A stretch of DNA of 64,000 bases. Origin: Pleurocapsa minor HA4230-MV1. Its GTDB lineage: Bacteria; Cyanobacteriota; Cyanobacteriia; Cyanobacteriales; Xenococcaceae. Under the pieces are notes generated by a model, which ran no database searches, was not told the origin of the DNA, and was given only the letters and a program-made list of their open reading frames with translations. The first letter of the stretch is position 1. Every line of letters starts with the position of its first letter. This document shows positions 1 to 64,000 of this stretch, one piece after another. Position numbers and translations under genes: made by a program. The stretch lies in assembly GCA_019359095.1 (NCBI GenBank), contig JAHHHZ010000017.1, forward strand, positions 248,001-312,000, in the 5' to 3' direction.

Positions 1-851
1 CGTGGTTGATGGTTAGCGTTAATGATGCGGAAGATCCTCATTTTCGTAAAGCCAAGTTTGATGTGACTCAATGTCCAACAGATTGTCCTCAACCATGCGT
101 GAAGGTATGTCCTGCGGATGCAATTGATTTAAATAGAGGAGGGGTGATCGATAGCCTGTGTTATGGCTGTGGACGTTGTGAGCCGATTTGCCCTCAAAGT
201 TTAGTTACAACCCATTCCCATATATCTTGTTTGCCAGAGGTGATACCCTTAATCAAATCTTTAGGAGTAGACGCGATCGAGATTCATACTCAGGTAGGAC
301 ATTATGATGATTTTAAACGGGCTTGGCAGAATATTTTACCGATCATCGACAACCTGAAACTATTGGCAATTAGCTGTACTGATGCACCTAATGTAATTGA
401 ATATTTGCGATCGCTTTATGAGTTAATTAGTCCTTTACCCTGTCCCCTAATTTGGCAGACGGATGGACGCTCAATGAGTGGAGATATTGGCAAAGGAACG
501 ACCCACGCAGCAATTTCCTTGGCTCAAAAAGTTTTACAGGCACAACTACCTGGATATATTCAGTTGGCGGGAGGAACGAATGATTATACAGTAAGCAAAC
601 TCAAACAGGCAAACATGCTGGGTACGATATCCAGCCTAGCGGGAATTGGCTACGGCAGCTATGCCAGAGCAATTTTAGCACCGACTATCGCTCAGTTAGA
701 AACTGCACTGCAATTAAATCAAGTTAAATCAATTAAAAATAAACCGATGAATCAGCTTAATTTAAAGCTCGAACACAACAGAGAGTTATTAGAACAAGCA
801 GTAGACACTGCTAAAGGACTAGTTAGCCAGATTAAAACGGCTAAAAGTTAG
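1..851 (+). CDS. ldpA: LdpA, iron-sulfur light/redox input protein (3' part)
   Basis: This is the C-terminal part of LdpA, a cyanobacterial iron-sulfur protein linked to light-dependent adjustment of circadian period. The reading frame is open to the window edge (a Trp codon precedes the first Leu-Met), so the real start lies upstream; the family is usually about 350 residues and about 281 are visible. Two 4Fe-4S type cysteine clusters are seen in the first 65 visible residues: CPTDCPQPCVKVCP and CYGCGRCEPICP. The rest is the LdpA C-terminal domain. It is followed 51 bp downstream by the ycf45-like gene on the same strand. Identity is by motif and overall resemblance to the family; the circadian role is family knowledge. 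Confidence 0.85.
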   Translation, partial: WLMVSVNDAEDPHFRKAKFDVTQCPTDCPQPCVKVCPADAIDLNRGGVIDSLCYGCGRCEPICPQSLVTTHSHISCLPEVIPLIKSLGVDAIEIHTQVGHYDDFKRAWQNILPIIDNLKLLAISCTDAPNVIEYLRSLYELISPLPCPLIWQTDGRSMSGDIGKGTTHAAISLAQKVLQAQLPGYIQLAGGTNDYTVSKLKQANMLGTISSLAGIGYGSYARAILAPTIAQLETALQLNQVKSIKNKPMNQLNLKLEHNRELLEQAVDTAKGLVSQIKTAKS

Positions 852-902
852 TCTCTGTTCTACCAAATTTATTCATTTTTTATTACCAAATATACTTTCA
901 TA

Positions 903-2654
903 ATGCAGTCAGATATAGCTTCCCATCGGATGCAAGTGACCGACAACCTAGACAAATTACTTTCTATTTTTCCTGACTCGATTCGTGCCAATTTAGATGA
1001 GCAAATCGAGTCAGACAACGATAATTTAATTGAAGTGGTTTTAGATTTAGGCAGATTACCCGAAGCTCGTTTTAGCGATCGCGCGGTCTATATTCGCGAT
1101 CAGCCAGTAACTCAAGATGAGATCCAACACTGTATCGAACGGGTTGGTATGTTCAGTAGCGATAATCGTGCGGGCATTGAAAGAACTCTGCACCGCATTA
1201 GCGCCATTCGTAACCGTACTGGAGACATCATTGGTTTAACCTGTCGGATTGGTCGGGCAATCTTCGGGACAATTGTGATGATTCGCGATCTAGTAGAAAC
1301 AGGACAGTCTATTCTCTTGCTGGGTCGACCTGGGGTGGGCAAAACTACGGCTTTAAGAGAAATTGCCAGAGTCCTAGCCGATGACTTTGGCAAACGAGTC
1401 GTGATTATTGATACTTCCAATGAGATTGCTGGAGATGGTGATGTGCCTCATCCCGCCATTGGTCGCGCCCGTCGGATGCAGGTAGCTCGCCCTGAGTTGC
1501 AGCATCAGGTAATGATTGAAGCGGTGGAGAATCATATGCCTGAAGTAATTGTCATCGATGAAATTGGGACTGAACTAGAAGCCTTAGCAGCCAGAACTAT
1601 TGCTGAAAGAGGGGTGCAATTAGTGGGGACGGCTCACGGTAATAGTGTCGAGAACTTAATTAAAAATCCGACTCTATCAGATCTCGTTGGCGGGATTCAA
1701 AGTGTTACCCTGGGTGACGATGAAGCCCGTCGTCGCCGAACTCAAAAGACCGTTTTAGAACGAAAAGCACCTCCCACCTTTGCGATCGCCATCGAGATGT
1801 TAGAACGGCAGCGCTGGGTCGTCCACGATGATGTATCCGCTACTATTGATACCCTCTTGCGGGGTATTGAACCCCCTGCTCAAGTCCGAACCGTTGATGA
1901 TAGTGGGGAGGTGACCATTATTCATGAAGAATCTTCTTCGCCATTTAAACCACTGCCTGCTAGAAACACTAATGGGGTGACACCTTTGCATCCTCAAGGA
2001 CTAAGAGCATCTGGCAGAATGACTCCTCTGGCTTTAAATGCAAGTAACCAAAGGGGTAATTCTGACTTTGAGAATATGTTAGAACGCTCTTGGCAAACCA
2101 AAGAGCCAAATAGCCAAAAAATACGTACCCCTGGCCCAAATGGAGAAGACTGGCCCGTATATATCTATGCTTATGGCATTGGTCGCTCTCAGATCGATCA
2201 GGTGATTGAGGTGTTGGATCTGCCAATCATGTTGACTAAAGATTTAGATGAAGCAGATGCGGTGGTGGCATTGCGATCGCAAATTAAACATCATTCTCGA
2301 CTGCGCAGCATCGCCAGAGATCGTCATCTACCGATCTATACAGTCAAGGCAAATACAATTCCCCAGGTGACGCGCATCTTTCGGCAAATTCTTAACCTAG
2401 ACGATCCCAACATTCCTGAACCAACAGATTTACGTCTGTTTAGCAAAGCAGGCAGCGATGACGAGATCGAGGCGCTAGAAGAAGCCAGACTGGCGGTAGA
2501 ACAAATCGTCATTCCTCAAGGTCAACCTGTAGAATTACTGCCGAGATCGGCAAAAGTACGTAAAATGCAGCATGAGTTGATTGAACATTACCATCTACAG
2601 TCCGATAGCTTTGGTGATGAGCCAAACCGCCGTCTGAGGATTTATCCTGCATAG
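903..2654 (+). CDS. Ycf45-like AAA ATPase with C-terminal R3H-type domain
   Basis: A 583-residue P-loop ATPase of the Ycf45 / stage III sporulation AA-like family found in cyanobacteria and some plastids. The Walker A motif GRPGVGKTT lies near residue 141 and a Walker B-like VIVIDEIGTE near residue 214. The C-terminal 45 residues look like an R3H single-stranded nucleic-acid binding domain (conserved RKMQHELIEHY and a final RRLRIYP). The middle (about 330-400) is low in complexity. It begins at ATG 51 bp after ldpA and may be cotranscribed with it. The exact cellular role is not known to me; nucleic-acid linked ATPase activity is the reasonable inference. Confidence 0.8.
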   Translation: MQSDIASHRMQVTDNLDKLLSIFPDSIRANLDEQIESDNDNLIEVVLDLGRLPEARFSDRAVYIRDQPVTQDEIQHCIERVGMFSSDNRAGIERTLHRISAIRNRTGDIIGLTCRIGRAIFGTIVMIRDLVETGQSILLLGRPGVGKTTALREIARVLADDFGKRVVIIDTSNEIAGDGDVPHPAIGRARRMQVARPELQHQVMIEAVENHMPEVIVIDEIGTELEALAARTIAERGVQLVGTAHGNSVENLIKNPTLSDLVGGIQSVTLGDDEARRRRTQKTVLERKAPPTFAIAIEMLERQRWVVHDDVSATIDTLLRGIEPPAQVRTVDDSGEVTIIHEESSSPFKPLPARNTNGVTPLHPQGLRASGRMTPLALNASNQRGNSDFENMLERSWQTKEPNSQKIRTPGPNGEDWPVYIYAYGIGRSQIDQVIEVLDLPIMLTKDLDEADAVVALRSQIKHHSRLRSIARDRHLPIYTVKANTIPQVTRIFRQILNLDDPNIPEPTDLRLFSKAGSDDEIEALEEARLAVEQIVIPQGQPVELLPRSAKVRKMQHELIEHYHLQSDSFGDEPNRRLRIYPA

Positions 2655-2956
2655 CGTCTGAAGATGGAGTGGGCAGGATCAAAAGTGTGATTTAAATTCT
2701 ATCATTTTGATCCTGCTCATAAAGCGATCGCATAACTAGTAGATCGTCAACTGTGAATTGATGGATTGAGATTAGGTAGTAGGTAGTAGGTTAAAAACTT
2801 ATTACTTATTACTTATTACTTATTACTCATTACTTATTACTCATTACTCATTACTCAAAACAAGTTTGACAATCTACTAGGTTTCTAGTCTAAGGCGATC
2901 GCGCTTTTTTATGTAACAGTTTGGACAATCAAGTCTAGCCTATTGCTATAAGCAAT
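2655..2956. repeat. Gap with heptanucleotide tandem repeats
   Basis: This 302-bp gap separates ycf45-like (+) from pgm (-), which converge here. At about 2796-2856 it holds a run of imperfect 7-bp units of the form TTATTAC/TCATTAC, preceded by short GTAGGTA repeats (about 2774-2791). Such short tandemly repeated repetitive sequences are common in cyanobacterial genomes. No gene or clear terminator hairpin was seen. Confidence 0.75.
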
Positions 2957-4594
<1,638 letters not shown>

Positions 4595-4710
4595 TTAAAA
4601 AGAAATATACCACCAATTTTACAGGTCGATAGCATCTCTCAGGTTATCAACTGCGACCAAAGTTCTTAACCTCTAATAAAAATGCGATCGCCAAATATAT
4701 TCAAAAAACC

Positions 4711-4747
4711 TCCTACTTCCTACTTCCTATTTCCTACTTCCTACTTC
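4711..4747. repeat. Heptamer repeat (CCTACTT) overlapping the hyuB-like 3' end
   Basis: About five imperfect copies of a 7-bp unit (CCTACTT, one CCTATTT). The repeat runs into the last four codons and stop of the hyuB-like gene, giving a C-terminus of Gly-Ser-Arg-Lys followed by TAG. Confidence 0.8.
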
Positions 4748-6308
4748 CATCCCCACCCCAGCCACCACCACCAGGAGTTTCGATCGCAAACGTATCTCCT
4801 GGCTGCATCTCAACTGTGGCAGTACTGTCTAATGCTTCAACGGTTCGATCTTGTCGAATGACATAATTTTTGCCTACTTTCCCTGCTTCCCCACCATTTA
4901 AACCGAAAGGAGGAACAACGCGATGGCTTGATAGTATCCCTGCCGTCATTGGCGCTAAAAAGCGGACTTTCCGCACTACTCCATTACCCCCAGAGTATTG
5001 CCCTTTGCCTTGGCTACCTTCGCGAATACTAAAGCTTTCTAAGATTACAGGATAACGAGATTCCAGAACTTCAGGATCGGTTAACAAAGAATTAGTCATA
5101 TGAGTCTGTACCGCATCAGTACCCTTGAACCCATCACCCGCACCAGAACCACCACAGATGGTTTCATAATATTGATAGCGTTGATTGCCAAAGGTAAAAT
5201 TATTCATCGTACCTTGAGAAGCTGCCATGATGCCTAATGCGCCATACAAGGCATCGACAATAGTTTGGGAAGTTTCCACATTACCCGCAACCACCGCAGC
5301 AGGATAAATAGGGTTGAGCATACAGCCTTGAGGAATAATAATATCGAGGGGTTTTAAACAGCCTGCATTCAAGGGAATAGGGTCAGCTACTAAAGTCCGA
5401 AAGACATATAAAACCGCAGCTTGAGTTACAGCAGCAGGGGCATTAAAATTACTTGCTTGCTGGGGTGATGTACCAGTAAAATCGATTACTGCCCGAAGAT
5501 TATCTCGGTCAATAGTTACTTTCACCTGGATTACTGCACCATTGTCCATAGCATAGCTAAACTGGCCATCATTTAAAGTAGCGATCGCGCCTTTAACTGC
5601 TAACTCGGCATTATCTTGAACAAACTGCATATAGGCTTGCACGGTTTCTAAGTCATAGTTCGCCACCATGTTTAAGAGTTCTGTAACCCCACGATTATTC
5701 GCTGCAATCTGCGCTTTAAAATCCGCTAGGTTTTGGGGAATATTACGGGCAGGATAGGTATGGTTAGTCAGTATTTCTCTAACTGCATCTTCTCTCAAGT
5801 TACCTGCTGCTACCAGTAAGAAATTATCAAATAAAATTCCTTCTTCTGTGATCTTGGTACTGTGGGGAGGCATTGAACCTGGAGTAATTCCGCCGATATC
5901 TGCCTGATGTCCTCGTGAGGCAACGTAGAAAATGGGTTTTTGGGCAAACGGTTGTTCGCCCCGACGGGGGAATAATGGTGTGATGGCGGTTACGTCGGGT
6001 AGATGTGTCCCGCCATTATAGGGATTGTTAGATAGATACACATCTCCTGGTTTAATTTCATCCTGTACTTGATTAATTAAGCTGGTGACGCTGGCACTCA
6101 TTGAGCCTAAATGAACAGGGATATGGGGTGCATTAGCGACTAATGAACCAGAAGCATCAAAGATGGCGCAGGAAAAGTCTAGTCTTTCTTTGATATTGAC
6201 TGAGGCTGCCGTATTTTGCAGCACGATGCCCATTTGTTCGGCAATAAACTGATAGAGGTTTTTAAATATTTCTAAACGAACAGGATCTGGTTTAGATATA
6301 TTGTTCAT
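4734..6308 (-). CDS. HyuB-like hydantoinase B / 5-oxoprolinase subunit
   Basis: A 524-residue protein of the N-methylhydantoinase B / oxoprolinase B / acetone carboxylase alpha family, which act with an ATP-dependent HyuA partner to open cyclic amides such as 5-oxoproline. The N-terminus (DPVRLEIFKNLYQFIAEQMG), the HVPVHLG-like segment and the Gly-rich TPGGGGWG near the end are typical. No HyuA gene is adjacent: the upstream gap holds only a transposase remnant. The last codons and stop (4734-4745) fall inside a CTACTTC-type heptamer repeat, so the natural C-terminus may have been replaced by repeat sequence. Substrate cannot be told from sequence. Confidence 0.85.
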   Translation of the reverse strand: MNNISKPDPVRLEIFKNLYQFIAEQMGIVLQNTAASVNIKERLDFSCAIFDASGSLVANAPHIPVHLGSMSASVTSLINQVQDEIKPGDVYLSNNPYNGGTHLPDVTAITPLFPRRGEQPFAQKPIFYVASRGHQADIGGITPGSMPPHSTKITEEGILFDNFLLVAAGNLREDAVREILTNHTYPARNIPQNLADFKAQIAANNRGVTELLNMVANYDLETVQAYMQFVQDNAELAVKGAIATLNDGQFSYAMDNGAVIQVKVTIDRDNLRAVIDFTGTSPQQASNFNAPAAVTQAAVLYVFRTLVADPIPLNAGCLKPLDIIIPQGCMLNPIYPAAVVAGNVETSQTIVDALYGALGIMAASQGTMNNFTFGNQRYQYYETICGGSGAGDGFKGTDAVQTHMTNSLLTDPEVLESRYPVILESFSIREGSQGKGQYSGGNGVVRKVRFLAPMTAGILSSHRVVPPFGLNGGEAGKVGKNYVIRQDRTVEALDSTATVEMQPGDTFAIETPGGGGWGGDGSRK

Positions 6309-6541
6309 AAATTAATTAATCGATCCGTTCTAAATTTAAATAATTGTGATCGCTGTTTTGACTAAATAATGTGGGTAAAAATCGAGAGTATAATTTAAGT
6401 ACTAAAATATGTACTCAAATTTAGGGAATCGGTAAACTACACAGAATTTCATCAAAATTTAGCTACCTACCTTAATAAACGTGAGTTCGACGAAAAAATC
6501 AGAGAAAAGAAAGGCTGAGATGTACACTCAGAATAAGCAAA

Positions 6542-6715
6542 AATAATGAGTACCTCAGCCAGTCTCATAAAGTGTTCCAAGATCTTGCAGGTTGGGGCAA
6601 AAATTCTATGGGCTGGCATTTTGGTTTTAGCCGTAAAGATGGGCAAAACGCTGTACCGCCGAGAGATTTGAACGATGATTTTGACGAGATCAAGACGGAA
6701 GCATTTGTACTATAG
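6542..6715 (+). pseudogene. Transposase remnant, IS982-like
   Basis: In one plus-strand frame this stretch reads HKVFQDLAGWGKNSMGWHFGF and then drifts to FVL and a stop at 6713-6715. The pattern with a GK-S-GW-FGF core matches the catalytic region of IS982-type DDE transposases, in which FGFKLH would follow. No start codon, upstream domain or terminal repeats remain. It fills much of the 400-bp gap between the hyuB-like gene and leuC, and its stop overlaps the last bases of leuC on the opposite strand. The rest of the gap (6309-6541) shows no feature I can support. Confidence 0.55.
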
Positions 6716-8110
6716 CTCCCGCACATCTGCAACCTGACCTTTCACAGCTGCTGCCACCACCATTGCTGGACTCATTAGTAAGGTTCTACCAGTCGATGAA
6801 CCTTGACGACCTTTGAAATTGCGATTAGAAGAAGAAGCGCTAATTTGATCTCCCTGTAGCTTATCGGGGTTCATAGCCAAGCACATCGAGCAACCTGGTT
6901 CACGCCATTCAAACCCAGCCTGTTTAAAGATTTTATCTAAACCTTCAGCTTCGGCTTCCTGTTTAACTCGTTCTGAGCCTGGAACAACAAAAGCTTTTAC
7001 TGCTGGTGCTACCTGATGTCCTTGAGCAACCTTAGCTGCTTCTCGCAGATCGCTAATTCTACCGTTGGTACAGCTACCAATAAAACAAATATCGACTTTA
7101 GTTCCCTTCAAAGGTGTGCCTGGAGTTAACTTCATATAACTATAAGCTTCTTCAGCGATCGCGCGATCGCCTTCTGGTAAATCATGGGCAACAGGAATAT
7201 TTTCGCTAATACCTAGTCCTTGTCCTGGCGTAATCCCCCAGGTAACAGTCGGTTCAATCTCAGCAGCAGCAAATTGAACTACATCATCGTAAATCGCATC
7301 ATCATCACTACGAATACTGCACCACCAATCAATTGCCTTGTCCCAAGCAGCGCCTTGAGGAGCAAAATCGCGACCCTTAAGATAAGCAAAAGTTGTTTCA
7401 TCAGGATTAATATAGCCACAACGCGCACCACCTTCAATGGACATATTACATACAGTCATGCGTTCTTCCATCGACATCGCAGCAAAAGTAGAGCCAGCAA
7501 ATTCGTAAGCATAACCCACACCACCTTTGACACCAAGCTTACGAATAATATGCAGAATGACATCTTTGGCAAAGACACCGTGGGGTAACTCACCATTAAT
7601 TTCAACTTTACGCACTTTGAGTTTAGCCAAAGCCAAAGTCTGGGAAGCCAAGACATCTCTTACCTGAGAAGTGCCGATTCCAAAAGCGATCGCCCCAAAC
7701 GCGCCATGAGTTGAAGTATGAGAATCACCACAGGCAACGGTCATTCCTGGTTGAGTTAAACCCTGTTCGGGAGCAATTACATGAACGATTCCCTGATTGC
7801 CCGAACCGACATTGTAGAATTTGATGCCGTAATCTTGCGTATTTTGTTCTAATGCTTGAATCATCTCTTCTGCTAACACATCCGAGAAGGGACGAGCCTG
7901 ATTTTCTGTAGGCACAATATGATCTACTGTGGCGACTGTTCTTTCAGGAAACAATACTTGAAGGTTTCTGTCTCTTAGCATCGCAAAAGCTTGAGGACTA
8001 GTTACTTCATGAATTAGATGTAAACCAATAAATAGCTGGGTTTGACCAGAAGGTAATGTCCCAACGGTATGTAAGTCCCAAACTTTATCAAATAATGTTC
8101 CCTTACTCAT
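6710..8110 (-). CDS. leuC: 3-isopropylmalate dehydratase large subunit
   Basis: Isomerises 2-isopropylmalate to 3-isopropylmalate in leucine synthesis, together with the small subunit LeuD. It is 466 residues, the usual LeuC length. The aconitase-type 4Fe-4S ligands are in FIGSCTNGR (about residue 347) and GCSMCLAMN (about 406 and 409); DHIVPTENQ near the N-terminus and the [10 protein letters not shown] segment also fit. Start ATG at 8108-8110. leuD is not adjacent, so it must lie elsewhere. The 3' end abuts an IS982-like remnant, but the C-terminus (VADVREL) looks intact. Confidence 0.95.
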
Positions 8111-8335
8111 ATAACTATGTTGCTGCTGGTGCTAAAAAAGTATCTGTGGTTTATTTTACAATTTTTGCCCGATGACTTTTTGCTCAAGACTAAATATTAT
8201 TATTGAGCAGAGTATCAGTGGTTCGTTAGCTAGAGATTGATAAAAAGCTGTAACCTCTGATAGATGATTCTTTCACTCAAAATTTAACAGGCTAGTAAAT
8301 GAAATTAATTTTTTAGCTGGGGTTTAATCAAGAGA

Positions 8336-8776
8336 ATGTTTAATCGTAAAGAAATACTCCGAGGTGTTTTAGCTGTCGCCATTATTATTGTGGGAATTAC
8401 TCACTTTGCCAAACCAGATCCTTACGTCACCATCGTGCCTCCTCAACTTCCTAATCCCCTGGCACTGGTTTATATTAGCGGTTTTTTTGAAATTTTAGGC
8501 GGAATTGGCTTACTAATTCCTTATGTAAGTGTAGCAGCAGCTTGGGGCTTAATTGCTTTGTTTATTGCCGTCTTTCCTGCCAATATTAATCAGACATTTA
8601 ATGCCATTCCCATCGAAGGAATTCCCCACATTCCTATTTTATATTGGGTCAGACTACCGTTCCAAGGGGTCTTGATAGCCTGGGCTTGGTGGTATACTAG
8701 AGAGCCTGACAAACAACCTGGTGCTTCTTTTTTGAGTCGTCGATTTGCTCCCATACTCGATCGCAATGCAAATTGA
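8336..8776 (+). CDS. DoxX-like four-helix membrane protein
   Basis: A 146-residue membrane protein of the DoxX/MauE-like type. Four hydrophobic segments are visible at about residues 8-25, 45-62, 64-85 and 103-123, with a conserved GITHFAKPDPY after the first helix and a Gly-rich second helix (GFFEILGGIGLL). Such proteins sit in the inner membrane and are often linked to redox stress or quinone chemistry, but no specific role can be given. It overlaps the start of the downstream acetyltransferase by 11 bp, which suggests translational coupling. Confidence 0.75.
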   Translation: MFNRKEILRGVLAVAIIIVGITHFAKPDPYVTIVPPQLPNPLALVYISGFFEILGGIGLLIPYVSVAAAWGLIALFIAVFPANINQTFNAIPIEGIPHIPILYWVRLPFQGVLIAWAWWYTREPDKQPGASFLSRRFAPILDRNAN

Positions 8777-9245
8777 ACCATACAAACCTCAGCAACTCGA
8801 TACTATTATTCGTCTTTCACTTCGGGCATGGACTCCAGTCTTTGATTCAATTCAGCAAGCGATGAACCCTGATGTGTACCAGGTATTCTATCCCGATAAT
8901 TGGCGTGTGAGCCAGCAAAAAGCTGTCGAGGATGTCTGCACTGCGGAAGACACAAATGTCTGGGTGGCGATCGCTTCAGGTTCTCCTGTGGGCTTCATAG
9001 CAGTAAAACTACACTCAGAAGACAGCATGGGTGAAATATATATGGTCGCTGTCGATCCAGATTTTCAGGGTCAAGGTATTGGCACTACTTTGATAAAATT
9101 TGCTCTGGATTGGATGAAAGATGCTGGGATGTCTATTGCTATGGTTGAAACTGGAGGCGATCCAGGTCATGCGGTAGCGCGCCACACCTATGAAAAGGTA
9201 GGCTTCGGGCTATTCCCAGTCGCCAGATACTTTAAGAAGCTCTAA
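8766..9245 (+). CDS. GNAT-family N-acetyltransferase
   Basis: A 159-residue Gcn5-related acetyltransferase that would transfer an acetyl group from acetyl-CoA to an unknown amine. The acetyl-CoA binding motif A is seen as VDPDFQGQGIGTTLI near residue 102, preceded by the usual beta strand (MVA), and a C-terminal YEKVGF motif. I chose the ATG at 8766, since the alternative TTG at 8745 would add residues read from the preceding gene. The ATG overlaps the end of the DoxX-like gene by 11 bp, so the two are probably cotranscribed. Confidence 0.85.
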   Translation: MQIEPYKPQQLDTIIRLSLRAWTPVFDSIQQAMNPDVYQVFYPDNWRVSQQKAVEDVCTAEDTNVWVAIASGSPVGFIAVKLHSEDSMGEIYMVAVDPDFQGQGIGTTLIKFALDWMKDAGMSIAMVETGGDPGHAVARHTYEKVGFGLFPVARYFKKL

Positions 9246-9605
9246 GAAACCTAAGATGTAAGTGTCTTTAAAGAGACAAAAGCGTGAGTCAAATTAAGAA
9301 TTCGCTAGGCATCATCAGCCCTATCTCCCTTTTCGTTCCTCTCTGCCTACGATCCATTATTAATCAGTAATTATATTCAGTCCGCTTATGTACTTCTAAT
9401 AAAATCTTTGCCTCAACAGCGCGATTATTCAAGGCGAAATGAATTCGCCGAATCTCGCGCTCAAACTAAGCGGGATAAACGCCTCTGCGTCTTTGCGACG
9501 CGAAGCTAGTGCTAAAGCACTTGTCTCGCATAGTTGGAGATACCGCTTCGCATATCCTTTAGGGCGCGAGTTTTAATTCAACTGTTTATCCATACTTGAT
9601 ATTAC
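9246..9605. repeat. Gap with dispersed repeat sequences
   Basis: A 360-bp gap between converging genes. It contains a CGCCTCTGCGTCTTTGCG segment (about 9480-9497), also seen in inverted form near 22105-22128, and a composite of CGAAGC and CCTTTAGG motifs (about 9500-9565) that recurs at 20556-20630, 26355-26425 and elsewhere in the window. No coding region was found. Confidence 0.6.
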
Positions 9606-10475
9606 TCAAGGATTAGTTCTTTTGCCTTCAGGTAAAGAAGGATAAGGTTTATAAGGCATGGGAATATATTGTACTGATGGACGAATGTTTTGAGGCTGAG
9701 GATAAAATTCCATCAGCTTGTAAATAGATTTAGGCAAACCAACTGTAATCGGCAAACCAAGTTCTGTTGCTTCTTCTACAGTAATCGGACAATCGTGAGT
9801 AATTTTTCCTGTGGTCAAGGTATCTATAATGTTTTCGATATTTTCTGGTGCAATCTTGGGTTGAGGAATTTCATCTTTAAGTAACGTTCTCACAAAACGT
9901 TGTACTTGATTGATGGCTTTGCGCGATAAATCCGCCATGATTAAAGTCTGATCGTCAACTTCGGCGATGGGTTTTTGTTCGACTACTTTAATAATGCTAG
10001 CAGCAGCCATATTCCCTAGTTGAGGATCTACTGGGCCTAAAACAGCATTGGGATCCATAACAATCTCATCGGCAGCTAAAGCAAGCATTGTTCCACCACT
10101 CATGGCATAGTGAGGAATAAAGACGGAAACTTGGGCAGGATGACGAATTAAGGCTCTAGCAATTTGCTCCGTCGCCAATACTAACCCTCCTGGCGTATGC
10201 AAAATAAGATCGATTGGGACGTTGGGAGGAGTAAGACGAATTGCTCGTAAGACTTGTTCTGAATCTTCAATAGAAATATAGCGACTTAGCGGAATTCCTA
10301 AAAGACTGATAGATTCTTGTCGGTGAATTAGTAAAATAACTCGACTTTGACGATTTTGCTCGAATTCTTGTAAAGCGCGAACTCGTCGAAATTCTGTTTG
10401 GCGACGTTGCCATAGTGGTTGCAAAGACGAGATGATTAAAAATACCCAGAATAGATCGAAAATACTAAAACTCAT
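9606..10475 (-). CDS. ClpP-class serine protease, SDH-proteinase family, membrane anchored
   Basis: A 289-residue protein of the serine dehydrogenase proteinase family, related to ClpP and signal peptide peptidase folds. Residues 5-22 form a likely membrane anchor. The core shows DLILHTPGG (oxyanion region) near residue 91 and HYAMSGGTMLAL near residue 122, where the Ser is the presumed nucleophile; VLGPVDPQLG follows. It is probably attached to the cytoplasmic or thylakoid membrane with the protease domain soluble. The gene stands alone. Physiological substrates are unknown. Confidence 0.85.
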   Translation of the reverse strand: MSFSIFDLFWVFLIISSLQPLWQRRQTEFRRVRALQEFEQNRQSRVILLIHRQESISLLGIPLSRYISIEDSEQVLRAIRLTPPNVPIDLILHTPGGLVLATEQIARALIRHPAQVSVFIPHYAMSGGTMLALAADEIVMDPNAVLGPVDPQLGNMAAASIIKVVEQKPIAEVDDQTLIMADLSRKAINQVQRFVRTLLKDEIPQPKIAPENIENIIDTLTTGKITHDCPITVEEATELGLPITVGLPKSIYKLMEFYPQPQNIRPSVQYIPMPYKPYPSLPEGKRTNP

Positions 10476-10831
10476 TGTGATTGCTGTTCTTTTTTACACT
10501 TTTATTTTTACCAAATGGTATTAGAAGAACAATTTATCTAAAGGCATAAATTAGTCTTTTTTCATCTTTATCGGCGAAATTAGTGGTATTAGTTCACAGT
10601 CAGGGGAAGTAGTAGTAGTAGTGTAAGCTAATCAGCAAAGGGAGTTAGAAGTGGTAGAGTAAATTCAAGATTGACGAAACTTGTAGCATTGACAAAAGAA
10701 TTCGCTCATATTTACGATATCTTTGAATATTTAAAAGTAAGTGTTATACTTACCTTTGGTGTTTAATCCCTTGATGCTTATAAAGCAGAGGATGTTCTTA
10801 ACTAGAACTATACTTGTTTGAACACGATATC

Positions 10832-10903
10832 GCTCTCGTGGCTTAGTGGCAAAGCACCTCCTTGGTAAGGAGGAGATCACGGGTTCAAATCCCGTCGAGA
10901 GCT
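10832..10903 (+). tRNA. tRNA-Thr (anticodon GGT)
   Basis: A 72-base cloverleaf can be folded by hand. Acceptor stem GCTCTCG pairs with CGAGAGC (10896-10902); the anticodon stem CCTCC/GGAGG encloses loop TTGGTAA, giving anticodon GGT, which reads ACC (Thr); the T arm is CGGGTTCAAATCCCG. The discriminator base is T and CCA is not encoded. Confidence 0.95.
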
Positions 10904-11049
10904 TCCTCACTATCGTTCGGACTATCGGGCTTTTCCCGTAATCCCCTCCTCCCAAAGGAGGTACGCTTTACTCAAAACTTACTCAAAAGTAACTATAGCT
11001 GAGAGCTGAACGAAAGAGAAGCGGGTACATAAATACCCCAATTATATAA

Positions 11050-11187
11050 GCGCTTAAATATCGCTATATAGAAAAGCTATACATTATTCCATCTTTATGG
11101 CAATCTGTCAAATCGCTTAAACAACCCTCAGTTCGTTACGAAACCAAGGCTTTACAGGCGGTTATCTTAAATGCTGTAATTAGATAG
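11050..11187 (+). pseudogene. Possible coding remnant, unrecognised
   Basis: A 45-codon stretch between two in-frame stops without a good start codon, reading like the tail of a protein (it includes IPSLWQSVKSLKQPSVRYET and ends AVILNAVIR). It is amphipathic and gene-like in composition but I do not recognise the family. It lies in the 978-bp gap 10476-11453, which also holds the tRNA, an 11-bp inverted repeat (11229-11274) and an IS5-like fragment; the remainder shows nothing I can support. Confidence 0.25.
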
Positions 11188-11228
11188 TTAAGATAACTAT
11201 TCTTGCTGATTCTTTATAGGCAATTACG

Positions 11229-11274
11229 ACACTACCCCTCGATCTAGGTGGATGCCTGTAGCAAGGGGTAGTGT
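11229..11274. repeat. 11-bp perfect inverted repeat with 24-base loop
   Basis: ACACTACCCCT at 11229-11239 is exactly complementary to AGGGGTAGTGT at 11264-11274. A T-run after the stem is only TTT, so this is not a convincing intrinsic terminator. It could be the structured end of a decayed mobile element or a small RNA hairpin. Confidence 0.5.
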
Positions 11275-11361
11275 TTCAGATTAGCTCTACTTATACCAAT
11301 ACAGAATTAGTACAAACTCGTTATTTCGCATTTTAGAGCTAGATCGAGATTAAAAAAGCAA

Positions 11362-11445
11362 GATTTACCCACATCAAGAAACAGAGGCGGTCAACCAAAA
11401 CTAAGCACTGAAAATCAGTTATTAATCGCTCTAGAATATTGACAT
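11362..11445 (+). pseudogene. Transposase fragment, IS5-like N-terminal region
   Basis: One plus-strand frame reads RGGQPKLSTENQLLIALEY followed by a stop where a Trp would be expected. This is the conserved N-terminal segment of IS5-family transposases (RGRPPKLS-EDQLL-TLEYWR). Only about 25 codons survive. It directly abuts the truncated MOSC gene on the opposite strand. Confidence 0.5.
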
Positions 11446-11453
11446 CGCCTGAT

Positions 11454-11729
11454 TCATGCAAGAGGTCTATTAAACTTTACGGTTTGATCTGTACCCTGTA
11501 TTTGCAGTGTCAGGGTATTAGTAGCTAAATCAAATTCTGAACGTAAAGCATGAATTTTGGAGTTGCGTTTGCCGTTAACAAAATTACCGTCTCGATCGAT
11601 AATCGCCCAAGTGCGATCGCCTTCTAATGCTCCAGATTCTAAAATAGTAACGCGATCGCAAGCTACCCAATCTAATGATTTAACGGGATAAACAAACAAG
11701 CGAGATACATAAGCAGTTGTGGCTGACAT
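11454..11729 (-). pseudogene. Truncated MOSC-domain protein (N-terminal barrel only)
   Basis: The 91-residue product matches the N-terminal beta-barrel domain of MOSC proteins (VSRLFVYPVKSLDW, GALEGDRTWAIIDRDGNFV), which normally are about 260 residues and carry a molybdenum-cofactor sulfurase C-terminal domain. Here the frame stops at 11454, immediately next to an IS5-like transposase fragment, and the last residues (about FNRPLA) may already be foreign. The gene is thus probably broken by an old insertion and deletion and non-functional. Start ATG at 11727-11729. Confidence 0.7.
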
Positions 11730-11844
11730 AGTTCATCATTGCCAATTGTCCATGTCCACTGATTGTCGCCGAAAAAAAAGACCGAATCAAGTAATTTACT
11801 CAATTCAGCCTATCTACAACCTTCAATCACAATATTTAATTAAC

Positions 11845-12726
11845 TTAAGGATATGTCCCGCGATCGATTTCGTCGAGAACGGCAGTGGCTTTTGCGCACA
11901 AAACTTCATGACACTTACCGTTAGTTGCCACAATACAACCCCAGCGTTTGACATCTCCTTGGTTGTAGTAAACAGGCTCACCATTGAGGTAGCTAAACTT
12001 ACCACCAGCTTCCGTGAGAATTAGCTCTGGGGCAGCAAAATCCCAGTCTTTAGCAGCCGATTTCCCTGATAAAGACAGATAAACATCAGATTCTTGTTCG
12101 AGTAGAGTCGAAATTTTACCCCCAACACCACCCATATATTTCTTACCCGCAAAGGGTAGGCGATCGATTAAGGCTTTAAAACGATCGTCGCGATGGGAAC
12201 GACTGACAATCAAGTAGAGATCTTCAATTTGATGGCGCTCGGATACCTTCAGGGGGGTAATCTTGCCGTCTTTAGTTTCGACAAAAGTACCATCATCTTT
12301 CGACGCGAAATAGACTTTTCCCGCTTCAGGAATCGCCACAATGCCAATAACAGGACGACCTTGATAGGCTAAGGCAATATGCATTCCATATTCCCCTGTT
12401 TTATCGATAAAGTCTCTTGTACCGTCTAAAGGATCGATAATCCATACCCAATCTTTGGCGATCGGTTCGGCTTTTTTGACATCAAAAGTTTCTTCAGACA
12501 AATAACCAAATTCTTCCGTACCCAATTTCTCTTGTAAACTGCTGAGAATATATTTATTTGCTGCTAAATCAGCTTCGGTAACAGGCCCATCTTTCTTGTC
12601 TTGAATATCTAAATCAAACGTATTTTTATGATAGAAAGAACTGAGAATATCCGCTGCACCCCAAGCAACAGAACGGGCAATTGTGAGAATTTCTGCCAAT
12701 TGGGCTTGATTTTTGTCCAAAGCCAT
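11845..12726 (-). CDS. cysQ: CysQ-like 3'(2'),5'-bisphosphate nucleotidase
   Basis: An inositol-monophosphatase superfamily phosphatase of 293 residues, likely removing the 3'-phosphate from PAP (from sulfate assimilation) or acting on inositol phosphates. The metal-binding motif WIIDPLDGTRDFI is at about residue 95, an upstream EE pair (YLSEE) at about 76, and the second motif WDFAAPELILTEAGG near residue 228. Start ATG at 12724-12726. The CysQ assignment over a general inositol monophosphatase rests on overall resemblance to cyanobacterial CysQ and is moderately sure. Stands alone. Confidence 0.8.
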   Translation of the reverse strand: MALDKNQAQLAEILTIARSVAWGAADILSSFYHKNTFDLDIQDKKDGPVTEADLAANKYILSSLQEKLGTEEFGYLSEETFDVKKAEPIAKDWVWIIDPLDGTRDFIDKTGEYGMHIALAYQGRPVIGIVAIPEAGKVYFASKDDGTFVETKDGKITPLKVSERHQIEDLYLIVSRSHRDDRFKALIDRLPFAGKKYMGGVGGKISTLLEQESDVYLSLSGKSAAKDWDFAAPELILTEAGGKFSYLNGEPVYYNQGDVKRWGCIVATNGKCHEVLCAKATAVLDEIDRGTYP

Positions 12727-12797
12727 CTCCTAAGATTTTGATGAATATTGCTTCATAATCTTACCTATAATAGGTTTGAATAGATAATCCAAAATTA

Positions 12798-13265
12798 ATG
12801 AATAAAGAGTTTTCTTTACTTTCCCCAACGGTTCAAGATCTTATTCAATCCCTGGATCTAGAGGCGCATCCAGAAGGAGGTTTTTATCGAGAGACATGGC
12901 GCTCAAACCTAATTTTGCCACAATCTACTCTACCTGATGGTTATGGGGGCGATCGCGTGGCTGGTACCGCTATTTTGTTTTTATTACCCACTGGTCATAG
13001 TTCTCGCTGGCACCGAGTAAAATCAGCTGAACTTTGGTTTCATCAAAAAGGAGATCCTCTAGAGTTAACCATTGCAGCATCGATTGAGCCAGAATCACCA
13101 TCAATCTATTTAGGTCGCGATCGCTGTTTTCAGGCAGTAGTACCCCCCCATTGGTGGCAGAAAGCTCAACCTATAGGTGGGGACGCGGGATATGCTTTAG
13201 TTGCCTGTGTGGTTGTTCCAGGCTTTGATTTTGACGATTTTGAGCTAATTGGTGAGGAGAAATAA
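12798..13265 (+). CDS. Cupin-fold DUF985-family protein
   Basis: A 155-residue single-domain cupin of the DUF985 (cupin_5) family. The family signature HPEGGFYRETWRS is at residues 23-35; SSRWHRVKSAELWFHQKGDPLEL forms the barrel strands near residues 73-95 with His residues that could bind metal; PPHWWQKA follows. Members are small barrels of unknown biochemical function, possibly sugar or metabolite binding. It is divergent from the cysQ-like gene with a 71-bp gap. Confidence 0.85.
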   Translation: MNKEFSLLSPTVQDLIQSLDLEAHPEGGFYRETWRSNLILPQSTLPDGYGGDRVAGTAILFLLPTGHSSRWHRVKSAELWFHQKGDPLELTIAASIEPESPSIYLGRDRCFQAVVPPHWWQKAQPIGGDAGYALVACVVVPGFDFDDFELIGEEK

Positions 13266-13287
13266 TTGCGCGAGTAATCTTCTGGAG

Positions 13288-15381
13288 CTAATAGCTAATA
13301 GCTTCACTTTTAAATAGCTTGATAACTTCAGGATTATAAACTAGCATATAGTTCCAATAGTTTTCAAACACTGACTCTACATAGCCTTGTGTTTCCTGAT
13401 AAGGAATTTGCTCGACAAACTCATCGGCATCTTTTAAACCATAACGCTTAACCCATTTGGCTACAGCATTAGGCCCCGCATTATAGCTAGCTACTGCCAA
13501 CATGGAGTTGTTGTTATATTTTTGGTGAGTAAAGTCTAGATAGTAAGTGCCAATATTGATATTATCTTCAGGGTTAGTCATGGAATAGTTAGCTAAACCG
13601 ATATTTTCGGCTGCTGCTTTAGCTGTTGGCGGAATGACTTGCATCAAACCCATTGCTCCCGCCGAAGATTCAATTTCTGGCTCAAAGCGAGATTCTTGGC
13701 GGATTAAAGAAGTAACTAATAACGGGTTGAGTTGACGCTGTTTAGACCATTTTAAAATAGTTGACTCAAACGGAAACGGATAAAGAGCTTGCCAATACTC
13801 AGGAGTTTGACGCAGTTGTTGCCATTGTTGTTTGTCTTCTGGACTATCTCTGTCTTGAAGATCGCCAATTTGGTTAATGCCGCGTAAATTTTGTCCTTGA
13901 TAGAGTTGTAATAGACCTTTGGTAAAATCATCGGCGATGCTTAATTTAGAGCGATCGCTAATTTCGCTTTGAAATTGTGTCCAAGCTTCCTGTTCTAGTC
14001 CTAATTTGTATAGCTCTTGGAAGGTTTTTGACCCCCCTGGAGGCATAATTTTCTCCACCTTAAGTACTTGAGGATCTTGCCGACGTATCGTGGTAAAGTC
14101 TCCCACATCCCAACCTAACGCCACCGCTGAGCGCCAAGCATAATATGACCGAGGAAATCTAGCTAGTACAGATTTATAGGCAACAGTAGCCTCTTGGGGA
14201 CGATTAAGCTTAGTTGCCCACTTCGCAATCCAGAATCCCGCCTTGGGTGCGAGTTTACTCTCGGGATTATTAATCACAATCGGTTGCGCCCATTGCCAGG
14301 CGCTGATTAAATCTCCTGCTTGCGCTTTGTTACTGGCAACATCCCAGCGATATTCGGCTGCTGCTTCGGAAGTTTTATAGTCAGTTAAGAGGGTTTGTAG
14401 AGCCTGGGTGGCAGATTTTGGGCTATTTAAAAGCTTGAAATATTGCGCTTTTTCTACTAAAGCTTCGGGCGCTTGTTGAGGAAATTGCGCGATCGCTCGC
14501 TCTAAATAGGTCACTGCTGCTTGAGGCTTAACCAGCGTAGCCAGCCGCCTTAAACCCAATCCTGTATCGACCGCCTCGGGATACTCTTGAATTAACTTAA
14601 GATAGTATTTTTTTGCCGTAACTTGGTCATTACCCAGGTGATGTCCTCGCCCTGCACGATATAGATTACGAGATGTATTCGGGGCTTTAGTGTAAGCTTG
14701 ACCTGCTTTGCCATAATCCCACTTGAGCCAGTAGCTATCGGCGATCGCCTCCCATTCGAGAGGAGTCAAGTGATGGGCATATTCTGTGACCAGGCGATCG
14801 CGCATTTGGTCTACCCCAGGAGCATCAGGAGTATATTTAACTAAAATCGCCATCAGACTTGGTTGATTGGGATTTTTACTCAACTGCTGCCGAATAATTT
14901 CTTGGGTGCTGGGATGAGCGGGAAATTCGGCGATCGCCTGTTGCCAATATTCAGGCTGCGATTTCCCCAGAAGGTATAGTGCTTCTCCTGTAACAGCAGA
15001 TGTGGGATATTGAGCTACTACCTGTTGCCAAGTTTGAACTGCTGCTGAATCGTTTTGCTCAAGCTGGTATGCTTTACCTTTAGCCAGTAAAATATGAGCT
15101 GCCAGCAGAGGATATTCTTGCTCTAAATCTTCAAGTTCGGTTAATGCTGCTTTGCCTTGTCGATCCTCAATTAAATCTGAAGCAACCAGGAAACTATGAC
15201 GAGTACTTGCTGGTGGATTACCCATCGCTAGAGGCGTTTGCTCAGTAGACAGATCATTTTTATAATCAGCAGTATCAGCAAAGGATTTACTGGCATCAAT
15301 CAAAGCTTCTAAACCTATTACTGTTGATATTGAAGCAAGAACAATTAAGAGAAAAACTTTGCTATTCAATAATTTCCACAT
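13288..15381 (-). CDS. Soluble lytic murein transglycosylase-like protein (SLT domain)
   Basis: A 697-residue peptidoglycan lyase that would cleave between MurNAc and GlcNAc in the periplasm. Residues 8-28 form a signal anchor. The long middle region (about 60-530) is built of TPR-like helical hairpins, as in Slt70. The C-terminal SLT catalytic domain starts near residue 545: TSLIRQESRFEPE contains the catalytic Glu (about residue 564), followed by AGAMGLMQVIPPTA and the SYNAGPNAVAKW motif. Stands alone; convergent with the DUF985 gene. Confidence 0.9.
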   Translation of the reverse strand: MWKLLNSKVFLLIVLASISTVIGLEALIDASKSFADTADYKNDLSTEQTPLAMGNPPASTRHSFLVASDLIEDRQGKAALTELEDLEQEYPLLAAHILLAKGKAYQLEQNDSAAVQTWQQVVAQYPTSAVTGEALYLLGKSQPEYWQQAIAEFPAHPSTQEIIRQQLSKNPNQPSLMAILVKYTPDAPGVDQMRDRLVTEYAHHLTPLEWEAIADSYWLKWDYGKAGQAYTKAPNTSRNLYRAGRGHHLGNDQVTAKKYYLKLIQEYPEAVDTGLGLRRLATLVKPQAAVTYLERAIAQFPQQAPEALVEKAQYFKLLNSPKSATQALQTLLTDYKTSEAAAEYRWDVASNKAQAGDLISAWQWAQPIVINNPESKLAPKAGFWIAKWATKLNRPQEATVAYKSVLARFPRSYYAWRSAVALGWDVGDFTTIRRQDPQVLKVEKIMPPGGSKTFQELYKLGLEQEAWTQFQSEISDRSKLSIADDFTKGLLQLYQGQNLRGINQIGDLQDRDSPEDKQQWQQLRQTPEYWQALYPFPFESTILKWSKQRQLNPLLVTSLIRQESRFEPEIESSAGAMGLMQVIPPTAKAAAENIGLANYSMTNPEDNINIGTYYLDFTHQKYNNNSMLAVASYNAGPNAVAKWVKRYGLKDADEFVEQIPYQETQGYVESVFENYWNYMLVYNPEVIKLFKSEAISY

Positions 15382-15710
15382 ATTAGTTTTTTAAAGGCAT
15401 ACAGACGTAGCTATAAGATTAATATTCCCCTGAAAAATATTTTTTATATCATTCAAATAATTGACTGATAATAATTATTTCTTAGTTAATGATTGAGTAA
15501 CAGTAATCTAAATGCTTAGATCGAGATCGGTAATAGTTTTATTTTATTGTTTTTACTATAGTTAAATTATGCAGTTACATTGAAGTTTTGATGAAGTAAA
15601 CAAAAAGTTGCTTCAAATTCAATACCTGACAGGGTACTTATAGCCCTATGTAACAACGTTAGGACATCTTGGAAATACTACTCCCTATTTGCGAAGCTTA
15701 TCCTTTAGGA

Positions 15711-15768
15711 CTCCCTACTCCCTACTCCCTACTCCCTACTCCCTACTTCCTACTTCCTACTTCCTATT
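15711..15768. repeat. Heptamer repeat (CTCCCTA / TTCCTAC)
   Basis: About five copies of a CCCTACT unit followed by about three of a CCTACTT variant, with a CCTTTAGG palindrome just before (15702-15709). It lies in the gap 15382-15817 between two minus-strand genes; the rest of that gap is AT-rich with no gene seen. Confidence 0.8.
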
Positions 15769-15817
15769 TACGAGCCAATTACTATTAATGTTCTAATCTA
15801 ACTTTGTACGGCTATAC

Positions 15818-17218
15818 CTAATATTCTACTAACTGCCAATATTGATCATCTCCAGGAAATTTAGCAATTACAGCAGTTGTTCCTGATTGAATTACAACAT
15901 TACCAGAAAAATAATTTCCATATTTATTGAGCGGTGTCCAGTGTTTTGTCTCCAAATCAATTACTTGAACGTCAACAGCTTCAGGAACAACTAAATTAAA
16001 ATAGGTAGACCAATTAGGCTTTAAATCTACTGATAAAGGTTCAATTAGGCTCGCGTGGTATTGATAGAAATGACCAAAAACTTTAGGTAATTGAGCAGTA
16101 GAATTAGTTGCCTGTATTTGATACTTAATCACTTCTCCATAATGTTCTACGTCATCTTTTTGTTTAGCATAAATAGTTAAGTCATAAGTACCAGCACTGG
16201 GTGGAGCAATACTGACAATGATATTATCTCCTTGACGATTGACTAAAATAGTATTGATTACCTCTAGATTATTTTGCTTCAGTTCGGCGATCGCCACTAC
16301 ATCTTGAGGTGCTTGAAGTTTAAGATCGATGCGATTAGCAGCAGTAATTTGATAGTTATTATGACTAATTGTGGCTAATCTTAAATTATAAAAGCGAGAG
16401 GAAATATGCGGTAAATTATCAAATTCTGCTCTGGTATAAGTTTGCTCTAATAGTTGCCAACCTGGATCTTCTGGGTAATGGTTATTGAGAAATTGTTGGG
16501 GAGAAGTTGCAAAGTAATCAGGATTGTACTCAAAAGTAAACTTGTCATTTTGAACCGAACCAGCACCAAAAGTTGCATCTAATAAATACCAAGCGCCGTC
16601 TATTTTAATGCTGTTCCAAGCATGATTAGTGTTCTGGAATCGAAGATCGTCTACTGGAGTTGCACCCCTAGCATAGCCAATCACAGTTACTGCTTCTAAA
16701 TTCATTGCTTCAGCTAGTGCTTGATAGAGATTACTATAGCCTGAACAAATGGTAGTGCGATCGCTTAATACTTTTGTCGGATTAACATTAGGATAGTTAT
16801 TGTTGTTTAGTGCATCATGAAATGCAACAAGATCATAGCTAATATGTTGAGTGATCCAAGCATAAATAATTCTCGCTTTATCTGCCTCTGTCGGTGCATT
16901 TTGGGCGAGTAAATCGGCTAATTCTGTTACCGATGAACCTGAATAATTTAACTCCTTTGCCAGGAGATCGATTTCGGAAAAATCTTGTTGAGCTAAATCT
17001 TCGGTATTTCCAAACTGAATTGGTTGGTATTTATGACTGGCAAAAACCTCTGATGGCAACGAAATTAACTGCTGTTGCTCAAAAGAGTTAATTGCTTGAT
17101 AAATATTACCAATTGTGAGCAATAAAGTACCGCCCAAAACAGCGCTAAGAAAGCCACGCTTGAGGCTATTATATTTCTTGTAGCTTAATTGCAGTTTGAA
17201 ACTACCTTTAGTAGTCAT
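15818..17218 (-). CDS. Transglutaminase-like cysteine protein, membrane anchored
   Basis: A 466-residue protein with an N-terminal hydrophobic anchor (about residues 23-43) and a transglutaminase-core domain (about 105-220) likely outside the cytoplasm. The triad is visible: Cys in TTICSGYSNL (about 158), His in NTNHAWNSIK (about 199) and Asp in WYLLDATFGAG (about 214). The C-terminal half is a beta-rich region of unknown role. Proteins of this bacterial type resemble eukaryotic Cyk3/KyphoScoliosis peptidases and may be proteases or crosslinkers. No operon partner is evident. Confidence 0.75.
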   Translation of the reverse strand: MTTKGSFKLQLSYKKYNSLKRGFLSAVLGGTLLLTIGNIYQAINSFEQQQLISLPSEVFASHKYQPIQFGNTEDLAQQDFSEIDLLAKELNYSGSSVTELADLLAQNAPTEADKARIIYAWITQHISYDLVAFHDALNNNNYPNVNPTKVLSDRTTICSGYSNLYQALAEAMNLEAVTVIGYARGATPVDDLRFQNTNHAWNSIKIDGAWYLLDATFGAGSVQNDKFTFEYNPDYFATSPQQFLNNHYPEDPGWQLLEQTYTRAEFDNLPHISSRFYNLRLATISHNNYQITAANRIDLKLQAPQDVVAIAELKQNNLEVINTILVNRQGDNIIVSIAPPSAGTYDLTIYAKQKDDVEHYGEVIKYQIQATNSTAQLPKVFGHFYQYHASLIEPLSVDLKPNWSTYFNLVVPEAVDVQVIDLETKHWTPLNKYGNYFSGNVVIQSGTTAVIAKFPGDDQYWQLVEY

Positions 17219-17412
17219 AAAATATCTTTGAGATCCCGATAAAACTGGTGATTTCTCAAGATAATTGCTAGGAATGCCTTGCTGGAGCGATCTTAATTAC
17301 CTTGACTCTGTGATATTTCGCACAAACCAGCGCTTTGGTGATTACTGCTCGATATTTACAACTATTGTTTGATTAGACTTCACTCCCAAATTAATTCTCC
17401 TATCCCTTGCTC

Positions 17413-17922
17413 ATGAAAGTCATCTCTTGCCAATTCAAACTTCATGGACAGGCTATTCTAGATATATTTAATGAGGCGATCGCTAATTCCACTGCTCTGT
17501 ATGATTATGAACCTAGAAATTTAGCCACAATTCAAACTTGGTTCCAGATAAAAGCAGAACACAACTATCCTATTATTGGCATCGAAGATAGCAACGGTAG
17601 ATTAATGGGATTCTCTACCTATGGCACTTTTCGCACTCATGCAGCTTATCAATATTCAGTAGAACATTCAGTTTATGTAGAGGCTAAATTTCGAGGTAAA
17701 GGTATTGGCAAAAAGCTTTTACAAGAACTAATACTGCTAGCGCAACAACAGAATTACCATACAATCATCGGCGGTATCGATGCCGAAAACACAATTAGTA
17801 TCAAATTACATCAATCATTAGGTTTTACTCACTGTGGCACTATTAAACAGGTAGGGTTTAAGTTCGGCAGATGGTTAGACTTAGAGTTTTATCAGTTAAT
17901 CTTATCAACTCCAAATCTATAA
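17413..17922 (+). CDS. GNAT-family acetyltransferase, phosphinothricin acetyltransferase-like
   Basis: A 169-residue acetyl-CoA dependent N-acetyltransferase resembling the Pat/Bar and YncA (MnaT) group. The N-terminal segment HGQAILDIFNEAIANSTALYDY and the acetyl-CoA motif VEAKFRGKGIGKKLL (about residue 95) are typical, and LHQSLGFTHCGTIKQVG matches the family C-terminus. Natural substrate may be methionine sulfone-like or related amines; this cannot be told here. I chose the ATG at 17413 rather than an in-frame TTG six bases earlier. Confidence 0.85.
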   Translation: MKVISCQFKLHGQAILDIFNEAIANSTALYDYEPRNLATIQTWFQIKAEHNYPIIGIEDSNGRLMGFSTYGTFRTHAAYQYSVEHSVYVEAKFRGKGIGKKLLQELILLAQQQNYHTIIGGIDAENTISIKLHQSLGFTHCGTIKQVGFKFGRWLDLEFYQLILSTPNL

Positions 17923-18017
17923 ATCTATCTAGAGAAAATGTAGTTTAGGAAAATAGTATATTAAATAACTAATAACTAATAACTAGCAGGTTGCTTATCC
18001 CATCATTTATCAAAATA

Positions 18018-19097
18018 CTATCTAAAGGGAGGAGAATACATCAAACCACCATCTGTCCAAAGGGCATTTTGACCCCTTTCTAAATCAAAAGGTAGACCAA
18101 TATTACGCTCATATACCTCGTCATAATTACCGACGTGCTTGACAACTCTTTGGGCAAAATCATTAGGTAGTCCCATCTCTTTGCCAAAATTCCCCTCTAA
18201 GCCCAAAAAACGTCTAATTTCAGGATCTTTTGTCCGAGCAAAACTAGCTATGTTTTCTGAATTAATGCCTAATTCGTCCGCTTCAATCATCGCATATATC
18301 ACCCACTTAACTACATCGAACCATTGAGAGTCGCCGTCTGCTATTACAGGGCCCAAAGGTTCTTTTGACAATACCGCCTCTAGCACCTGATGATCGTCGG
18401 GTTGTTTTAATCCTGCACGTCCAACAGTTAATTGAGAGCGATCGCTGGTAGCAGCATCACAACGTCTCTCTTGATAAGCTGTAAATAACATATTTGCATC
18501 TTCTAATACCACAGGAGTATAATTCAAACCTAAATTTCGCATGTTATCGGCTAAATTCTGCTCGTTAGTTGTTCCTGATAACACACAGACTGATTTACCG
18601 TCTAAGTCTTCTAATTCTTCAATCTCACTGTCGTTTTTGACTAATATTCCCTGACCATCATAAAAAGTTGTGGGAGCAAACTCCAGACCAACTGAAGTAT
18701 CACGGCTTAATGTCCAAGTAGTATTACGACTTAGCAAATCCACCTCTCCCGACTGCACCGCTAGAAACCGAGCCTCTGTATCGAGATCGCGGTACTCTAC
18801 TTTGCTGGGGTAATCAAAAATGGCTGCGGCTACTGCACGACATAAATCTACATCCATTCCTGAGTACTTGCCGTTTTCATCGGCAAAACTAAATCCAGGT
18901 AGCTGTCCATTAACGCCACAGATTAATTTTCCTCTACTTTTGACTGTATTTAAGCGACTAGTAATGATACCAGTTGCCTCAGCTTTCGCATCACCTTTAG
19001 CCTGACTATTTTCAGCTTCATTGTTACTACAGCCACCAACTAGCAACAGCGCGATCATGGCTACAGAAATTAGTTTTAAATTTATTTGGGTCAACAT
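18018..19097 (-). CDS. aapJ: Periplasmic L-amino-acid binding lipoprotein (AapJ-like)
   Basis: The substrate-binding protein of a polar/general L-amino acid ABC importer, 359 residues. A lipobox LLVGGC puts the lipidated Cys at residue 23. The bacterial solute-binding family 3 signature follows (GVNGQLPGFSFADENGKYSGMDVDLCRAVAAA split over residues 60-90), and the long C-terminal part typical of AapJ ends DGGLMYSPPFR. Permease and ATPase genes (aapQMP) are not next to it. A short duplicate of its 3' end lies directly upstream at 19144-19232, a trace of a former tandem copy. Confidence 0.9.
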   Translation of the reverse strand: MLTQINLKLISVAMIALLLVGGCSNNEAENSQAKGDAKAEATGIITSRLNTVKSRGKLICGVNGQLPGFSFADENGKYSGMDVDLCRAVAAAIFDYPSKVEYRDLDTEARFLAVQSGEVDLLSRNTTWTLSRDTSVGLEFAPTTFYDGQGILVKNDSEIEELEDLDGKSVCVLSGTTNEQNLADNMRNLGLNYTPVVLEDANMLFTAYQERRCDAATSDRSQLTVGRAGLKQPDDHQVLEAVLSKEPLGPVIADGDSQWFDVVKWVIYAMIEADELGINSENIASFARTKDPEIRRFLGLEGNFGKEMGLPNDFAQRVVKHVGNYDEVYERNIGLPFDLERGQNALWTDGGLMYSPPFR

Positions 19098-19143
19098 AAT
19101 ATACTACTTTTACACAAGACTTTTAATGACACTGAGAATCAGG

Positions 19144-19232
19144 TTAGCGGAAAGGAGGAGAATACATCAAGCCACCATCAAGCCACAGGGAATTTACACC
19201 TCGTTCTAAATTCAATCGCATTTTAACTTGAG
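19144..19232 (-). pseudogene. Remnant of a second aapJ-like gene (3' end only)
   Basis: Read on the minus strand this gives LNLERGVNSLWLDGGLMYSP then PFR and a stop, nearly the same as the C-terminus of the adjacent aapJ-like protein (DLERGQNALWTDGGLMYSPP). No upstream coding sequence of that family remains before the next gene at 19375. It shows that two tandem copies once existed and one was lost by deletion. Confidence 0.8.
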
Positions 19233-19374
19233 ATGAACCATAAAATAGTATTTTTTACAAGCGATCGCCCTCAAGCAGGTTTTAAAAAGGTAAACTAGAT
19301 ATGAAGTACATCCATAGCTCATTTATAAATATTTTTACTTATTTTACTTATCAAACTTTTATCTAGAAATATAT

Positions 19375-20490
19375 ATGCGGACAACTGCAATCAAAGTATT
19401 TCTCGGAACATCATTAACCATATTGCTCCCAATCGAGGTTTTAGCAGAGTCTGAACCAAAATTGAGTAACTTGACTGAATCTGAGTTTGAGTTTTTGACG
19501 GCTCAACAAGCTGATGCTGGGATTAGCACCTTACACTCTTTTCCTACCAATGCCAATTTGGAGCAAAATCCTCTTATCTTTGACACCCAACTTACTAATC
19601 TTAATTTCACTCTCGAATTAGAGGATGACCAGTCTAGATTACCAAACTTCTCTGACTACGATTCGGCTCAAGATTCGGCTCAAGATTCATCTTCTTTTAA
19701 AGCAGGAGTTGCTTCATGGCAAAGCAAAACCAAATTAGGTGTCATGAAGCTAGACGGTAATTTCAATTCCTCAGCGCATTTTACTCAAGGAAAAGCTTCT
19801 CTATCAAGTCCTACTGCTCTTGGCTCAGTTGATTTATCAATTAATCTAGATCGGCAGATTAGACCTATTCAGGCTACTACTGGTTGGCATACTAATACGC
19901 CTTTGGGTTCTCTAGCCGTTAAAGGCAACTTCAATCAAGATATAACTTTTACTGGCGCAAATGCAGCTTGGAATGCGAAAACCCGTCTGGGTAAAGTAAC
20001 CGTCCGAGGAAATTTCGACCACGACACCAACTTTAGTGGAGTCAATGCAGCGTGGAAGGCTAAAACATCATTTGCTTCATTAGCAGTAAACGGCAACTTT
20101 GATCGAGATATAACCTTTACTGGTGCTAACGTCAAAATTGACTCCAAAGCTTTGATTGGTTCTTTTAAAGCCGATATTAAACTCGATCGCGACACCAAGT
20201 TTAATGGGGCGGAAGCCTCTTGGGATGCTAATCTCTTGTTTGGCTCAAATATCGGGGTTAGTGGCAAGTTCGATCAAACTAATTCTTTTACAGGAGGTAG
20301 CATTAAACTAGGAGCGCAATCCTTGATCGGCGTTGTGGGAGTTAAAGCAAATCTTGATGCGGATACTCAATTTACCAGCGGTAGTGCCTTCTGGAGAGCT
20401 AAAATCAGAGCAGGTTATATCGGTTTAGATGCCGATCTTGAAAAAGACGGTAATTTTTCCTCTAAGTTAGATTTACAATTTCCGCTGTAG
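19375..20490 (+). CDS. Exported beta-strand repeat protein, unrecognised
   Basis: A 371-residue protein with a signal peptide (cleavage likely after VLA, residue 24). After a Ser/Asp-rich linker (to about residue 105) comes a series of about ten imperfect repeats of 25-28 residues with consensus A-W-x-A-K-T-x-L-G-x-L-x-V-x-G-N-F-D-x-D-x-x-F-T-G. Each unit looks like two short beta strands with alternating polar and non-polar residues, so a beta-barrel or solenoid is plausible, possibly in the outer membrane. I do not recognise a family. No RNA or mobile element is close apart from the aapJ remnant upstream. Confidence 0.7.
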   Translation: MRTTAIKVFLGTSLTILLPIEVLAESEPKLSNLTESEFEFLTAQQADAGISTLHSFPTNANLEQNPLIFDTQLTNLNFTLELEDDQSRLPNFSDYDSAQDSAQDSSSFKAGVASWQSKTKLGVMKLDGNFNSSAHFTQGKASLSSPTALGSVDLSINLDRQIRPIQATTGWHTNTPLGSLAVKGNFNQDITFTGANAAWNAKTRLGKVTVRGNFDHDTNFSGVNAAWKAKTSFASLAVNGNFDRDITFTGANVKIDSKALIGSFKADIKLDRDTKFNGAEASWDANLLFGSNIGVSGKFDQTNSFTGGSIKLGAQSLIGVVGVKANLDADTQFTSGSAFWRAKIRAGYIGLDADLEKDGNFSSKLDLQFPL

Positions 20491-20765
20491 CTATGATTGT
20501 CTGGATGGTTATTTTTAAGCTGAAGATAACTCCGTTAAACTACCCACTACCTATATGCGAAGCGGTATCTCCAACTATGCGACTTGTGCCGCTTAGTTCG
20601 GTAGACAAGTCCTTTAGGACTACCTACTAATTGTCTATCGCTAATCTTGTACGGCTATATTTAAAGGGCGATCGCTTTTACTTAAACTTTTTGCTGCTCA
20701 AACTAGCTAAAATATGCTTTATATGCAGATATCGGTAATATAAAGGGATAATAAAAGAAAGATCA
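20491..20765. repeat. Gap with GCGAAGCGGTAT / CCTTTAGG dispersed repeat
   Basis: Contains a block at about 20556-20630 with ATGCGAAGCGGTATCTCCAA, then AGTCCTTTAGGACT, matching in pieces the blocks at 9500-9565, 15689-15709 and 26355-26425. No gene seen. Confidence 0.65.
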
Positions 20766-22070
20766 ATGACTAATTTTGATACTAAAAATCCTCCTCAACC
20801 AAAATTAATCGATTCTTGTGTACATTGCGGTTTTTGTCTTTCTACCTGTCCTAGCTATCGAGTCATCGGTAAAGAAATGGATTCTCCCAGAGGCAGGATC
20901 TATTTAATGGATGCCATTAATCAAGGAGAAGCAACAATTGACACCACAACTACTCAGCATTTTGATTCCTGTTTAGGATGTTTAGCCTGTGTGACTACCT
21001 GCCCTTCAGGAGTAAAGTACGATCAGCTAATTGCTGCTACTCGTCCTCAGATCGAGCGGAACCTAAATCGTAGTTTACCCGATAGGTTAATTAGAACTTT
21101 AATTTTTAATCTCTTTCCTTATCCCAATCGCTTACGCCATCTGCTGCCTCCCCTGTGGTTCTATCAAAAATCAGGTTTACAGCAGTTAGTTAGACAGACA
21201 GGAATGCTTAAAAAGCTAACTCCTCGATTAGCAGCAATGGAGGCAATTCTACCTGAAGTAACGGATAGTTCTTGGCGGAGTGATTTACCTGCTGTAATAC
21301 CCCCTCAAGGAATAAAGCGCTATCGGGTAGGGATGATTTTAGGCTGTGTGCAGCGGTTATTTTTTTCTCCTGTAAACGAAGCTACAGCCAGGGTCTTGAC
21401 TGCTAATGGTTGTGAGGTGGTAATTCCTCCCAGTCAAGGCTGTTGTGCTGCTTTACCCGCTCATCAGGGACAAGAGGCACAGGCACAGGTTTTAGCAAGG
21501 CAGATGATTGATAGTTTTATCGATCAGGATTTAGATGCAATTATTATTAATGCTGCGGGTTGCGGACATACTCTCAAAGAATATGGTCATATCTTAGCTG
21601 ATGATCCTGAGTATCGAGCAAAGGCGGAACAGTTTTCGAGTAAGGTTAAAGATGTCCAGGAGTTTTTAGCAGAGATCGAGTTAACTACTGAGTTACATCC
21701 TTTGACATCAGGTGAGTTGACTCTTGTTTATCAAGATGCCTGTCATTTATTACATGGACAAAAGATTAGTCTGCAACCACGTCAGCTGTTACAACAAATT
21801 CCTGGGGTTAAACTGCGCGAACCTTTAGACGCAAGTTTATGCTGCGGTAGTGCGGGTATTTATAATATGTTGCAGCCAGAAACCGCCGATGAGCTAGGTA
21901 GACAAAAAGTGAATAATTTAATTAAGACTGGAGCGAGTGTCATTGCCTCGCCTAATCCTGGCTGTTCTTTGCAAATTCAAAAACATTTGGAGTTACAGGG
22001 TTTAGAAGGGATTAAATTATTCCATCCCGTTGAGTTGTTAGACTATTCAATTCAAGGAAAACAGATTTAA
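20766..22070 (+). CDS. glcF: Glycolate dehydrogenase iron-sulfur subunit
   Basis: The GlcF subunit, which passes electrons from GlcD/GlcE in oxidation of glycolate to glyoxylate during photorespiration. It is 434 residues, normal for the family. Two 4Fe-4S motifs are at the N-terminus: CVHCGFCLSTCPS (about residues 18-30) and CLGCLACVTTCPSG (about 69-82). Two CCG (heterodisulfide reductase-like) domains follow, with GCCAALPAHQG near residue 222 and LCCGSAGIYN near residue 360. glcD and glcE are not next to it in the window. Start ATG with a nearby purine-rich AAAGAAAGA stretch. Confidence 0.9.
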   Translation: MTNFDTKNPPQPKLIDSCVHCGFCLSTCPSYRVIGKEMDSPRGRIYLMDAINQGEATIDTTTTQHFDSCLGCLACVTTCPSGVKYDQLIAATRPQIERNLNRSLPDRLIRTLIFNLFPYPNRLRHLLPPLWFYQKSGLQQLVRQTGMLKKLTPRLAAMEAILPEVTDSSWRSDLPAVIPPQGIKRYRVGMILGCVQRLFFSPVNEATARVLTANGCEVVIPPSQGCCAALPAHQGQEAQAQVLARQMIDSFIDQDLDAIIINAAGCGHTLKEYGHILADDPEYRAKAEQFSSKVKDVQEFLAEIELTTELHPLTSGELTLVYQDACHLLHGQKISLQPRQLLQQIPGVKLREPLDASLCCGSAGIYNMLQPETADELGRQKVNNLIKTGASVIASPNPGCSLQIQKHLELQGLEGIKLFHPVELLDYSIQGKQI

Positions 22071-22221
22071 AATATGAATTCCGTTTAAACAATTCCAATT
22101 AAAACTCGCGCAAAGACGCAGAGACGCAAAGATTTTATTAGAAGCGCTTAAGAGGACTTGATATAACTGGTCAGTCCTTCAATTCATCTCTTTATTAGAG
22201 TAATTTACATTACCAAGAATT

Positions 22222-22863
22222 ATGCACCAAGTAAACGACTGGATCGATATTTCTTTGACCATTCACCCAGGAATGCCCTATTGGCCAGATAATCCTGCCA
22301 TAACTGTTGAACCTAGTCAATGTTTAGCTCATGGAGATGTATGCAATGTTTCTAAGTTGACCATTGGGACTCATACAGGAACTCATGTTGACGGTATTAA
22401 TCACTTTATTAAAGGTGGTATTGGGATCGATCGAATGCCTTTAGATGCGACTATTGGTAGAGCTAGGGTGATTAAAATTAAAGATCCTCAACAAATTAAG
22501 GTTGAAGAGCTTGAACCCCATAATATTCAAGCAGGAGAACGGATTTTATTTAAAACTCAAAATAGTAATTTTGCTTTAAAATCTAAGACTTTTGTGGAAG
22601 ATTTTGTCCATATTTCTACAGAAGCAGCACAGTATTTAGCTGAGAAAAAAGTTCGTACTGTAGGAGTAGATTACTTATCAGTTGGTGGCTATGAAGGGAA
22701 TGTAATCGAGGTACACCATGCTTTATTAGGTTCGGGTATTTGGGCGATTGAAGGGCTAAACTTAGCTGAGGTTGAACCTGGAGAATACGAGCTAATTTGC
22801 TTACCCATTAAGCTTAAAGATGGAGACGGGGGATTAGCTAGAGCAATCTTGCGTCCTATTTAG
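22222..22863 (+). CDS. Cyclase / kynurenine formamidase-like metal hydrolase
   Basis: A 213-residue member of the cyclase family (PF04199-like) that includes bacterial arylformamidase. The metal-binding signature HTGTHVDGINHF is at residues 51-62, with DISLTIHPGMPYWP at the N-terminus and GVDYLSVGGYEGN near residue 153. Members hydrolyse N-formylkynurenine or related amides; the true substrate here is unknown. It stands between glcF and a MITE-like element, with a 151-bp gap upstream that contains a CGCAAAGACGCAGAGACGC repeat. Confidence 0.8.
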   Translation: MHQVNDWIDISLTIHPGMPYWPDNPAITVEPSQCLAHGDVCNVSKLTIGTHTGTHVDGINHFIKGGIGIDRMPLDATIGRARVIKIKDPQQIKVEELEPHNIQAGERILFKTQNSNFALKSKTFVEDFVHISTEAAQYLAEKKVRTVGVDYLSVGGYEGNVIEVHHALLGSGIWAIEGLNLAEVEPGEYELICLPIKLKDGDGGLARAILRPI

Positions 22864-22901
22864 AGGATATCTGAAAAGTCTAATTGCTACGTTTCCAGTG
22901 G

Positions 22902-23073
22902 GTAGATCCCCCTAAATCCATGCCACTTGCTCTACTTGGGGAGACCCCAAGACCGCAGTGGCTCCCCTTGTTAAGGGGGACTTTGATTCCGATTCCCCCC
23001 TTGTTAAGGGGAGGCAGCGCGTTGCGGAGGTTTCCTCCGTTGTAGCGACTGCCGTGGGCTAGGGGGGATCTAC
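22902..23073. mobile_element. MITE-like element with GTAGATCCCCC terminal inverted repeats
   Basis: The left end GTAGATCCCCCTA (22902-22914) and right end TAGGGGGGATCTAC (23060-23073) form terminal inverted repeats of about 13 bp around a 172-bp, unusually GC-rich non-coding body with two internal CCCCTTGTTAAGGGG palindromes. If the element is counted from TAGATC to GATCTA, a TA target would fit IS630/Tc1-type mobilisation. It fills the gap between the cyclase and symporter genes; the rest of that gap (23074-23329) shows no gene. Confidence 0.7.
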
Positions 23074-23329
23074 TAGGGTCTAAGCATAACAGAATTGAGT
23101 TCTCAGACATCCTCTTAAAAATAATGCTAGTTAAGATCGGGTTCAGTTGAATAGTTAAATAAATACTGTTGGAGCTGGCATCAATTAATCATTTATCCCA
23201 CACTTATTTGATGCACTACTGATTTTTCTATTTCTCGATTAATGTTAACATTTACAACCAGAGTCGCATTTGAGATTTGGTTGCGTCTCGATATCCAAAC
23301 CAGACGCAAGGAACGCATCGTCAGTTAAA

Positions 23330-24748
23330 ATGGCAAATCAGTTATCTATTGCAGTAGCGTTTATTGGATTTCTTGTTTTAATTGTCTTCGTCGGCATTTA
23401 TTCTTCAAGTTACAAGCAAAGTACTACTGCCGATTATTTGTTAGCTAGTCGTGATGTCAATCCTTGGCTGACGGCATTATCGGCAATGTCAACGGGACAA
23501 AGTGGTGCGTTGTTTCTCGGTCAAGTTGGTTTTGCCTATAAAATTGGAGTCTCTGCAATTTGGTTGACGATCGGCTGGGCGATCGGCGATTATCTAGCCT
23601 GGTTATTCTTTTTTAAACGACTCAGAGAAATATCAGAAGACACTTCATCTGATACGGTTTCCGATTTTTTGGCTCAAAAAACTCTTGGTAATCGCTGGAT
23701 TTCGATCGCTTCAGGCATAATTATTCTTGCTTTCCTTGGTTCGTATGCGGCAGCGCAACTAGTAGCGGGAAGTAAAGCACTAAACGTTGTCTTTGATTGG
23801 AATTATTATTTAGGCATCGTGCTGGGAGTGGTAATTGTCATTGTTTATTGCTTTTCTGGGGGAGTTCGTGCCGAAATCTGGACGGATGCGGTACAAGGAG
23901 TCGTAATGATTGGTTCGCTGCTGCTGCTTTTAGTTGTGGCGATTATTAGTGGTGGTGGATTTGGCGAAATCTGGACGCAGTTAAACGCGATCGATACTCA
24001 ACTGGTTAATTTTAGTCCGACGAATTTGCCTCTGGGTTTTATTCCTTTTTTTGTCGGTTGGATTGCAGCAGGTTTTGGCGTAATCGGTCAGCCTCATATT
24101 TTAACGCGCGCAATGGCGATCGATTCACCAGAAAATGTCAAATTAGCTCTTAATATTAAAATTATAGCCAGTCTGATTACTTCTTTTTCTGCCCTTGGTA
24201 TTGGTTTGGTGTCGAGAGTGGTTTTGCCCGATTTGCTCACAAACGGCGATCCAGAATTAGCATTATTTTATCTAGCAGAGGATTTATTACCTTCATTTTT
24301 TGTGGGAATAATGCTGGCAGGAGTATTCGCTGCAACTATGTCTACTGCTGATTCGCAAATACTCTGTTGTTCGGCTGCGCTCACTCAAGATATAGCACCT
24401 CAGTTTGCTAAATCTTATAGAATGGTGAAATTAGGAACGTTGACAGTGGCAGCGATCGTCATGAGTATTGCTTTAGCTGGCGACGATAATGTTTTTCTAT
24501 TGGTTACTTCTTCTTGGTCGGCATTAGCTGCGGGTTTGGGGCCATTAATTTTAGTCAGGATTAGGCAACTACCTATTACAACTCCAGTAGCTTTATTGAT
24601 GATGATTGTTGGTATTGTGGTGGCGATCGCCTGGAGTTCTGTATTTAAATGGTCAAATCTTATTTATGAAGTGGTACCAGGTATGACGGCGGGATTTATT
24701 GTTTATGCGATCGCTCAGTTATTCGAGCGCAAATTATTAAGAAAATAG
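23330..24748 (+). CDS. Sodium:solute symporter family transporter
   Basis: A 472-residue inner-membrane transporter of the SSF (PutP/PanF-like) family with about 13 hydrophobic segments. The early segment (YSSSYKQSTTADYLLASRDV) and the FSGGVRAEIWTDAVQGVVM region are the hallmark SSF signatures; the MLAGVFAATMSTADSQIL helix near residue 340 is also typical of the Na+ site. Substrate is uncertain (proline, pantothenate, urea or other). I chose the ATG at 23330 because an upstream TTG would add 20 residues that are polar and not like a family N-terminus. Confidence 0.9.
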   Translation: MANQLSIAVAFIGFLVLIVFVGIYSSSYKQSTTADYLLASRDVNPWLTALSAMSTGQSGALFLGQVGFAYKIGVSAIWLTIGWAIGDYLAWLFFFKRLREISEDTSSDTVSDFLAQKTLGNRWISIASGIIILAFLGSYAAAQLVAGSKALNVVFDWNYYLGIVLGVVIVIVYCFSGGVRAEIWTDAVQGVVMIGSLLLLLVVAIISGGGFGEIWTQLNAIDTQLVNFSPTNLPLGFIPFFVGWIAAGFGVIGQPHILTRAMAIDSPENVKLALNIKIIASLITSFSALGIGLVSRVVLPDLLTNGDPELALFYLAEDLLPSFFVGIMLAGVFAATMSTADSQILCCSAALTQDIAPQFAKSYRMVKLGTLTVAAIVMSIALAGDDNVFLLVTSSWSALAAGLGPLILVRIRQLPITTPVALLMMIVGIVVAIAWSSVFKWSNLIYEVVPGMTAGFIVYAIAQLFERKLLRK

Positions 24749-24780
24749 GAAATAGGAAATAGGAAGTAGGAAGTAGGAAA
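24749..24780. repeat. Heptamer repeat (ATAGGAA / GTAGGAA)
   Basis: About four units of a 7-bp repeat of the AGGAAAT/AGGAAGT type directly follow the stop codon of the symporter gene. Confidence 0.75.
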
Positions 24781-24870
24781 TGTCCTAACGTTTTTACTTA
24801 TGGCTAGAGAACTTATTTGGGATCTATAAACCTGATTTAACAACTTTGTAGGTCAACTTCCCCACGACAA

Positions 24871-26193
24871 TTAAAGTTGCCACTGGAAAAAGTCAACTAC
24901 ATTACCTAATATACGATGTTTGATTAAGGGGCGTTTTTGCCAGTCGGCATAAGTTATTATTTGGCTTTGAGCAAAACCCTTTTCAAAAGTAGCTCGAATT
25001 CCTTCAACTAACCTCGGCTGGGCGCTACAGATATCTAATTCCTCGTTGTGGCAAAAGCTGCGAGGGTCAAAGTTAGCACTCCCTGTAGTTGCCCAAATAT
25101 CGTCAATTAGCAGTAACTTTGCATGAGTCATACTGGGCTGATATTCATAAATTGTTACCCCACCTTTTAATAATTTACCGTAATGTTCATAAGAGGCATA
25201 GTAAACAGGTTTTTTATCACTCCGTTCGCTAGTAGTGAGAATGCGAACATCTACCCCATCTTGTTTGGCGGCTACTAATAAATCAATTGAGTTGGGGTCA
25301 GGTAAAAAATAAGGGCTAGCTAACCAAATCCGCTTTCTAGCACAAATAATACTGTTGTATTTAAAAGCCTGGATGGGAGAAAAACGAATTCTGGGGTTTG
25401 CTCCTGGTACAACCAACATTAAATCATGATGATCAGATCGATCGCGCTCTCGATTTTTGCCATAATAATTAAAATTGTGGAATTTAAATTTGCTTAAATC
25501 TGCTGTACCATTACTAAAAGTCCAGTGTTGAGAAAATACACCTTCTAAAATACTAATAATTTCCCCCTCGATCCGCATCTCCACATCTAGCCAAGGTTGA
25601 GTATCATCTTTTTTTTCAATCCCATCCCAAAGATCGGAGATCCCCGCACCGCCAACTAAGCCAAATTCACCATCAATCAGTAGGAGTTTACGGTGAGTAC
25701 GTCCAGCATAATCTAGAGGAGCGCGCCACTTAAAAGAATTAAAAAAAGAAACTTTGACTCCAGCACCTCGTAAACGGTTCCAATATTGGTCGGAGAGATC
25801 TTTCGTCCCATAATGATCGACAACCAGCCTTATTTCAACACCTTCAGCAGCTCTTTCGGCTAAAGCAGCAGCAAAATCATCTGCTCGTTTGCCAGGAGTC
25901 ATAAAAAATGTTTCAAAATCAATTGTATGCTGCGCTTGACTAATCGCATCTAGACGCGCACGTTGAATAGCACCAGCTTCGTTCCAAAAATCAGTGACGA
26001 TGCCATCAGTAATAAAAGAGTTGGTAATACTAGCTAAAACGTAGGGAAAATGAGGTTCTTCTGGTCTAGGTGCATGTTTAACTTTATAGATAATGCGATC
26101 GCGAAACGCACCTCTTAAATAAAAGCCGACAAATATACTTAAGCTAACTATTAAAAAAATAATAACCAGCCACCATAAAATAGATTCAATCAT
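24871..26193 (-). CDS. Phospholipase D-family protein, cardiolipin synthase-like
   Basis: A 440-residue membrane-anchored enzyme with two PLD (HKD) motifs: HRKLLLIDGEFGLVGGAG near residue 167 and HAKLLLIDDIWATTGSANFD near residue 357. Residues 6-28 form an N-terminal transmembrane segment. The layout matches bacterial cardiolipin synthase (Cls), which joins two phosphatidylglycerols, but other phosphatidyl-transferases share it. Convergent with the symporter gene. Start ATG at 26191-26193. Confidence 0.85.
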   Translation of the reverse strand: MIESILWWLVIIFLIVSLSIFVGFYLRGAFRDRIIYKVKHAPRPEEPHFPYVLASITNSFITDGIVTDFWNEAGAIQRARLDAISQAQHTIDFETFFMTPGKRADDFAAALAERAAEGVEIRLVVDHYGTKDLSDQYWNRLRGAGVKVSFFNSFKWRAPLDYAGRTHRKLLLIDGEFGLVGGAGISDLWDGIEKKDDTQPWLDVEMRIEGEIISILEGVFSQHWTFSNGTADLSKFKFHNFNYYGKNRERDRSDHHDLMLVVPGANPRIRFSPIQAFKYNSIICARKRIWLASPYFLPDPNSIDLLVAAKQDGVDVRILTTSERSDKKPVYYASYEHYGKLLKGGVTIYEYQPSMTHAKLLLIDDIWATTGSANFDPRSFCHNEELDICSAQPRLVEGIRATFEKGFAQSQIITYADWQKRPLIKHRILGNVVDFFQWQL

Positions 26194-26522
26194 TATTGAT
26201 GTAAAAATTAACTACTCTAACAGTCAGCTTGCGATCGACTAGACTATCGATTTTTTAGAATCTATTTTCTCAAACTGGATGTGTTTATCAAACCTTGATT
26301 TAGTAAATTAATACATCTAACTAGAGAAATACATTGGGCAATAGGTAACAATAACGAAGTGCGACGCGTCCTAAAGGATACCGCTTCGCATAAAGCTAGT
26401 CCTTTAGGATATCCTTTAGGATAAATCATCAATTGTCGGCAAACTGATCGGGAAAAATTAAGCGTAATTTAAGCAAACTTAGTCACAATAAAAGCAAGCA
26501 AGATAATTACACTTGAAAAATC
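26194..26522. repeat. Gap with CCTAAAGG/CCTTTAGG palindrome cluster
   Basis: This 329-bp gap between divergent genes must hold both promoters. At about 26355-26425 it carries a dispersed repeat block: AACGAAGTGCGACGCG, TCCTAAAGGATACCGCTTCG, and two direct copies of TCCTTTAGGATA. No coding sequence was seen. Confidence 0.65.
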
Positions 26523-27602
26523 ATGGTTACTACTGAATTAACTTCGCAGATTTCATCACTATTAGGTAAAGAAGCAGAAGATTTACTCACCTACAAAGCC
26601 AAGATAGCCAAGGATACTTTACATTTACCAGGAAAAGACTTTATCGAACGCATTTTTCTTAATAGCGATCGCAACCCACAAGTCTTGAGATCTTTACAAG
26701 CGCTATACTCTACGGGCAGACTAGCCAATACGGGCTATCTATCTATCTTGCCTGTAGACCAAGGGATCGAACACTCCGCAGCAGCTTCTTTTGCACCCAA
26801 CCCGCTCTATTTTGACCCAGAAAACATTATTAGATTAGCCCTTGAAGGTGGTTGTAATGCGGTGGCTACAACTTTGGGAGTTTTGGGGATGATGTCCCGC
26901 AAATATGCCCATCGTCTGCCTTTTATCGTTAAGCTCAATCACAATGAGCTACTGACTTATCCTAATCCAGCAGATCAAATTATGTTTGCCTCGGTAAAGC
27001 AAGCCTGGAACTTGGGGGCTGTAGCCGTTGGTGCAACTATTTATTTTGGTTCACCAGAGTCATCGAGAGAGATCCAAGAGGTAAGTAAAGCTTTTGCCCA
27101 AGCCCATGAATTAGGCATGGCAACGATTCTTTGGTGTTATCTACGCAACGATGCCTTTAAACAAGACAAAGACTATCATTTAGCAGCAGATCTAACAGGA
27201 CAAGCAAACCATTTGGGGGTAACCATTGAGGCGGATATTATTAAGCAAAAATTACCCACCTGTAATGGCGGTTATCAAGCAGTAGCTCAAGCTACAGGAG
27301 CAAAATATGGTCGCACTAATGACAAGGTTTACAGCGAATTGAGCAGCGATCACCCAATCGATTTAACTCGCTATCAGGTACTTAATTGCTATGCAGGGCG
27401 CAGTGGTTTAATCAATTCTGGGGATTCTGCGGGCGATCATGACTTCGCTGAGGCGGTACGTACTGCGGTAATTAATAAACGTGCTGGTGGTTCAGGCTTG
27501 ATTTCGGGCAGAAAGACTTTCCAGCGTCCAATGTCTGAAGGGATTAAGCTATTTAACACCATTCAAGATGTTTATTTAGCCGATGAAGTAACTATTGCTT
27601 AA
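26523..27602 (+). CDS. Class I fructose-bisphosphate aldolase (DhnA/FbaB type)
   Basis: A 359-residue Schiff-base aldolase acting in glycolysis and the Calvin cycle, cleaving or forming fructose-1,6-bisphosphate. Features of the archaeal/FbaB-like class I group are seen: [15 protein letters not shown] near residue 76, the KLNHNELL strand near residue 138, and the phosphate-binding [13 protein letters not shown] region near residue 323. It is preceded by a plausible ATG start with an AC-rich leader. Cyanobacteria often hold both class I and class II aldolases; this is the class I one. Confidence 0.9.
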
Positions 27603-27889
27603 GTTGTTATGGATTGAAAGTATGCTAAAGCCCTAAAGGACAAGGGTACAACGTGAGGCTGAGAGGAATATTATATGGCGTTGCTGATTTAAAGTATACC
27701 ATTTGCCCTAAAGGATTCACTCTTTGTACTAGCTACGTATCGTCCTTTAGGACAAGGATACAATCTGAAACTGATAATAATACGGTTCGTAATCAGAAGC
27801 TATAAGCCCACATAATTTTACTGTAACTTATAACTGTAGTTGGGTACTTCTTTGGTGCGGAAGAAGAGAAAATTATTTCTTTAATTAGC
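27603..27889. repeat. Gap with CCTTTAGG repeats and IS-like end fragment
   Basis: Carries CCTAAAGGACAAGGGTACAA (27637-27656) and an inverted-sense counterpart CCTTTAGGACAAGGATACAA (27742-27761), plus a GGCGTTGCTGATTTAAAGTA segment (27676-27695) of the kind found at the ends of decayed insertion sequences. No gene seen. Confidence 0.5.
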
Positions 27890-28129
27890 TTATTTCAACG
27901 GACGGGTAGTTAATATCTCGCTAGCTGATAGAGATTTAATCGCAGAGATCAAAACAGTAGCTACACCAATGGATTCTCCTACAGCGTTAAAAATTTCTAA
28001 TACGCACCCTTTTTCTCCACCGTGGGGATGGGGAACAAAATCAACTAAAGTAGCAACATCTCCAATTTTCAGATTGTGGTCAGCTATGTTTTGAGTCAAG
28101 GCGACTTCCGAATATAGTTCAAGGGTCAT
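27890..28129 (-). CDS. DUF4926-family small protein
   Basis: A 79-residue protein with the DUF4926 layout: a YSEVALTQNIADHNLKIGDVATLVDF start and a central HPHGGEKGCVLEIFN. Such small SH3-like beta proteins are widespread in cyanobacteria and frequently lie beside toxin-like or stress genes; the function is not established. It lies 72 bp downstream of the NERD-helicase gene on the same strand and could share its transcript. Confidence 0.75.
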   Translation of the reverse strand: MTLELYSEVALTQNIADHNLKIGDVATLVDFVPHPHGGEKGCVLEIFNAVGESIGVATVLISAIKSLSASEILTTRPLK

Positions 28130-28201
28130 GCCGATCTTCTTAATCTCCTGGTACTTTAGTGGGGAATAGTTTTTTCCCTTGAGTCCTGATTCTAACTATA
28201 T

Positions 28202-30631
28202 TTAAAATCGATCTAAATTAGTCCCCGTTAAATTAGCTTCTGTTAAATCTGCTCCCATAAGTTTGGCGTTGGTTAAATTAGCATTAGTTAGATTGGCATG
28301 ACTCAGATTAGCAGCGATTAGTTTAGCGTTAGTCAAATTTGCGCCTGCTAGATTAGCGTGGCTCAAGTCGGCATCAATCAGATTGATGTTTGCCAAGTGC
28401 ATCTGGGATAAATCGGCGTGTCGGAGATTGGCGTGACGAAAGTTTCTCCTATTTAGAGCATATCCTTGGATGAGACTGGCGCGATCGCTAATTCTCAGTT
28501 CTCTTTGGGGTTGACTAGTTACAGTGAAGGTAAGACAATCGCCACTTTTCATTAGTTGAGTTAATTCTTGATAAAGAGCATAGTCTCCCACCCCGCTAAT
28601 ATTTACCCAGGCTCTAGTACGAGTTAGAGCAGTAAAAAGCTGATGACGCAGAGATATATTATCTGATTGTGCGATGCGATCTAAACCGACTAGATAGACT
28701 AAATCGGCTTCTTGTCCTTTGGCGCGATGAATTGTCGAAAGGGTAATTGCTCCTGGATACCAGAATTGATTGGGATTATCTTGTTGGGTAGGATCGATAC
28801 AGTTATAAGTGCGTTGACTGGGAAGATAAATATTGAGTCCCTGATTGATTAAAAAAGTGGCAGTATGTTTAAGTAACGTGTTGGCTTCATAAGCTGAACC
28901 CAAGACAATGATTAGTATTTCTCGATCTGGCTGAAGCTGATCGTCCGTTAGATTTTGTTGCAGTTTTTGCGCCAGGATAGTTAATTCTTGCTGTCGAGAA
29001 GCAAAGCGTTCAAAGCAGATCATCTCTCCCTGCCATAGTTCACTAATAATATGCGGTGAATTTGATTCCCTAGTCAGGGTAATCTGATTACCTAACTGCC
29101 AATCTCCCGTAACTTTATAGCCCAAAGCTGCCCATTCTTCAGGATAGATCGAACCCGTGAGTAAACCGTTTTCTCTCAATAAGCCAAGGGCGATCGCCTG
29201 CGCCACCATAATTATCTGTTGAGGTGTACGATAACTACGAGAGATTATTTCTGTCTTATTAATCTGCTGATTATATTGCCCTGTAACTAAATGTCCTAAT
29301 TCTTCGCCAAATAGTTCAACGGGTTCGGGTAACTTTAAACTGCCCAAACTTTGCAATTCGTCATAAGCCCAGATTAGTCTTCTTTGCTGAGGCGATATAG
29401 GATTTATAGGGCGCAGTGATTGATAGACTAGCCAATAAAAAGGCTGTTTATGCTGATAAAGCCAGAGATCCGTCATTAAGTCTTGTGCTTCATCAATCAA
29501 GACAGCATCATATATTTGAGGAATAATACGGTTTTCTAATAGCTGCAAACAAGCTTCTGCCAGGGCTTCATTAGGTTGACTACTGAGGGTAAAGGGTACG
29601 GATAAAGAAATATTCCCCGTCGCCCGCGAGATCGTGCCATAAAAACCAGGCTGTTGCTTACTTCCCCAAGCATGGAGAATTTTTAGTCCAGAGTTTTCAG
29701 GATCGTAGTTCATTTGATCCTGGGTAAAATAGCGTATCCAGCGATCTACCTGCTGAGTTATGGAGTCATACAGACTGCGAGAAAAAAACACCAGCGCAAT
29801 TTGCCATTGAGGATACTTAACCGCCATCAAGGCTGCTTTCTGACACAATGCCACGGTTTTACCCGAACCTGCTACCCCTCTGATCCGCTGCATGCCTGGG
29901 GGAATTTGTTTGGCTAGGGTTTCCTGTTGCAAGTCCAACTGATTTAAGCGCGATCGCACCTGTTGAATAATCTTGCGTCTATTTAAACCAGTATTTAAAC
30001 TAGAACAATTACGCTGTTGATGTTCGGGGGTATAAAGAGCAGTACCTCCCAATACAGCTTGTAACAATTCCCACTGAGTCGGCGTGAGATCTGAACCGAT
30101 AACTAGGGGATGAGTATTAGCGATCGCCTTAACAATCAACTCAGAATCTATGAGCTGTTCTTGCCACAAAATAGGTGGAGAATTGGGTAGATTTGCCCAG
30201 CCTCGCTCTTGCCATTGAACTTGAGTAATATAAGGCAGTGCCACCATCGCTCTAGCACTAACCTGACGTTTTAACAAAGGTTCGCGATCGCTATATTCTA
30301 ATAAGGCATATAACTGTCTTTCTGCCTGTTGATATGGATTGCCCGAATCTGTATAAAAATTCTGATATTGCCAACGATGACCTTGAATATTAACTAACTG
30401 TTCAATCCTGATTGCTTTAACTTCAATGACAATTAATCCTAGCTGATAATCCGCAATTAAAATATCAGGCTCTTTGCGCAATTTATCTGGACTAAAAATA
30501 GGGTAACGCCAATAAGCAATACATTTTCTCCGTTCAAAACCTCTTTTAATCCCATTCCAAACTATTTTTTCTCCTGTTTCTCCCTTACTATCAAATAATT
30601 CTGTGGCAATAAATTTATTTGAATTAGTCAT
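28202..30631 (-). CDS. NERD nuclease-related / UvrD-like helicase fused to pentapeptide repeats
   Basis: An 809-residue multidomain protein. Residues about 15-130 form a NERD domain (GEKIVWNGIKRGF, ILIADYQLGLIVIEVKAI). A superfamily 1 helicase core follows: Walker A GVAGSGKT (about 253), Walker B VLIDEAQDL (about 377), and the C-terminal TIHRAKGQEAD and ALTRTRAW motifs (about 640-670). The last 90 residues are about sixteen A-[N/D]-L-x-x pentapeptide repeats, a right-handed quadrilateral helix that can mimic DNA in other proteins. NERD-helicase proteins are thought to act in nucleic-acid processing or defence; the fused pentapeptide tail is unusual. Neighbours are a DUF4926 protein and a lone ParD-like antitoxin. 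Confidence 0.85.
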   Translation of the reverse strand: MTNSNKFIATELFDSKGETGEKIVWNGIKRGFERRKCIAYWRYPIFSPDKLRKEPDILIADYQLGLIVIEVKAIRIEQLVNIQGHRWQYQNFYTDSGNPYQQAERQLYALLEYSDREPLLKRQVSARAMVALPYITQVQWQERGWANLPNSPPILWQEQLIDSELIVKAIANTHPLVIGSDLTPTQWELLQAVLGGTALYTPEHQQRNCSSLNTGLNRRKIIQQVRSRLNQLDLQQETLAKQIPPGMQRIRGVAGSGKTVALCQKAALMAVKYPQWQIALVFFSRSLYDSITQQVDRWIRYFTQDQMNYDPENSGLKILHAWGSKQQPGFYGTISRATGNISLSVPFTLSSQPNEALAEACLQLLENRIIPQIYDAVLIDEAQDLMTDLWLYQHKQPFYWLVYQSLRPINPISPQQRRLIWAYDELQSLGSLKLPEPVELFGEELGHLVTGQYNQQINKTEIISRSYRTPQQIIMVAQAIALGLLRENGLLTGSIYPEEWAALGYKVTGDWQLGNQITLTRESNSPHIISELWQGEMICFERFASRQQELTILAQKLQQNLTDDQLQPDREILIIVLGSAYEANTLLKHTATFLINQGLNIYLPSQRTYNCIDPTQQDNPNQFWYPGAITLSTIHRAKGQEADLVYLVGLDRIAQSDNISLRHQLFTALTRTRAWVNISGVGDYALYQELTQLMKSGDCLTFTVTSQPQRELRISDRASLIQGYALNRRNFRHANLRHADLSQMHLANINLIDADLSHANLAGANLTNAKLIAANLSHANLTNANLTNAKLMGADLTEANLTGTNLDRF

Positions 30632-30713
30632 TTAACCGATGATTTGAGAGAAGCATTTCATTTTTCTGTACATATCTAATAATAGAAAAGAAATAACTAT
30701 TCATTAGTCGGGT

Positions 30714-30959
30714 TCAGTCTTTTACTCGATTAATTTTCTCTTGTAAACGAGCAAAAACTTGTTCCCCTTGAGTTAACTGTCCATTAGCTCTTTGTTCTGT
30801 ACCAACGGCAATTTTAGCTTGAAGTTCTTTTATCTTTTTCTCTCTAATTTCTAAGAGTTTAAAAGTTTCAGTAATTACATCATCAGCGTTGTTATATTCA
30901 CCACTAGCAATCTTATTTTGAATGAATTTCTCTTGTTCTGGTTTGAGTTTAATATTCAT
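30714..30959 (-). CDS. ParD-like type II antitoxin (no toxin visible)
   Basis: An 81-residue protein with an N-terminal ribbon-helix-helix typical of ParD: MNIKLKPEQEKFIQNKIASG and YNNADDVITETFKLLE, then a Lys/Glu-rich helical tail that would bind a ParE toxin. I chose the Met at 30957-30959 because the family starts here; six upstream residues are possible from an earlier Met. No parE-like gene is adjacent on either side (downstream is the helicase gene, upstream is a 190-bp gap), so the partner is lost or elsewhere. Confidence 0.8.
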   Translation of the reverse strand: MNIKLKPEQEKFIQNKIASGEYNNADDVITETFKLLEIREKKIKELQAKIAVGTEQRANGQLTQGEQVFARLQEKINRVKD

Positions 30960-31100
30960 AGCTCTAAGCCTTATCAATTTAGATGCATTAGATTTATTTA
31001 GATCATTAATTTAAAAGCGCCATATAGATTTTATTGCTAGTAGATGAAGGCTTAAGTAAAGACACCATTTTGTCAACCTGAAACCCTTATTACATCTAAC

Positions 31101-31135
31101 TTGTTACTTGTTACTTGTTACTTGTTACTCGTTAC
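31101..31135. repeat. Heptamer repeat (TTGTTAC x4, TCGTTAC x1)
   Basis: Five consecutive 7-bp units. The same units, in either orientation, make up the variable tract of the two elements flanking trpEGC (53867-53922 and 57742-57762). Here they are not inside a recognisable copy of that element. Confidence 0.85.
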
Positions 31136-31166
31136 TTAAGCGAAGCGCTACTAGTTGTCAGTTGTG

Positions 31167-31874
31167 CTACTTACTCTCCGTCCTAACTGCTTCTAAAATT
31201 CTTGAATAATAAAAACTAATACTAGTCATCCCCGCGCGCTTAATTTCGAAGCCATTTTCTTTCAGGACAGCAATAATATCTGCCTCTTTGTGTTGATAAG
31301 CTCTAGTAGTTTTAGAAGGGCCAGGAAAAAATTCGCCGATCTTTTTCAGCACAAACAACAAACAAGTTTTCGGTGCAAAACTTAAAATTACGCGAGATTC
31401 GGCTAAAGATGCTAGGTGAGTAATCATCTTGGCTGCATCCTCTGTGGGGTAATGAATCAGCACATCCAGACAAATTACCGTATCGTACTTGCCTGTTAAC
31501 GCTTCCAAATCCTTGACGCTAAAAGACACTTTACTAGTATCTTTCAATGCCGATTCGGCTTTTTCTTTGGCTTCCCCCACCATTTTGGCGGAAATATCAC
31601 TCGCTGAAACTATTGCTCCCGCTTCCGCTAGAGGAATACTCAAACTACCAACACCACACCCCGCATCACAAATTGTCAAATCAGTTAAGTTACCATCATC
31701 TTTTAACCAACCAACTACAGTATCGATAGTTTGCTGGTGTCCTTCGCGGATCTTCTTCTGTACCTTATTTACATCGTCAGTTTCGCCGTAAATTCTGCGC
31801 CAGCGATCGAATCCTTGCTGATTAAAATAATCTTTAACAACTGCTTTATCGTTGAGCTTATCTGCGGTTTTCAT
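31167..31874 (-). CDS. chlM: Magnesium-protoporphyrin IX methyltransferase
   Basis: ChlM transfers a methyl group from S-adenosylmethionine to the C13 propionate of Mg-protoporphyrin IX, a committed step of chlorophyll synthesis. At 235 residues it matches cyanobacterial ChlM. The N-terminal VKDYFNQQGFDRWRRIYGE is diagnostic; the SAM-binding loop DAGCGVGSLSIPLA is near residue 69, with acidic ASDIS after strand 2, and VICLDVLIHYP near residue 133. Its presence is direct evidence for a phototroph. Transcribed alone. Confidence 0.95.
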   Translation of the reverse strand: MKTADKLNDKAVVKDYFNQQGFDRWRRIYGETDDVNKVQKKIREGHQQTIDTVVGWLKDDGNLTDLTICDAGCGVGSLSIPLAEAGAIVSASDISAKMVGEAKEKAESALKDTSKVSFSVKDLEALTGKYDTVICLDVLIHYPTEDAAKMITHLASLAESRVILSFAPKTCLLFVLKKIGEFFPGPSKTTRAYQHKEADIIAVLKENGFEIKRAGMTSISFYYSRILEAVRTESK

Positions 31875-32087
31875 AAATTAATTAAAAATATCAAATATCT
31901 GCCTAGACTCTGTATTGTATCCTGCGTACAGCACCGAATAAACATCTAATAAGCATAAGTCTTTGACCTCTAGATTTTGTAACTACAGTTTATCAATTCT
32001 TGTGGGATAGAATCTTGTGGAGTAGCTTGTCGTCAAGTAAGTGGCACGGTATAGTACCAATTTTCAAAAGTAGTGAGAGACTTGCTG

Positions 32088-32876
32088 CTAATCACATATT
32101 GGCTTGATTTCAAATAGCTTGGGCCAAAGTTTTCCTGTTACAAATAGCCGATCAGACTCAGGATCGTAAGCAATACCGTTTAAGACTGCATCTTGGGTGG
32201 GTGTGGCTGCGGGGTCAATGATTCCTGTGAGATCGAGCCAGCCTATCACGACACCCGTTTTAGGGTCAATACGGGCAATGCGATCGCTCAACCAAATATT
32301 CGCCCAGATTTCTCCTTTGACAAATTCTAATTCGTTTAATTTATCGATAGGACGGTCATTTTCTGTTACCTTAATCCGTTTAGTTTCTTTAAAAGTATTA
32401 GGATTAAGAAAATAGAGAGTATTTGAGCCATCGCTCATGATCAGTTCTCGATCGTTATGAGTTATGCCCCAACCTTGAGTTGGATAATGAAAGGTAGCAA
32501 TCTGCTTTAAAGTTTTTTTGTCATAAACAAAACCCGTTTTAGAAACCCAAGTAAGTTGGATTAGGCGATCTTGCCACAAAGTCATGCCTTCGCCAAAATA
32601 GCGATCGTCTAATTTACTAATCTGTAGAACTTTGCCTGTCTCTAAATCAACTTTTCTAACTGATGATTTGCCCTCTAATCCAGTACTTTCGTATAGCTCA
32701 CCCTGGTCAAAAATTAGACCTTGAGTAAAAGCATTTTGGTCGTGAGGATAAGTTTGAATAACTTCATAACTACAGATTGTAGTTTTTTGTGCCACGGCGA
32801 TGGGTGATTGTGTAGCTTGTTGACAGCCAAACAAGGTTACTACTATGGTTAACCACAAGTTTTTTGGAATCATCAC
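32088..32876 (-). CDS. Glutaminyl-peptide cyclotransferase, lipoprotein
   Basis: A 262-residue beta-propeller enzyme of the plant/bacterial glutamine cyclotransferase family (PF05096-like), which turns N-terminal Gln into pyroglutamate. A lipobox TLFGC places a lipidated Cys at residue 18. The family motif YPHDQNAFTQGLIF is at about residues 43-56, with ESTGLEGKSSVRKVDL and ELEFVKGEIWANIW following. It would act in the periplasm. Monocistronic. Confidence 0.9.
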   Translation of the reverse strand: MMIPKNLWLTIVVTLFGCQQATQSPIAVAQKTTICSYEVIQTYPHDQNAFTQGLIFDQGELYESTGLEGKSSVRKVDLETGKVLQISKLDDRYFGEGMTLWQDRLIQLTWVSKTGFVYDKKTLKQIATFHYPTQGWGITHNDRELIMSDGSNTLYFLNPNTFKETKRIKVTENDRPIDKLNELEFVKGEIWANIWLSDRIARIDPKTGVVIGWLDLTGIIDPAATPTQDAVLNGIAYDPESDRLFVTGKLWPKLFEIKPICD

Positions 32877-33055
32877 AAGCTCTATTTTCTAACTGGTATT
32901 CGTAAGATATCATCTGATTCATAATTGCGATCGCCAATCTGGCAATTTTTTTCCATACTTAATTGATCTTTTGCGCTTTAATTGCGATCGCTTAGAATTT
33001 AGTCAAGTTAAAAATATTCAACAAGCTTAGAGCTTAGAGCTTATAGCTATTCTAA

Positions 33056-36000
33056 TTAGTTTTTGGACGTAACGTCTTCTACAGAACGAATAATCGTATC
33101 AACATCATTTTGAGGTTGAAAAATTGCCTTGATTCCCTCGTCTAAAGTTTCTGCCATCACAATTTGGTTTTCATAGATCACAATTACTCTGGCTAAAGTA
33201 GGCAAGCTATTTTCTTTCGCTTCGATATAGAGTGGTTCGACATACAGTAATGATTGTTCGATGGGGATAATTAGTAAATTACCTTGAATGGCTCGGGATC
33301 CTTCTCGATTCCACAGAGAAATTTGTTGAGAGATTACAGGATCTTGGTTGATTAAAGCTTCGATTTGATTAGTGCCGTAAATTAGCTTTTGTTTGGGGAA
33401 TTTATAAAGTAGTAACTTGCCATAATCCGCGCCATCAGATCTAGCTGCAAACCAAGCAATTAGGTTAGGACGATTCATCGGGGAATAAGGATGGAGAAGA
33501 ATAAATTCTTCTTGGCTGGCGGTAGGTAACTTCATGATCAAGTAGTAAGGTTCTACTGCCTGAGATCGATCGCCATAGATTTCTTGGGGAATTTGCCATT
33601 GATCCTCACGGTTATAAAATACTTGAGGATCTAGCATGTGATAAGTCAAGAGTCTTTCTGACTGAATACTAAACAGATCTTCGGGATAGCGAATATGTCG
33701 GTGTAAATCTACAGGCATGGCAGACAGAGGTTTAAATAGCTGGGGAAAAATTTTGTTCCAAGTGCGAATTATGGGATCGGTTTCATCAGCTATATAAAAA
33801 TCTACTTGACCATCATAGGCATCTACCACTACTTTGACTGAGTTGCGCAGATAGTTAAATTTATTTTTGCCTGGATCTGAATAAGGATAGCGATCGCTGA
33901 TCGTATAAGCATCTATAATCCAATAAAGATGATCTTGACGCTCATTAGTTTTAGCTACTACTAAGTAAGGATCTTGATCGTAGCTGAGGAAAGGTGCGAT
34001 CTCTTTGATTCTTTGTTTAATGTTACGGCGAAATAGTAGTTTTGTATCCTGGGTAAAATCTTGAGCAAACAGCATTTGCCAGTCTTTAAGGTATTGAGCA
34101 AACAAGACTCGTCGCCAGTAGTTACCAATTTTAATCCCGCCAGTACCGTCGTAAGTGGTGTAAACATTTTCTTCGCCACTAGGAAAATCTAGTTCCCTAA
34201 CCTTAGTTGAAGTCATGATGTAGGGGTTGGTCAATTCACCAAAGTAGATACGGGGTTTACCGATGGGAATACTATGACGGATTATCTCATCTGAAATAGT
34301 TAGTGAACCTGTTTCTTCGTTTCCTGTACCCAGATCTTTAACGTAATAATAGGGCAAGCCACCTTCCGCAACTTGGTTAACAGGAGAAAGGGTAAAGCCA
34401 TAACCATGAGTATAAATTAAATGTTCGTTAACCCAGGTTTTGGCAATATCCTGGACTTGAGCATAGTCTAACTCCCTGGCTGCAATAATTACCTGTTGTT
34501 TATAAGCAAGATCGAAATCGGATTTACTTAATAAATAGCGATCGATATCCGCATCATAAAATTGATAGTAGGGACGGATTTGCTGTAGCTGTCGATTGGT
34601 TTGCAGGATGGGACGAGTATCCCACAAACGGATGTTTTTGATGGTTAAATTATTATTCTGAATATCGGCTGCGGTTAATTCTCCTTGAGGATTAAAGGTT
34701 TTAGTTTCAATATTATTTAAGTTAAACGCTTGGCGAGTGAAGGCAATACTGCGCTCAATATAGGGTCTTTCCTTGGCTAATTCGTTGGGTTGAACAATTA
34801 AATACTGTACCGTGGTGCTGGCAATGTTGCTGATGACAAGAACTGATAAATAGAGCGTAAAAGGAAAAATTAACAAGATAATTTTTTTGATCTTGCGCTG
34901 TTGTAGCTGTGAATTTCGATATCCTGTAAAACCTTTATACAACAACCAAAGAGCGCTAACAATTGATACCAGAGTTAGCCATACTTCTAAAGGTAATTGA
35001 ACTCGAATATTGGTGTAGCTAGCACCATATACTACACCACGAGTACTATAAAGTAGGTCAAAACGGTTCAGCCAATGTTGACAAGCTAGGGCAAGCATCA
35101 CCGCTGCACCCAAAAAAGAAATATGGCGCAACTGGATTTTAGTAAAGCCTGGAAAACGCCCTTGCGATAGACTATTTCCTGATAATAAATAGTACAAAGT
35201 GCAGCTTAACAAGGTGCAGCAGGATAAAGCCAGTAGCCAAGATTCAATTAAATGCCACACAGGAAAGCGAAAGATATAAAAGCCAATATCCTGACCGAAC
35301 TGTGGATCATTTAAATTAAACTGAGATGGATTAAAAAAGCGCAGAAATACCGACCAGTTAGCTGCTGCAATCAAGCCAAAGATAATACTCAGTAAAATAG
35401 CGATCGCTTTTAAACTAATGCGTGGTTTCCACAACAATAATCCCACAACCGTAAAGACGACAATTAACTGACGCAAATAGCTAACTATAAAACCTGTCAG
35501 ATTCGCCAGATTAAAACTATCAAGAGGCGGTTTGAAAACTGTGGCAATTTGGGGTAGAGGATAGCTAGTTTGCCAAACAGATAAAGCCAGATCGATACAG
35601 GTAGTCAGGATGTAAGTAATTCCTCCCGCAAAGGCGATCGCTGCGGTTAATAAAAGAGGTAACTTCAAACGAGGAGAATATATTTTTTGCTCGGTATTTG
35701 GCTCAATATTTTGCTTAGTATCAGAGCTTGTAGCTTTTCTGTTTCGGGTAGCGCTAATTATCTCTCTGCCAAATAGCTGCTTTTGCTCAGGGGTTACAGA
35801 CAAACCTACGTCATACCATTCATCCTTGGGTAGCCACTGCCACTGCCAACGACTTGCTAACCATAGATTAAACCCGATAAATAGTCCTGAAACTAAAGTG
35901 GCGATCGCCCAGAGAATATATTGACTGGCACGTTTTACGACAAAGACTGAGAGATAGTCTACCTCTTGAAACCAAAGTATTTCAGCAAATAACCTTGAGG

Positions 36001-36073
36001 AAAATTCAAAAATTAACCACAAGCCTACAATAATGGCGATCGTTTTTAAAAGGTATGAATAAAGCGGTTTCAT
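33056..36073 (-). CDS. UPF0182-family large membrane protein
   Basis: A 1005-residue integral membrane protein of the UPF0182 (COG1615) family found in cyanobacteria and actinobacteria. About eight hydrophobic segments lie in the first 430 residues; the C-terminal part is a large, probably extracytoplasmic domain with the typical YVKDLGTGNEE and PYSDPGKNKFNYLRNSVKVV regions. The length matches the family. The function is unknown. No partner gene is adjacent. Confidence 0.9.
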   Translation of the reverse strand: MKPLYSYLLKTIAIIVGLWLIFEFSSRLFAEILWFQEVDYLSVFVVKRASQYILWAIATLVSGLFIGFNLWLASRWQWQWLPKDEWYDVGLSVTPEQKQLFGREIISATRNRKATSSDTKQNIEPNTEQKIYSPRLKLPLLLTAAIAFAGGITYILTTCIDLALSVWQTSYPLPQIATVFKPPLDSFNLANLTGFIVSYLRQLIVVFTVVGLLLWKPRISLKAIAILLSIIFGLIAAANWSVFLRFFNPSQFNLNDPQFGQDIGFYIFRFPVWHLIESWLLALSCCTLLSCTLYYLLSGNSLSQGRFPGFTKIQLRHISFLGAAVMLALACQHWLNRFDLLYSTRGVVYGASYTNIRVQLPLEVWLTLVSIVSALWLLYKGFTGYRNSQLQQRKIKKIILLIFPFTLYLSVLVISNIASTTVQYLIVQPNELAKERPYIERSIAFTRQAFNLNNIETKTFNPQGELTAADIQNNNLTIKNIRLWDTRPILQTNRQLQQIRPYYQFYDADIDRYLLSKSDFDLAYKQQVIIAARELDYAQVQDIAKTWVNEHLIYTHGYGFTLSPVNQVAEGGLPYYYVKDLGTGNEETGSLTISDEIIRHSIPIGKPRIYFGELTNPYIMTSTKVRELDFPSGEENVYTTYDGTGGIKIGNYWRRVLFAQYLKDWQMLFAQDFTQDTKLLFRRNIKQRIKEIAPFLSYDQDPYLVVAKTNERQDHLYWIIDAYTISDRYPYSDPGKNKFNYLRNSVKVVVDAYDGQVDFYIADETDPIIRTWNKIFPQLFKPLSAMPVDLHRHIRYPEDLFSIQSERLLTYHMLDPQVFYNREDQWQIPQEIYGDRSQAVEPYYLIMKLPTASQEEFILLHPYSPMNRPNLIAWFAARSDGADYGKLLLYKFPKQKLIYGTNQIEALINQDPVISQQISLWNREGSRAIQGNLLIIPIEQSLLYVEPLYIEAKENSLPTLARVIVIYENQIVMAETLDEGIKAIFQPQNDVDTIIRSVEDVTSKN

Positions 36074-36173
36074 AGCAGAAACAATATACCGTCAGGGTAA
36101 GTACAAGGTTGCTTAATTTAACTTGGTTTGTGCCTAATATCAGGTTCGGATGAACAGTTAAATATTTTAATTT

Positions 36174-36250
36174 AGGGACTTAGGGACTTGGGGACTTGGG
36201 GACTTGGGGACTTGGGGACTTGGGGACTTGGGGACTTGGGGACTTGGGGA
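36174..36250. repeat. Octamer tandem repeat (GGGGACTT, about nine copies)
   Basis: Nine consecutive 8-bp units, the first two as AGGGACTT and the rest exact GGGGACTT, ending with a partial copy. It lies in the 315-bp gap upstream of the UPF0182 gene and downstream of the EamA-type gene; nothing else is seen there apart from a GCGATCGC-rich stretch. Confidence 0.95.
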
Positions 36251-36388
36251 ATCACTCTATTTAAAGTCATTATCCATACTTGATATAACAACAATGTAAC
36301 AACTAGTAGCAAGCAATTAATGAAAAATTTAGCGATCGCTCGATCGACAAGCTTAGAGCTATATGCGAAGCTAATTCACAGCAAGCGT

Positions 36389-37243
36389 CTATTGATAAAT
36401 GGCGATCGCTGTACCCGATAAAATTAAACCACAGCCGAGAACCATCGATTGAGTAATGGGTTCATCTAAGATGAGCGTCCCCCAAAACATGGCAAACAGG
36501 GGAACTAAATAAGCCACGGTTAAGGATTTGCTTACGCCAACATTACTTAGCAAATGAAAATACATCACGTATGCCAAAGCAGTGGAAAATAATCCTAGGG
36601 CGATCGTCATCCAAATTACTGTCATAGAAGGAAATGCATCAGGTAAAAACCACGGCGTAATTGGCAACAAACATATAGTTGCGCTCAATAAACTTCCTGT
36701 TGCCACGACTATAGAATTGACTCCTGATAATTTTTTTTGGGCGTAAGATGCACCCACGGCGTATAAAAAAGCTGCGCTTAATCCCGCTACGACAGCCCAG
36801 ATAAAACTATTGGTTACAGGAAGTTCAGTCCAGCCGACAAGTATTGTTACCCCCGCAAAACCGACGATCAAACCGATAAACTGACTCAAAGTTAATTTTT
36901 CTCTCAACCACAAGCCTGTAATTAACGTCCCAAATAAGGGTGTCATGGCATTCAGTAGGGAAGAAAACCCCGCAGGAAGATACAAAGCAGCAAAAGCAAA
37001 TAATAAAAAAGGAATTGCTGTATTGATACAGCCGATTACCAATAACGGAATTAAATTCTTGCGGATTTCGCCGATCAGATTAAAGCGAGTTGCCACTAAC
37101 AATAAGGTTATACCAGCTAACACTACCCTTAATTCAATTAATAATACTGGGCCTAAAACAGGTGCAGCAATTCTCATAAATAAAAAAGAAGCACCCCACA
37201 CCGCAGCAAGTAACAGTAGCTCTAGTAGATTGGAAAATTTCAT
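36389..37243 (-). CDS. EamA/DMT-superfamily transporter
   Basis: A 284-residue inner-membrane protein with ten predicted hydrophobic helices forming two EamA repeats (about residues 5-135 and 145-282). AAVWGASFLFMRIAAP at the N-terminus and LWLREKLTLSQFIGLIVGFAGV at the end of the first repeat are characteristic. It probably exports amino acids or other small metabolites; the substrate is unknown. Divergent from the small secreted protein at 37401. Confidence 0.85.
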   Translation of the reverse strand: MKFSNLLELLLLAAVWGASFLFMRIAAPVLGPVLLIELRVVLAGITLLLVATRFNLIGEIRKNLIPLLVIGCINTAIPFLLFAFAALYLPAGFSSLLNAMTPLFGTLITGLWLREKLTLSQFIGLIVGFAGVTILVGWTELPVTNSFIWAVVAGLSAAFLYAVGASYAQKKLSGVNSIVVATGSLLSATICLLPITPWFLPDAFPSMTVIWMTIALGLFSTALAYVMYFHLLSNVGVSKSLTVAYLVPLFAMFWGTLILDEPITQSMVLGCGLILSGTAIAIYQ

Positions 37244-37400
37244 GTTAGTAAAAAACTAGAACTCGCAACTCAATTTATTTTAAGCATATTCAAGATTGAG
37301 ATCACACCTTAATGGTAATCACTCTAAAGGCATCACTGTTTTATTACAAATAAAATACAGATAATCACTATTTAATAATCATTAATAATCACAGATTAAG

Positions 37401-37847
37401 ATGCTTACTTCTAAAATCAAGGTCAAGTCATGGTGGGGCATTGCTTTATTAACAGCCATCGTTACTATTGTCTCACCGTCGTCCGTCAAAGCCGAACAAG
37501 ATAATATGTTTGAAATGATTGGTACAGAAGATTTTCTGCAAATGACTGCCAAAATGATGAATAGTAGTCTACCAATGATGGTTGATGCAGATACTCAGTG
37601 GGATTCTTCCTCTGCTGGGCCAGGAAAAACCCTAAGTTATAATTACACTCTAATCAACTATTCGACTGCCAATATTGATAGCTCACTATTTGCCAACAAT
37701 ATTCGTTCAACTATAACCAAGACTGTTTGTACTACTCCTGCTACACAAATTTTTCCCGACAACGGTGTCTCACTCAATTTTAATTATTACGACAAGACTC
37801 ATAACTTGATTGCCAAAATACAAGTTGCTCCTAGTGATTGCCAATAG
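37401..37847 (+). CDS. Secreted hypothetical protein
   Basis: A 148-residue protein with a clear signal peptide (cleavage likely after VKA, residue 31). The mature part is beta-rich with two Cys residues (about 111 and 147) that could form a disulfide, and a Met-rich stretch near residues 34-62. The layout, YNYTLINYSTANIDS in the middle and a C-terminal NLIAKIQVAPSDC, resembles small exported proteins of unknown function. I do not recognise a family. Confidence 0.6.
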   Translation: MLTSKIKVKSWWGIALLTAIVTIVSPSSVKAEQDNMFEMIGTEDFLQMTAKMMNSSLPMMVDADTQWDSSSAGPGKTLSYNYTLINYSTANIDSSLFANNIRSTITKTVCTTPATQIFPDNGVSLNFNYYDKTHNLIAKIQVAPSDCQ

Positions 37848-37866
37848 CTATTAATTTAATCTTAAT

Positions 37867-38685
37867 TTAAACAAATACTCGATGCTGTAAGGATGGCATC
37901 TGTTGGCGCACCTGCTGTAAACGTTGCGGATTAATCTCTGCTACTGCTACTCCAGGTGCGTTTCCTGCATCAGCAAGAATTACTCCCCAAGGATCGACAA
38001 TCATGGCGTGTCCATGAGTATAGCGACGTTCGTAGTGGTTGCCTGTTTGAGCGGGAGCAATTACATAACAGGTGTTTTCGATCGCTCTTGCCTGCAACAG
38101 TACTTGCCAATGATCTTTGCCAGTAAAGGCAGTAAAGGCAGCAGGAATAAACAAAATATCTGCTCCCTGACGAGAAAGATAACGATAAAACTCTGGGAAA
38201 CGCACGTCATAACAGATAGATAGACCTAATTTACCCAGCTGTTCTGATTCATAAATAGTAGGAATTTCAGTTCCCGCCATCACAGTACTAGATTCTTGAT
38301 AAGTGTTACCATCAGGAACATTGACATCAAAGAGATGGACTTTTTGATAGATGGCTACCTGTTGACCATCGGGAGTAACTAAAGATGCCGTGTTGTAAGC
38401 CTTTTGTGGATTATCGCCTACGGGTACAGGAAAGCCACCACCTAAAATTGTAATTTGAAATCGCTGCGCCATTTTTTTGAGAAACTGTTCGGTTTTGTGC
38501 GCAATTTCCTTTGCTTGAGCAACTTTATCCATTTCCTGACCCAAAAAAGCAAAATTCTCAGGTAGACTGACCAATTCTGCTCCCCGACGGACGGCTAATT
38601 CGATTAATTCTTCTGCTTCGACCAAGTTTTTGGTCAGGTCGGGTTTGCTGGTCATTTGCACAGCGGCGGCGAGATATGACTTCAT
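37867..38685 (-). CDS. Carbon-nitrogen hydrolase (nitrilase superfamily, Nit1/NitB-like)
   Basis: A 272-residue amidase of the nitrilase superfamily. The catalytic triad is visible: Glu in LVSLPENFAFL (about residue 42), Lys in YQKVHLFDV (about 114) and Cys in GLSICYDVRFPEFYR (about 158). It most resembles the Nit1/omega-amidase or deaminated-glutathione amidase branch, which repairs or recycles small amides; exact substrate uncertain. It lies 68 bp downstream of cdd on the same strand. Confidence 0.85.
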   Translation of the reverse strand: MKSYLAAAVQMTSKPDLTKNLVEAEELIELAVRRGAELVSLPENFAFLGQEMDKVAQAKEIAHKTEQFLKKMAQRFQITILGGGFPVPVGDNPQKAYNTASLVTPDGQQVAIYQKVHLFDVNVPDGNTYQESSTVMAGTEIPTIYESEQLGKLGLSICYDVRFPEFYRYLSRQGADILFIPAAFTAFTGKDHWQVLLQARAIENTCYVIAPAQTGNHYERRYTHGHAMIVDPWGVILADAGNAPGVAVAEINPQRLQQVRQQMPSLQHRVFV

Positions 38686-38753
38686 GGAAAGACTTAATTT
38701 GTTGGTTGAGCTGTTCTAGGATATAGCTAAAAGATTAGTTTAAGGAACTTTAT

Positions 38754-39164
38754 TTATAAAGAGAATCCTACTGGCAACAAATCTTTAATAGTTGAAGTTT
38801 GCCATCCCTGATTTGCGCGAAAAATAACTTGAGCATTTTGTCCAAATTCCCAGATCACTTGACGACAAGCACCACAAGGAGAACAGGAAACATTATGACT
38901 ATTAGCTACAGCGATCGCTTTTATGGTTATTGTATCGTGACCGCTACCAATTATGGCATTGGCGATCGCATTTCTTTCGGCACACATACTCAAACCATAG
39001 GAAGCATTTTCCACATTACAACCTGTAAAGATTTCTCTGGTGGAAGTTAACACCGCTGCGCCTACTTTAAACCCAGAATAGGGAGCATAGGCACTTTTGA
39101 TGGCTTGGGTTGCGCTTTCAATTAGCTGGTCTTGTTCTGATTCAGTTAATTCGGTGGTCATCAT
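38754..39164 (-). CDS. cdd: Cytidine deaminase
   Basis: A 136-residue homotetrameric-type cytidine deaminase, converting cytidine and deoxycytidine to uridines in pyrimidine salvage. The zinc site is clear: CAERNA (about residues 61-66, with the catalytic Glu) and PCGACRQ (about residues 96-102). The N-terminal AYAPYSGFKVGAA substrate loop also matches. Start may be either of two adjacent Met codons. The gene lies between the DAHP synthase gene and the nitrilase-like gene, all on the minus strand with short gaps. Confidence 0.95.
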   Translation of the reverse strand: MMTTELTESEQDQLIESATQAIKSAYAPYSGFKVGAAVLTSTREIFTGCNVENASYGLSMCAERNAIANAIIGSGHDTITIKAIAVANSHNVSCSPCGACRQVIWEFGQNAQVIFRANQGWQTSTIKDLLPVGFSL

Positions 39165-39193
39165 AAATTTGACAGGGTGAATGGTATTCTCCC

Positions 39194-40291
39194 TTACGAG
39201 CCTGCTATTGAAGCTACACTTTGCTTAACTTGGGATCTGCCTTTAGCTACAGCATTTGCCAAATTATGCATCATGGTTTTAGTTGTCTCCCAATTAACGC
39301 AAGCATCGGTGATACTCTGACCATAGACAGAAGGTTTGCCATTTTCAGGAATGGATTGATTTCCCTCGATCAAGTGGCTTTCAATCATTACTCCCGCAAT
39401 ATGCTCCGAGCCAGCTTCAATTTGTTGATTAATGCTATCTAACACATTAACTTGTTGGCGGTAATCCTTGCGACTATTACCATGACTGCAATCAATCATA
39501 ATGCGAGAGTTCATTGTTTTCTTTTTCAAAGCTGTAACTGCTGCTTCAATATCAGCCGCTTCATAGTTTGGTTTAGCTGCGCCACCTCGCAAAACGAGAT
39601 GTCCATCGGGGTTACCAGTAGTTCTGACAATACTGGCTAATCCATCTTGATTAATACCTAAAAAATGGTGCGGAATTTTAGCGGTGAGCATGGCGTTAAT
39701 CGCTGCGGTAAAGCTGCCGTCAGTCCCATTTTTATAGCCTACGGGCATTGATAAACCAGAAGCCATCTGACGATGAATTTGGCTTTCGGTAGTCCTTGCA
39801 CCGATCGCTGTCCAGCAAATTAGGTCGGCAATATATTGGGGAGTAATCGGATCGAGTAATTCTGTCGCTGCGGGTAAACCATTACTAGCTAGGTCTAACA
39901 GTAGCTTTCTGGCAGTTCTCAAACCGTTGTTAATGTCGTAGCTATTATCTAGATCGGGATCGTTAATCAAACCTTTCCAGCCCACATTAGTTCTAGGCTT
40001 TTCAAAGTAGACTCGCATGACAATTTCTAGCTGATCTCGCAACTGCGATCGCAACTGAGCTAGTTTTTCTCCATACTCATGGGCTGCTGCCACGTCGTGA
40101 ATTGAACAGGGCCCAACCACTACCAGCACTCTCTTGTCTTCACCTTCAAGGATCTGGCGAATGCGATCGCGAGTTTGAGCTACCAGTTGAGCAACTTTGG
40201 GGGCGATGGGTAATTCACTTTTAATAAATGCAGGGCTTAACAAGGGTCTAGTTTCAATAACGTGGAGATCGCTGGTAATATTAATATCCAT
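39194..40291 (-). CDS. aroG: DAHP synthase, class I alpha (AroF/G/H type)
   Basis: Condenses phosphoenolpyruvate and erythrose-4-phosphate to DAHP, the first step of aromatic amino acid synthesis. At 365 residues it matches the E. coli-type class I-alpha enzyme: VVVGPCSIHDVAAAHEYG near residue 58, FEKPRTNVGWKGLINDP near residue 95, and DCSHGNSRKDYRQQ near residue 267. This is a different subclass from the second DAHP synthase of the window at 49436-50497. It is probably the general-metabolism enzyme. Confidence 0.9.
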   Translation of the reverse strand: MDINITSDLHVIETRPLLSPAFIKSELPIAPKVAQLVAQTRDRIRQILEGEDKRVLVVVGPCSIHDVAAAHEYGEKLAQLRSQLRDQLEIVMRVYFEKPRTNVGWKGLINDPDLDNSYDINNGLRTARKLLLDLASNGLPAATELLDPITPQYIADLICWTAIGARTTESQIHRQMASGLSMPVGYKNGTDGSFTAAINAMLTAKIPHHFLGINQDGLASIVRTTGNPDGHLVLRGGAAKPNYEAADIEAAVTALKKKTMNSRIMIDCSHGNSRKDYRQQVNVLDSINQQIEAGSEHIAGVMIESHLIEGNQSIPENGKPSVYGQSITDACVNWETTKTMMHNLANAVAKGRSQVKQSVASIAGS

Positions 40292-40551
40292 ATTTTTAAT
40301 AAATGTTTTTAAAGATCTGTGTTGGGCAAGAGAATAGACAGGTAAGACTATATAATTATCGCTGATTATCTAAATTCTGTGGCGCTAACCTGAGATCCAA
40401 ATTTCACTTCTGATCTAGTCTACATTTTTTAGCTCAAGCAACTATCATTAGTTGGCTCGTAACTTAAGTTAAATCATGCTACAAAATCTCTCAGTACGGT
40501 TATCCTGTTATAGATCTAACTGATATCGTACATAATTATTCGCAAATCTTT

Positions 40552-41502
40552 ATGAATACCCATATTGTTACGGGCGTTGCCGGATTTATTGGCTCACATT
40601 TAGCCGAAACTCTTTTACAGCAAGGAGCAGAAGTTATCGGGGTCGATCAATTTAACGATTATTACGATCCGCAACTCAAACATAACAATTTGGTCAATCT
40701 CAAGCAGTATGCCAACTTTAAATTTATCAAAGCAGATATTCAAGAATTAGACTGGCGAGAATTATTAGCAGGGGTCGATGTTGTTTATCATCAGGCAGCT
40801 CAAGCAGGAGTTAGAGCTAGCTGGGGGGAAGGATTTAGAAACTATACAGAGAGAAATATTAATGCAACTCAGGTGATCTTAGAAGCAGCCAAGCAGGTTA
40901 AATCTTTAAGCAGAATTGTCTATGCTTCTAGTTCATCGATTTATGGCAATGCAGTGACGATGCCTACTCCCGAAACTCTATGTCCTTTACCCGTTTCTCC
41001 CTACGGCATTACGAAACTTGCAGGAGAGCGTTTATGTTGGCTATATCAGCAAAACTTTGATGTTCCTGTTACTGCTTTACGTTACTTTACCGTCTATGGC
41101 CCAAGACAACGACCAGACATGGCTTTTCACAAGTTTTTTAAGGCAGCAATTGCTCGCAAATCAATCAACATTTTTGGTGATGGACAACAGACTAGAGACT
41201 ATACATTTGTCAGGGATATTGTAGCTGCTAACTTAGCTGCGGGGAAAATACCAGAGGCTATTGGTGAAGTGTTTAATATTGGTGGCGGTAGTCGGGTAAA
41301 TCTGATTGAGCTATTAGACATGATGGAACAAGTAATGGGACTACCCATTGGCAGAAATTATTTAGAGAATGCTGTGGGTGATGCCCGTCATACTAGCGCC
41401 GATATTACTAAAGCTCAGAAGATTTTAGGTTATATACCCCAAGTTTCTCTCATGGAAGGATTAGCCGAACAATGGCAATGGATTCAGTCGTTGTATATTT
41501 GA
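40552..41502 (+). CDS. NAD-dependent sugar nucleotide epimerase (UDP-glucuronate 4-epimerase-like)
   Basis: A 316-residue extended short-chain dehydrogenase. The NAD-binding GVAGFIGSHLAETLL is at residues 8-22, the active-site Ser is in YASSSSIYGN (about residue 125), and Tyr/Lys in SPYGITKLAGE (about residues 150-154). RYFTVYGPRQRPDMAFHKF is typical of UDP-sugar epimerases that act on UDP-glucuronate or GlcNAc. It probably serves cell-surface polysaccharide formation. A 28-bp perfect palindrome follows its stop codon. Confidence 0.85.
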   Translation: MNTHIVTGVAGFIGSHLAETLLQQGAEVIGVDQFNDYYDPQLKHNNLVNLKQYANFKFIKADIQELDWRELLAGVDVVYHQAAQAGVRASWGEGFRNYTERNINATQVILEAAKQVKSLSRIVYASSSSIYGNAVTMPTPETLCPLPVSPYGITKLAGERLCWLYQQNFDVPVTALRYFTVYGPRQRPDMAFHKFFKAAIARKSINIFGDGQQTRDYTFVRDIVAANLAAGKIPEAIGEVFNIGGGSRVNLIELLDMMEQVMGLPIGRNYLENAVGDARHTSADITKAQKILGYIPQVSLMEGLAEQWQWIQSLYI

Positions 41503-41506
41503 ATCT

Positions 41507-41534
41507 GTAGGGGCGAACGGCCGTTCGCCCCTAC
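41507..41534. terminator. 28-bp perfect palindrome between converging genes
   Basis: GTAGGGGCGAACGG (41507-41520) is followed at once by its exact complement CCGTTCGCCCCTAC (41521-41534). A further TCGCCCCTACAGAT (41537-41550) can also pair with ATCTGTAGGGGCGA. It lies between two convergent genes and could work as a bidirectional terminator, though no T-run follows. A worn version is seen near 43124-43150, so it is also a dispersed repeat. Confidence 0.6.
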
Positions 41535-41547
41535 TTGCGAATCGCCC

Positions 41548-42672
41548 CTACAGATCGGTAAACTGGTTCATAAACTTGCGATCGATGTAATCTTTAAGTC
41601 GCCAGAAAAGAGCAGAACGCCAGCCTAAAGAGTCCCAAGATGCGATCGCCTTTTGGTCACCCGTACCGATCAAAGCCAAATATTTATCCTGGGGTATATA
41701 GCTCTGTAGCGGTTTTTTAGTCAGAATATTCTGCCAGTTGTTAAATAATGGCTGTCCTTGGCGCACCGCAAAAACTCCTGCTTTGGGACGTTGATAGTTA
41801 ACCATGGTGGCTATATCTCCCGCAGCAAATATGTGCGGATGAGAAATCGACTGGAGAGTGTCGGCAACTAAGATAAAGCCGTGAGCATCGGTTTTTAAAT
41901 GAGACTCTTTAATCCAGCTTGGTGCAGTAGCTTGAGTTACCCAAAAAATATTACTTGCTGCAATTTTTAATCCTGACTGGCAAATAATTTGATCTGCTAA
42001 AACTTCGCTCACGTCTTGCTGTAAATATAATTTAATACCTCGTTGCTGAATAATTCTGGTTAGCTTCTTACTTACCCAGTCATTGTGTCCAGATAATAAC
42101 TGTTTACCGCGATGGATTAAATGAATTTCTGGAGTACTCTTGCCTTTTAAAATTGCTCTTAAACAGGTTTGCATATTTAAAGCTAACTCTACACCTCCTG
42201 CACCACCGCCGACGATCGCAATTGATAGGGGTTGTTCTGGATTAGCTGCTGCCAACTGCTTTAACTTATACCAAGCATCAAGAAAAACTGGAACGGGTTT
42301 AGCGGGGATAACATATTCTTTTGCCCCAGGAACAGTGAGGGTTTGAGGAATACTGCCAATATCTAAAGATAAATAATCAAACGTTAGCTGCCGAGATGTA
42401 CAAATTATCTGGTTGTGATCTGGATCGATGCCAATAGCGCGATCGCAAATGAATTTCGCCCCCGCAAACTGAGCCAAACTAGGCAAGTCGATATGCGTCT
42501 CATTGTAGTTATAAAACCCCGCCACATGACCAGGCAGCATCCCCGAATAGGGTGTTTTTTCGACATCACTAATTAAAGTTAAATCAACGTCTGGTAGAGG
42601 ATTTAAACCCCATTTTCTTAAGGCGATCGCATGAGCATGACCGCCACCAATTAATATTAGCTTTTGGCTCAT
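41548..42672 (-). CDS. FAD-dependent pyridine nucleotide-disulfide oxidoreductase (NDH-2-like)
   Basis: A 374-residue flavoprotein. The FAD-binding LILIGGGHAHAIAL is at the N-terminus, the NAD(P)H-binding SIAIVGGGAGGVELALN near residue 150, and the second FAD motif IFAAGDIATM near residue 283. It resembles type II NADH dehydrogenases and the NDH-like domain joined to SelD in some bacteria (the GGGHAH start is typical of these). No redox-active Cys pair is seen, so it is not a disulfide reductase. Electron acceptor probably a quinone. Confidence 0.8.
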   Translation of the reverse strand: MSQKLILIGGGHAHAIALRKWGLNPLPDVDLTLISDVEKTPYSGMLPGHVAGFYNYNETHIDLPSLAQFAGAKFICDRAIGIDPDHNQIICTSRQLTFDYLSLDIGSIPQTLTVPGAKEYVIPAKPVPVFLDAWYKLKQLAAANPEQPLSIAIVGGGAGGVELALNMQTCLRAILKGKSTPEIHLIHRGKQLLSGHNDWVSKKLTRIIQQRGIKLYLQQDVSEVLADQIICQSGLKIAASNIFWVTQATAPSWIKESHLKTDAHGFILVADTLQSISHPHIFAAGDIATMVNYQRPKAGVFAVRQGQPLFNNWQNILTKKPLQSYIPQDKYLALIGTGDQKAIASWDSLGWRSALFWRLKDYIDRKFMNQFTDL

Positions 42673-42706
42673 AAATATTTATCTTAAAATATCTAATCCT
42701 GACTGA

Positions 42707-43048
42707 TTAAAGATTTAGTCTGCCTGTAGTAAATAATTGATATCCTCCTGTAAAACTAGCCAGAGAAATCACAAACTGCCAAAGACTTGTAGGTTGTAAA
42801 ATGGCTCGACTACTAAGAAAAACCGCGATGATGCCAATGGCGATCGCAATCACAGCAAATTCTTTATTGCTTCGAGGCAAGATAAAAAACATCAGCACGC
42901 CTATAGTTAAAAATAGGATAGAAGTATCTGCTGCAACTCCCCTCCACCAATAGGGAGAAAGATTATTTGTAAAGTAAATATTTTTGCCGAGAAAATAAAT
43001 TCCTAGTAATAATAACCCTAGTCCAAGTAGTCTAGTCAATAATCGCAT
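42707..43048 (-). CDS. Small four-helix membrane protein, unknown
   Basis: A 113-residue protein with four hydrophobic segments (about residues 5-24, 43-58, 64-81 and 90-107). Short loops and no enzymatic motif. It precedes the NDH-2-like gene by 34 bp on the same strand and could be cotranscribed with it. I do not recognise a family. Confidence 0.6.
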   Translation of the reverse strand: MRLLTRLLGLGLLLLGIYFLGKNIYFTNNLSPYWWRGVAADTSILFLTIGVLMFFILPRSNKEFAVIAIAIGIIAVFLSSRAILQPTSLWQFVISLASFTGGYQLFTTGRLNL

Positions 43049-43157
43049 ATTTATAGTGGTTGAAATGTAATTCTAGAATGCCCAAATAATCGCGATCGTT
43101 TCAGTTTTTAGTTGAGAATTAATTGTAGGGGCAAACAGCGGTTCTCCCTTACTAAAG

Positions 43158-44429
43158 TTAATCGCAAGTCGCTTCTAGATAATCGGCGATCGCTTTAGCA
43201 ATTTCTACTTTACCTACTACTTTTTGTGGCGATCGCTCTTTGGTTACTAGATAAGCTACCTGTGCGCCTGTAGCTTGATGTTCTTCCCCTCGATTGGCTA
43301 CCACCATTTGATAACCCTGTTGTAATCTACTTTTCGCAATATCGATCGACTCTTCATGGGAGATATTTTCTTGGTATTTAAACGTAATCATGCCTAAGCT
43401 AGGAAACTTAGCTCTTACTTCCCTAATTACTTTGGTGGTTGGGATTAAATCAATTTTAGACAATTCACCACTAGGAATTTTGCCAGGGAATACTTGAGTA
43501 GGTTGGTAATCAGCTACCGCAGCGGAAAAGATGCCATAACGATAATTAGTTTGTAACTCTGTCATGACTTCAGTTAAATACTCATCGTAGGTAGTAACTA
43601 TTTTGTGCGGAAGATACTCAGGAGGAGAATAACTACCCTGTCCATGAATTAATTTTACTTTTGCCCCCCGCAAATATAATTCTTCAGCAATACAAGCTCC
43701 TAATTTCCCTGTGAAGCGATTAGTTAGACGACGGATATGATCGATAGGAACAGGGGTAGGGCCTCCTGTAACCAAAATGGGGATATCCTTAAGAGAAGAT
43801 TGGCTAACTGCGCGACAGACGGCAAAGGCGATCGCTTTTTCATCGGGGAGATTGTTCTTGCCATAAGCGACTTGTGGCGGAATGATTTTAATTCCCAAGC
43901 GATCTAACTTGTGCAGAGATTCCGTCAGAATTGAATTATGCAGACTACCATGCATCGTTGGCGCAATTAGAATTTGGGTTTTACCCCGCTCCATTCTGCC
44001 AATCGCTGAACCTAAACTAGAAGTAATTACCCCATCGGCAATACCCAAAGCCATCTTGTTCATAGTGTTATATGTGGCAGGGGCAACTAAATAAGCAGCA
44101 AAGGGATTGTCATCGCTCAAATGTTCGGCATTTGCCGTGAGCTTGGTAATCACAGGATTAACAGTACTCCACTCCAAAGCATCAATAGTGGTATAGCGCA
44201 AAGCTTCAGGGGAAACAAACGCCACCACATCTGCACCCTGACGACGAAGAGTACGGGCAATTAGAGGAGCTTTCATCGCTGCAATACTACCCGTTACCAA
44301 TAAAGCAATGCGCTTAGATTGTAAATGAGTTGATTCTAAGGCTACTTCGCGATCGCCTAATGCCGATTCTGGTGGCGATTCAAAATCCCATTTGTTCATG
44401 CGTTGTGAATGAGCTTCGTTTAAATTCAT
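43158..44429 (-). CDS. coaBC: CoaBC-like phosphopantothenoylcysteine synthetase/decarboxylase (divergent)
   Basis: A 423-residue two-domain protein like CoaBC of coenzyme A synthesis. Residues about 40-215 form the flavin-dependent decarboxylase-like domain (LLVTGSIAAMKAPLIARTL, LVAPATYNTMNKMALGIAD). Residues about 225-420 form the synthetase-like domain (ILVTGGPTPVPIDHIRRLTN, GIFSAAVADYQP, LITTTKVI-like LIPTTKVIREV). Several spots differ from standard CoaBC, in which the synthetase loop reads more like TGGPTxExIDPVRxITNxSSG; here it is RFTGKLG. It may be the housekeeping enzyme or a paralogue. A 40-residue N-terminal extension is polar. Confidence 0.75.
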   Translation of the reverse strand: MNLNEAHSQRMNKWDFESPPESALGDREVALESTHLQSKRIALLVTGSIAAMKAPLIARTLRRQGADVVAFVSPEALRYTTIDALEWSTVNPVITKLTANAEHLSDDNPFAAYLVAPATYNTMNKMALGIADGVITSSLGSAIGRMERGKTQILIAPTMHGSLHNSILTESLHKLDRLGIKIIPPQVAYGKNNLPDEKAIAFAVCRAVSQSSLKDIPILVTGGPTPVPIDHIRRLTNRFTGKLGACIAEELYLRGAKVKLIHGQGSYSPPEYLPHKIVTTYDEYLTEVMTELQTNYRYGIFSAAVADYQPTQVFPGKIPSGELSKIDLIPTTKVIREVRAKFPSLGMITFKYQENISHEESIDIAKSRLQQGYQMVVANRGEEHQATGAQVAYLVTKERSPQKVVGKVEIAKAIADYLEATCD

Positions 44430-44510
44430 TAGTTTTTAAGCTTTTAGCTTTTAGCTATCAGCTTTTAGCTTTTAAGAAGTGAAAATTAATTAGAATCGAC
44501 TAACTAACTA

Positions 44511-44686
44511 GCTAGGTGGAATTAAATATAAAACCAAAAAAAAGATAGATTTTAGTGGTTATTTCTTATCTCTCCCTAATTCCCTAGTTCCCTAATTCCC
44601 TACCAGGCTATCTTCTAATTAATTTGACGAGCGGAAATGCTCTCGGTTAGAGAGCTTATTCCACGCTCGTGTTGACCTACCTACTT
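44511..44686. mobile_element. MITE-like element C (AAGTAGGT ends)
   Basis: The right end CCTACCTACTT (44676-44686) is the same as in element A beside trpEGC, and the left end GCTAGGTGG then AATTAAAT resembles the left end AAGTAGGTGGGTG, AATTAAAT. The interior differs and includes a CCCTAATT octamer repeat (44575-44602). The terminal TTA of the right end supplies the stop codon of the ABC ATPase gene (44685-44687). Confidence 0.5.
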
Positions 44687-45668
44687 AATCCGCTTTGCCT
44701 GTTTGAAACAACCGACCAACAATTTCTTCAACAGGTGGATCGCTGACGTTTAAATCTTGTACCTGCAACTGTGCCAAAATACGCGAGATGGTTGCAGTTA
44801 ACTTTTCTCTGGGTACGAGCAAGCGAACTTCTTGTCCTTGAATTGACTCCACCTCACCAAAATCAGCTAGTACATCTGGTGACAGAGCCTGAGCCAACTC
44901 TACTTTAACTTGGCGATAGGGAGCAAAACGGTCGAGTAAATCATCTAATAAACCATCGTAAATTAATTGTCCTTGATGAATTAATAAAACGCGATCGCAT
45001 AATGCGGTAATATCTGCCATGTAGTGACTAGTCAGTAAGATTGTCGCTCCATAACGTTGATTGTACTGTTGCAGAAATTCCCTAACTGCTACTTGGGCAT
45101 TAACATCTAAACCCAAAGTCGGCTCATCGAGAAACAATACTTGAGGGTGATGCAGCAGTGCTGCTAATAACTCTGCCTTCATTCTTTCCCCCAAAGATAG
45201 CTTACGCACTGGTTGGTGTAGCTTATCGGACACATCTAACATAGTGGCTAATTCTCCCAAACGCTGTTTAAAAACGCGATCGGGAATATTATAAACAGCA
45301 GCATTAATTCGCAGGGAATCTAAAGCAGGTAAATCCCACAGTAGCTGTTGCTTTTGCCCCATGACTAAGCTCATTTTGTGTAAAAACTGTGGTTGGCGAC
45401 GGAAAGGAACATAATCTGCTACCTTAACTTCTCCTGCTGAAGGATGAATCAAACCCGTCAGCATTTTCAGGGTAGTTGTTTTCCCCGCACCATTCCCACC
45501 TAAAAACCCGACTACTTCTCCTGGCTGAATTTTAAAAGAGACATCTTGCACCGCTTTAATTTCTCGATAGCTACGGCGAAAAAAGTGAGTCAAAGTACCT
45601 TTTAATCCTGGCTGCTTGATTGCCACAGGATAGATTTTACTCAGGTTATCAACAACAATAATGGACAC
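44685..45668 (-). CDS. ABC transporter ATP-binding protein
   Basis: A 327-residue ATPase of the drug/ABC-2 export type. Walker A FLGGNGAGKTTTL near residue 53, signature LSLGERMKAELLAALL near residue 158, Walker B VLFLDEPTLGLD near residue 176, and the switch His in LLTSHYMADI near residue 214. The C-terminal 80 residues match the DUF4162-like extension of NatA/DrrA-type proteins. The permease genes are not in the window next to it: CoaBC-like is downstream and the histidine kinase upstream. The stop codon lies inside the end of element C. Confidence 0.9.
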   Translation of the reverse strand: MSIIVVDNLSKIYPVAIKQPGLKGTLTHFFRRSYREIKAVQDVSFKIQPGEVVGFLGGNGAGKTTTLKMLTGLIHPSAGEVKVADYVPFRRQPQFLHKMSLVMGQKQQLLWDLPALDSLRINAAVYNIPDRVFKQRLGELATMLDVSDKLHQPVRKLSLGERMKAELLAALLHHPQVLFLDEPTLGLDVNAQVAVREFLQQYNQRYGATILLTSHYMADITALCDRVLLIHQGQLIYDGLLDDLLDRFAPYRQVKVELAQALSPDVLADFGEVESIQGQEVRLLVPREKLTATISRILAQLQVQDLNVSDPPVEEIVGRLFQTGKAD

Positions 45669-45751
45669 AATAAAGTTTTATATCCTGCACATTAGATTGT
45701 AGTTGATTGAGCTTAATTTTTGTTTAAGTCCCGCTAACTGCTTTTTTATTA

Positions 45752-47017
45752 TCATTTAGAGTGCGTTTGCTCTGACAGTATCGGCACAACTGCCAAAGTA
45801 AGTGAAAACTTAGTACCTATCCCAACTTTACTTTCTACCTCAATTTTACCGCCGTGGATCTCCACTAAATTTTTAACTATTGATAGACCTAAACCATTAC
45901 CAGGTAAACTATCGACGTTGGATCCTCGAAAAAATGGCTCAAATATTTGTGGCTGGTCTACTTCTAAAATACCAATTCCCTTATCCTTAATCTCAATAAT
46001 TACTTGTTCTTTTTCGCCTAAAACTTCAAACTCAATCTTGCTGCCGTTTAGAGAATACTTGATCGCATTTGATAGCAAGTTGGTAAGAACATGATGCAAT
46101 ATATTTTTATCGATGCAAGTAGTCTGGCAATTATGACGACTAGAAAATTCAATAGTTTGCTGTTTACAGTCGCTCAACGGCTTCATTTGTGCTATTAAAG
46201 AGCAGCAAAACTCATCTAGCTCCATTGGTTCTGGCTTAAAGTCAATTTGTCCGACTTCCGACTTGCCAAAAAACGTCAACTCATCTAGCAGCACGTTAAT
46301 TTGTTCGACTGCCGTTTGAATATTATTAAAATACGACGGTAATTTTGTGTTACTAATCCATTTGTTTTTAGACTGTTTTAATAAGCTATTAGAGAAGGAA
46401 ATAATATTTAATAAGGAGCGGAATTGATGACAAAGCATAGAAACGAAAAGCGATCGCAGTTGGCTGAACTGCTGAGCTTCTTGTGTTGTCTGGACTGTCT
46501 CTATCTTACCTTGGGTGTTCTCTAGTTCTGACTCGGTTCGCTGTTTAAGTTCGGTAATATCCCAGATACTCCAGACTCTGCCAATGATTTTGTCGTCTAA
46601 TCGCTGGGGCTTAGAATATTGCGCGAACACTCTACCTTCTTTTAGCTCTAGAATGTCATAGGCTTCGGTCTCAGATTCTCTGGAAATCTTCCAAACAGAA
46701 CGGCAAAAAACTTCTGGGTTTTTAAGCTGGCGAGCAAAAAAGTTTTGACATTCCTCAGAGTCTTTCGATAAAGTTAGCGAGTCGGGAATTTTCCACATCT
46801 CCAAGAATTTTTGATTGTGGCTAAGAATTTCTCCCTCATGACTAACGGCAATAATACCGTAGGCAGCAGACTCGAGGGTTCCACGTACTAGAGACAAAGT
46901 TTTTGCCAGTTGAGCTTCTGTCTTTTTTAATTGAGAAATTTCTTGATGAAGATTGTTAATGTGCGCTTCTATACAAAAAAACGGGTCTTTGTCTGAAAGC
47001 TTTGGAGATTCAGGCAT
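45752..47017 (-). CDS. PAS-domain sensor histidine kinase, probable scytonemin regulator
   Basis: A 421-residue soluble sensor kinase. Residues 15-45 are coiled-coil-like; a PAS domain (about 50-160, GIIAVSHEGEILSHNQKFLEMW) would sense the signal; the HisKA domain has phospho-accepting His195 in LCHQFRSLLN; the ATPase domain (about 300-415) shows NLLSNAIKYS, DKGIGI and GNGLGLSIV. I chose the ATG at 47017, since an upstream TTG adds only four residues. It is divergent from the AraC-type response regulator at 47586 and next to the trp/scy block, as a kinase-regulator pair is in Nostoc punctiforme. Role in UV or light response is inferred. Confidence 0.8.
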   Translation of the reverse strand: MPESPKLSDKDPFFCIEAHINNLHQEISQLKKTEAQLAKTLSLVRGTLESAAYGIIAVSHEGEILSHNQKFLEMWKIPDSLTLSKDSEECQNFFARQLKNPEVFCRSVWKISRESETEAYDILELKEGRVFAQYSKPQRLDDKIIGRVWSIWDITELKQRTESELENTQGKIETVQTTQEAQQFSQLRSLFVSMLCHQFRSLLNIISFSNSLLKQSKNKWISNTKLPSYFNNIQTAVEQINVLLDELTFFGKSEVGQIDFKPEPMELDEFCCSLIAQMKPLSDCKQQTIEFSSRHNCQTTCIDKNILHHVLTNLLSNAIKYSLNGSKIEFEVLGEKEQVIIEIKDKGIGILEVDQPQIFEPFFRGSNVDSLPGNGLGLSIVKNLVEIHGGKIEVESKVGIGTKFSLTLAVVPILSEQTHSK

Positions 47018-47585
47018 TATCGATCTCAAGAAAGTATAGGTATCTTTTGACTAGTCTGATTTCACCCACGGCTATTTAAACAACCTAATAGTAAATTAAA
47101 CATAAAATAGAGCTTTTTAACAAATTTTATTACTTCAAAATTTGGCTCGAGTAATTTAAGCGGATCAGCTTAAGTATTAATCTATATTAGGCGCAGATCT
47201 GTGCGCTACCGTACATAGCTCTCAAAAATTATAATTGGCAAAAAAACATATGTGCCGAAGAGACGGTATTTTTTAGGAAAACCAACTAACTAAGAATCCT
47301 CCTAAAGGAGGAGGTTTTTAATCCATCTATTAAACAATAGTATCAATAAGAGAATATTAAACAGTTAATTTGATGAATTTGATTGATTTGATTGATTTAA
47401 TTGGTTTGTCTTATCTCAAGTTACGATCATTTTTTAGATAAGCTAACCTCTGGGAAACAAACTACCTCTAGTTTTTAAAAATATTTTATTAAGTAAAATA
47501 AGGTCGCTGCGCGTCCGCTCCGTAATTATTTTAGTTAGACAAAACTTACTTTATCTTATATTTTCTCAAAGTAAAAAGCGAACTC
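47018..47585. promoter_or_regulatory. Divergent intergenic region between kinase and regulator genes
   Basis: A 568-bp AT-rich region that must hold the promoters of both genes. It contains a hairpin CCTCCT-AA-AGGAGG followed by AGGTTTTT (47298-47318), which looks like an intrinsic terminator pointing towards the regulator gene, and three tandem 9-bp units TTTGATTGA, TTTGATTGA, TTTAATTGG (47378-47404). No coding sequence was seen. A binding role for the 9-bp units is only a guess. Confidence 0.45.
47298..47318 (+). terminator. Hairpin with T-run
   Basis: CCTCCT (47298-47303) pairs with AGGAGG (47306-47311) over a two-base loop, followed by AGGTTTTT. Terminator-like on the plus strand, upstream of the response regulator; may alternatively be the relic end of a mobile element. 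Confidence 0.45.
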
Positions 47586-48407
47586 ATGTCAAAAATTCTG
47601 GTCATTGAAAATGAGGCACTTACCCGCGATCTGTTTCGGGACTGTTTAGAAGCTGAGGGGTTTCAAACTCTTGGGGCTGAAGATGGTTTAACTGGCATTG
47701 AACTAGCACGACAGCATCTTCCTAATTTGGTGCTTTGCGACGTTTTGATGCCCAAACTTAACGGCTACGAGGTTTTGAGAAGGCTACGCCAAGATACTAC
47801 GACTACAACTATTCCTTTTATTTTTATTACTGCTATGACAGGAAAAGCCGATCTCCGCCAGGGAATGTCGCTAGGAGCTGATGATTATCTTACTAAGCCT
47901 TCTACTGTAGAAGAGTTACTGGAAGCGGTTTGGGTTCGACTGAACAGATATAATATACTGCAAAAATGTTACAGCTGTGATTATCACCTCCCCGAAGCGA
48001 CTGTAGCCTCTACGGTTTCTGACTGCGAGGCTGATTTTCTGTTGCCAAATATTCCAGAGTTTAGTGAAGTATTTAAGTTTATTGAAGCCAACTACAATCA
48101 GGGAATTACTTTGTGCGATGTAGCTAAGGCAGTAGGCTATTCACCAGCTTACTTAACGAATAAAATTAAGCAAGAAACGGGACGTACAGTAAACCGCTGG
48201 ATTATTGAACGTCGTATGGCTCAAGCGCTTTTCTTACTCCGCAGTACAAATCAATTAGTAGAAGAAATTGCTGTAGCAGTTGGATATCAAAATACTTGTT
48301 ATTTCTTCCGCCAGTTCCGTCAATATCAAGGAACAACTCCTCAAGCTTGGAGGGAGAAGCATCTTTTAGCAGGCGTTAGGGAAAGAGAGATGACCTGCGG
48401 GCGTTAA
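47586..48407 (+). CDS. Response regulator with AraC-type DNA-binding domain, probable scytonemin regulator
   Basis: A 273-residue transcription factor. The receiver domain (residues 1-120) has the phospho-accepting Asp52 in VLCDVLMPK, acidic residues near the N-terminus and Lys in YLTKPS (about 102). An AraC/XylS double helix-turn-helix domain occupies about 160-265 (DVAKAVGYSPAYLTNKIKQ, EIAVAVGYQNTCYFFRQFRQ). This domain union is uncommon in cyanobacteria, and Npun_F1278 of Nostoc punctiforme, needed for scytonemin production, has it. Location beside the trp/scy genes supports the same role here. The start ATG follows an AAAGCGAACTC leader. Confidence 0.85.
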   Translation: MSKILVIENEALTRDLFRDCLEAEGFQTLGAEDGLTGIELARQHLPNLVLCDVLMPKLNGYEVLRRLRQDTTTTTIPFIFITAMTGKADLRQGMSLGADDYLTKPSTVEELLEAVWVRLNRYNILQKCYSCDYHLPEATVASTVSDCEADFLLPNIPEFSEVFKFIEANYNQGITLCDVAKAVGYSPAYLTNKIKQETGRTVNRWIIERRMAQALFLLRSTNQLVEEIAVAVGYQNTCYFFRQFRQYQGTTPQAWREKHLLAGVREREMTCGR

Positions 48408-48425
48408 TGAAAACTTAAACCTAAA

Positions 48426-48806
48426 TTAATCTAAGGGAAATCTGTTGTTTGTCAAAGCTTCTTTAATAGCTTCAAAGTCTAGATTCTCACGATCTTCTAC
48501 GGTATGTTCATTGACGACTAACTCGTTCTCAGGCGTGATCATACCAACATAGCCATCTTTCAAGACGTACTCTGATAAAGACTGAGGCAGATGTACTTCT
48601 CCAAGAGTAATGGGGATTAATTCGTAATAAAAACCGTTTTTGATTAATGCGTAGGCTATGATGTCTTCAATCAAGTATTTTTCGTTTATCATATAAACAA
48701 CTTTCCACCCATCAGCTGCTGAGATTAACTGCTCTAGCGTGTATAAATTATCAAAATCATTTTCGGCAACAGCTAGTGTCATGTCGGTAAAGGTTAAAGA
48801 TTGCAT
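48426..48806 (-). CDS. Hypothetical acidic protein
   Basis: A 126-residue acidic soluble protein with no signal peptide or membrane segment and no motif I recognise. It has a mixed alpha/beta look (VVYMINEKYLIEDIIAYALI, HLPQSLSEYVLKDGYVGMIT). It is convergent with the response regulator gene with only 18 bp between them. No family assigned. Confidence 0.55.
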   Translation of the reverse strand: MQSLTFTDMTLAVAENDFDNLYTLEQLISAADGWKVVYMINEKYLIEDIIAYALIKNGFYYELIPITLGEVHLPQSLSEYVLKDGYVGMITPENELVVNEHTVEDRENLDFEAIKEALTNNRFPLD

Positions 48807-49435
48807 ACAGTTTTAATGTTTATTAAATAGCTTACGTAAGTTTTTAAATTTAAAAATTTTAGTAAAAAGAATTAACAAACCGAGAGTTTAGATCTGAGAA
48901 ACTCTTTACATATGCAATTAGATAAGCTGTTACGCTTTTGATTTATTAGTTGAGACTTATGGCTAAAAAAACTGCGTGAGCAGAGCGGTCAGAACTATAG
49001 AACGCAGCTCAATCGTCACCGACACGAAGCCTCCCAATCGTCATCAAAGGTAGGGAAGGTGTGCCACAAAAGCTATCCTGGCGCAAGAAAGGGCAAATTT
49101 TTCTCTTCATTTAACTTTATTTAAAAAGTAGGAAATTTAGATACGCATTAATCATTAGTTTCAGATTATAAGCTTATTCCTAGCATATTTAAAGACAAAT
49201 TTGCTACATTAACTAGTAATGTCAAATTTGATTGAAGATCTTCAGTAATCAACAATCAGTAATGCCACGTCCCAAAATGACTAAACCTTCGGCAATAGAG
49301 CGCAAATTATCGGCAGATATAGTGGTGCTTGTAAGGATATAGCCAAACAGTGATGTTGATGGTTCAATGCTAAATGATTTGACCTATAGCTTGTTATCAG
49401 GGCTTCGTCTACCCTCCTCCTTCTGTCTTCGTTTA
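48807..49435. other. Long gap without a recognisable gene
   Basis: A 629-bp AT-rich stretch between the 48426-48806 gene and aroF. One short frame (49262-49342, starting MPRPKMTKPSAIERKL) has a gene-like start but ends after 26 codons. No RNA, hairpin or repeat was seen with confidence. Confidence 0.4.
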
Positions 49436-50497
49436 TTAAACAAGTGCTATGGCAGGCTGCTGCCAGCGATCTACTGCTTTACCAACGATCGCTAGTTCCT
49501 GAATCAGTCGATCAAAGCGATCGGGAGTCAAACATTGAGCACCGTCAGACAGAGCTTTAGCGGGGTTAGGATGAACCTCAATCATTAGAGAATCTGTCCC
49601 AGCAGCGATCGCCGCTTTCGCCATTGTCGGAACAAGTGCAGATATCCCCGTAGCGTGGCTGGGATCGACCATAATTGGGAGGTGAGTTAAAGAACGCAGT
49701 ACAGGCACAGCAGAAAGATCTAAGATATTGCGAGTGTAAGTGCGATCGAAAGTACGAATACCTCGTTCGCAGAGAATAACGTTGGCATTGCCAGCCGCCA
49801 GGATATATTCAGCAGCCATCAGCCAGTCATCAATAGTGGCAGCCATACCGCGCTTGAGCAGCACTGGTTTGTCTTGCGCTCCCACCTTCTTCAATAGCGA
49901 GAAGTTCTGCATATTTCTGGCACCAATTTGCAGGATATCAGCCACTTCGGCAACCCGATCGAGATCGGCTGTATCCATTACTTCTGTGATTATCCCCAGT
50001 CCCGTCACTTCTCGCGCTTTCGCCAGTAAGTCCAAAGCACTTTCGCCATGACCTTGGAAGGAGTAAGGTGATGTGCGAGGCTTGTACGCTCCACCTCGAA
50101 GGAACTTAGCTCCTGCTGCCTTGACTCGCTGTGCCGTTTCCACAATCATCGACTCGTTTTCTACCGAGCAGGGACCAGCTACCAGTACAATGGGTTGATT
50201 TTCCCCAAAGGTAACAGCACCGTTGGGTGTAGGCACGATGACTTCGCTCGCTTCGCCATAGCGATATTCCCGACTGACTCGCTTGAAAGGTTTTTCTACT
50301 CGCAAAACTTGTTCGATCCTAGGACTTACTTCCTGCACCTGTAGCGGATCGAGATCCGCCGTATCGCCAATCATACCGATTACGACCTTGTGTTTGCCAA
50401 CACTTTTTTCTGTCGTTACCTGCCAGGTAGCTCTCAACTCTAAACAAATCCGATTAATTTCTTGTTCTGACGTACCAGATTGAATCACAACGATCAT
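49436..50497 (-). CDS. aroF: DAHP synthase, class I beta (AroF/AroA type), in trp/scy block
   Basis: A 353-residue DAHP synthase of the I-beta subclass: an N-terminal ferredoxin-like regulatory domain (about residues 1-75, [17 protein letters not shown]) and a catalytic barrel with [19 protein letters not shown] near residue 90, [15 protein letters not shown] near residue 137 and VDPSHATG near residue 295. It is the last gene of the minus-strand run trpA-trpB-trpD-aroF, 48 bp after trpD. A DAHP synthase sits at the same place in the Nostoc punctiforme scytonemin cluster. It would raise chorismate supply for pigment synthesis. Confidence 0.9.
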
Positions 50498-50545
50498 TTT
50501 AAAATTCTTTTTGTTTTACTTGTTAAATAGAGTGGGTTTAGCCCA

Positions 50546-51628
50546 CTAATGAAGAAATTGAGCCAGTTGTGACAACTTTCTCCAGGCTTCTCCACTTTGC
50601 AGCACCTCTTTAGCCAGGGCAAAACCCCGTGCAAACGTATCGAAATTAGGCTCTTCGCCGATGGCTTCGCCCACAAAAAGTGCTAACGCAGCGTTTAAAG
50701 CAACGACATCCTGCTGTGCCTGAGTACCCCTACCTTGAAGTACTGTTCTAAGAATATCCGCGTTTTCCTGCACGTCGCCACCCCGTAGTGCCAACGTGGG
50801 AGCATTTTTAATGCCGAGTTCTTTGGGGTCTAACTTAATTAAGCTTACTTTGTCAGTGGCGATCGCCAGATCGTTAATATCTGCTAATCCTGCTTCATCT
50901 AATTTTTCCCGTCCGTGAACGATAACCGCTCTGGTTCCCAATTGAGATAAAACTTCGGCAAACGTTTTGACCAATGTTGGGTCGCTCACTCCAATCACTT
51001 GCCCAGTAGGATGTAAAGGATTGACAAGCGGGCCTAGCAAATTAAAAATAGTGCGTATTTTGAGGGTTTTCCGCAGGGGAGCAACGGCTTTAAGGGCAGG
51101 ATGCCAGCCAGGAGCAAACAGAAAAGTAATGCCCACCTCGCTTACTGCTCTTTGGATCTTTTCTGGTTCAGCCCTCAGATTGACTCCTAAAGCTTCCAAA
51201 ACATCTGCCGAACCAGTTTTACTCGAGGCTGAGCGATTACCGTGTTTAGCTACCTTGATTCCAGCAGCAGCCGTTACAAAAGCAACCGCCGTAGAAATAT
51301 TAAAGGTTGATGCTCCATCTCCTCCCGTACCGCAGGTATCAACTAACGGAGACGTGTTTGTTAATGTGTTTTCGAGTTGTACTGACTGGGAGTGCAAAAC
51401 CTGCACCATGCCCATCAGTTCTGGAGCCGAGACGCCTTTTGCCTCAAACGCTGCTAAAATCGCTCCCGATAGGACGGTCGGAATAGATTCGCTCAGCCAG
51501 CCCTGCATCAGATCGGTCGCTTGGTCAACTGAAAGTGATTGTTTGGCCAACAATTGTTGTAACAAACTCGACCAGCTAGAGGAGTCAGACGTTGACGATG
51601 GTTTTTGAGCAATGAAAGTTTCTACCAT
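50546..51628 (-). CDS. trpD: Anthranilate phosphoribosyltransferase
   Basis: A 360-residue TrpD, joining anthranilate and PRPP. The PRPP-binding loop [18 protein letters not shown] is near residue 97, [21 protein letters not shown] near residue 128, and the metal-site acidic pair KLDEAGLAD near residue 243. The N-terminal [20 protein letters not shown] matches the helical domain. It lies 71 bp after trpB and 48 bp before aroF. It is probably a cluster-linked extra copy, as in other scytonemin loci, but whether another trpD exists is not visible. Confidence 0.95.
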
Positions 51629-51699
51629 AAGTCAATTTTGTTACTGATTGTGTGTTTACACCCTCGATTTTTTATCGATTTCTTCCTGTTGCCTGTTGC

Positions 51700-52935
51700 C
51701 TATTGTAAATTCCAGAATTTGGCAACAGTTTGCACGTCTTTGTCCCCGCGTCCAGAACAGTTAATGACAATTCGAGGACTTCCTTCTAACTGGGGACAGA
51801 GGGTTTCTAGATAAGCAAAAGCGTGAGCCGTTTCTAAAGCTGGAATAATTCCTTCTAATTTAGACACGCGCTCAAAAGCCTCTAAAGCCTGATCGTCGGT
51901 AATGCTGTAATATTCAGCGCGTCCGCTATCTTTGAGATAACTATGCTCCGGCCCGACGCCAGGGTAGTCTAGTCCAGCACTAATTGAGTGTGCTTCGATC
52001 ACCTGACCCTCATCGCTTTGAAGTAGGTAACTCATGGCACCGTGCAAAACACCAACTCGTCCCTTGGTTAAGGTAGCAGCGTGTTTTTCTGTTTCAACGC
52101 CTTCCCCAGCTGCCTCAACGCCGATGAGACGCACTGTCGGTTCGTTAACAAACTCGTGAAAGAGTCCGATCGCATTAGAACCACCGCCGACGCAGGCTAA
52201 AAGAATATCTGGTAATCCTTGCCATTTTTCTCGTGCCTGAGCGCGGGTTTCCGTGCCGATGATGGCGTGGAAATCTCGAACTAGCTGGGGATAAGGATGC
52301 GGCCCTGCAACGGAGCCAAGAATATAGTGTGTGTTCTCTACGTTTGTTACCCAGTCACGGATTGCTTCACTAGTAGCGTCTTTGAGGGTACCCGTGCCTG
52401 CCTTTACAGGAGCAACGGTTGCGCCCATTAGCTTCATGCGGAATACGTTGAGTGCCTGGCGTTCCATGTCGTGAATGCCCATATAGACGATGCACTCTAA
52501 TCCAAATCGAGCGCAGGCAGTGGCAGTAGCTACTCCGTGCTGTCCAGCTCCCGTTTCGGCAATAATGCGCTGTTTGCCCATGCGTTTAGCGAGAAGTACC
52601 TGCGCTATAGCATTGTTGATCTTATGCGCCCCCGTGTGGTTTAAATCTTCGCGCTTTAGATAGATTTGCGGCCCGCTACCGTGCTTAGCATAGTGAGCGG
52701 TGAGTCGCTCGGCAAAGTAGAGAGGACTGGGACGACCAACATAATCTCGCAGGAGATCTTGCAGTTCTGCTTGGAAGCTTGGTTCGCTGCGATATTGCTT
52801 AAAAGCAGTTTCTAGCTCGGCAAGAGCTGGCATCAAAGTTTCTGGCACGTACTTACCGCCGAAGCGTCCAAATCGACCCAGCGGATCGGGACGAGATTGT
52901 GTTGTTGAAGTTTGAATATCTGGTGTACTAACCAT
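51700..52935 (-). CDS. trpB: Tryptophan synthase beta chain
   Basis: A 411-residue PLP enzyme joining indole and serine to give tryptophan. The PLP Lys is in the motif [10 protein letters not shown] (about residue 104); the phosphate loop [11 protein letters not shown] is near residue 247; the [16 protein letters not shown] start is the usual TrpB1 N-terminus. All catalytic motifs look intact. It pairs with trpA, which lies 52 bp upstream on the same strand. Confidence 0.97.
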
Positions 52936-52987
52936 TTTTGATCCTCTAATTTGTGTGTAAAAGACGCATTTATATAAAACAGGGGGT

Positions 52988-53809
52988 TTATAGCACGGTT
53001 GCTTTTTCTTTCATCGGCGCGATCGCTGTTTTCAGTTCTCGACAGAGGGACTCAATCGCCTGCAATCCTTCTGTTGGCGTACCCTGAGCCAACCGTTTAA
53101 CAAAAGCACTACCCACGATCACCCCATCTGCTCCCCAATCCATAACCTGGCGAGCCTGTTCGCTGCCAGAAATACCAAAGCCAACGCCAATCGGTTTATC
53201 GGTCATTTGGTGCATTTGTGTTAGTAAATCTTTGACCCGTCCCTGAACTTGCGATCGCACGCCTGTAACTCCTGTAACGCTTACTAAATAGATAAATCCC
53301 TGAGACTTTTGGGCGATCGTGGCGATCCGCTCTTGAGAAGAGGTAGGAGCGACCAATAAAATAACTTCAACACCGACGCTGGCAGCCGTTTCTAACAGTT
53401 CGGCAGACTCATCGACAGGTAAATCGGGTACGACTAATCCTTGCACTCCTACCTGGGAGATTCGCTTCATAAATGGCTCGACACCCAGGTTGAGAATCGG
53501 GTTGTAGTAAGTGAAGAGAATAATTGGTGCCTGTAGGTCGGGACTAACCGACTCGACCAGCTTTAGCACCTGCTCTAAATTAACCCCATTTTCTAAAGCG
53601 CGAGTAGCTGCTGCTTGAATCACGGGCCCGTCGGCTAGAGGATCTGAGTAGGGAACTCCTAGTTCGATCGCGTCAGCACCGTTACGATCTAATATTCGTA
53701 ATGCCTCGGCTGTCGTTTCCAAGTCTGGATCTCCAGCGGTGATAAAGGGAATGAGAGCGCACTGTTGGCGCGATCGCAATGTTTGAAAGCATTGAGAAAT
53801 TGTAGTCAT
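52988..53809 (-). CDS. trpA: Tryptophan synthase alpha chain
   Basis: A 273-residue TIM-barrel enzyme that cleaves indole-3-glycerol phosphate to indole for TrpB. Catalytic Glu is in [19 protein letters not shown] (about residue 50) and Asp in the same strand-loop region (about 60); the phosphate site GFGISGSEQ is near residue 212. Start is ATG at 53807-53809. It is followed by trpB. Between it and trpEGC lies element A, so the four genes trpA-trpB-trpD-aroF may have their own promoter or depend on read-through across the element. Confidence 0.97.
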
Positions 53810-53826
53810 TTGTCTGATTAGTAGCT

Positions 53827-53969
53827 AAGTAGGTGGGTGTAATTAAATTGGAAATGAGGTTAGGGAGTAACAAGTAACGAGTAACGAGTAACGAGTAACG
53901 AGTAACGAGTAACGAGTAACAAATAGCTCTAAGGGTAGGGGTTTGATCAATTATTTTGCCTACCTACTT
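53827..53969 (-). mobile_element. MITE-like element A, with eight heptamer units
   Basis: A 143-bp non-coding element with terminal inverted repeats AAGTAGGTGGG (53827-53837) and CCTACCTACTT (53959-53969). It holds eight tandem 7-bp units GTAACRA (53867-53922). Minus its heptamers, its 87 remaining bases match element B (57668-57797, opposite orientation) with only four differences apart from one insertion. It ends 5 bp from the stop codon of trpEGC. No clear target-site duplication was seen. Confidence 0.8.
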
Positions 53970-53974
53970 ATTGG

Positions 53975-56900
53975 TTATAAATTTTGAGCAATGGGTGCGA
54001 CTGATGGCTGCACTACCTCTTTTTCCTCGTTCAGAATTTTGCAGACGGCCTGCTCTATGTCTGGCTGCTTGACTAAAGACTCTCCAATCAGCACGGCACG
54101 CGCTCCCGCTTGAGCCACCCGTTCTAAATCGGCACGTTCTGACAAACCTGACTCGCTAACTACTTTTATTCCCCTGCTCTCTATCTGTTCTCGCTGCTGC
54201 TGAATTAATTGTTCGGTAGTTTTAAGATCGACAGAAAAGTTTTCAAGATCGCGATTATTAATTCCGAGCAGGCGCAAGCCAGTTAAAGAAAGGGCGCGAT
54301 TGAGTTCTGCTGCTGTATGCACTTCTACCAATGCCGTCATGCCTAGAGAATGGATCGTGTTTAAAAAGTCTTGCAGATCGCGATCGCTTAAAATAGCAAC
54401 GATAAGTATTACCGCATCGGCTCCTGCTGCTCTGGCTAAGTAAATTTGGTGAATGTCGATGATGAAATCTTTGCATAGCAGCGGTAAAGATACGCTGCGA
54501 CGAATCAAATGCAAATTATCAAAACTGCCTTGAAAAAATTGGCTATCGGTTAGCACCGACAAACAGGTAGCACCAGCTCGTTCATAAGATCGAGCAATAC
54601 TAACAGGATCGAAGTCTGCTCGAATAATTCCTTTACTTGGCGAAGCTTTTTTCACTTCGGCAATTAAGCTGGGATGGCTATGACTTGACTGTAAGGCTAA
54701 GAGAAAGTCTTTGGCTGGTGGCACTGCGCGAACTTGACTTTTTAGCTCCAGAAGAGTCAGCGAAGCCTGCATTTGAGCTACTTCTTGTTCTTTATGCCAA
54801 ACAATTTCTTCGAGAATATGACGTGGTTCAGTATTAGAAGCCGCAATTTGGTAGCCTTTTCCTACTTGGTGAGGCACTCGACGACGAATTTGTATACTTT
54901 GACTGGACTTAGCGTAGCTTTGAATTACGTTTTTAATAATCGACAAGCCAACTCCACTTCCTAGGGTCATAATCGACTCTGGGTGAAACTGAACCGCAGC
55001 GATCGCCTTAGTTTTATGTTCGATTGCCATGATTACGCCATCTTCCGACAGTGCGGTTATTTTCAGTTGCTCGGGCAACCTGTCAGCCTGAGCATACAGG
55101 GAATGGTATCGACCGACCTCAAAAGATTTCGGAACGTTTTGAAACAGTGCTGAATCTTCAACAATGTCAATGCGAGACGTTTTGCCGTGTTGGGGATAAT
55201 CTAAAATACCTAGTTCCCCTCCAAACGCTTCGACAATACCTTGCAGTCCCAAACATACGCCAAAAACTGGCAGTTCGCGCCGAACGCAGCTCATAACGGT
55301 TTCGGGAACGCCAAAGTCCCTTGGGTTACCAGGGCCAGGAGAAAATACGACGAGATCGAAAGCTTGGCGATCGAATATCGATTCGCAAAAACCGTGACGT
55401 AAGGTAGTAACAATTGCTCCAGCTTGACGCAGGTAGTTAGCTAAGGTGTGTACGAATGAGTCTTCGTAGTCGATGAGCAGCACTCGCTTTTGAACTCGAT
55501 CGGGGGATTCTTGGCTTTTGTTGGCTTTAGTCGTTTTCCCACTCTTGTCAGTCCGATCGACATAGCTTAGGGTCTGAAACAGGGCAGCAGCTTTGGTAAG
55601 GGTTTCTTGTTCTTCGGCGACAGGATCTGAATCATACAAAACAGTCGCTCCTACCCGTACTTCGGCAATAGAATTTTTAAGCCGCATTGTCCGCAGTGTT
55701 AGACCTGTATTGATATCACCGTTAAAAGCTAAATAGCCTACAGCACCACCGTACCAGCGCCGAGGGGTATGTTCGCGCTCCTCAATAAACTGCATAGCAG
55801 ATCGCTTGGGCGCACCTGTAACGGTGACAGCCCAGGCGTGGGTCAGAAAAGCATCGAGGGCATCAAATTCGGGGCGCAAAATTCCTTCAACGTGATCGAC
55901 AGTGTGAATAAGGTGACTGTACATCTCTATTTGACGGCGACCAATTACCCGTACCGAGCCTGGCTCACAAATTCGAGACTTATCGTTGCGATCTACGTCA
56001 GTACACATCGTTAACTCGGCTGCATCTTTATCAGAGTTAAGCAGCAGGCGAATCTGAGCAGCATCACCGATCGCATCGACACCACGACCAATCGTACCGC
56101 TAATCGGGCAGGTTTCTACGTATTTACCCTCTACCCGCACAAACATTTCTGGAGAAGCACCGATCAGATATTCTCCCCCCAAATTAAGCAAGAAGCCATA
56201 GGGACTTGGATTTATTTGCTGTAAGGTACGAAATAAATCTGTAGGCGAAGCTACGCAGGATCTATAAAAGTTCTGACTCGGAACAACTTCAAATAAATCA
56301 CCGCGACGGAAGTATTCTAAAGCTTCTTCTACCTTCTTGGCGTACTCGCCTGGTACATGATCCGATTCTCGTTCGGGCGTTAACCGCTCTGCACGGTAGT
56401 CGATAAATTCACCAGTCCGAGGCATTCCTTGTGTACTACCGTGTTCAGTTTCAAACTCATATTGATATCGATATGCTTGCAAAAGATAGTAGTCTACAAC
56501 AAACAGCTCGTCAGGCAGATATAGCACCAAATCTCGCTGGTCGGCAGAGCGATCGCGATGTTTGGCAATTGACTCGAATTGGAAGACTAAATCGTAACCA
56601 AAAGCTCCATAAAGTCCCAGTTTTTCGTCTTCACCACTATAAAAAACTTGAGAAATTTCGCGGATAACACTAAACACAGAAGGTTGCTTACTTCGTTCTT
56701 CTTCGGTAAAAGACTGGGTTGTCTGCTGGATGGAGCCAACAATACTATCTTCCTCTACTGAAACCTCTTGAAGCTGCGGATGTCGGTAAAGGCGATCTCC
56801 TAAATGGGACAAAAGTACTCTGCCACGTTCGTTGAGGGCTTTTAAGGTAAAGTGGCGATCGCGTGTCGTCAGCTCTAAAGGCGGATTAACAAATCCAATT

Positions 56901-57085
56901 GCCCACCGTTTGTATCGTCCAGGATATTCATAGCTACTAACTAACAACCCTCCCCGTTGAGAATCTAGACACGATAGAACGGATTCTATCGCCTCGTCCA
57001 TTTGCATCTTAACGGTAGAGCGAGAGACTTGAATACCACCTCGAGTCGTGTAGCGATAAGAATTTGAAGTCATAGAAAATTTCAA
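53975..57085 (-). CDS. trpE: Trifunctional TrpE-TrpG-TrpC fusion
   Basis: A 1036-residue protein with three tryptophan enzymes in one chain. Residues 1-520 are anthranilate synthase component I ([50 protein letters not shown]). After a Lys/Ser linker, residues about 533-725 are the glutamine amidotransferase component II, with Cys in GVCLGLQG and His/Glu in VQFHPES. Residues about 745-1030 are indole-3-glycerol phosphate synthase ([32 protein letters not shown]). Catalytic residues look intact in all three. TrpE-TrpG fusion is known in scytonemin clusters with trpC as the next gene; here trpC is joined in frame. The gene is exactly flanked by inverted elements A and B. Confidence 0.95.
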
Positions 57086-57244
57086 AAATTCTAATAGTGT
57101 TATGCAAACATGAAGATAGTTGCTCTTTTAAAAGCAAAAATACCAGAGTAGACTTAATAAATTAATTTCAGGCACTGCAAAAGTAATGAAATAATGCAAA
57201 TGCAGATATATTTAGAACTTAGCAATTACTTGCGTTTCACTTCA

Positions 57245-57301
57245 ATGAATAATCTTTAGGTGACTTTCATGAATAATCTTTAGGGTGGGTGAGCAATCTT
57301 T
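57245..57301. repeat. Direct repeats upstream of trpEGC (candidate operator)
   Basis: Two perfect 16-bp copies of ATGAATAATCTTTAGG 24 bp apart (start to start) and one weaker copy 22 bp further, 160-216 bp upstream of the trpEGC start codon. AraC-type regulators bind direct repeats, so this is a plausible target of the neighbouring AraC-type response regulator. Confidence 0.5.
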
Positions 57302-57667
57302 TTGCTTTTTAACCAACCTCTAGATCGCTGGGTACGTTTCAGTCTTCATATTTCACTCAATTTTTTCATTAAAAGTTTGTTGTTTAGAAAAAGTGCGATT
57401 TAATTCTTAAATCTCTATCATTCTGGATTGAATCAAGATCAGCCAAACATTACTTGTAGCAACAATTCTTTTGACTATTCGGGGTTATTTGCGCCACACA
57501 AATCGAAACAAAAGAATCTCAATCAAAGGATTATTCATTGTCTCTTCACTCAAAATTTTCTAAGCTTTTTATGAAGCAGAATTGATATTGTTCTAAAAAT
57601 TCTTGACCTACAAACAATTAAGGTTCATGAGCTTTTAACTAGAAAGTACTTGTAGCCACCTGCTACT

Positions 57668-57797
57668 AAGTAGGGAGGCAAAATAATTTATCCTAAAGGA
57701 TACACTTCGTTATCAAACTCCTACCCTTAGAGCTATTTGTTACTTGTTACTCGTTACTCTCTAACCTCATTTCCAATTTAATTACACCCACCTACTT
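57668..57797 (+). mobile_element. MITE-like element B with nested 22-bp insertion
   Basis: A 130-bp element in opposite orientation to element A. Its ends are AAGTAGGGAGG (57668-57678) and CCCACCTACTT (57787-57797). It holds only three heptamer units (57742-57762) against eight in A, and carries an extra 22 bp (about 57691-57712) that includes the palindrome TCCTAAAGGA. Without these differences both copies have 108 bp including three heptamers. Confidence 0.8.
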
Positions 57798-57959
57798 AAT
57801 TACACGGTTGTACTTATCAAGTGTTTAGGCGATCTCAATTCATACTGACTATTACGTTTTCTAATTCTACTAGTGCAATGCGGTGAGATTAGCATTGACA
57901 GGAATTTGATAGCGTCAATGACATATTTTTACAGGCATTTAATTCAAACTTATGGACTT

Positions 57960-58955
57960 ATGGAAGAAACATTAAACGAATCGATAACCGAACCAACAAT
58001 GGAGGCTGATTTTAGTGGTACTGACACTGGTATTGGCAATACCGATAACGGTAATGGCAACAACTTTCTCGGCGACTCTGAGGGAGAATCTGGCAGTAAC
58101 AACCAGGCTGACGGTAACGGTAACTGGTTTTATGGAAATGATAACCAAGCTAACGGTAACGGTAATTGGAACTTTGGCGACGGCAACCAAGTTAACGGTA
58201 ACGGTAATTGGAATTTAAACGAAGAAAGCGGTACTACCTTGGACTCCGTTGTTGCAGGAGAAAATAATTCTCTCCCTAGTAGCGGTCTTCCAGTCGATGC
58301 ACTTGGCGGCAATAACCCAGTTCTTGCTGGTGGGAGCGATACGCCTACGACCGTTGGCGAAGGTGAGACAATAGATACGGCAGATCCAACTGGCAATCAA
58401 AACACTGTTAACGGTAACGGTAATTGGAATTTTGGTAGCAATAACGATACTTATGGTAACGGTAACTGGAATCTTGGCGATAATAATGAAGTTAGCGGCA
58501 ACGGCAATCGTCCAAGTGGTGACGACAACAGCATCTCTGGTAACGGTAATCGTGTCACTGGTGACGGCAACAGCATCAATGGCAATCGCCTCAGTTTAGA
58601 TGAAAACGACTTAAACGTATTGGGTAATGGCGATCGCTATCTCCAAACCGATACAGACGGCAATGTCTCCTTAATTAGCGATGAGTCTGCAAGCGATTCT
58701 AACTACACTTTCGACTTTGGCGGTGTGGTTGAATCGTCTGCGGATGGCGAAGTAGATGAGCTTCTAAACGGAAACGAACTATCGGCCGATGGCGATTTGG
58801 CAGGTCAGGATGTCATTGACCAGGTTTACGGCAGCTTAAACTCTGGTATGGGTTCTTTCGCAGATGGTGGCGATGCTGTAGATAGTGCAGCGGGAATCTT
58901 CCCAGAAGGAGAAATTCTGGGTGACGCATCTCCTGACGCTCTAACTGTTATGTAG
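57960..58955 (+). CDS. Asn/Gly-rich 14-residue repeat protein in scytonemin locus, unrecognised
   Basis: A highly acidic, Asn/Gly/Asp-rich protein of 331 residues with no signal peptide. Nine imperfect 14-residue repeats with consensus N-x-x-x-G-N-G-N-[W/R]-x-x-G-[D/S]-[N/D] occur in two blocks: one copy at 58038-58079 and three at 58101-58226, then five at 58401-58595. The rest is Ser/Asp/Gly-rich with few hydrophobic residues. The pattern suggests a regular solenoid or unstructured polymer. I chose ATG 57960, where the composition begins; ATG 57918 or GTG 57873 are in frame. It leads the plus-strand genes ending in scyABC, 198 bp before the next gene. Confidence 0.7.
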   Translation: MEETLNESITEPTMEADFSGTDTGIGNTDNGNGNNFLGDSEGESGSNNQADGNGNWFYGNDNQANGNGNWNFGDGNQVNGNGNWNLNEESGTTLDSVVAGENNSLPSSGLPVDALGGNNPVLAGGSDTPTTVGEGETIDTADPTGNQNTVNGNGNWNFGSNNDTYGNGNWNLGDNNEVSGNGNRPSGDDNSISGNGNRVTGDGNSINGNRLSLDENDLNVLGNGDRYLQTDTDGNVSLISDESASDSNYTFDFGGVVESSADGEVDELLNGNELSADGDLAGQDVIDQVYGSLNSGMGSFADGGDAVDSAAGIFPEGEILGDASPDALTVM

Positions 58956-59153
58956 GGCAGATGAGGCTTAATCGAGCAAGTCTTTCGTAAATTCTATCTT
59001 CCGTGCTTCTGGGCTGCAAAACAACAAATTGACGGGAGAAAAGGCTATCTGCGTATAAGCGCTTTGTGGTCGAGAAGCATGTTCTAGATCCGAAGGTGCG
59101 TCTTTCTATAACTCTTTCGTTGACAACTTTGTAAAATTTCACAGGATATTAAA

Positions 59154-59849
59154 ATGGCATTTGGTGATAATTCTGACGGTCAAATGGGCGATTTCGGTGG
59201 CGATACTTCTGAAAATACCACCAACTCGGCAAACGAGACATACGACTTCAGCTCTTTTGAAGCTGAGCAGCAGGGTGGCGATGATGCAAACGAATTATTA
59301 AGGGCAAGTCCCTTTGGGCCCTTGCTAGATATTCCTGGAGTCGATGGTGCAGAAGATATTTTTGGGAATGTTGGTGGCGATGCTGGCGGTTTGGGCGGTG
59401 ATGCTTCAACAATGGGCGACTCTGGAAGCGGTGTTCCTAGTGGCAACCCTTTTGCTAACTTTAATCCTCTTGAGGATGGAAATCCTCTGATCGAAGGGGA
59501 CGAACCTGATGTTTCTTTCGGTAGTGCTGGCGGTCAGATGGACGGTTTTGGTGGCGATACGTCTGAGATTGAAAATGCCGATAGTGGTGCCGACAATAGT
59601 AGCGTATCTAGTGTATTTCCCGAAAACGCAGGCAGCTACAACTATGATTTCTCCCAGGTAGAAGGTCAATATGACTTCTCCAGTAATAGTGGAAATTCTT
59701 TTGCTGGTGGCATTCCTGCTGATGTTGGCAGCGAAATTTCCTGGGAAAATAGTAGTGACCAGGGTAGCAACCCATCTGCAACAGGTGACCTTTCTTCTGC
59801 TGACACGGGAAGCTCCTTTGGAGGCACGATGGACAGCTTTGGTATATAG
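59154..59849 (+). CDS. Acidic Gly/Ser/Asp-rich protein in scytonemin locus, unrecognised
   Basis: A 231-residue acidic, Gly/Ser/Asp/Asn-rich protein without Lys-rich regions, Cys or signal peptide. It is internally duplicated: GQMGDFGGDTSE near residue 9 recurs as GQMDGFGGDTSE near residue 128, and a YDFSSFEAEQ motif recurs as YDFSQVEGQ and YDFSS. The start ATG has an AGGA upstream (ACAGGATATTAAAATG). It lies between the 14-residue repeat protein and scyA, all on the plus strand. I recognise no family; its position suggests a part in scytonemin synthesis, export or deposition, which is inference only. Confidence 0.7.
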   Translation: MAFGDNSDGQMGDFGGDTSENTTNSANETYDFSSFEAEQQGGDDANELLRASPFGPLLDIPGVDGAEDIFGNVGGDAGGLGGDASTMGDSGSGVPSGNPFANFNPLEDGNPLIEGDEPDVSFGSAGGQMDGFGGDTSEIENADSGADNSSVSSVFPENAGSYNYDFSQVEGQYDFSSNSGNSFAGGIPADVGSEISWENSSDQGSNPSATGDLSSADTGSSFGGTMDSFGI

Positions 59850-60027
59850 GGTAAATGTAAATGTCAAGACCGATTGACTAATTTAGCTACTCGAACTAAC
59901 CAGAGTCGCATTGCTTAGTTGTCAGTGCGACCCTGGCATATCCCTTCAAGTAAACATCATTTTCTCGCTGTGACTTAATCTCCACATCAATCTCCACATT
60001 GTTACCCTTGGTAATTAGACAAAAGCA

Positions 60028-61851
60028 ATGACTAAAAATTTGATTCCACTAAACTCAGGTAATGGCAATAACCATGCCATTGGCAACGGTAATGGCAAAA
60101 GCGCGATCGCCTCGCAATTTCAAAACGGCAACGGTATTGCCCAGCTTTCTGTCGCTCAGGCAATAGTTCAAGTCTTAGAAAATCTAGGAGTCCGTGAGGC
60201 ATTTGGCGTATCTGGAGGGGCAATGGCAACTATTTGGAACGCTCTGTCTAATAGCTTGTTTATTGATGTACTGCACTGCCGTCATGAAGGAGGAGCTGCT
60301 TTTGCAGCAACTGAAGCTCACTTTGCCAGCGATCGCCCGATGGCGGTCTTTACTACCGCAGGGCCAGGTATTACCAACGCTCTTACTGGACTGCTGGCAG
60401 CGCGGGATGAAGGAGCCAAGATTATTTACCTCTCCGCCTGTACCTCAGCTTCGCAGCGCGGACGTTGGGCAATTCAGGAAACGAGCGACTATACAATTCC
60501 TAAAGGTGGCATCTTTACCTCTGGTGCTTTATTCAATTACGCAACAACTTTAGAGTCTCCCCAGCAGCTTCCCCAAATCGCTCGTAGATTGGCACTAGGC
60601 TTAGCACAGCCAGGGGGATTCGTAGCTCATATTAGTATTCCGACAGGCGTTCAGTCTATGCCGATTGAAACTCCTATCCCAGAAGTCAACCTTGCTCCTG
60701 CGCTTCCAGTTCCCAGCCAGAAAACGGTGGAGACAGCAGCACAATTACTTTCCGAAGGCTCCTTTGCAATTTGGGCAGGTTTCGGAGCGCGAGGAGCAGC
60801 AGCAGGAATCCGCGAACTAGCCGAAAGATCGGGAGCAGCCGTTATGTGTTCTCCTCGTGCCAAGGGTATTTTTCCTGAAAATCATCCCCAATACGTGGGT
60901 GTAACAGGCGTAGGTGGACATGAATCAGTGATGAACTATATGCAGGATTGTTCGCCTCAACGCATTTTAGTACTAGGAACTCGTCTTGGCGAACCGACTT
61001 CCTTTTGGAGCAAAGATATGATTCCCGCTAAAGGATTTATTCACGTCGATATCGATCCGAAAGTGCCTGGGGTTGCTTTTCCATTTGCAGATACTTTACC
61101 GATTATTGCGGATGCAAATATTTTTGTGCAGGCACTGCTTGAACATTTTCCCCAGCAAACTGAACAAAACATCGCCCTACCTAATCCCAAACAAGATGAG
61201 ATTGCCCCAACTGACAGCAAGTTAGTTAGACCAGAAATTCTGATGCAGGCAATTCAGCGTATCGTGGTTGAGGGCAGCGACGCAGTTGTTCTATCTGAGT
61301 CGGGAAATTCTTTTACCTGGACAACTAATATGCTCAGGTTTCCCCAAGCCAATCGCTACCGAGTTAGTACTGGAGTTGGCTCGATGGGACATAACGTTAC
61401 TGGTGTTATCGGTGCTGCCAAAGGGCGTAACGGTAAAGCCGTAGCGATCGTCGGCGATGGCTCGATGCTAATGAACAGCGAAGTCAGCACAGCCGTCAAG
61501 TACCAGCTTCCTGCTGTCTGGATCGTTCTTAACGATGGTTACTACAATATGTGCAATCAGGGGATGACTCTTTTGGGTATGAAAGGGGCAGACGCTAAAC
61601 TACCAGACACGAATTTTAGTCTCATTGCTCGCGGTATGGGTGCCGAAGGTATCTGCGTGGAAGCGGAGGCTGGGCTTGAGTCAGCTTTAAAAAAAGCGAT
61701 GGCAGCAAAAGGCCCAGTGGTTTTAGATGTCACCATCGATCCTACTCGTTTTGCACCCTCTAAAGGACGCAACAAGAGCCTCAGCGCGCAGGGTGTTAAA
61801 TCTACTAAACAGGTGGAGAAAGGAAAGCAAGTTTCGTTTCCGTTAGTTTAA
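60028..61851 (+). CDS. scyA: ScyA, thiamine-diphosphate enzyme of scytonemin synthesis
   Basis: A 607-residue acetolactate synthase-like enzyme. In Nostoc punctiforme ScyA couples indole-3-pyruvate with p-hydroxyphenylpyruvate to form the scytonemin monomer precursor. The ThDP catalytic Glu is in HCRHEGGAAFAA (Glu87) and the diphosphate/metal motif GDGSMLMNSE to NDGYYNM begins near residue 476. Three domains follow the AHAS order. Unusual is the first 36 residues, which are Asn/Gly-rich (SGNGNNHAIGNGNG, QNGNG) and recall the repeat protein two genes upstream. It lies 178 bp after the preceding gene and 847 bp before scyB. Confidence 0.92.
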   Translation: MTKNLIPLNSGNGNNHAIGNGNGKSAIASQFQNGNGIAQLSVAQAIVQVLENLGVREAFGVSGGAMATIWNALSNSLFIDVLHCRHEGGAAFAATEAHFASDRPMAVFTTAGPGITNALTGLLAARDEGAKIIYLSACTSASQRGRWAIQETSDYTIPKGGIFTSGALFNYATTLESPQQLPQIARRLALGLAQPGGFVAHISIPTGVQSMPIETPIPEVNLAPALPVPSQKTVETAAQLLSEGSFAIWAGFGARGAAAGIRELAERSGAAVMCSPRAKGIFPENHPQYVGVTGVGGHESVMNYMQDCSPQRILVLGTRLGEPTSFWSKDMIPAKGFIHVDIDPKVPGVAFPFADTLPIIADANIFVQALLEHFPQQTEQNIALPNPKQDEIAPTDSKLVRPEILMQAIQRIVVEGSDAVVLSESGNSFTWTTNMLRFPQANRYRVSTGVGSMGHNVTGVIGAAKGRNGKAVAIVGDGSMLMNSEVSTAVKYQLPAVWIVLNDGYYNMCNQGMTLLGMKGADAKLPDTNFSLIARGMGAEGICVEAEAGLESALKKAMAAKGPVVLDVTIDPTRFAPSKGRNKSLSAQGVKSTKQVEKGKQVSFPLV

Positions 61852-62698
61852 ACCCTAGCAAAATCAGTACTCCAAAACTAGAACAGGGGGAATTGGGTTA
61901 AGTTCCCTCTCCTAAAACGACAGGGGGCTTGCCTGAAAGAAGGTTACACCCTTGTCTACCATGGCTACATCTTCGGATATGTTACTAGCTATTGTGTCGC
62001 GTGAGTGTCGATCAATTTTCAATGTCCTTTTGCCGATGCCTAATTTTACAATTTTGCTTTTTGCTGGACGGCGCAGCGATCTGGTGCAATCGCTTGAAGT
62101 CATCAAAGCTAATAGCGATCGAGAATTTTTGGTCAACTGGATCTTTTTTTTTGCACTGACATTTTTATTGTCCCAATTTTTTTCCGATAAAAAGTAGAGC
62201 TTAATAGAATCAAATATGCTTGAATTTCGGTAAAAACACGGTTAAATTACACCAGCTTATTTATCGATCTACGTAAATTTAACTAAAAATTGTTTAGTCG
62301 TTCACCTAAAAAATTTTCACTTCGTCAACAAATAGTTAATTGGTAGAGCTTGTTGCATCCTGTTATCTTTTTTTAAAGAAGCGTATGTTTTTTGAGACTT
62401 GTCTTAGAAAGCAACAGTGATATCTCTATTGGATTTTACTCGCAAACTACTGCACCGATAAAACTTTAAAGAATTGAAATTAGACATAAAAGATCAAGTC
62501 AAGCTGACTTTACTCAAGGAAATCGAAATAGGAAGTAGATTTTGTTGACGGCGAAAAATAGTGAACTACAGCTGGTTTTTTGTCAATTCAATTTTCGATA
62601 GCTTCAATTTCTTTATTGATAGCGACTAGTAAACTTAATTTTAATGAATACTAACAACAGCCAAGTGTCAGCTAAGTCAGGTGTAGCAGGAGAGCAAA
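61852..62698. other. Long scyA-scyB gap with a possible coding remnant
   Basis: An 847-bp gap inside what is elsewhere a tight operon. From 61961 to 62197 a plus-strand frame encodes about 78 residues (MPNFTILLFAGRRSDLVQSL then a hydrophobic tail) that vaguely recall the end of an FAD monooxygenase, but the opposite strand is open too (61912-62136) and neither is convincing. The remaining 500 bp are AT-rich with no hairpin I trust. A 22-codon frame starting at ATG 62646 overlaps the start of scyB. Confidence 0.45.
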
Positions 62699-63754
62699 GT
62701 GGAGCTTTTTGAAACTGTTACACAAATGGGTCACGAACAAGTTCTTTTTTGCCACAACCCAGAACAAAATTTAAAGGCAATAATTGCGATTCACGACGCT
62801 AGCTTGGGTTCGGCAATGGGAGCAACTCGTTTGTGGCCCTATGCTAATGAAGCTGATGCACTGCGAGACGTTCTCCGCCTTAGTCGTGGTATGACATATA
62901 AGGCAGCCTGTGCCAATATTCCCGTTGGTGGTGCTAAAGCCGTAATTATTGCCGATCCGAAAGCTAAAACCAGTGAGCTTTTGAGAGCATATGGACGCTT
63001 TGTTGACAGCTTAAACGGACGTTTTATCACTGGACAAGATGTAAATCTTGTTCCCCAGGACGTGCGGGAAATTAGTCAGGAAACCAAGCATATTGTTGGA
63101 GTAACCGAGAAATCTGGAGGGCCTGCTTTTATAACAGCACAGGGAGTCTTATTTGGCATCAAAGCTGCGGTAGAGTTTAGCTCAAATAAAAAACTTAACG
63201 AGCTGAAAATTGCCGTTCAAGGATTAGGAAATGTTGGTAGTAATCTATGCAAGCTTCTCTCTGAAAATGGGGTAACTCTTTTTGTCACTGACATTAATCC
63301 TGAAAAAACGGCAGAAATTGAGCGTCTTTACGGAGCTACAGTTGTAGACCCCGATCAGATTTATAGTCTCGATGTTGATATTTTTTCTCCCTGTGCTTTG
63401 GGAGCAACTTTAAACGATTCAACAATTCCTTTGCTCAAAGCCTCAATCGTTGCTGGTGCTGCTAATAATCAGCTTGAAAACGAACAGCTACATAGCAAAC
63501 TCCTTAAATCCAGAGGAATTTTTTATTGTCCCGACTACGTGATTAATGCTGGAGGCTTGATCGACGTTTACAACGAAATGATTGGCTACGAAGAAGAGAA
63601 AGTATTTAAGCACCTAAACGGCATTTATGACACCTTGCTAGAAATATTTAGCATTGCCAAGCAACAAGACATAACTAATTTTGAGGCTGCTCAAAAATTA
63701 GCAGAGCAGCGCATCAAAAAAGCGCGATCGCAAAAGGCGACAAAAGAACACTAA
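62699..63754 (+). CDS. scyB: ScyB, leucine dehydrogenase-like tryptophan dehydrogenase
   Basis: A 351-residue NAD-dependent amino acid dehydrogenase that, by family knowledge, oxidatively deaminates tryptophan to indole-3-pyruvate for scytonemin. The catalytic Lys is within TYKAACANIPVGGAKAVI (near residue 76-90); the nucleotide-binding GLGNVGSNLCKLL is near residue 176. The start is GTG, supported by an AGGAG ribosome-binding site eight bases before it (AGGAGAGCAAAGTG) and by the family N-terminus ELFETVTQMGHEQVLF. scyC follows 15 bp downstream, so the two are cotranscribed. Confidence 0.93.
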   Translation: MELFETVTQMGHEQVLFCHNPEQNLKAIIAIHDASLGSAMGATRLWPYANEADALRDVLRLSRGMTYKAACANIPVGGAKAVIIADPKAKTSELLRAYGRFVDSLNGRFITGQDVNLVPQDVREISQETKHIVGVTEKSGGPAFITAQGVLFGIKAAVEFSSNKKLNELKIAVQGLGNVGSNLCKLLSENGVTLFVTDINPEKTAEIERLYGATVVDPDQIYSLDVDIFSPCALGATLNDSTIPLLKASIVAGAANNQLENEQLHSKLLKSRGIFYCPDYVINAGGLIDVYNEMIGYEEEKVFKHLNGIYDTLLEIFSIAKQQDITNFEAAQKLAEQRIKKARSQKATKEH

Positions 63755-63769
63755 CGAAAGGATAGATTA

Positions 63770-64000
63770 ATGGAAGAAAATACTTTTGCTACATCTGCGT
63801 ATATTGCCACTTCTGCCACAACGGCTTTTGACTATCTTTGTAGCTTAGAAAATCTTGACGACTGGACTCTTTATAGTCGCATGATCGAGAAAATCGATGA
63901 AGATACGTGGTTAGGCACTGCCTCTGGTTATCAAAACAATCTTTACTACCACGTAAAGAGAGTAGAAACCCCATTCTTGCGCGGAATCGAGTGGCACTGC
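63770..64000 (+). CDS. scyC: ScyC, scytonemin cyclase (5' part, cut by window)
   Basis: The first 77 codons of ScyC, which in Nostoc punctiforme acts on the ScyA product to form the tricyclic scytonemin monomer. The frame stays open to the window edge. It starts at ATG 63770 with GAAAGGA upstream. MEENTFATSAYIATSATTAF and ENLDDWTLYSRMIEKIDEDT then GTASGYQNNLYYHVK match the family start. The fold is SRPBCC/START-like. It lies 15 bp after scyB in the same operon; later scy genes would be beyond the window. Confidence 0.85.
   Translation, partial: MEENTFATSAYIATSATTAFDYLCSLENLDDWTLYSRMIEKIDEDTWLGTASGYQNNLYYHVKRVETPFLRGIEWHC

Follow-up and report, generated by a model that had tools for sequence, protein, structure and literature searches.

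Beside scyA and scyB in the cyanobacterium Pleurocapsa minor HA4230-MV1 lies a gene for an acidic, Asn/Gly-rich repeat protein, here called REP, and the question that it raises is whether this protein belongs to the trait of scytonemin, a brown sunscreen pigment, and, if so, in what role. The window analysed here is a stretch of 64,000 nucleotides, to which the following coordinates refer:

57960..58955 (stop included), plus strand: REP, acidic Asn/Gly repeat protein without leader, 331 aa (composition, dN/dS, homologues)
59154..59849, plus strand: partner (SPFG family), 231 aa, leaderless, the next gene after REP (sequence)
60028..61851, plus strand: scyA (NF035923, 1008.6 bits, slightly below the cut-off of 1020)
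62699..63754, plus strand: scyB (NF035922, 619.2 bits, cut-off 600)

Past the window, the order continues with scyC, a 1062-aa ScyD/ScyE-GDSL protein (L002:9034-12222, contig G000:C17; in it, a GDSL lipase part is joined to one of the ScyD/ScyE family) and eboA-F, the scyC and ebo names being assigned by comparison. The oppositely directed genes upstream of REP we take to be trp and DAHP-synthase genes. At 53975-57085 on the minus strand there is one 1036-aa ORF, presumably TrpE, TrpG and TrpC, where the related genomes G005 and G012 have a pair of ORFs, one of about 735 aa and one of 310-323 aa.

The REP gene is real and under selection. Its dN/dS is 0.17, 0.28 and 0.24 against G005, G012 and G016, indicating purifying selection (for scyA, the value against G005 is 0.11). 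The start at 57960 is backed by three relatives beginning with MEETLN, and an in-frame GTG upstream, at 57873, receives no support as a start from these relatives. With 57 acidic and four basic residues in 331 (G 58, N 55, D 36, E 21, R 4, W 5, K 0, C 0) and an N-terminus that a hydrophobicity rule does not class as signal-like, the ORF is as the first-pass annotation had described it, namely Cys-free, strongly negative and leaderless. Neither Pfam (E up to 1) nor NCBIfam has a family for REP, and in the tailed relatives searched nothing beyond the PEP-type tail was matched.

The repeats of REP occupy two blocks with a linker of almost 60 residues between them, rather than one run:

58038..58226, plus strand: repeat block 1, residues 27-89 (repeat analysis; model pLDDT about 55-62)
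58395..58583, plus strand: repeat block 2, residues 146-208, nine heptads (aligns with 3ULT; model pLDDT 63-76)
58620..58697, plus strand: conserved stretch 3' of the repeats, LGNGDRYL..DGNVSLISDESASD (alignment A2)

The strict form N-x-x-x-G-N-G-N-[W/R] occurs seven times (residues 48, 62, 76, 148, 162, 176 and 190), GNGN eight times, and one further degenerate copy, GNGDR at residue 222, brings the number to nine. The ninefold count given earlier for this 14-residue pattern is thus reached only with degenerate copies, since relaxed criteria yield eight or nine copies and the strict pattern seven. All five Trp residues of REP fall inside repeats. In 10000 composition shuffles, the maxima were one strict copy, four GNGN and four heptad pairs, against seven, eight and 13 in REP itself. 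Self-identity peaks at lags of 7, 14, 21 and 28 residues (z = 5.0, 8.1, 5.7 and 4.3), and therefore the basic unit is a heptad, xxNx[VIT]xG, which is paired to form the 14-residue repeat (NQNTVNG NGNWNFG SNNDTYG NGNWNLG DNNEVSG NGNRPSG DDNSISG NGNRVTG DGNSING). Trp, for which pigment binding had been proposed, is conserved: in a set of 312 repeat units from 41 REP ORFs it fills position 9 in 72%, and position 11 has an aromatic residue in 62% and position 3 a Thr in 60%. To judge from residue patterns, Val or Ile at position 3 of the window REP would argue for Trp pointing outward, and the variable position 10 in the tailed REP clade for Trp in the core.

It had been suggested that such repeats form a solenoid, and both profile comparison and structure prediction support this idea with modest confidence. 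A profile of the window REP and five relatives (A2) has a single good match among solved structures, the beta-roll of the ice-recrystallisation-inhibition (IRI) protein of the grass Lolium perenne (PDB 3ULT; E=3.6e-6, next match 0.54), which already comes first with the REP sequence alone (0.046). The A2-3ULT score is 29.9 bits. Since controls score far lower, reaching at most 4.6 bits with 200 column-permuted profiles and 6.1 bits with 5000 shuffled targets (shuffled from 113 residues of 3ULT), the match does not reflect composition. A profile of the tailed clade (A3) gave no match to 3ULT, so that the likeness, in which Asn and Gly fall at matching heptad positions with a 14-residue period, holds for the clade of the window REP. 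Passages of PMC7383708 give 14-15 residues for the grass IRI coils. AlphaFold2 predicted three-residue strands every seven residues for the window REP (mean pLDDT 50, block 2 63-76); for the tailed clade, it gave coils with two strands each and helices at the C-terminus (mean pLDDT 63, repeats 64-81); a Foldseek search with the REP models returned no significant match at E<=0.001. The repeats are accordingly modelled, with modest confidence, as a narrow beta-solenoid whose coils take up about 14 residues each, with a pair of short strands and a pair of Gly/Asn turns per coil as in the grass beta-roll, and REP probably folds into a thin rod. Its Trp/Phe strands, the split of the array, the Gly-rich arms and the existence of a partner protein set REP apart from 3ULT.

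Other repeat proteins fared less well. Kinship with the mycobacterial PPE-MPTR proteins, which likewise carry Asn/Gly-rich tandem repeats and had been offered as a loose parallel, was not borne out: no Pfam family matched REP at E up to 1, a result to be read with the caveat that HMMER filters may hide weak low-complexity matches, and the REP repeat itself differs. RTX, curlin and YadA-head models were rejected on the same search and with the same caveat. The heads of YadA-type trimeric adhesins have a 14-residue coil as REP does, whereas REP is without stalk or anchor; CbpF of Fusobacterium was the third A2 match among structures, at a non-significant E=9.3.

REP does not stand alone. The next gene encodes a protein with 42 acidic residues, one basic residue and no Cys, for which Pfam and NCBIfam hold no family either. 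Its signature, LLRQSPFG-x-L-[L/F]-DIPG..EDIFGN, lies in the following motif:

59289..59378, plus strand: partner motif NELLRASPFGPLLDIPGVDGAEDIFGNVGG (such a motif in 26 ORFs of other loci)

Half of the 26 ORFs in which the loose signature was found among the loci inspected also carry repeats; of these 13, six have the full signature (L054-L058, L068) and seven the variant SPFDxL. In G005, repeat and partner are fused as one 1070-aa ORF. REP and its partner are thus adjacent or fused, which is good evidence for a joint function. The dN/dS of the partner was left out because dS is saturated.

The REP family nearly tracks scytonemin genes, which establishes a genetic link, and cyanobacteria with these genes usually carry REP as well. 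With the window REP as query, nine of 100 related genomes (the window genome, G000, included) gave matches at E<=0.001, and in seven these were strong (E<=1e-8; G000, G005, G012, G016, G037, G070 and G087). The weak matches of G049, the translation of a simple repeat, and G027, with stop codons within the match, were set aside. ScyB was matched in ten of the 100 genomes. Those of G017, G026 and G049 were rejected as scytonemin ScyB, as they belong to another cluster without scyC in the stretch inspected, and the genomes left after their subtraction are the same seven as for REP (G070 was scored from ScyB, ScyC and ebo genes). Strong REP matches are therefore found in 7/7 relatives with the scytonemin cluster and in 0/93 others (Fisher 6e-11, a value that ignores shared ancestry). 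Profile A3 recovered six of the seven and missed G016. A sample of 388 genomes of the class behaves similarly: ScyA-type proteins occur in 11, ScyB in eight and both in seven, and REP was found in six, namely five of the seven with scyA and scyB, and G209, a genome with scyA and scyC whose weak match contains stop codons (5/7 versus one weak match in 381; Fisher 1.8e-9, likewise ignoring shared ancestry, and with G000 and G087 occurring in both samples). G365 and G300, in which scy genes are present, gave no REP match.

To see where REP sits in other genomes, contigs were scanned with a ScyA-alignment profile, which gave 80 scyA loci, many with cut flanks. REP lies inside the scyA flank inspected at ten of them (Pleurocapsa CCALA 161, Cyanothece BG0011, Hydrococcus, Aphanothece, MAG SU_1_2, Trichocoleus, Chlorogloea, Aliterella, Microseira and a Chroococcus MAG), and Chroococcus FPU101 has the partner in this flank without REP. 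For 50 of the 69 loci with neither gene in the flank, the genome was searched; 43 of the 50 have REP elsewhere and seven yielded none. Because of these seven, together with G365 and G300, REP is either not indispensable or was missed in some genomes. Of the 43, 20 were inspected over wider stretches. In 12, REP is a direct neighbour of trp/aroG or ebo genes belonging to the cluster; in the other eight, some of them short contigs, no scy, trp or ebo gene stood next to it within the stretch inspected. A lack of homologues near any other scy cluster had been named as the finding that would count against membership; such homologues exist, and together with the co-occurrence they place REP among the scytonemin-associated genes. 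Its position at the head of the scy genes, as first annotated, applies to the window, whereas elsewhere REP is located before eboA, after eboF, after trp/aroG genes or off the cluster altogether. Two Nostoc genomes, G409 and G446, have a second, tail-less REP type elsewhere.

Some neighbouring proteins are worth recording. YPTEDDYTYDF-type motifs recur in a third small protein, which is encoded between REP and scyA at L055:9297-9698, L056:9423-9833 and L058:9285-9671; in L057 this motif type is inside the REP ORF. The REP genes of L142, L187 and L192 are near a large pentapeptide-repeat protein (Pfam was run on the L142 copy only), which in L142, a Nostoc locus, has 742 aa (13180-15408, minus strand) and accompanies an off-cluster pair of REP and partner.

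What might the pair do? What we infer concerns the location and export of REP, its scaffold role and any contact with pigment. The reading that we tentatively favour, and to which we give somewhat less than an even chance, is that the scytonemin trait includes REP and its SPFG partner as a two-part set, which would serve the pigmented sheath as a beta-solenoid scaffold located outside the cytoplasm. Both proteins would act outside the cytoplasm despite lacking a Sec signal peptide, and stiff solenoid rods with flexible Gly-rich arms would make a scaffold or matrix organising scytonemin and sheath polysaccharide, so that REP may contribute to keeping the pigment extracellular. The REP proteins of many lineages would be sorted or anchored by a PEP-CTERM-like tail; in the window lineage another export route might be used, perhaps read from the MxETLNE start or the C-terminus, whose acidic/hydrophobic residues might conceivably hold a type I secretion signal.

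The main competitor places the scaffold inside. REP might be a cytoplasmic or inner-membrane protein that brings ScyA-C together with the Ebo proteins and passes the monomer on to export, and the N-termini agree with this: by the hydrophobicity rule, a signal-like N-terminus is present in 0/41 REP ORFs (not all of them independent) versus 109/126 NHL (ScyD/E-type) ORFs, which fits cytoplasmic proteins better. REP also often adjoins scyA or eboA, and the N-terminal extension of the window ScyA has a short REP-like GNGN-type stretch, NSGNGNNHAIGNGNGK (60052-60099), which, however, none of seven other ScyA in the comparison has. The C-termini point outward instead. A hydrophobic C-tail is found in 17 of the 41 ORFs, with a PEP-type motif in 14 and basic residues after the tail; NCBIfam PEP_CTERM places three tailed REPs narrowly above its cut-off and misses a fourth (Trichocoleus), and the Pfam PEP-CTERM model leaves the same proteins below its own. 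Moreover, a very acidic, Gly-rich, Cys-free composition suits extracellular proteins. We therefore consider a cytoplasmic scaffold unlikely, if still worth keeping in mind.

ScyD, ScyE and ScyF (PEP-CTERM) resemble REP in belonging to the same gene cluster and in the tail found in part of the REP family; unlike them, REP has neither a Sec signal peptide nor NHL repeats, and the window REP is tail-less. A PEP-like tail without a Sec signal is unusual, since PEP-CTERM proteins are described with such a signal in passages of PMC12188702, where scytonemin of Nostoc punctiforme is said to require PEP-CTERM sorting and cyanoexosortase B is reported as essential in that species. Searches for cyanoexosortase A or B gave no match in G000 and G005, though scytonemin genes are present; the single Pfam exosortase match of G000 is exosortase O, G005 has none, and G012 and G016 have cyanoexosortase A narrowly above the cut-off. 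In the window lineage, the ScyD/ScyE-GDSL protein also shows no visible signal peptide and no PEP-CTERM tail, and a further ScyE-family protein of the window genome is leaderless too. REP and the ScyD/ScyE-GDSL protein begin alike:

57960..57980, plus strand: N-terminal MEETLNE of REP (MxETLNE start common to the ScyD/ScyE-GDSL protein, MDETLNE)

The whole genome contains this start twice, a backward control not at all. Both genes of G005, G012 and G016 have it as well, with E7 replaced in the REP of G012 and G016, and it might be a common targeting or assembly tag.

A second competitor keeps REP outside and dispenses with the pigment: REP could have a general structural or adhesive function in the sheath, with only regulation and habitat in common with scytonemin. 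Its Gly-rich arms and PEP-type tails do resemble those of proteins by which polysaccharide is attached to the surface, as described in passages of PMC12188702, and some REP copies are off the cluster. Nevertheless, many cyanobacteria without scytonemin genes also make sheaths, and from genomes of this kind REP is nearly absent, which renders this explanation doubtful, slightly more so than a cytoplasmic scaffold.

It could also be asked whether the grass likeness extends to function, REP being an ice-recrystallisation-inhibition or freeze-desiccation protein of the sheath. The grass protein is the best and only significant solved relative, and the Thr-rich row at repeat position 3 would suit such a role. 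On the other hand, REP is bacterial and its association is with pigment genes, not with cold habitats, the likeness is one of sequence and model, and Trp/Phe rows are not described for the Thr/Ser-rich grass ice face in passages of PMC7383708. We regard this as improbable. Finally, the association might mostly reflect common ancestry, with REP an old gene of one cyanobacterial group and no fixed cluster function, as the sampled genomes are related, the Fisher values ignore kinship and two genomes are shared between samples; this is very improbable, given that in the window's own family the 4/27 genomes with REP are the four with the scytonemin cluster, that the association stays while cluster position changes and that dN/dS is well below 1.

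Returning to the scaffold outside the cytoplasm, a bolder version can be formulated. PMEL amyloid is a protein on which melanin is deposited, and its likeness to REP would be one of proposed role, a protein scaffold for an aromatic pigment; no sequence kinship is claimed. By analogy, REP and partner could be the missing extracellular carrier of scytonemin, a solenoid rod templating the pigment in the sheath, with a leaderless route having replaced the Sec/exosortase route here, also for the ScyD/ScyE-type protein. This is speculative, and we think it unlikely in so complete a form. Late steps of scytonemin synthesis are placed in the periplasm in passages of PMC6282210, and those of PMC12188702 (2025) call the passage of scytonemin across the outer membrane undefined and report only the monomer so far from production in other hosts. 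As candidates for sheath organisation and outer-membrane crossing, REP and its partner are concrete, being a matrix-like pair that tracks the trait, and they could matter for production in other hosts.

With neither a Pfam or NCBIfam family nor a description found in the literature passages covered (among them PMC2726228, PMC4870267, PMC12188702, PMC6282210, PMC9796282 and PMC13308351, most subscription papers lying outside this scope), REP and the SPFG partner appear to be undescribed. The last gene of the Nostoc punctiforme cluster, NpR1259, which is of unknown function, was considered as a REP and set aside because passages of PMC2726228 describe it with two transmembrane stretches and no homologue.

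ScyB-like genes also turned up in another setting. In L196, L197 and L198, a ScyB-like and a second dehydrogenase gene are beside the gene of a 541-aa ThDP enzyme, and two of the three loci have an aldehyde-dehydrogenase-like gene. With these presumed gene identities, the genes possibly form a pathway from tryptophan to indole-acetate.
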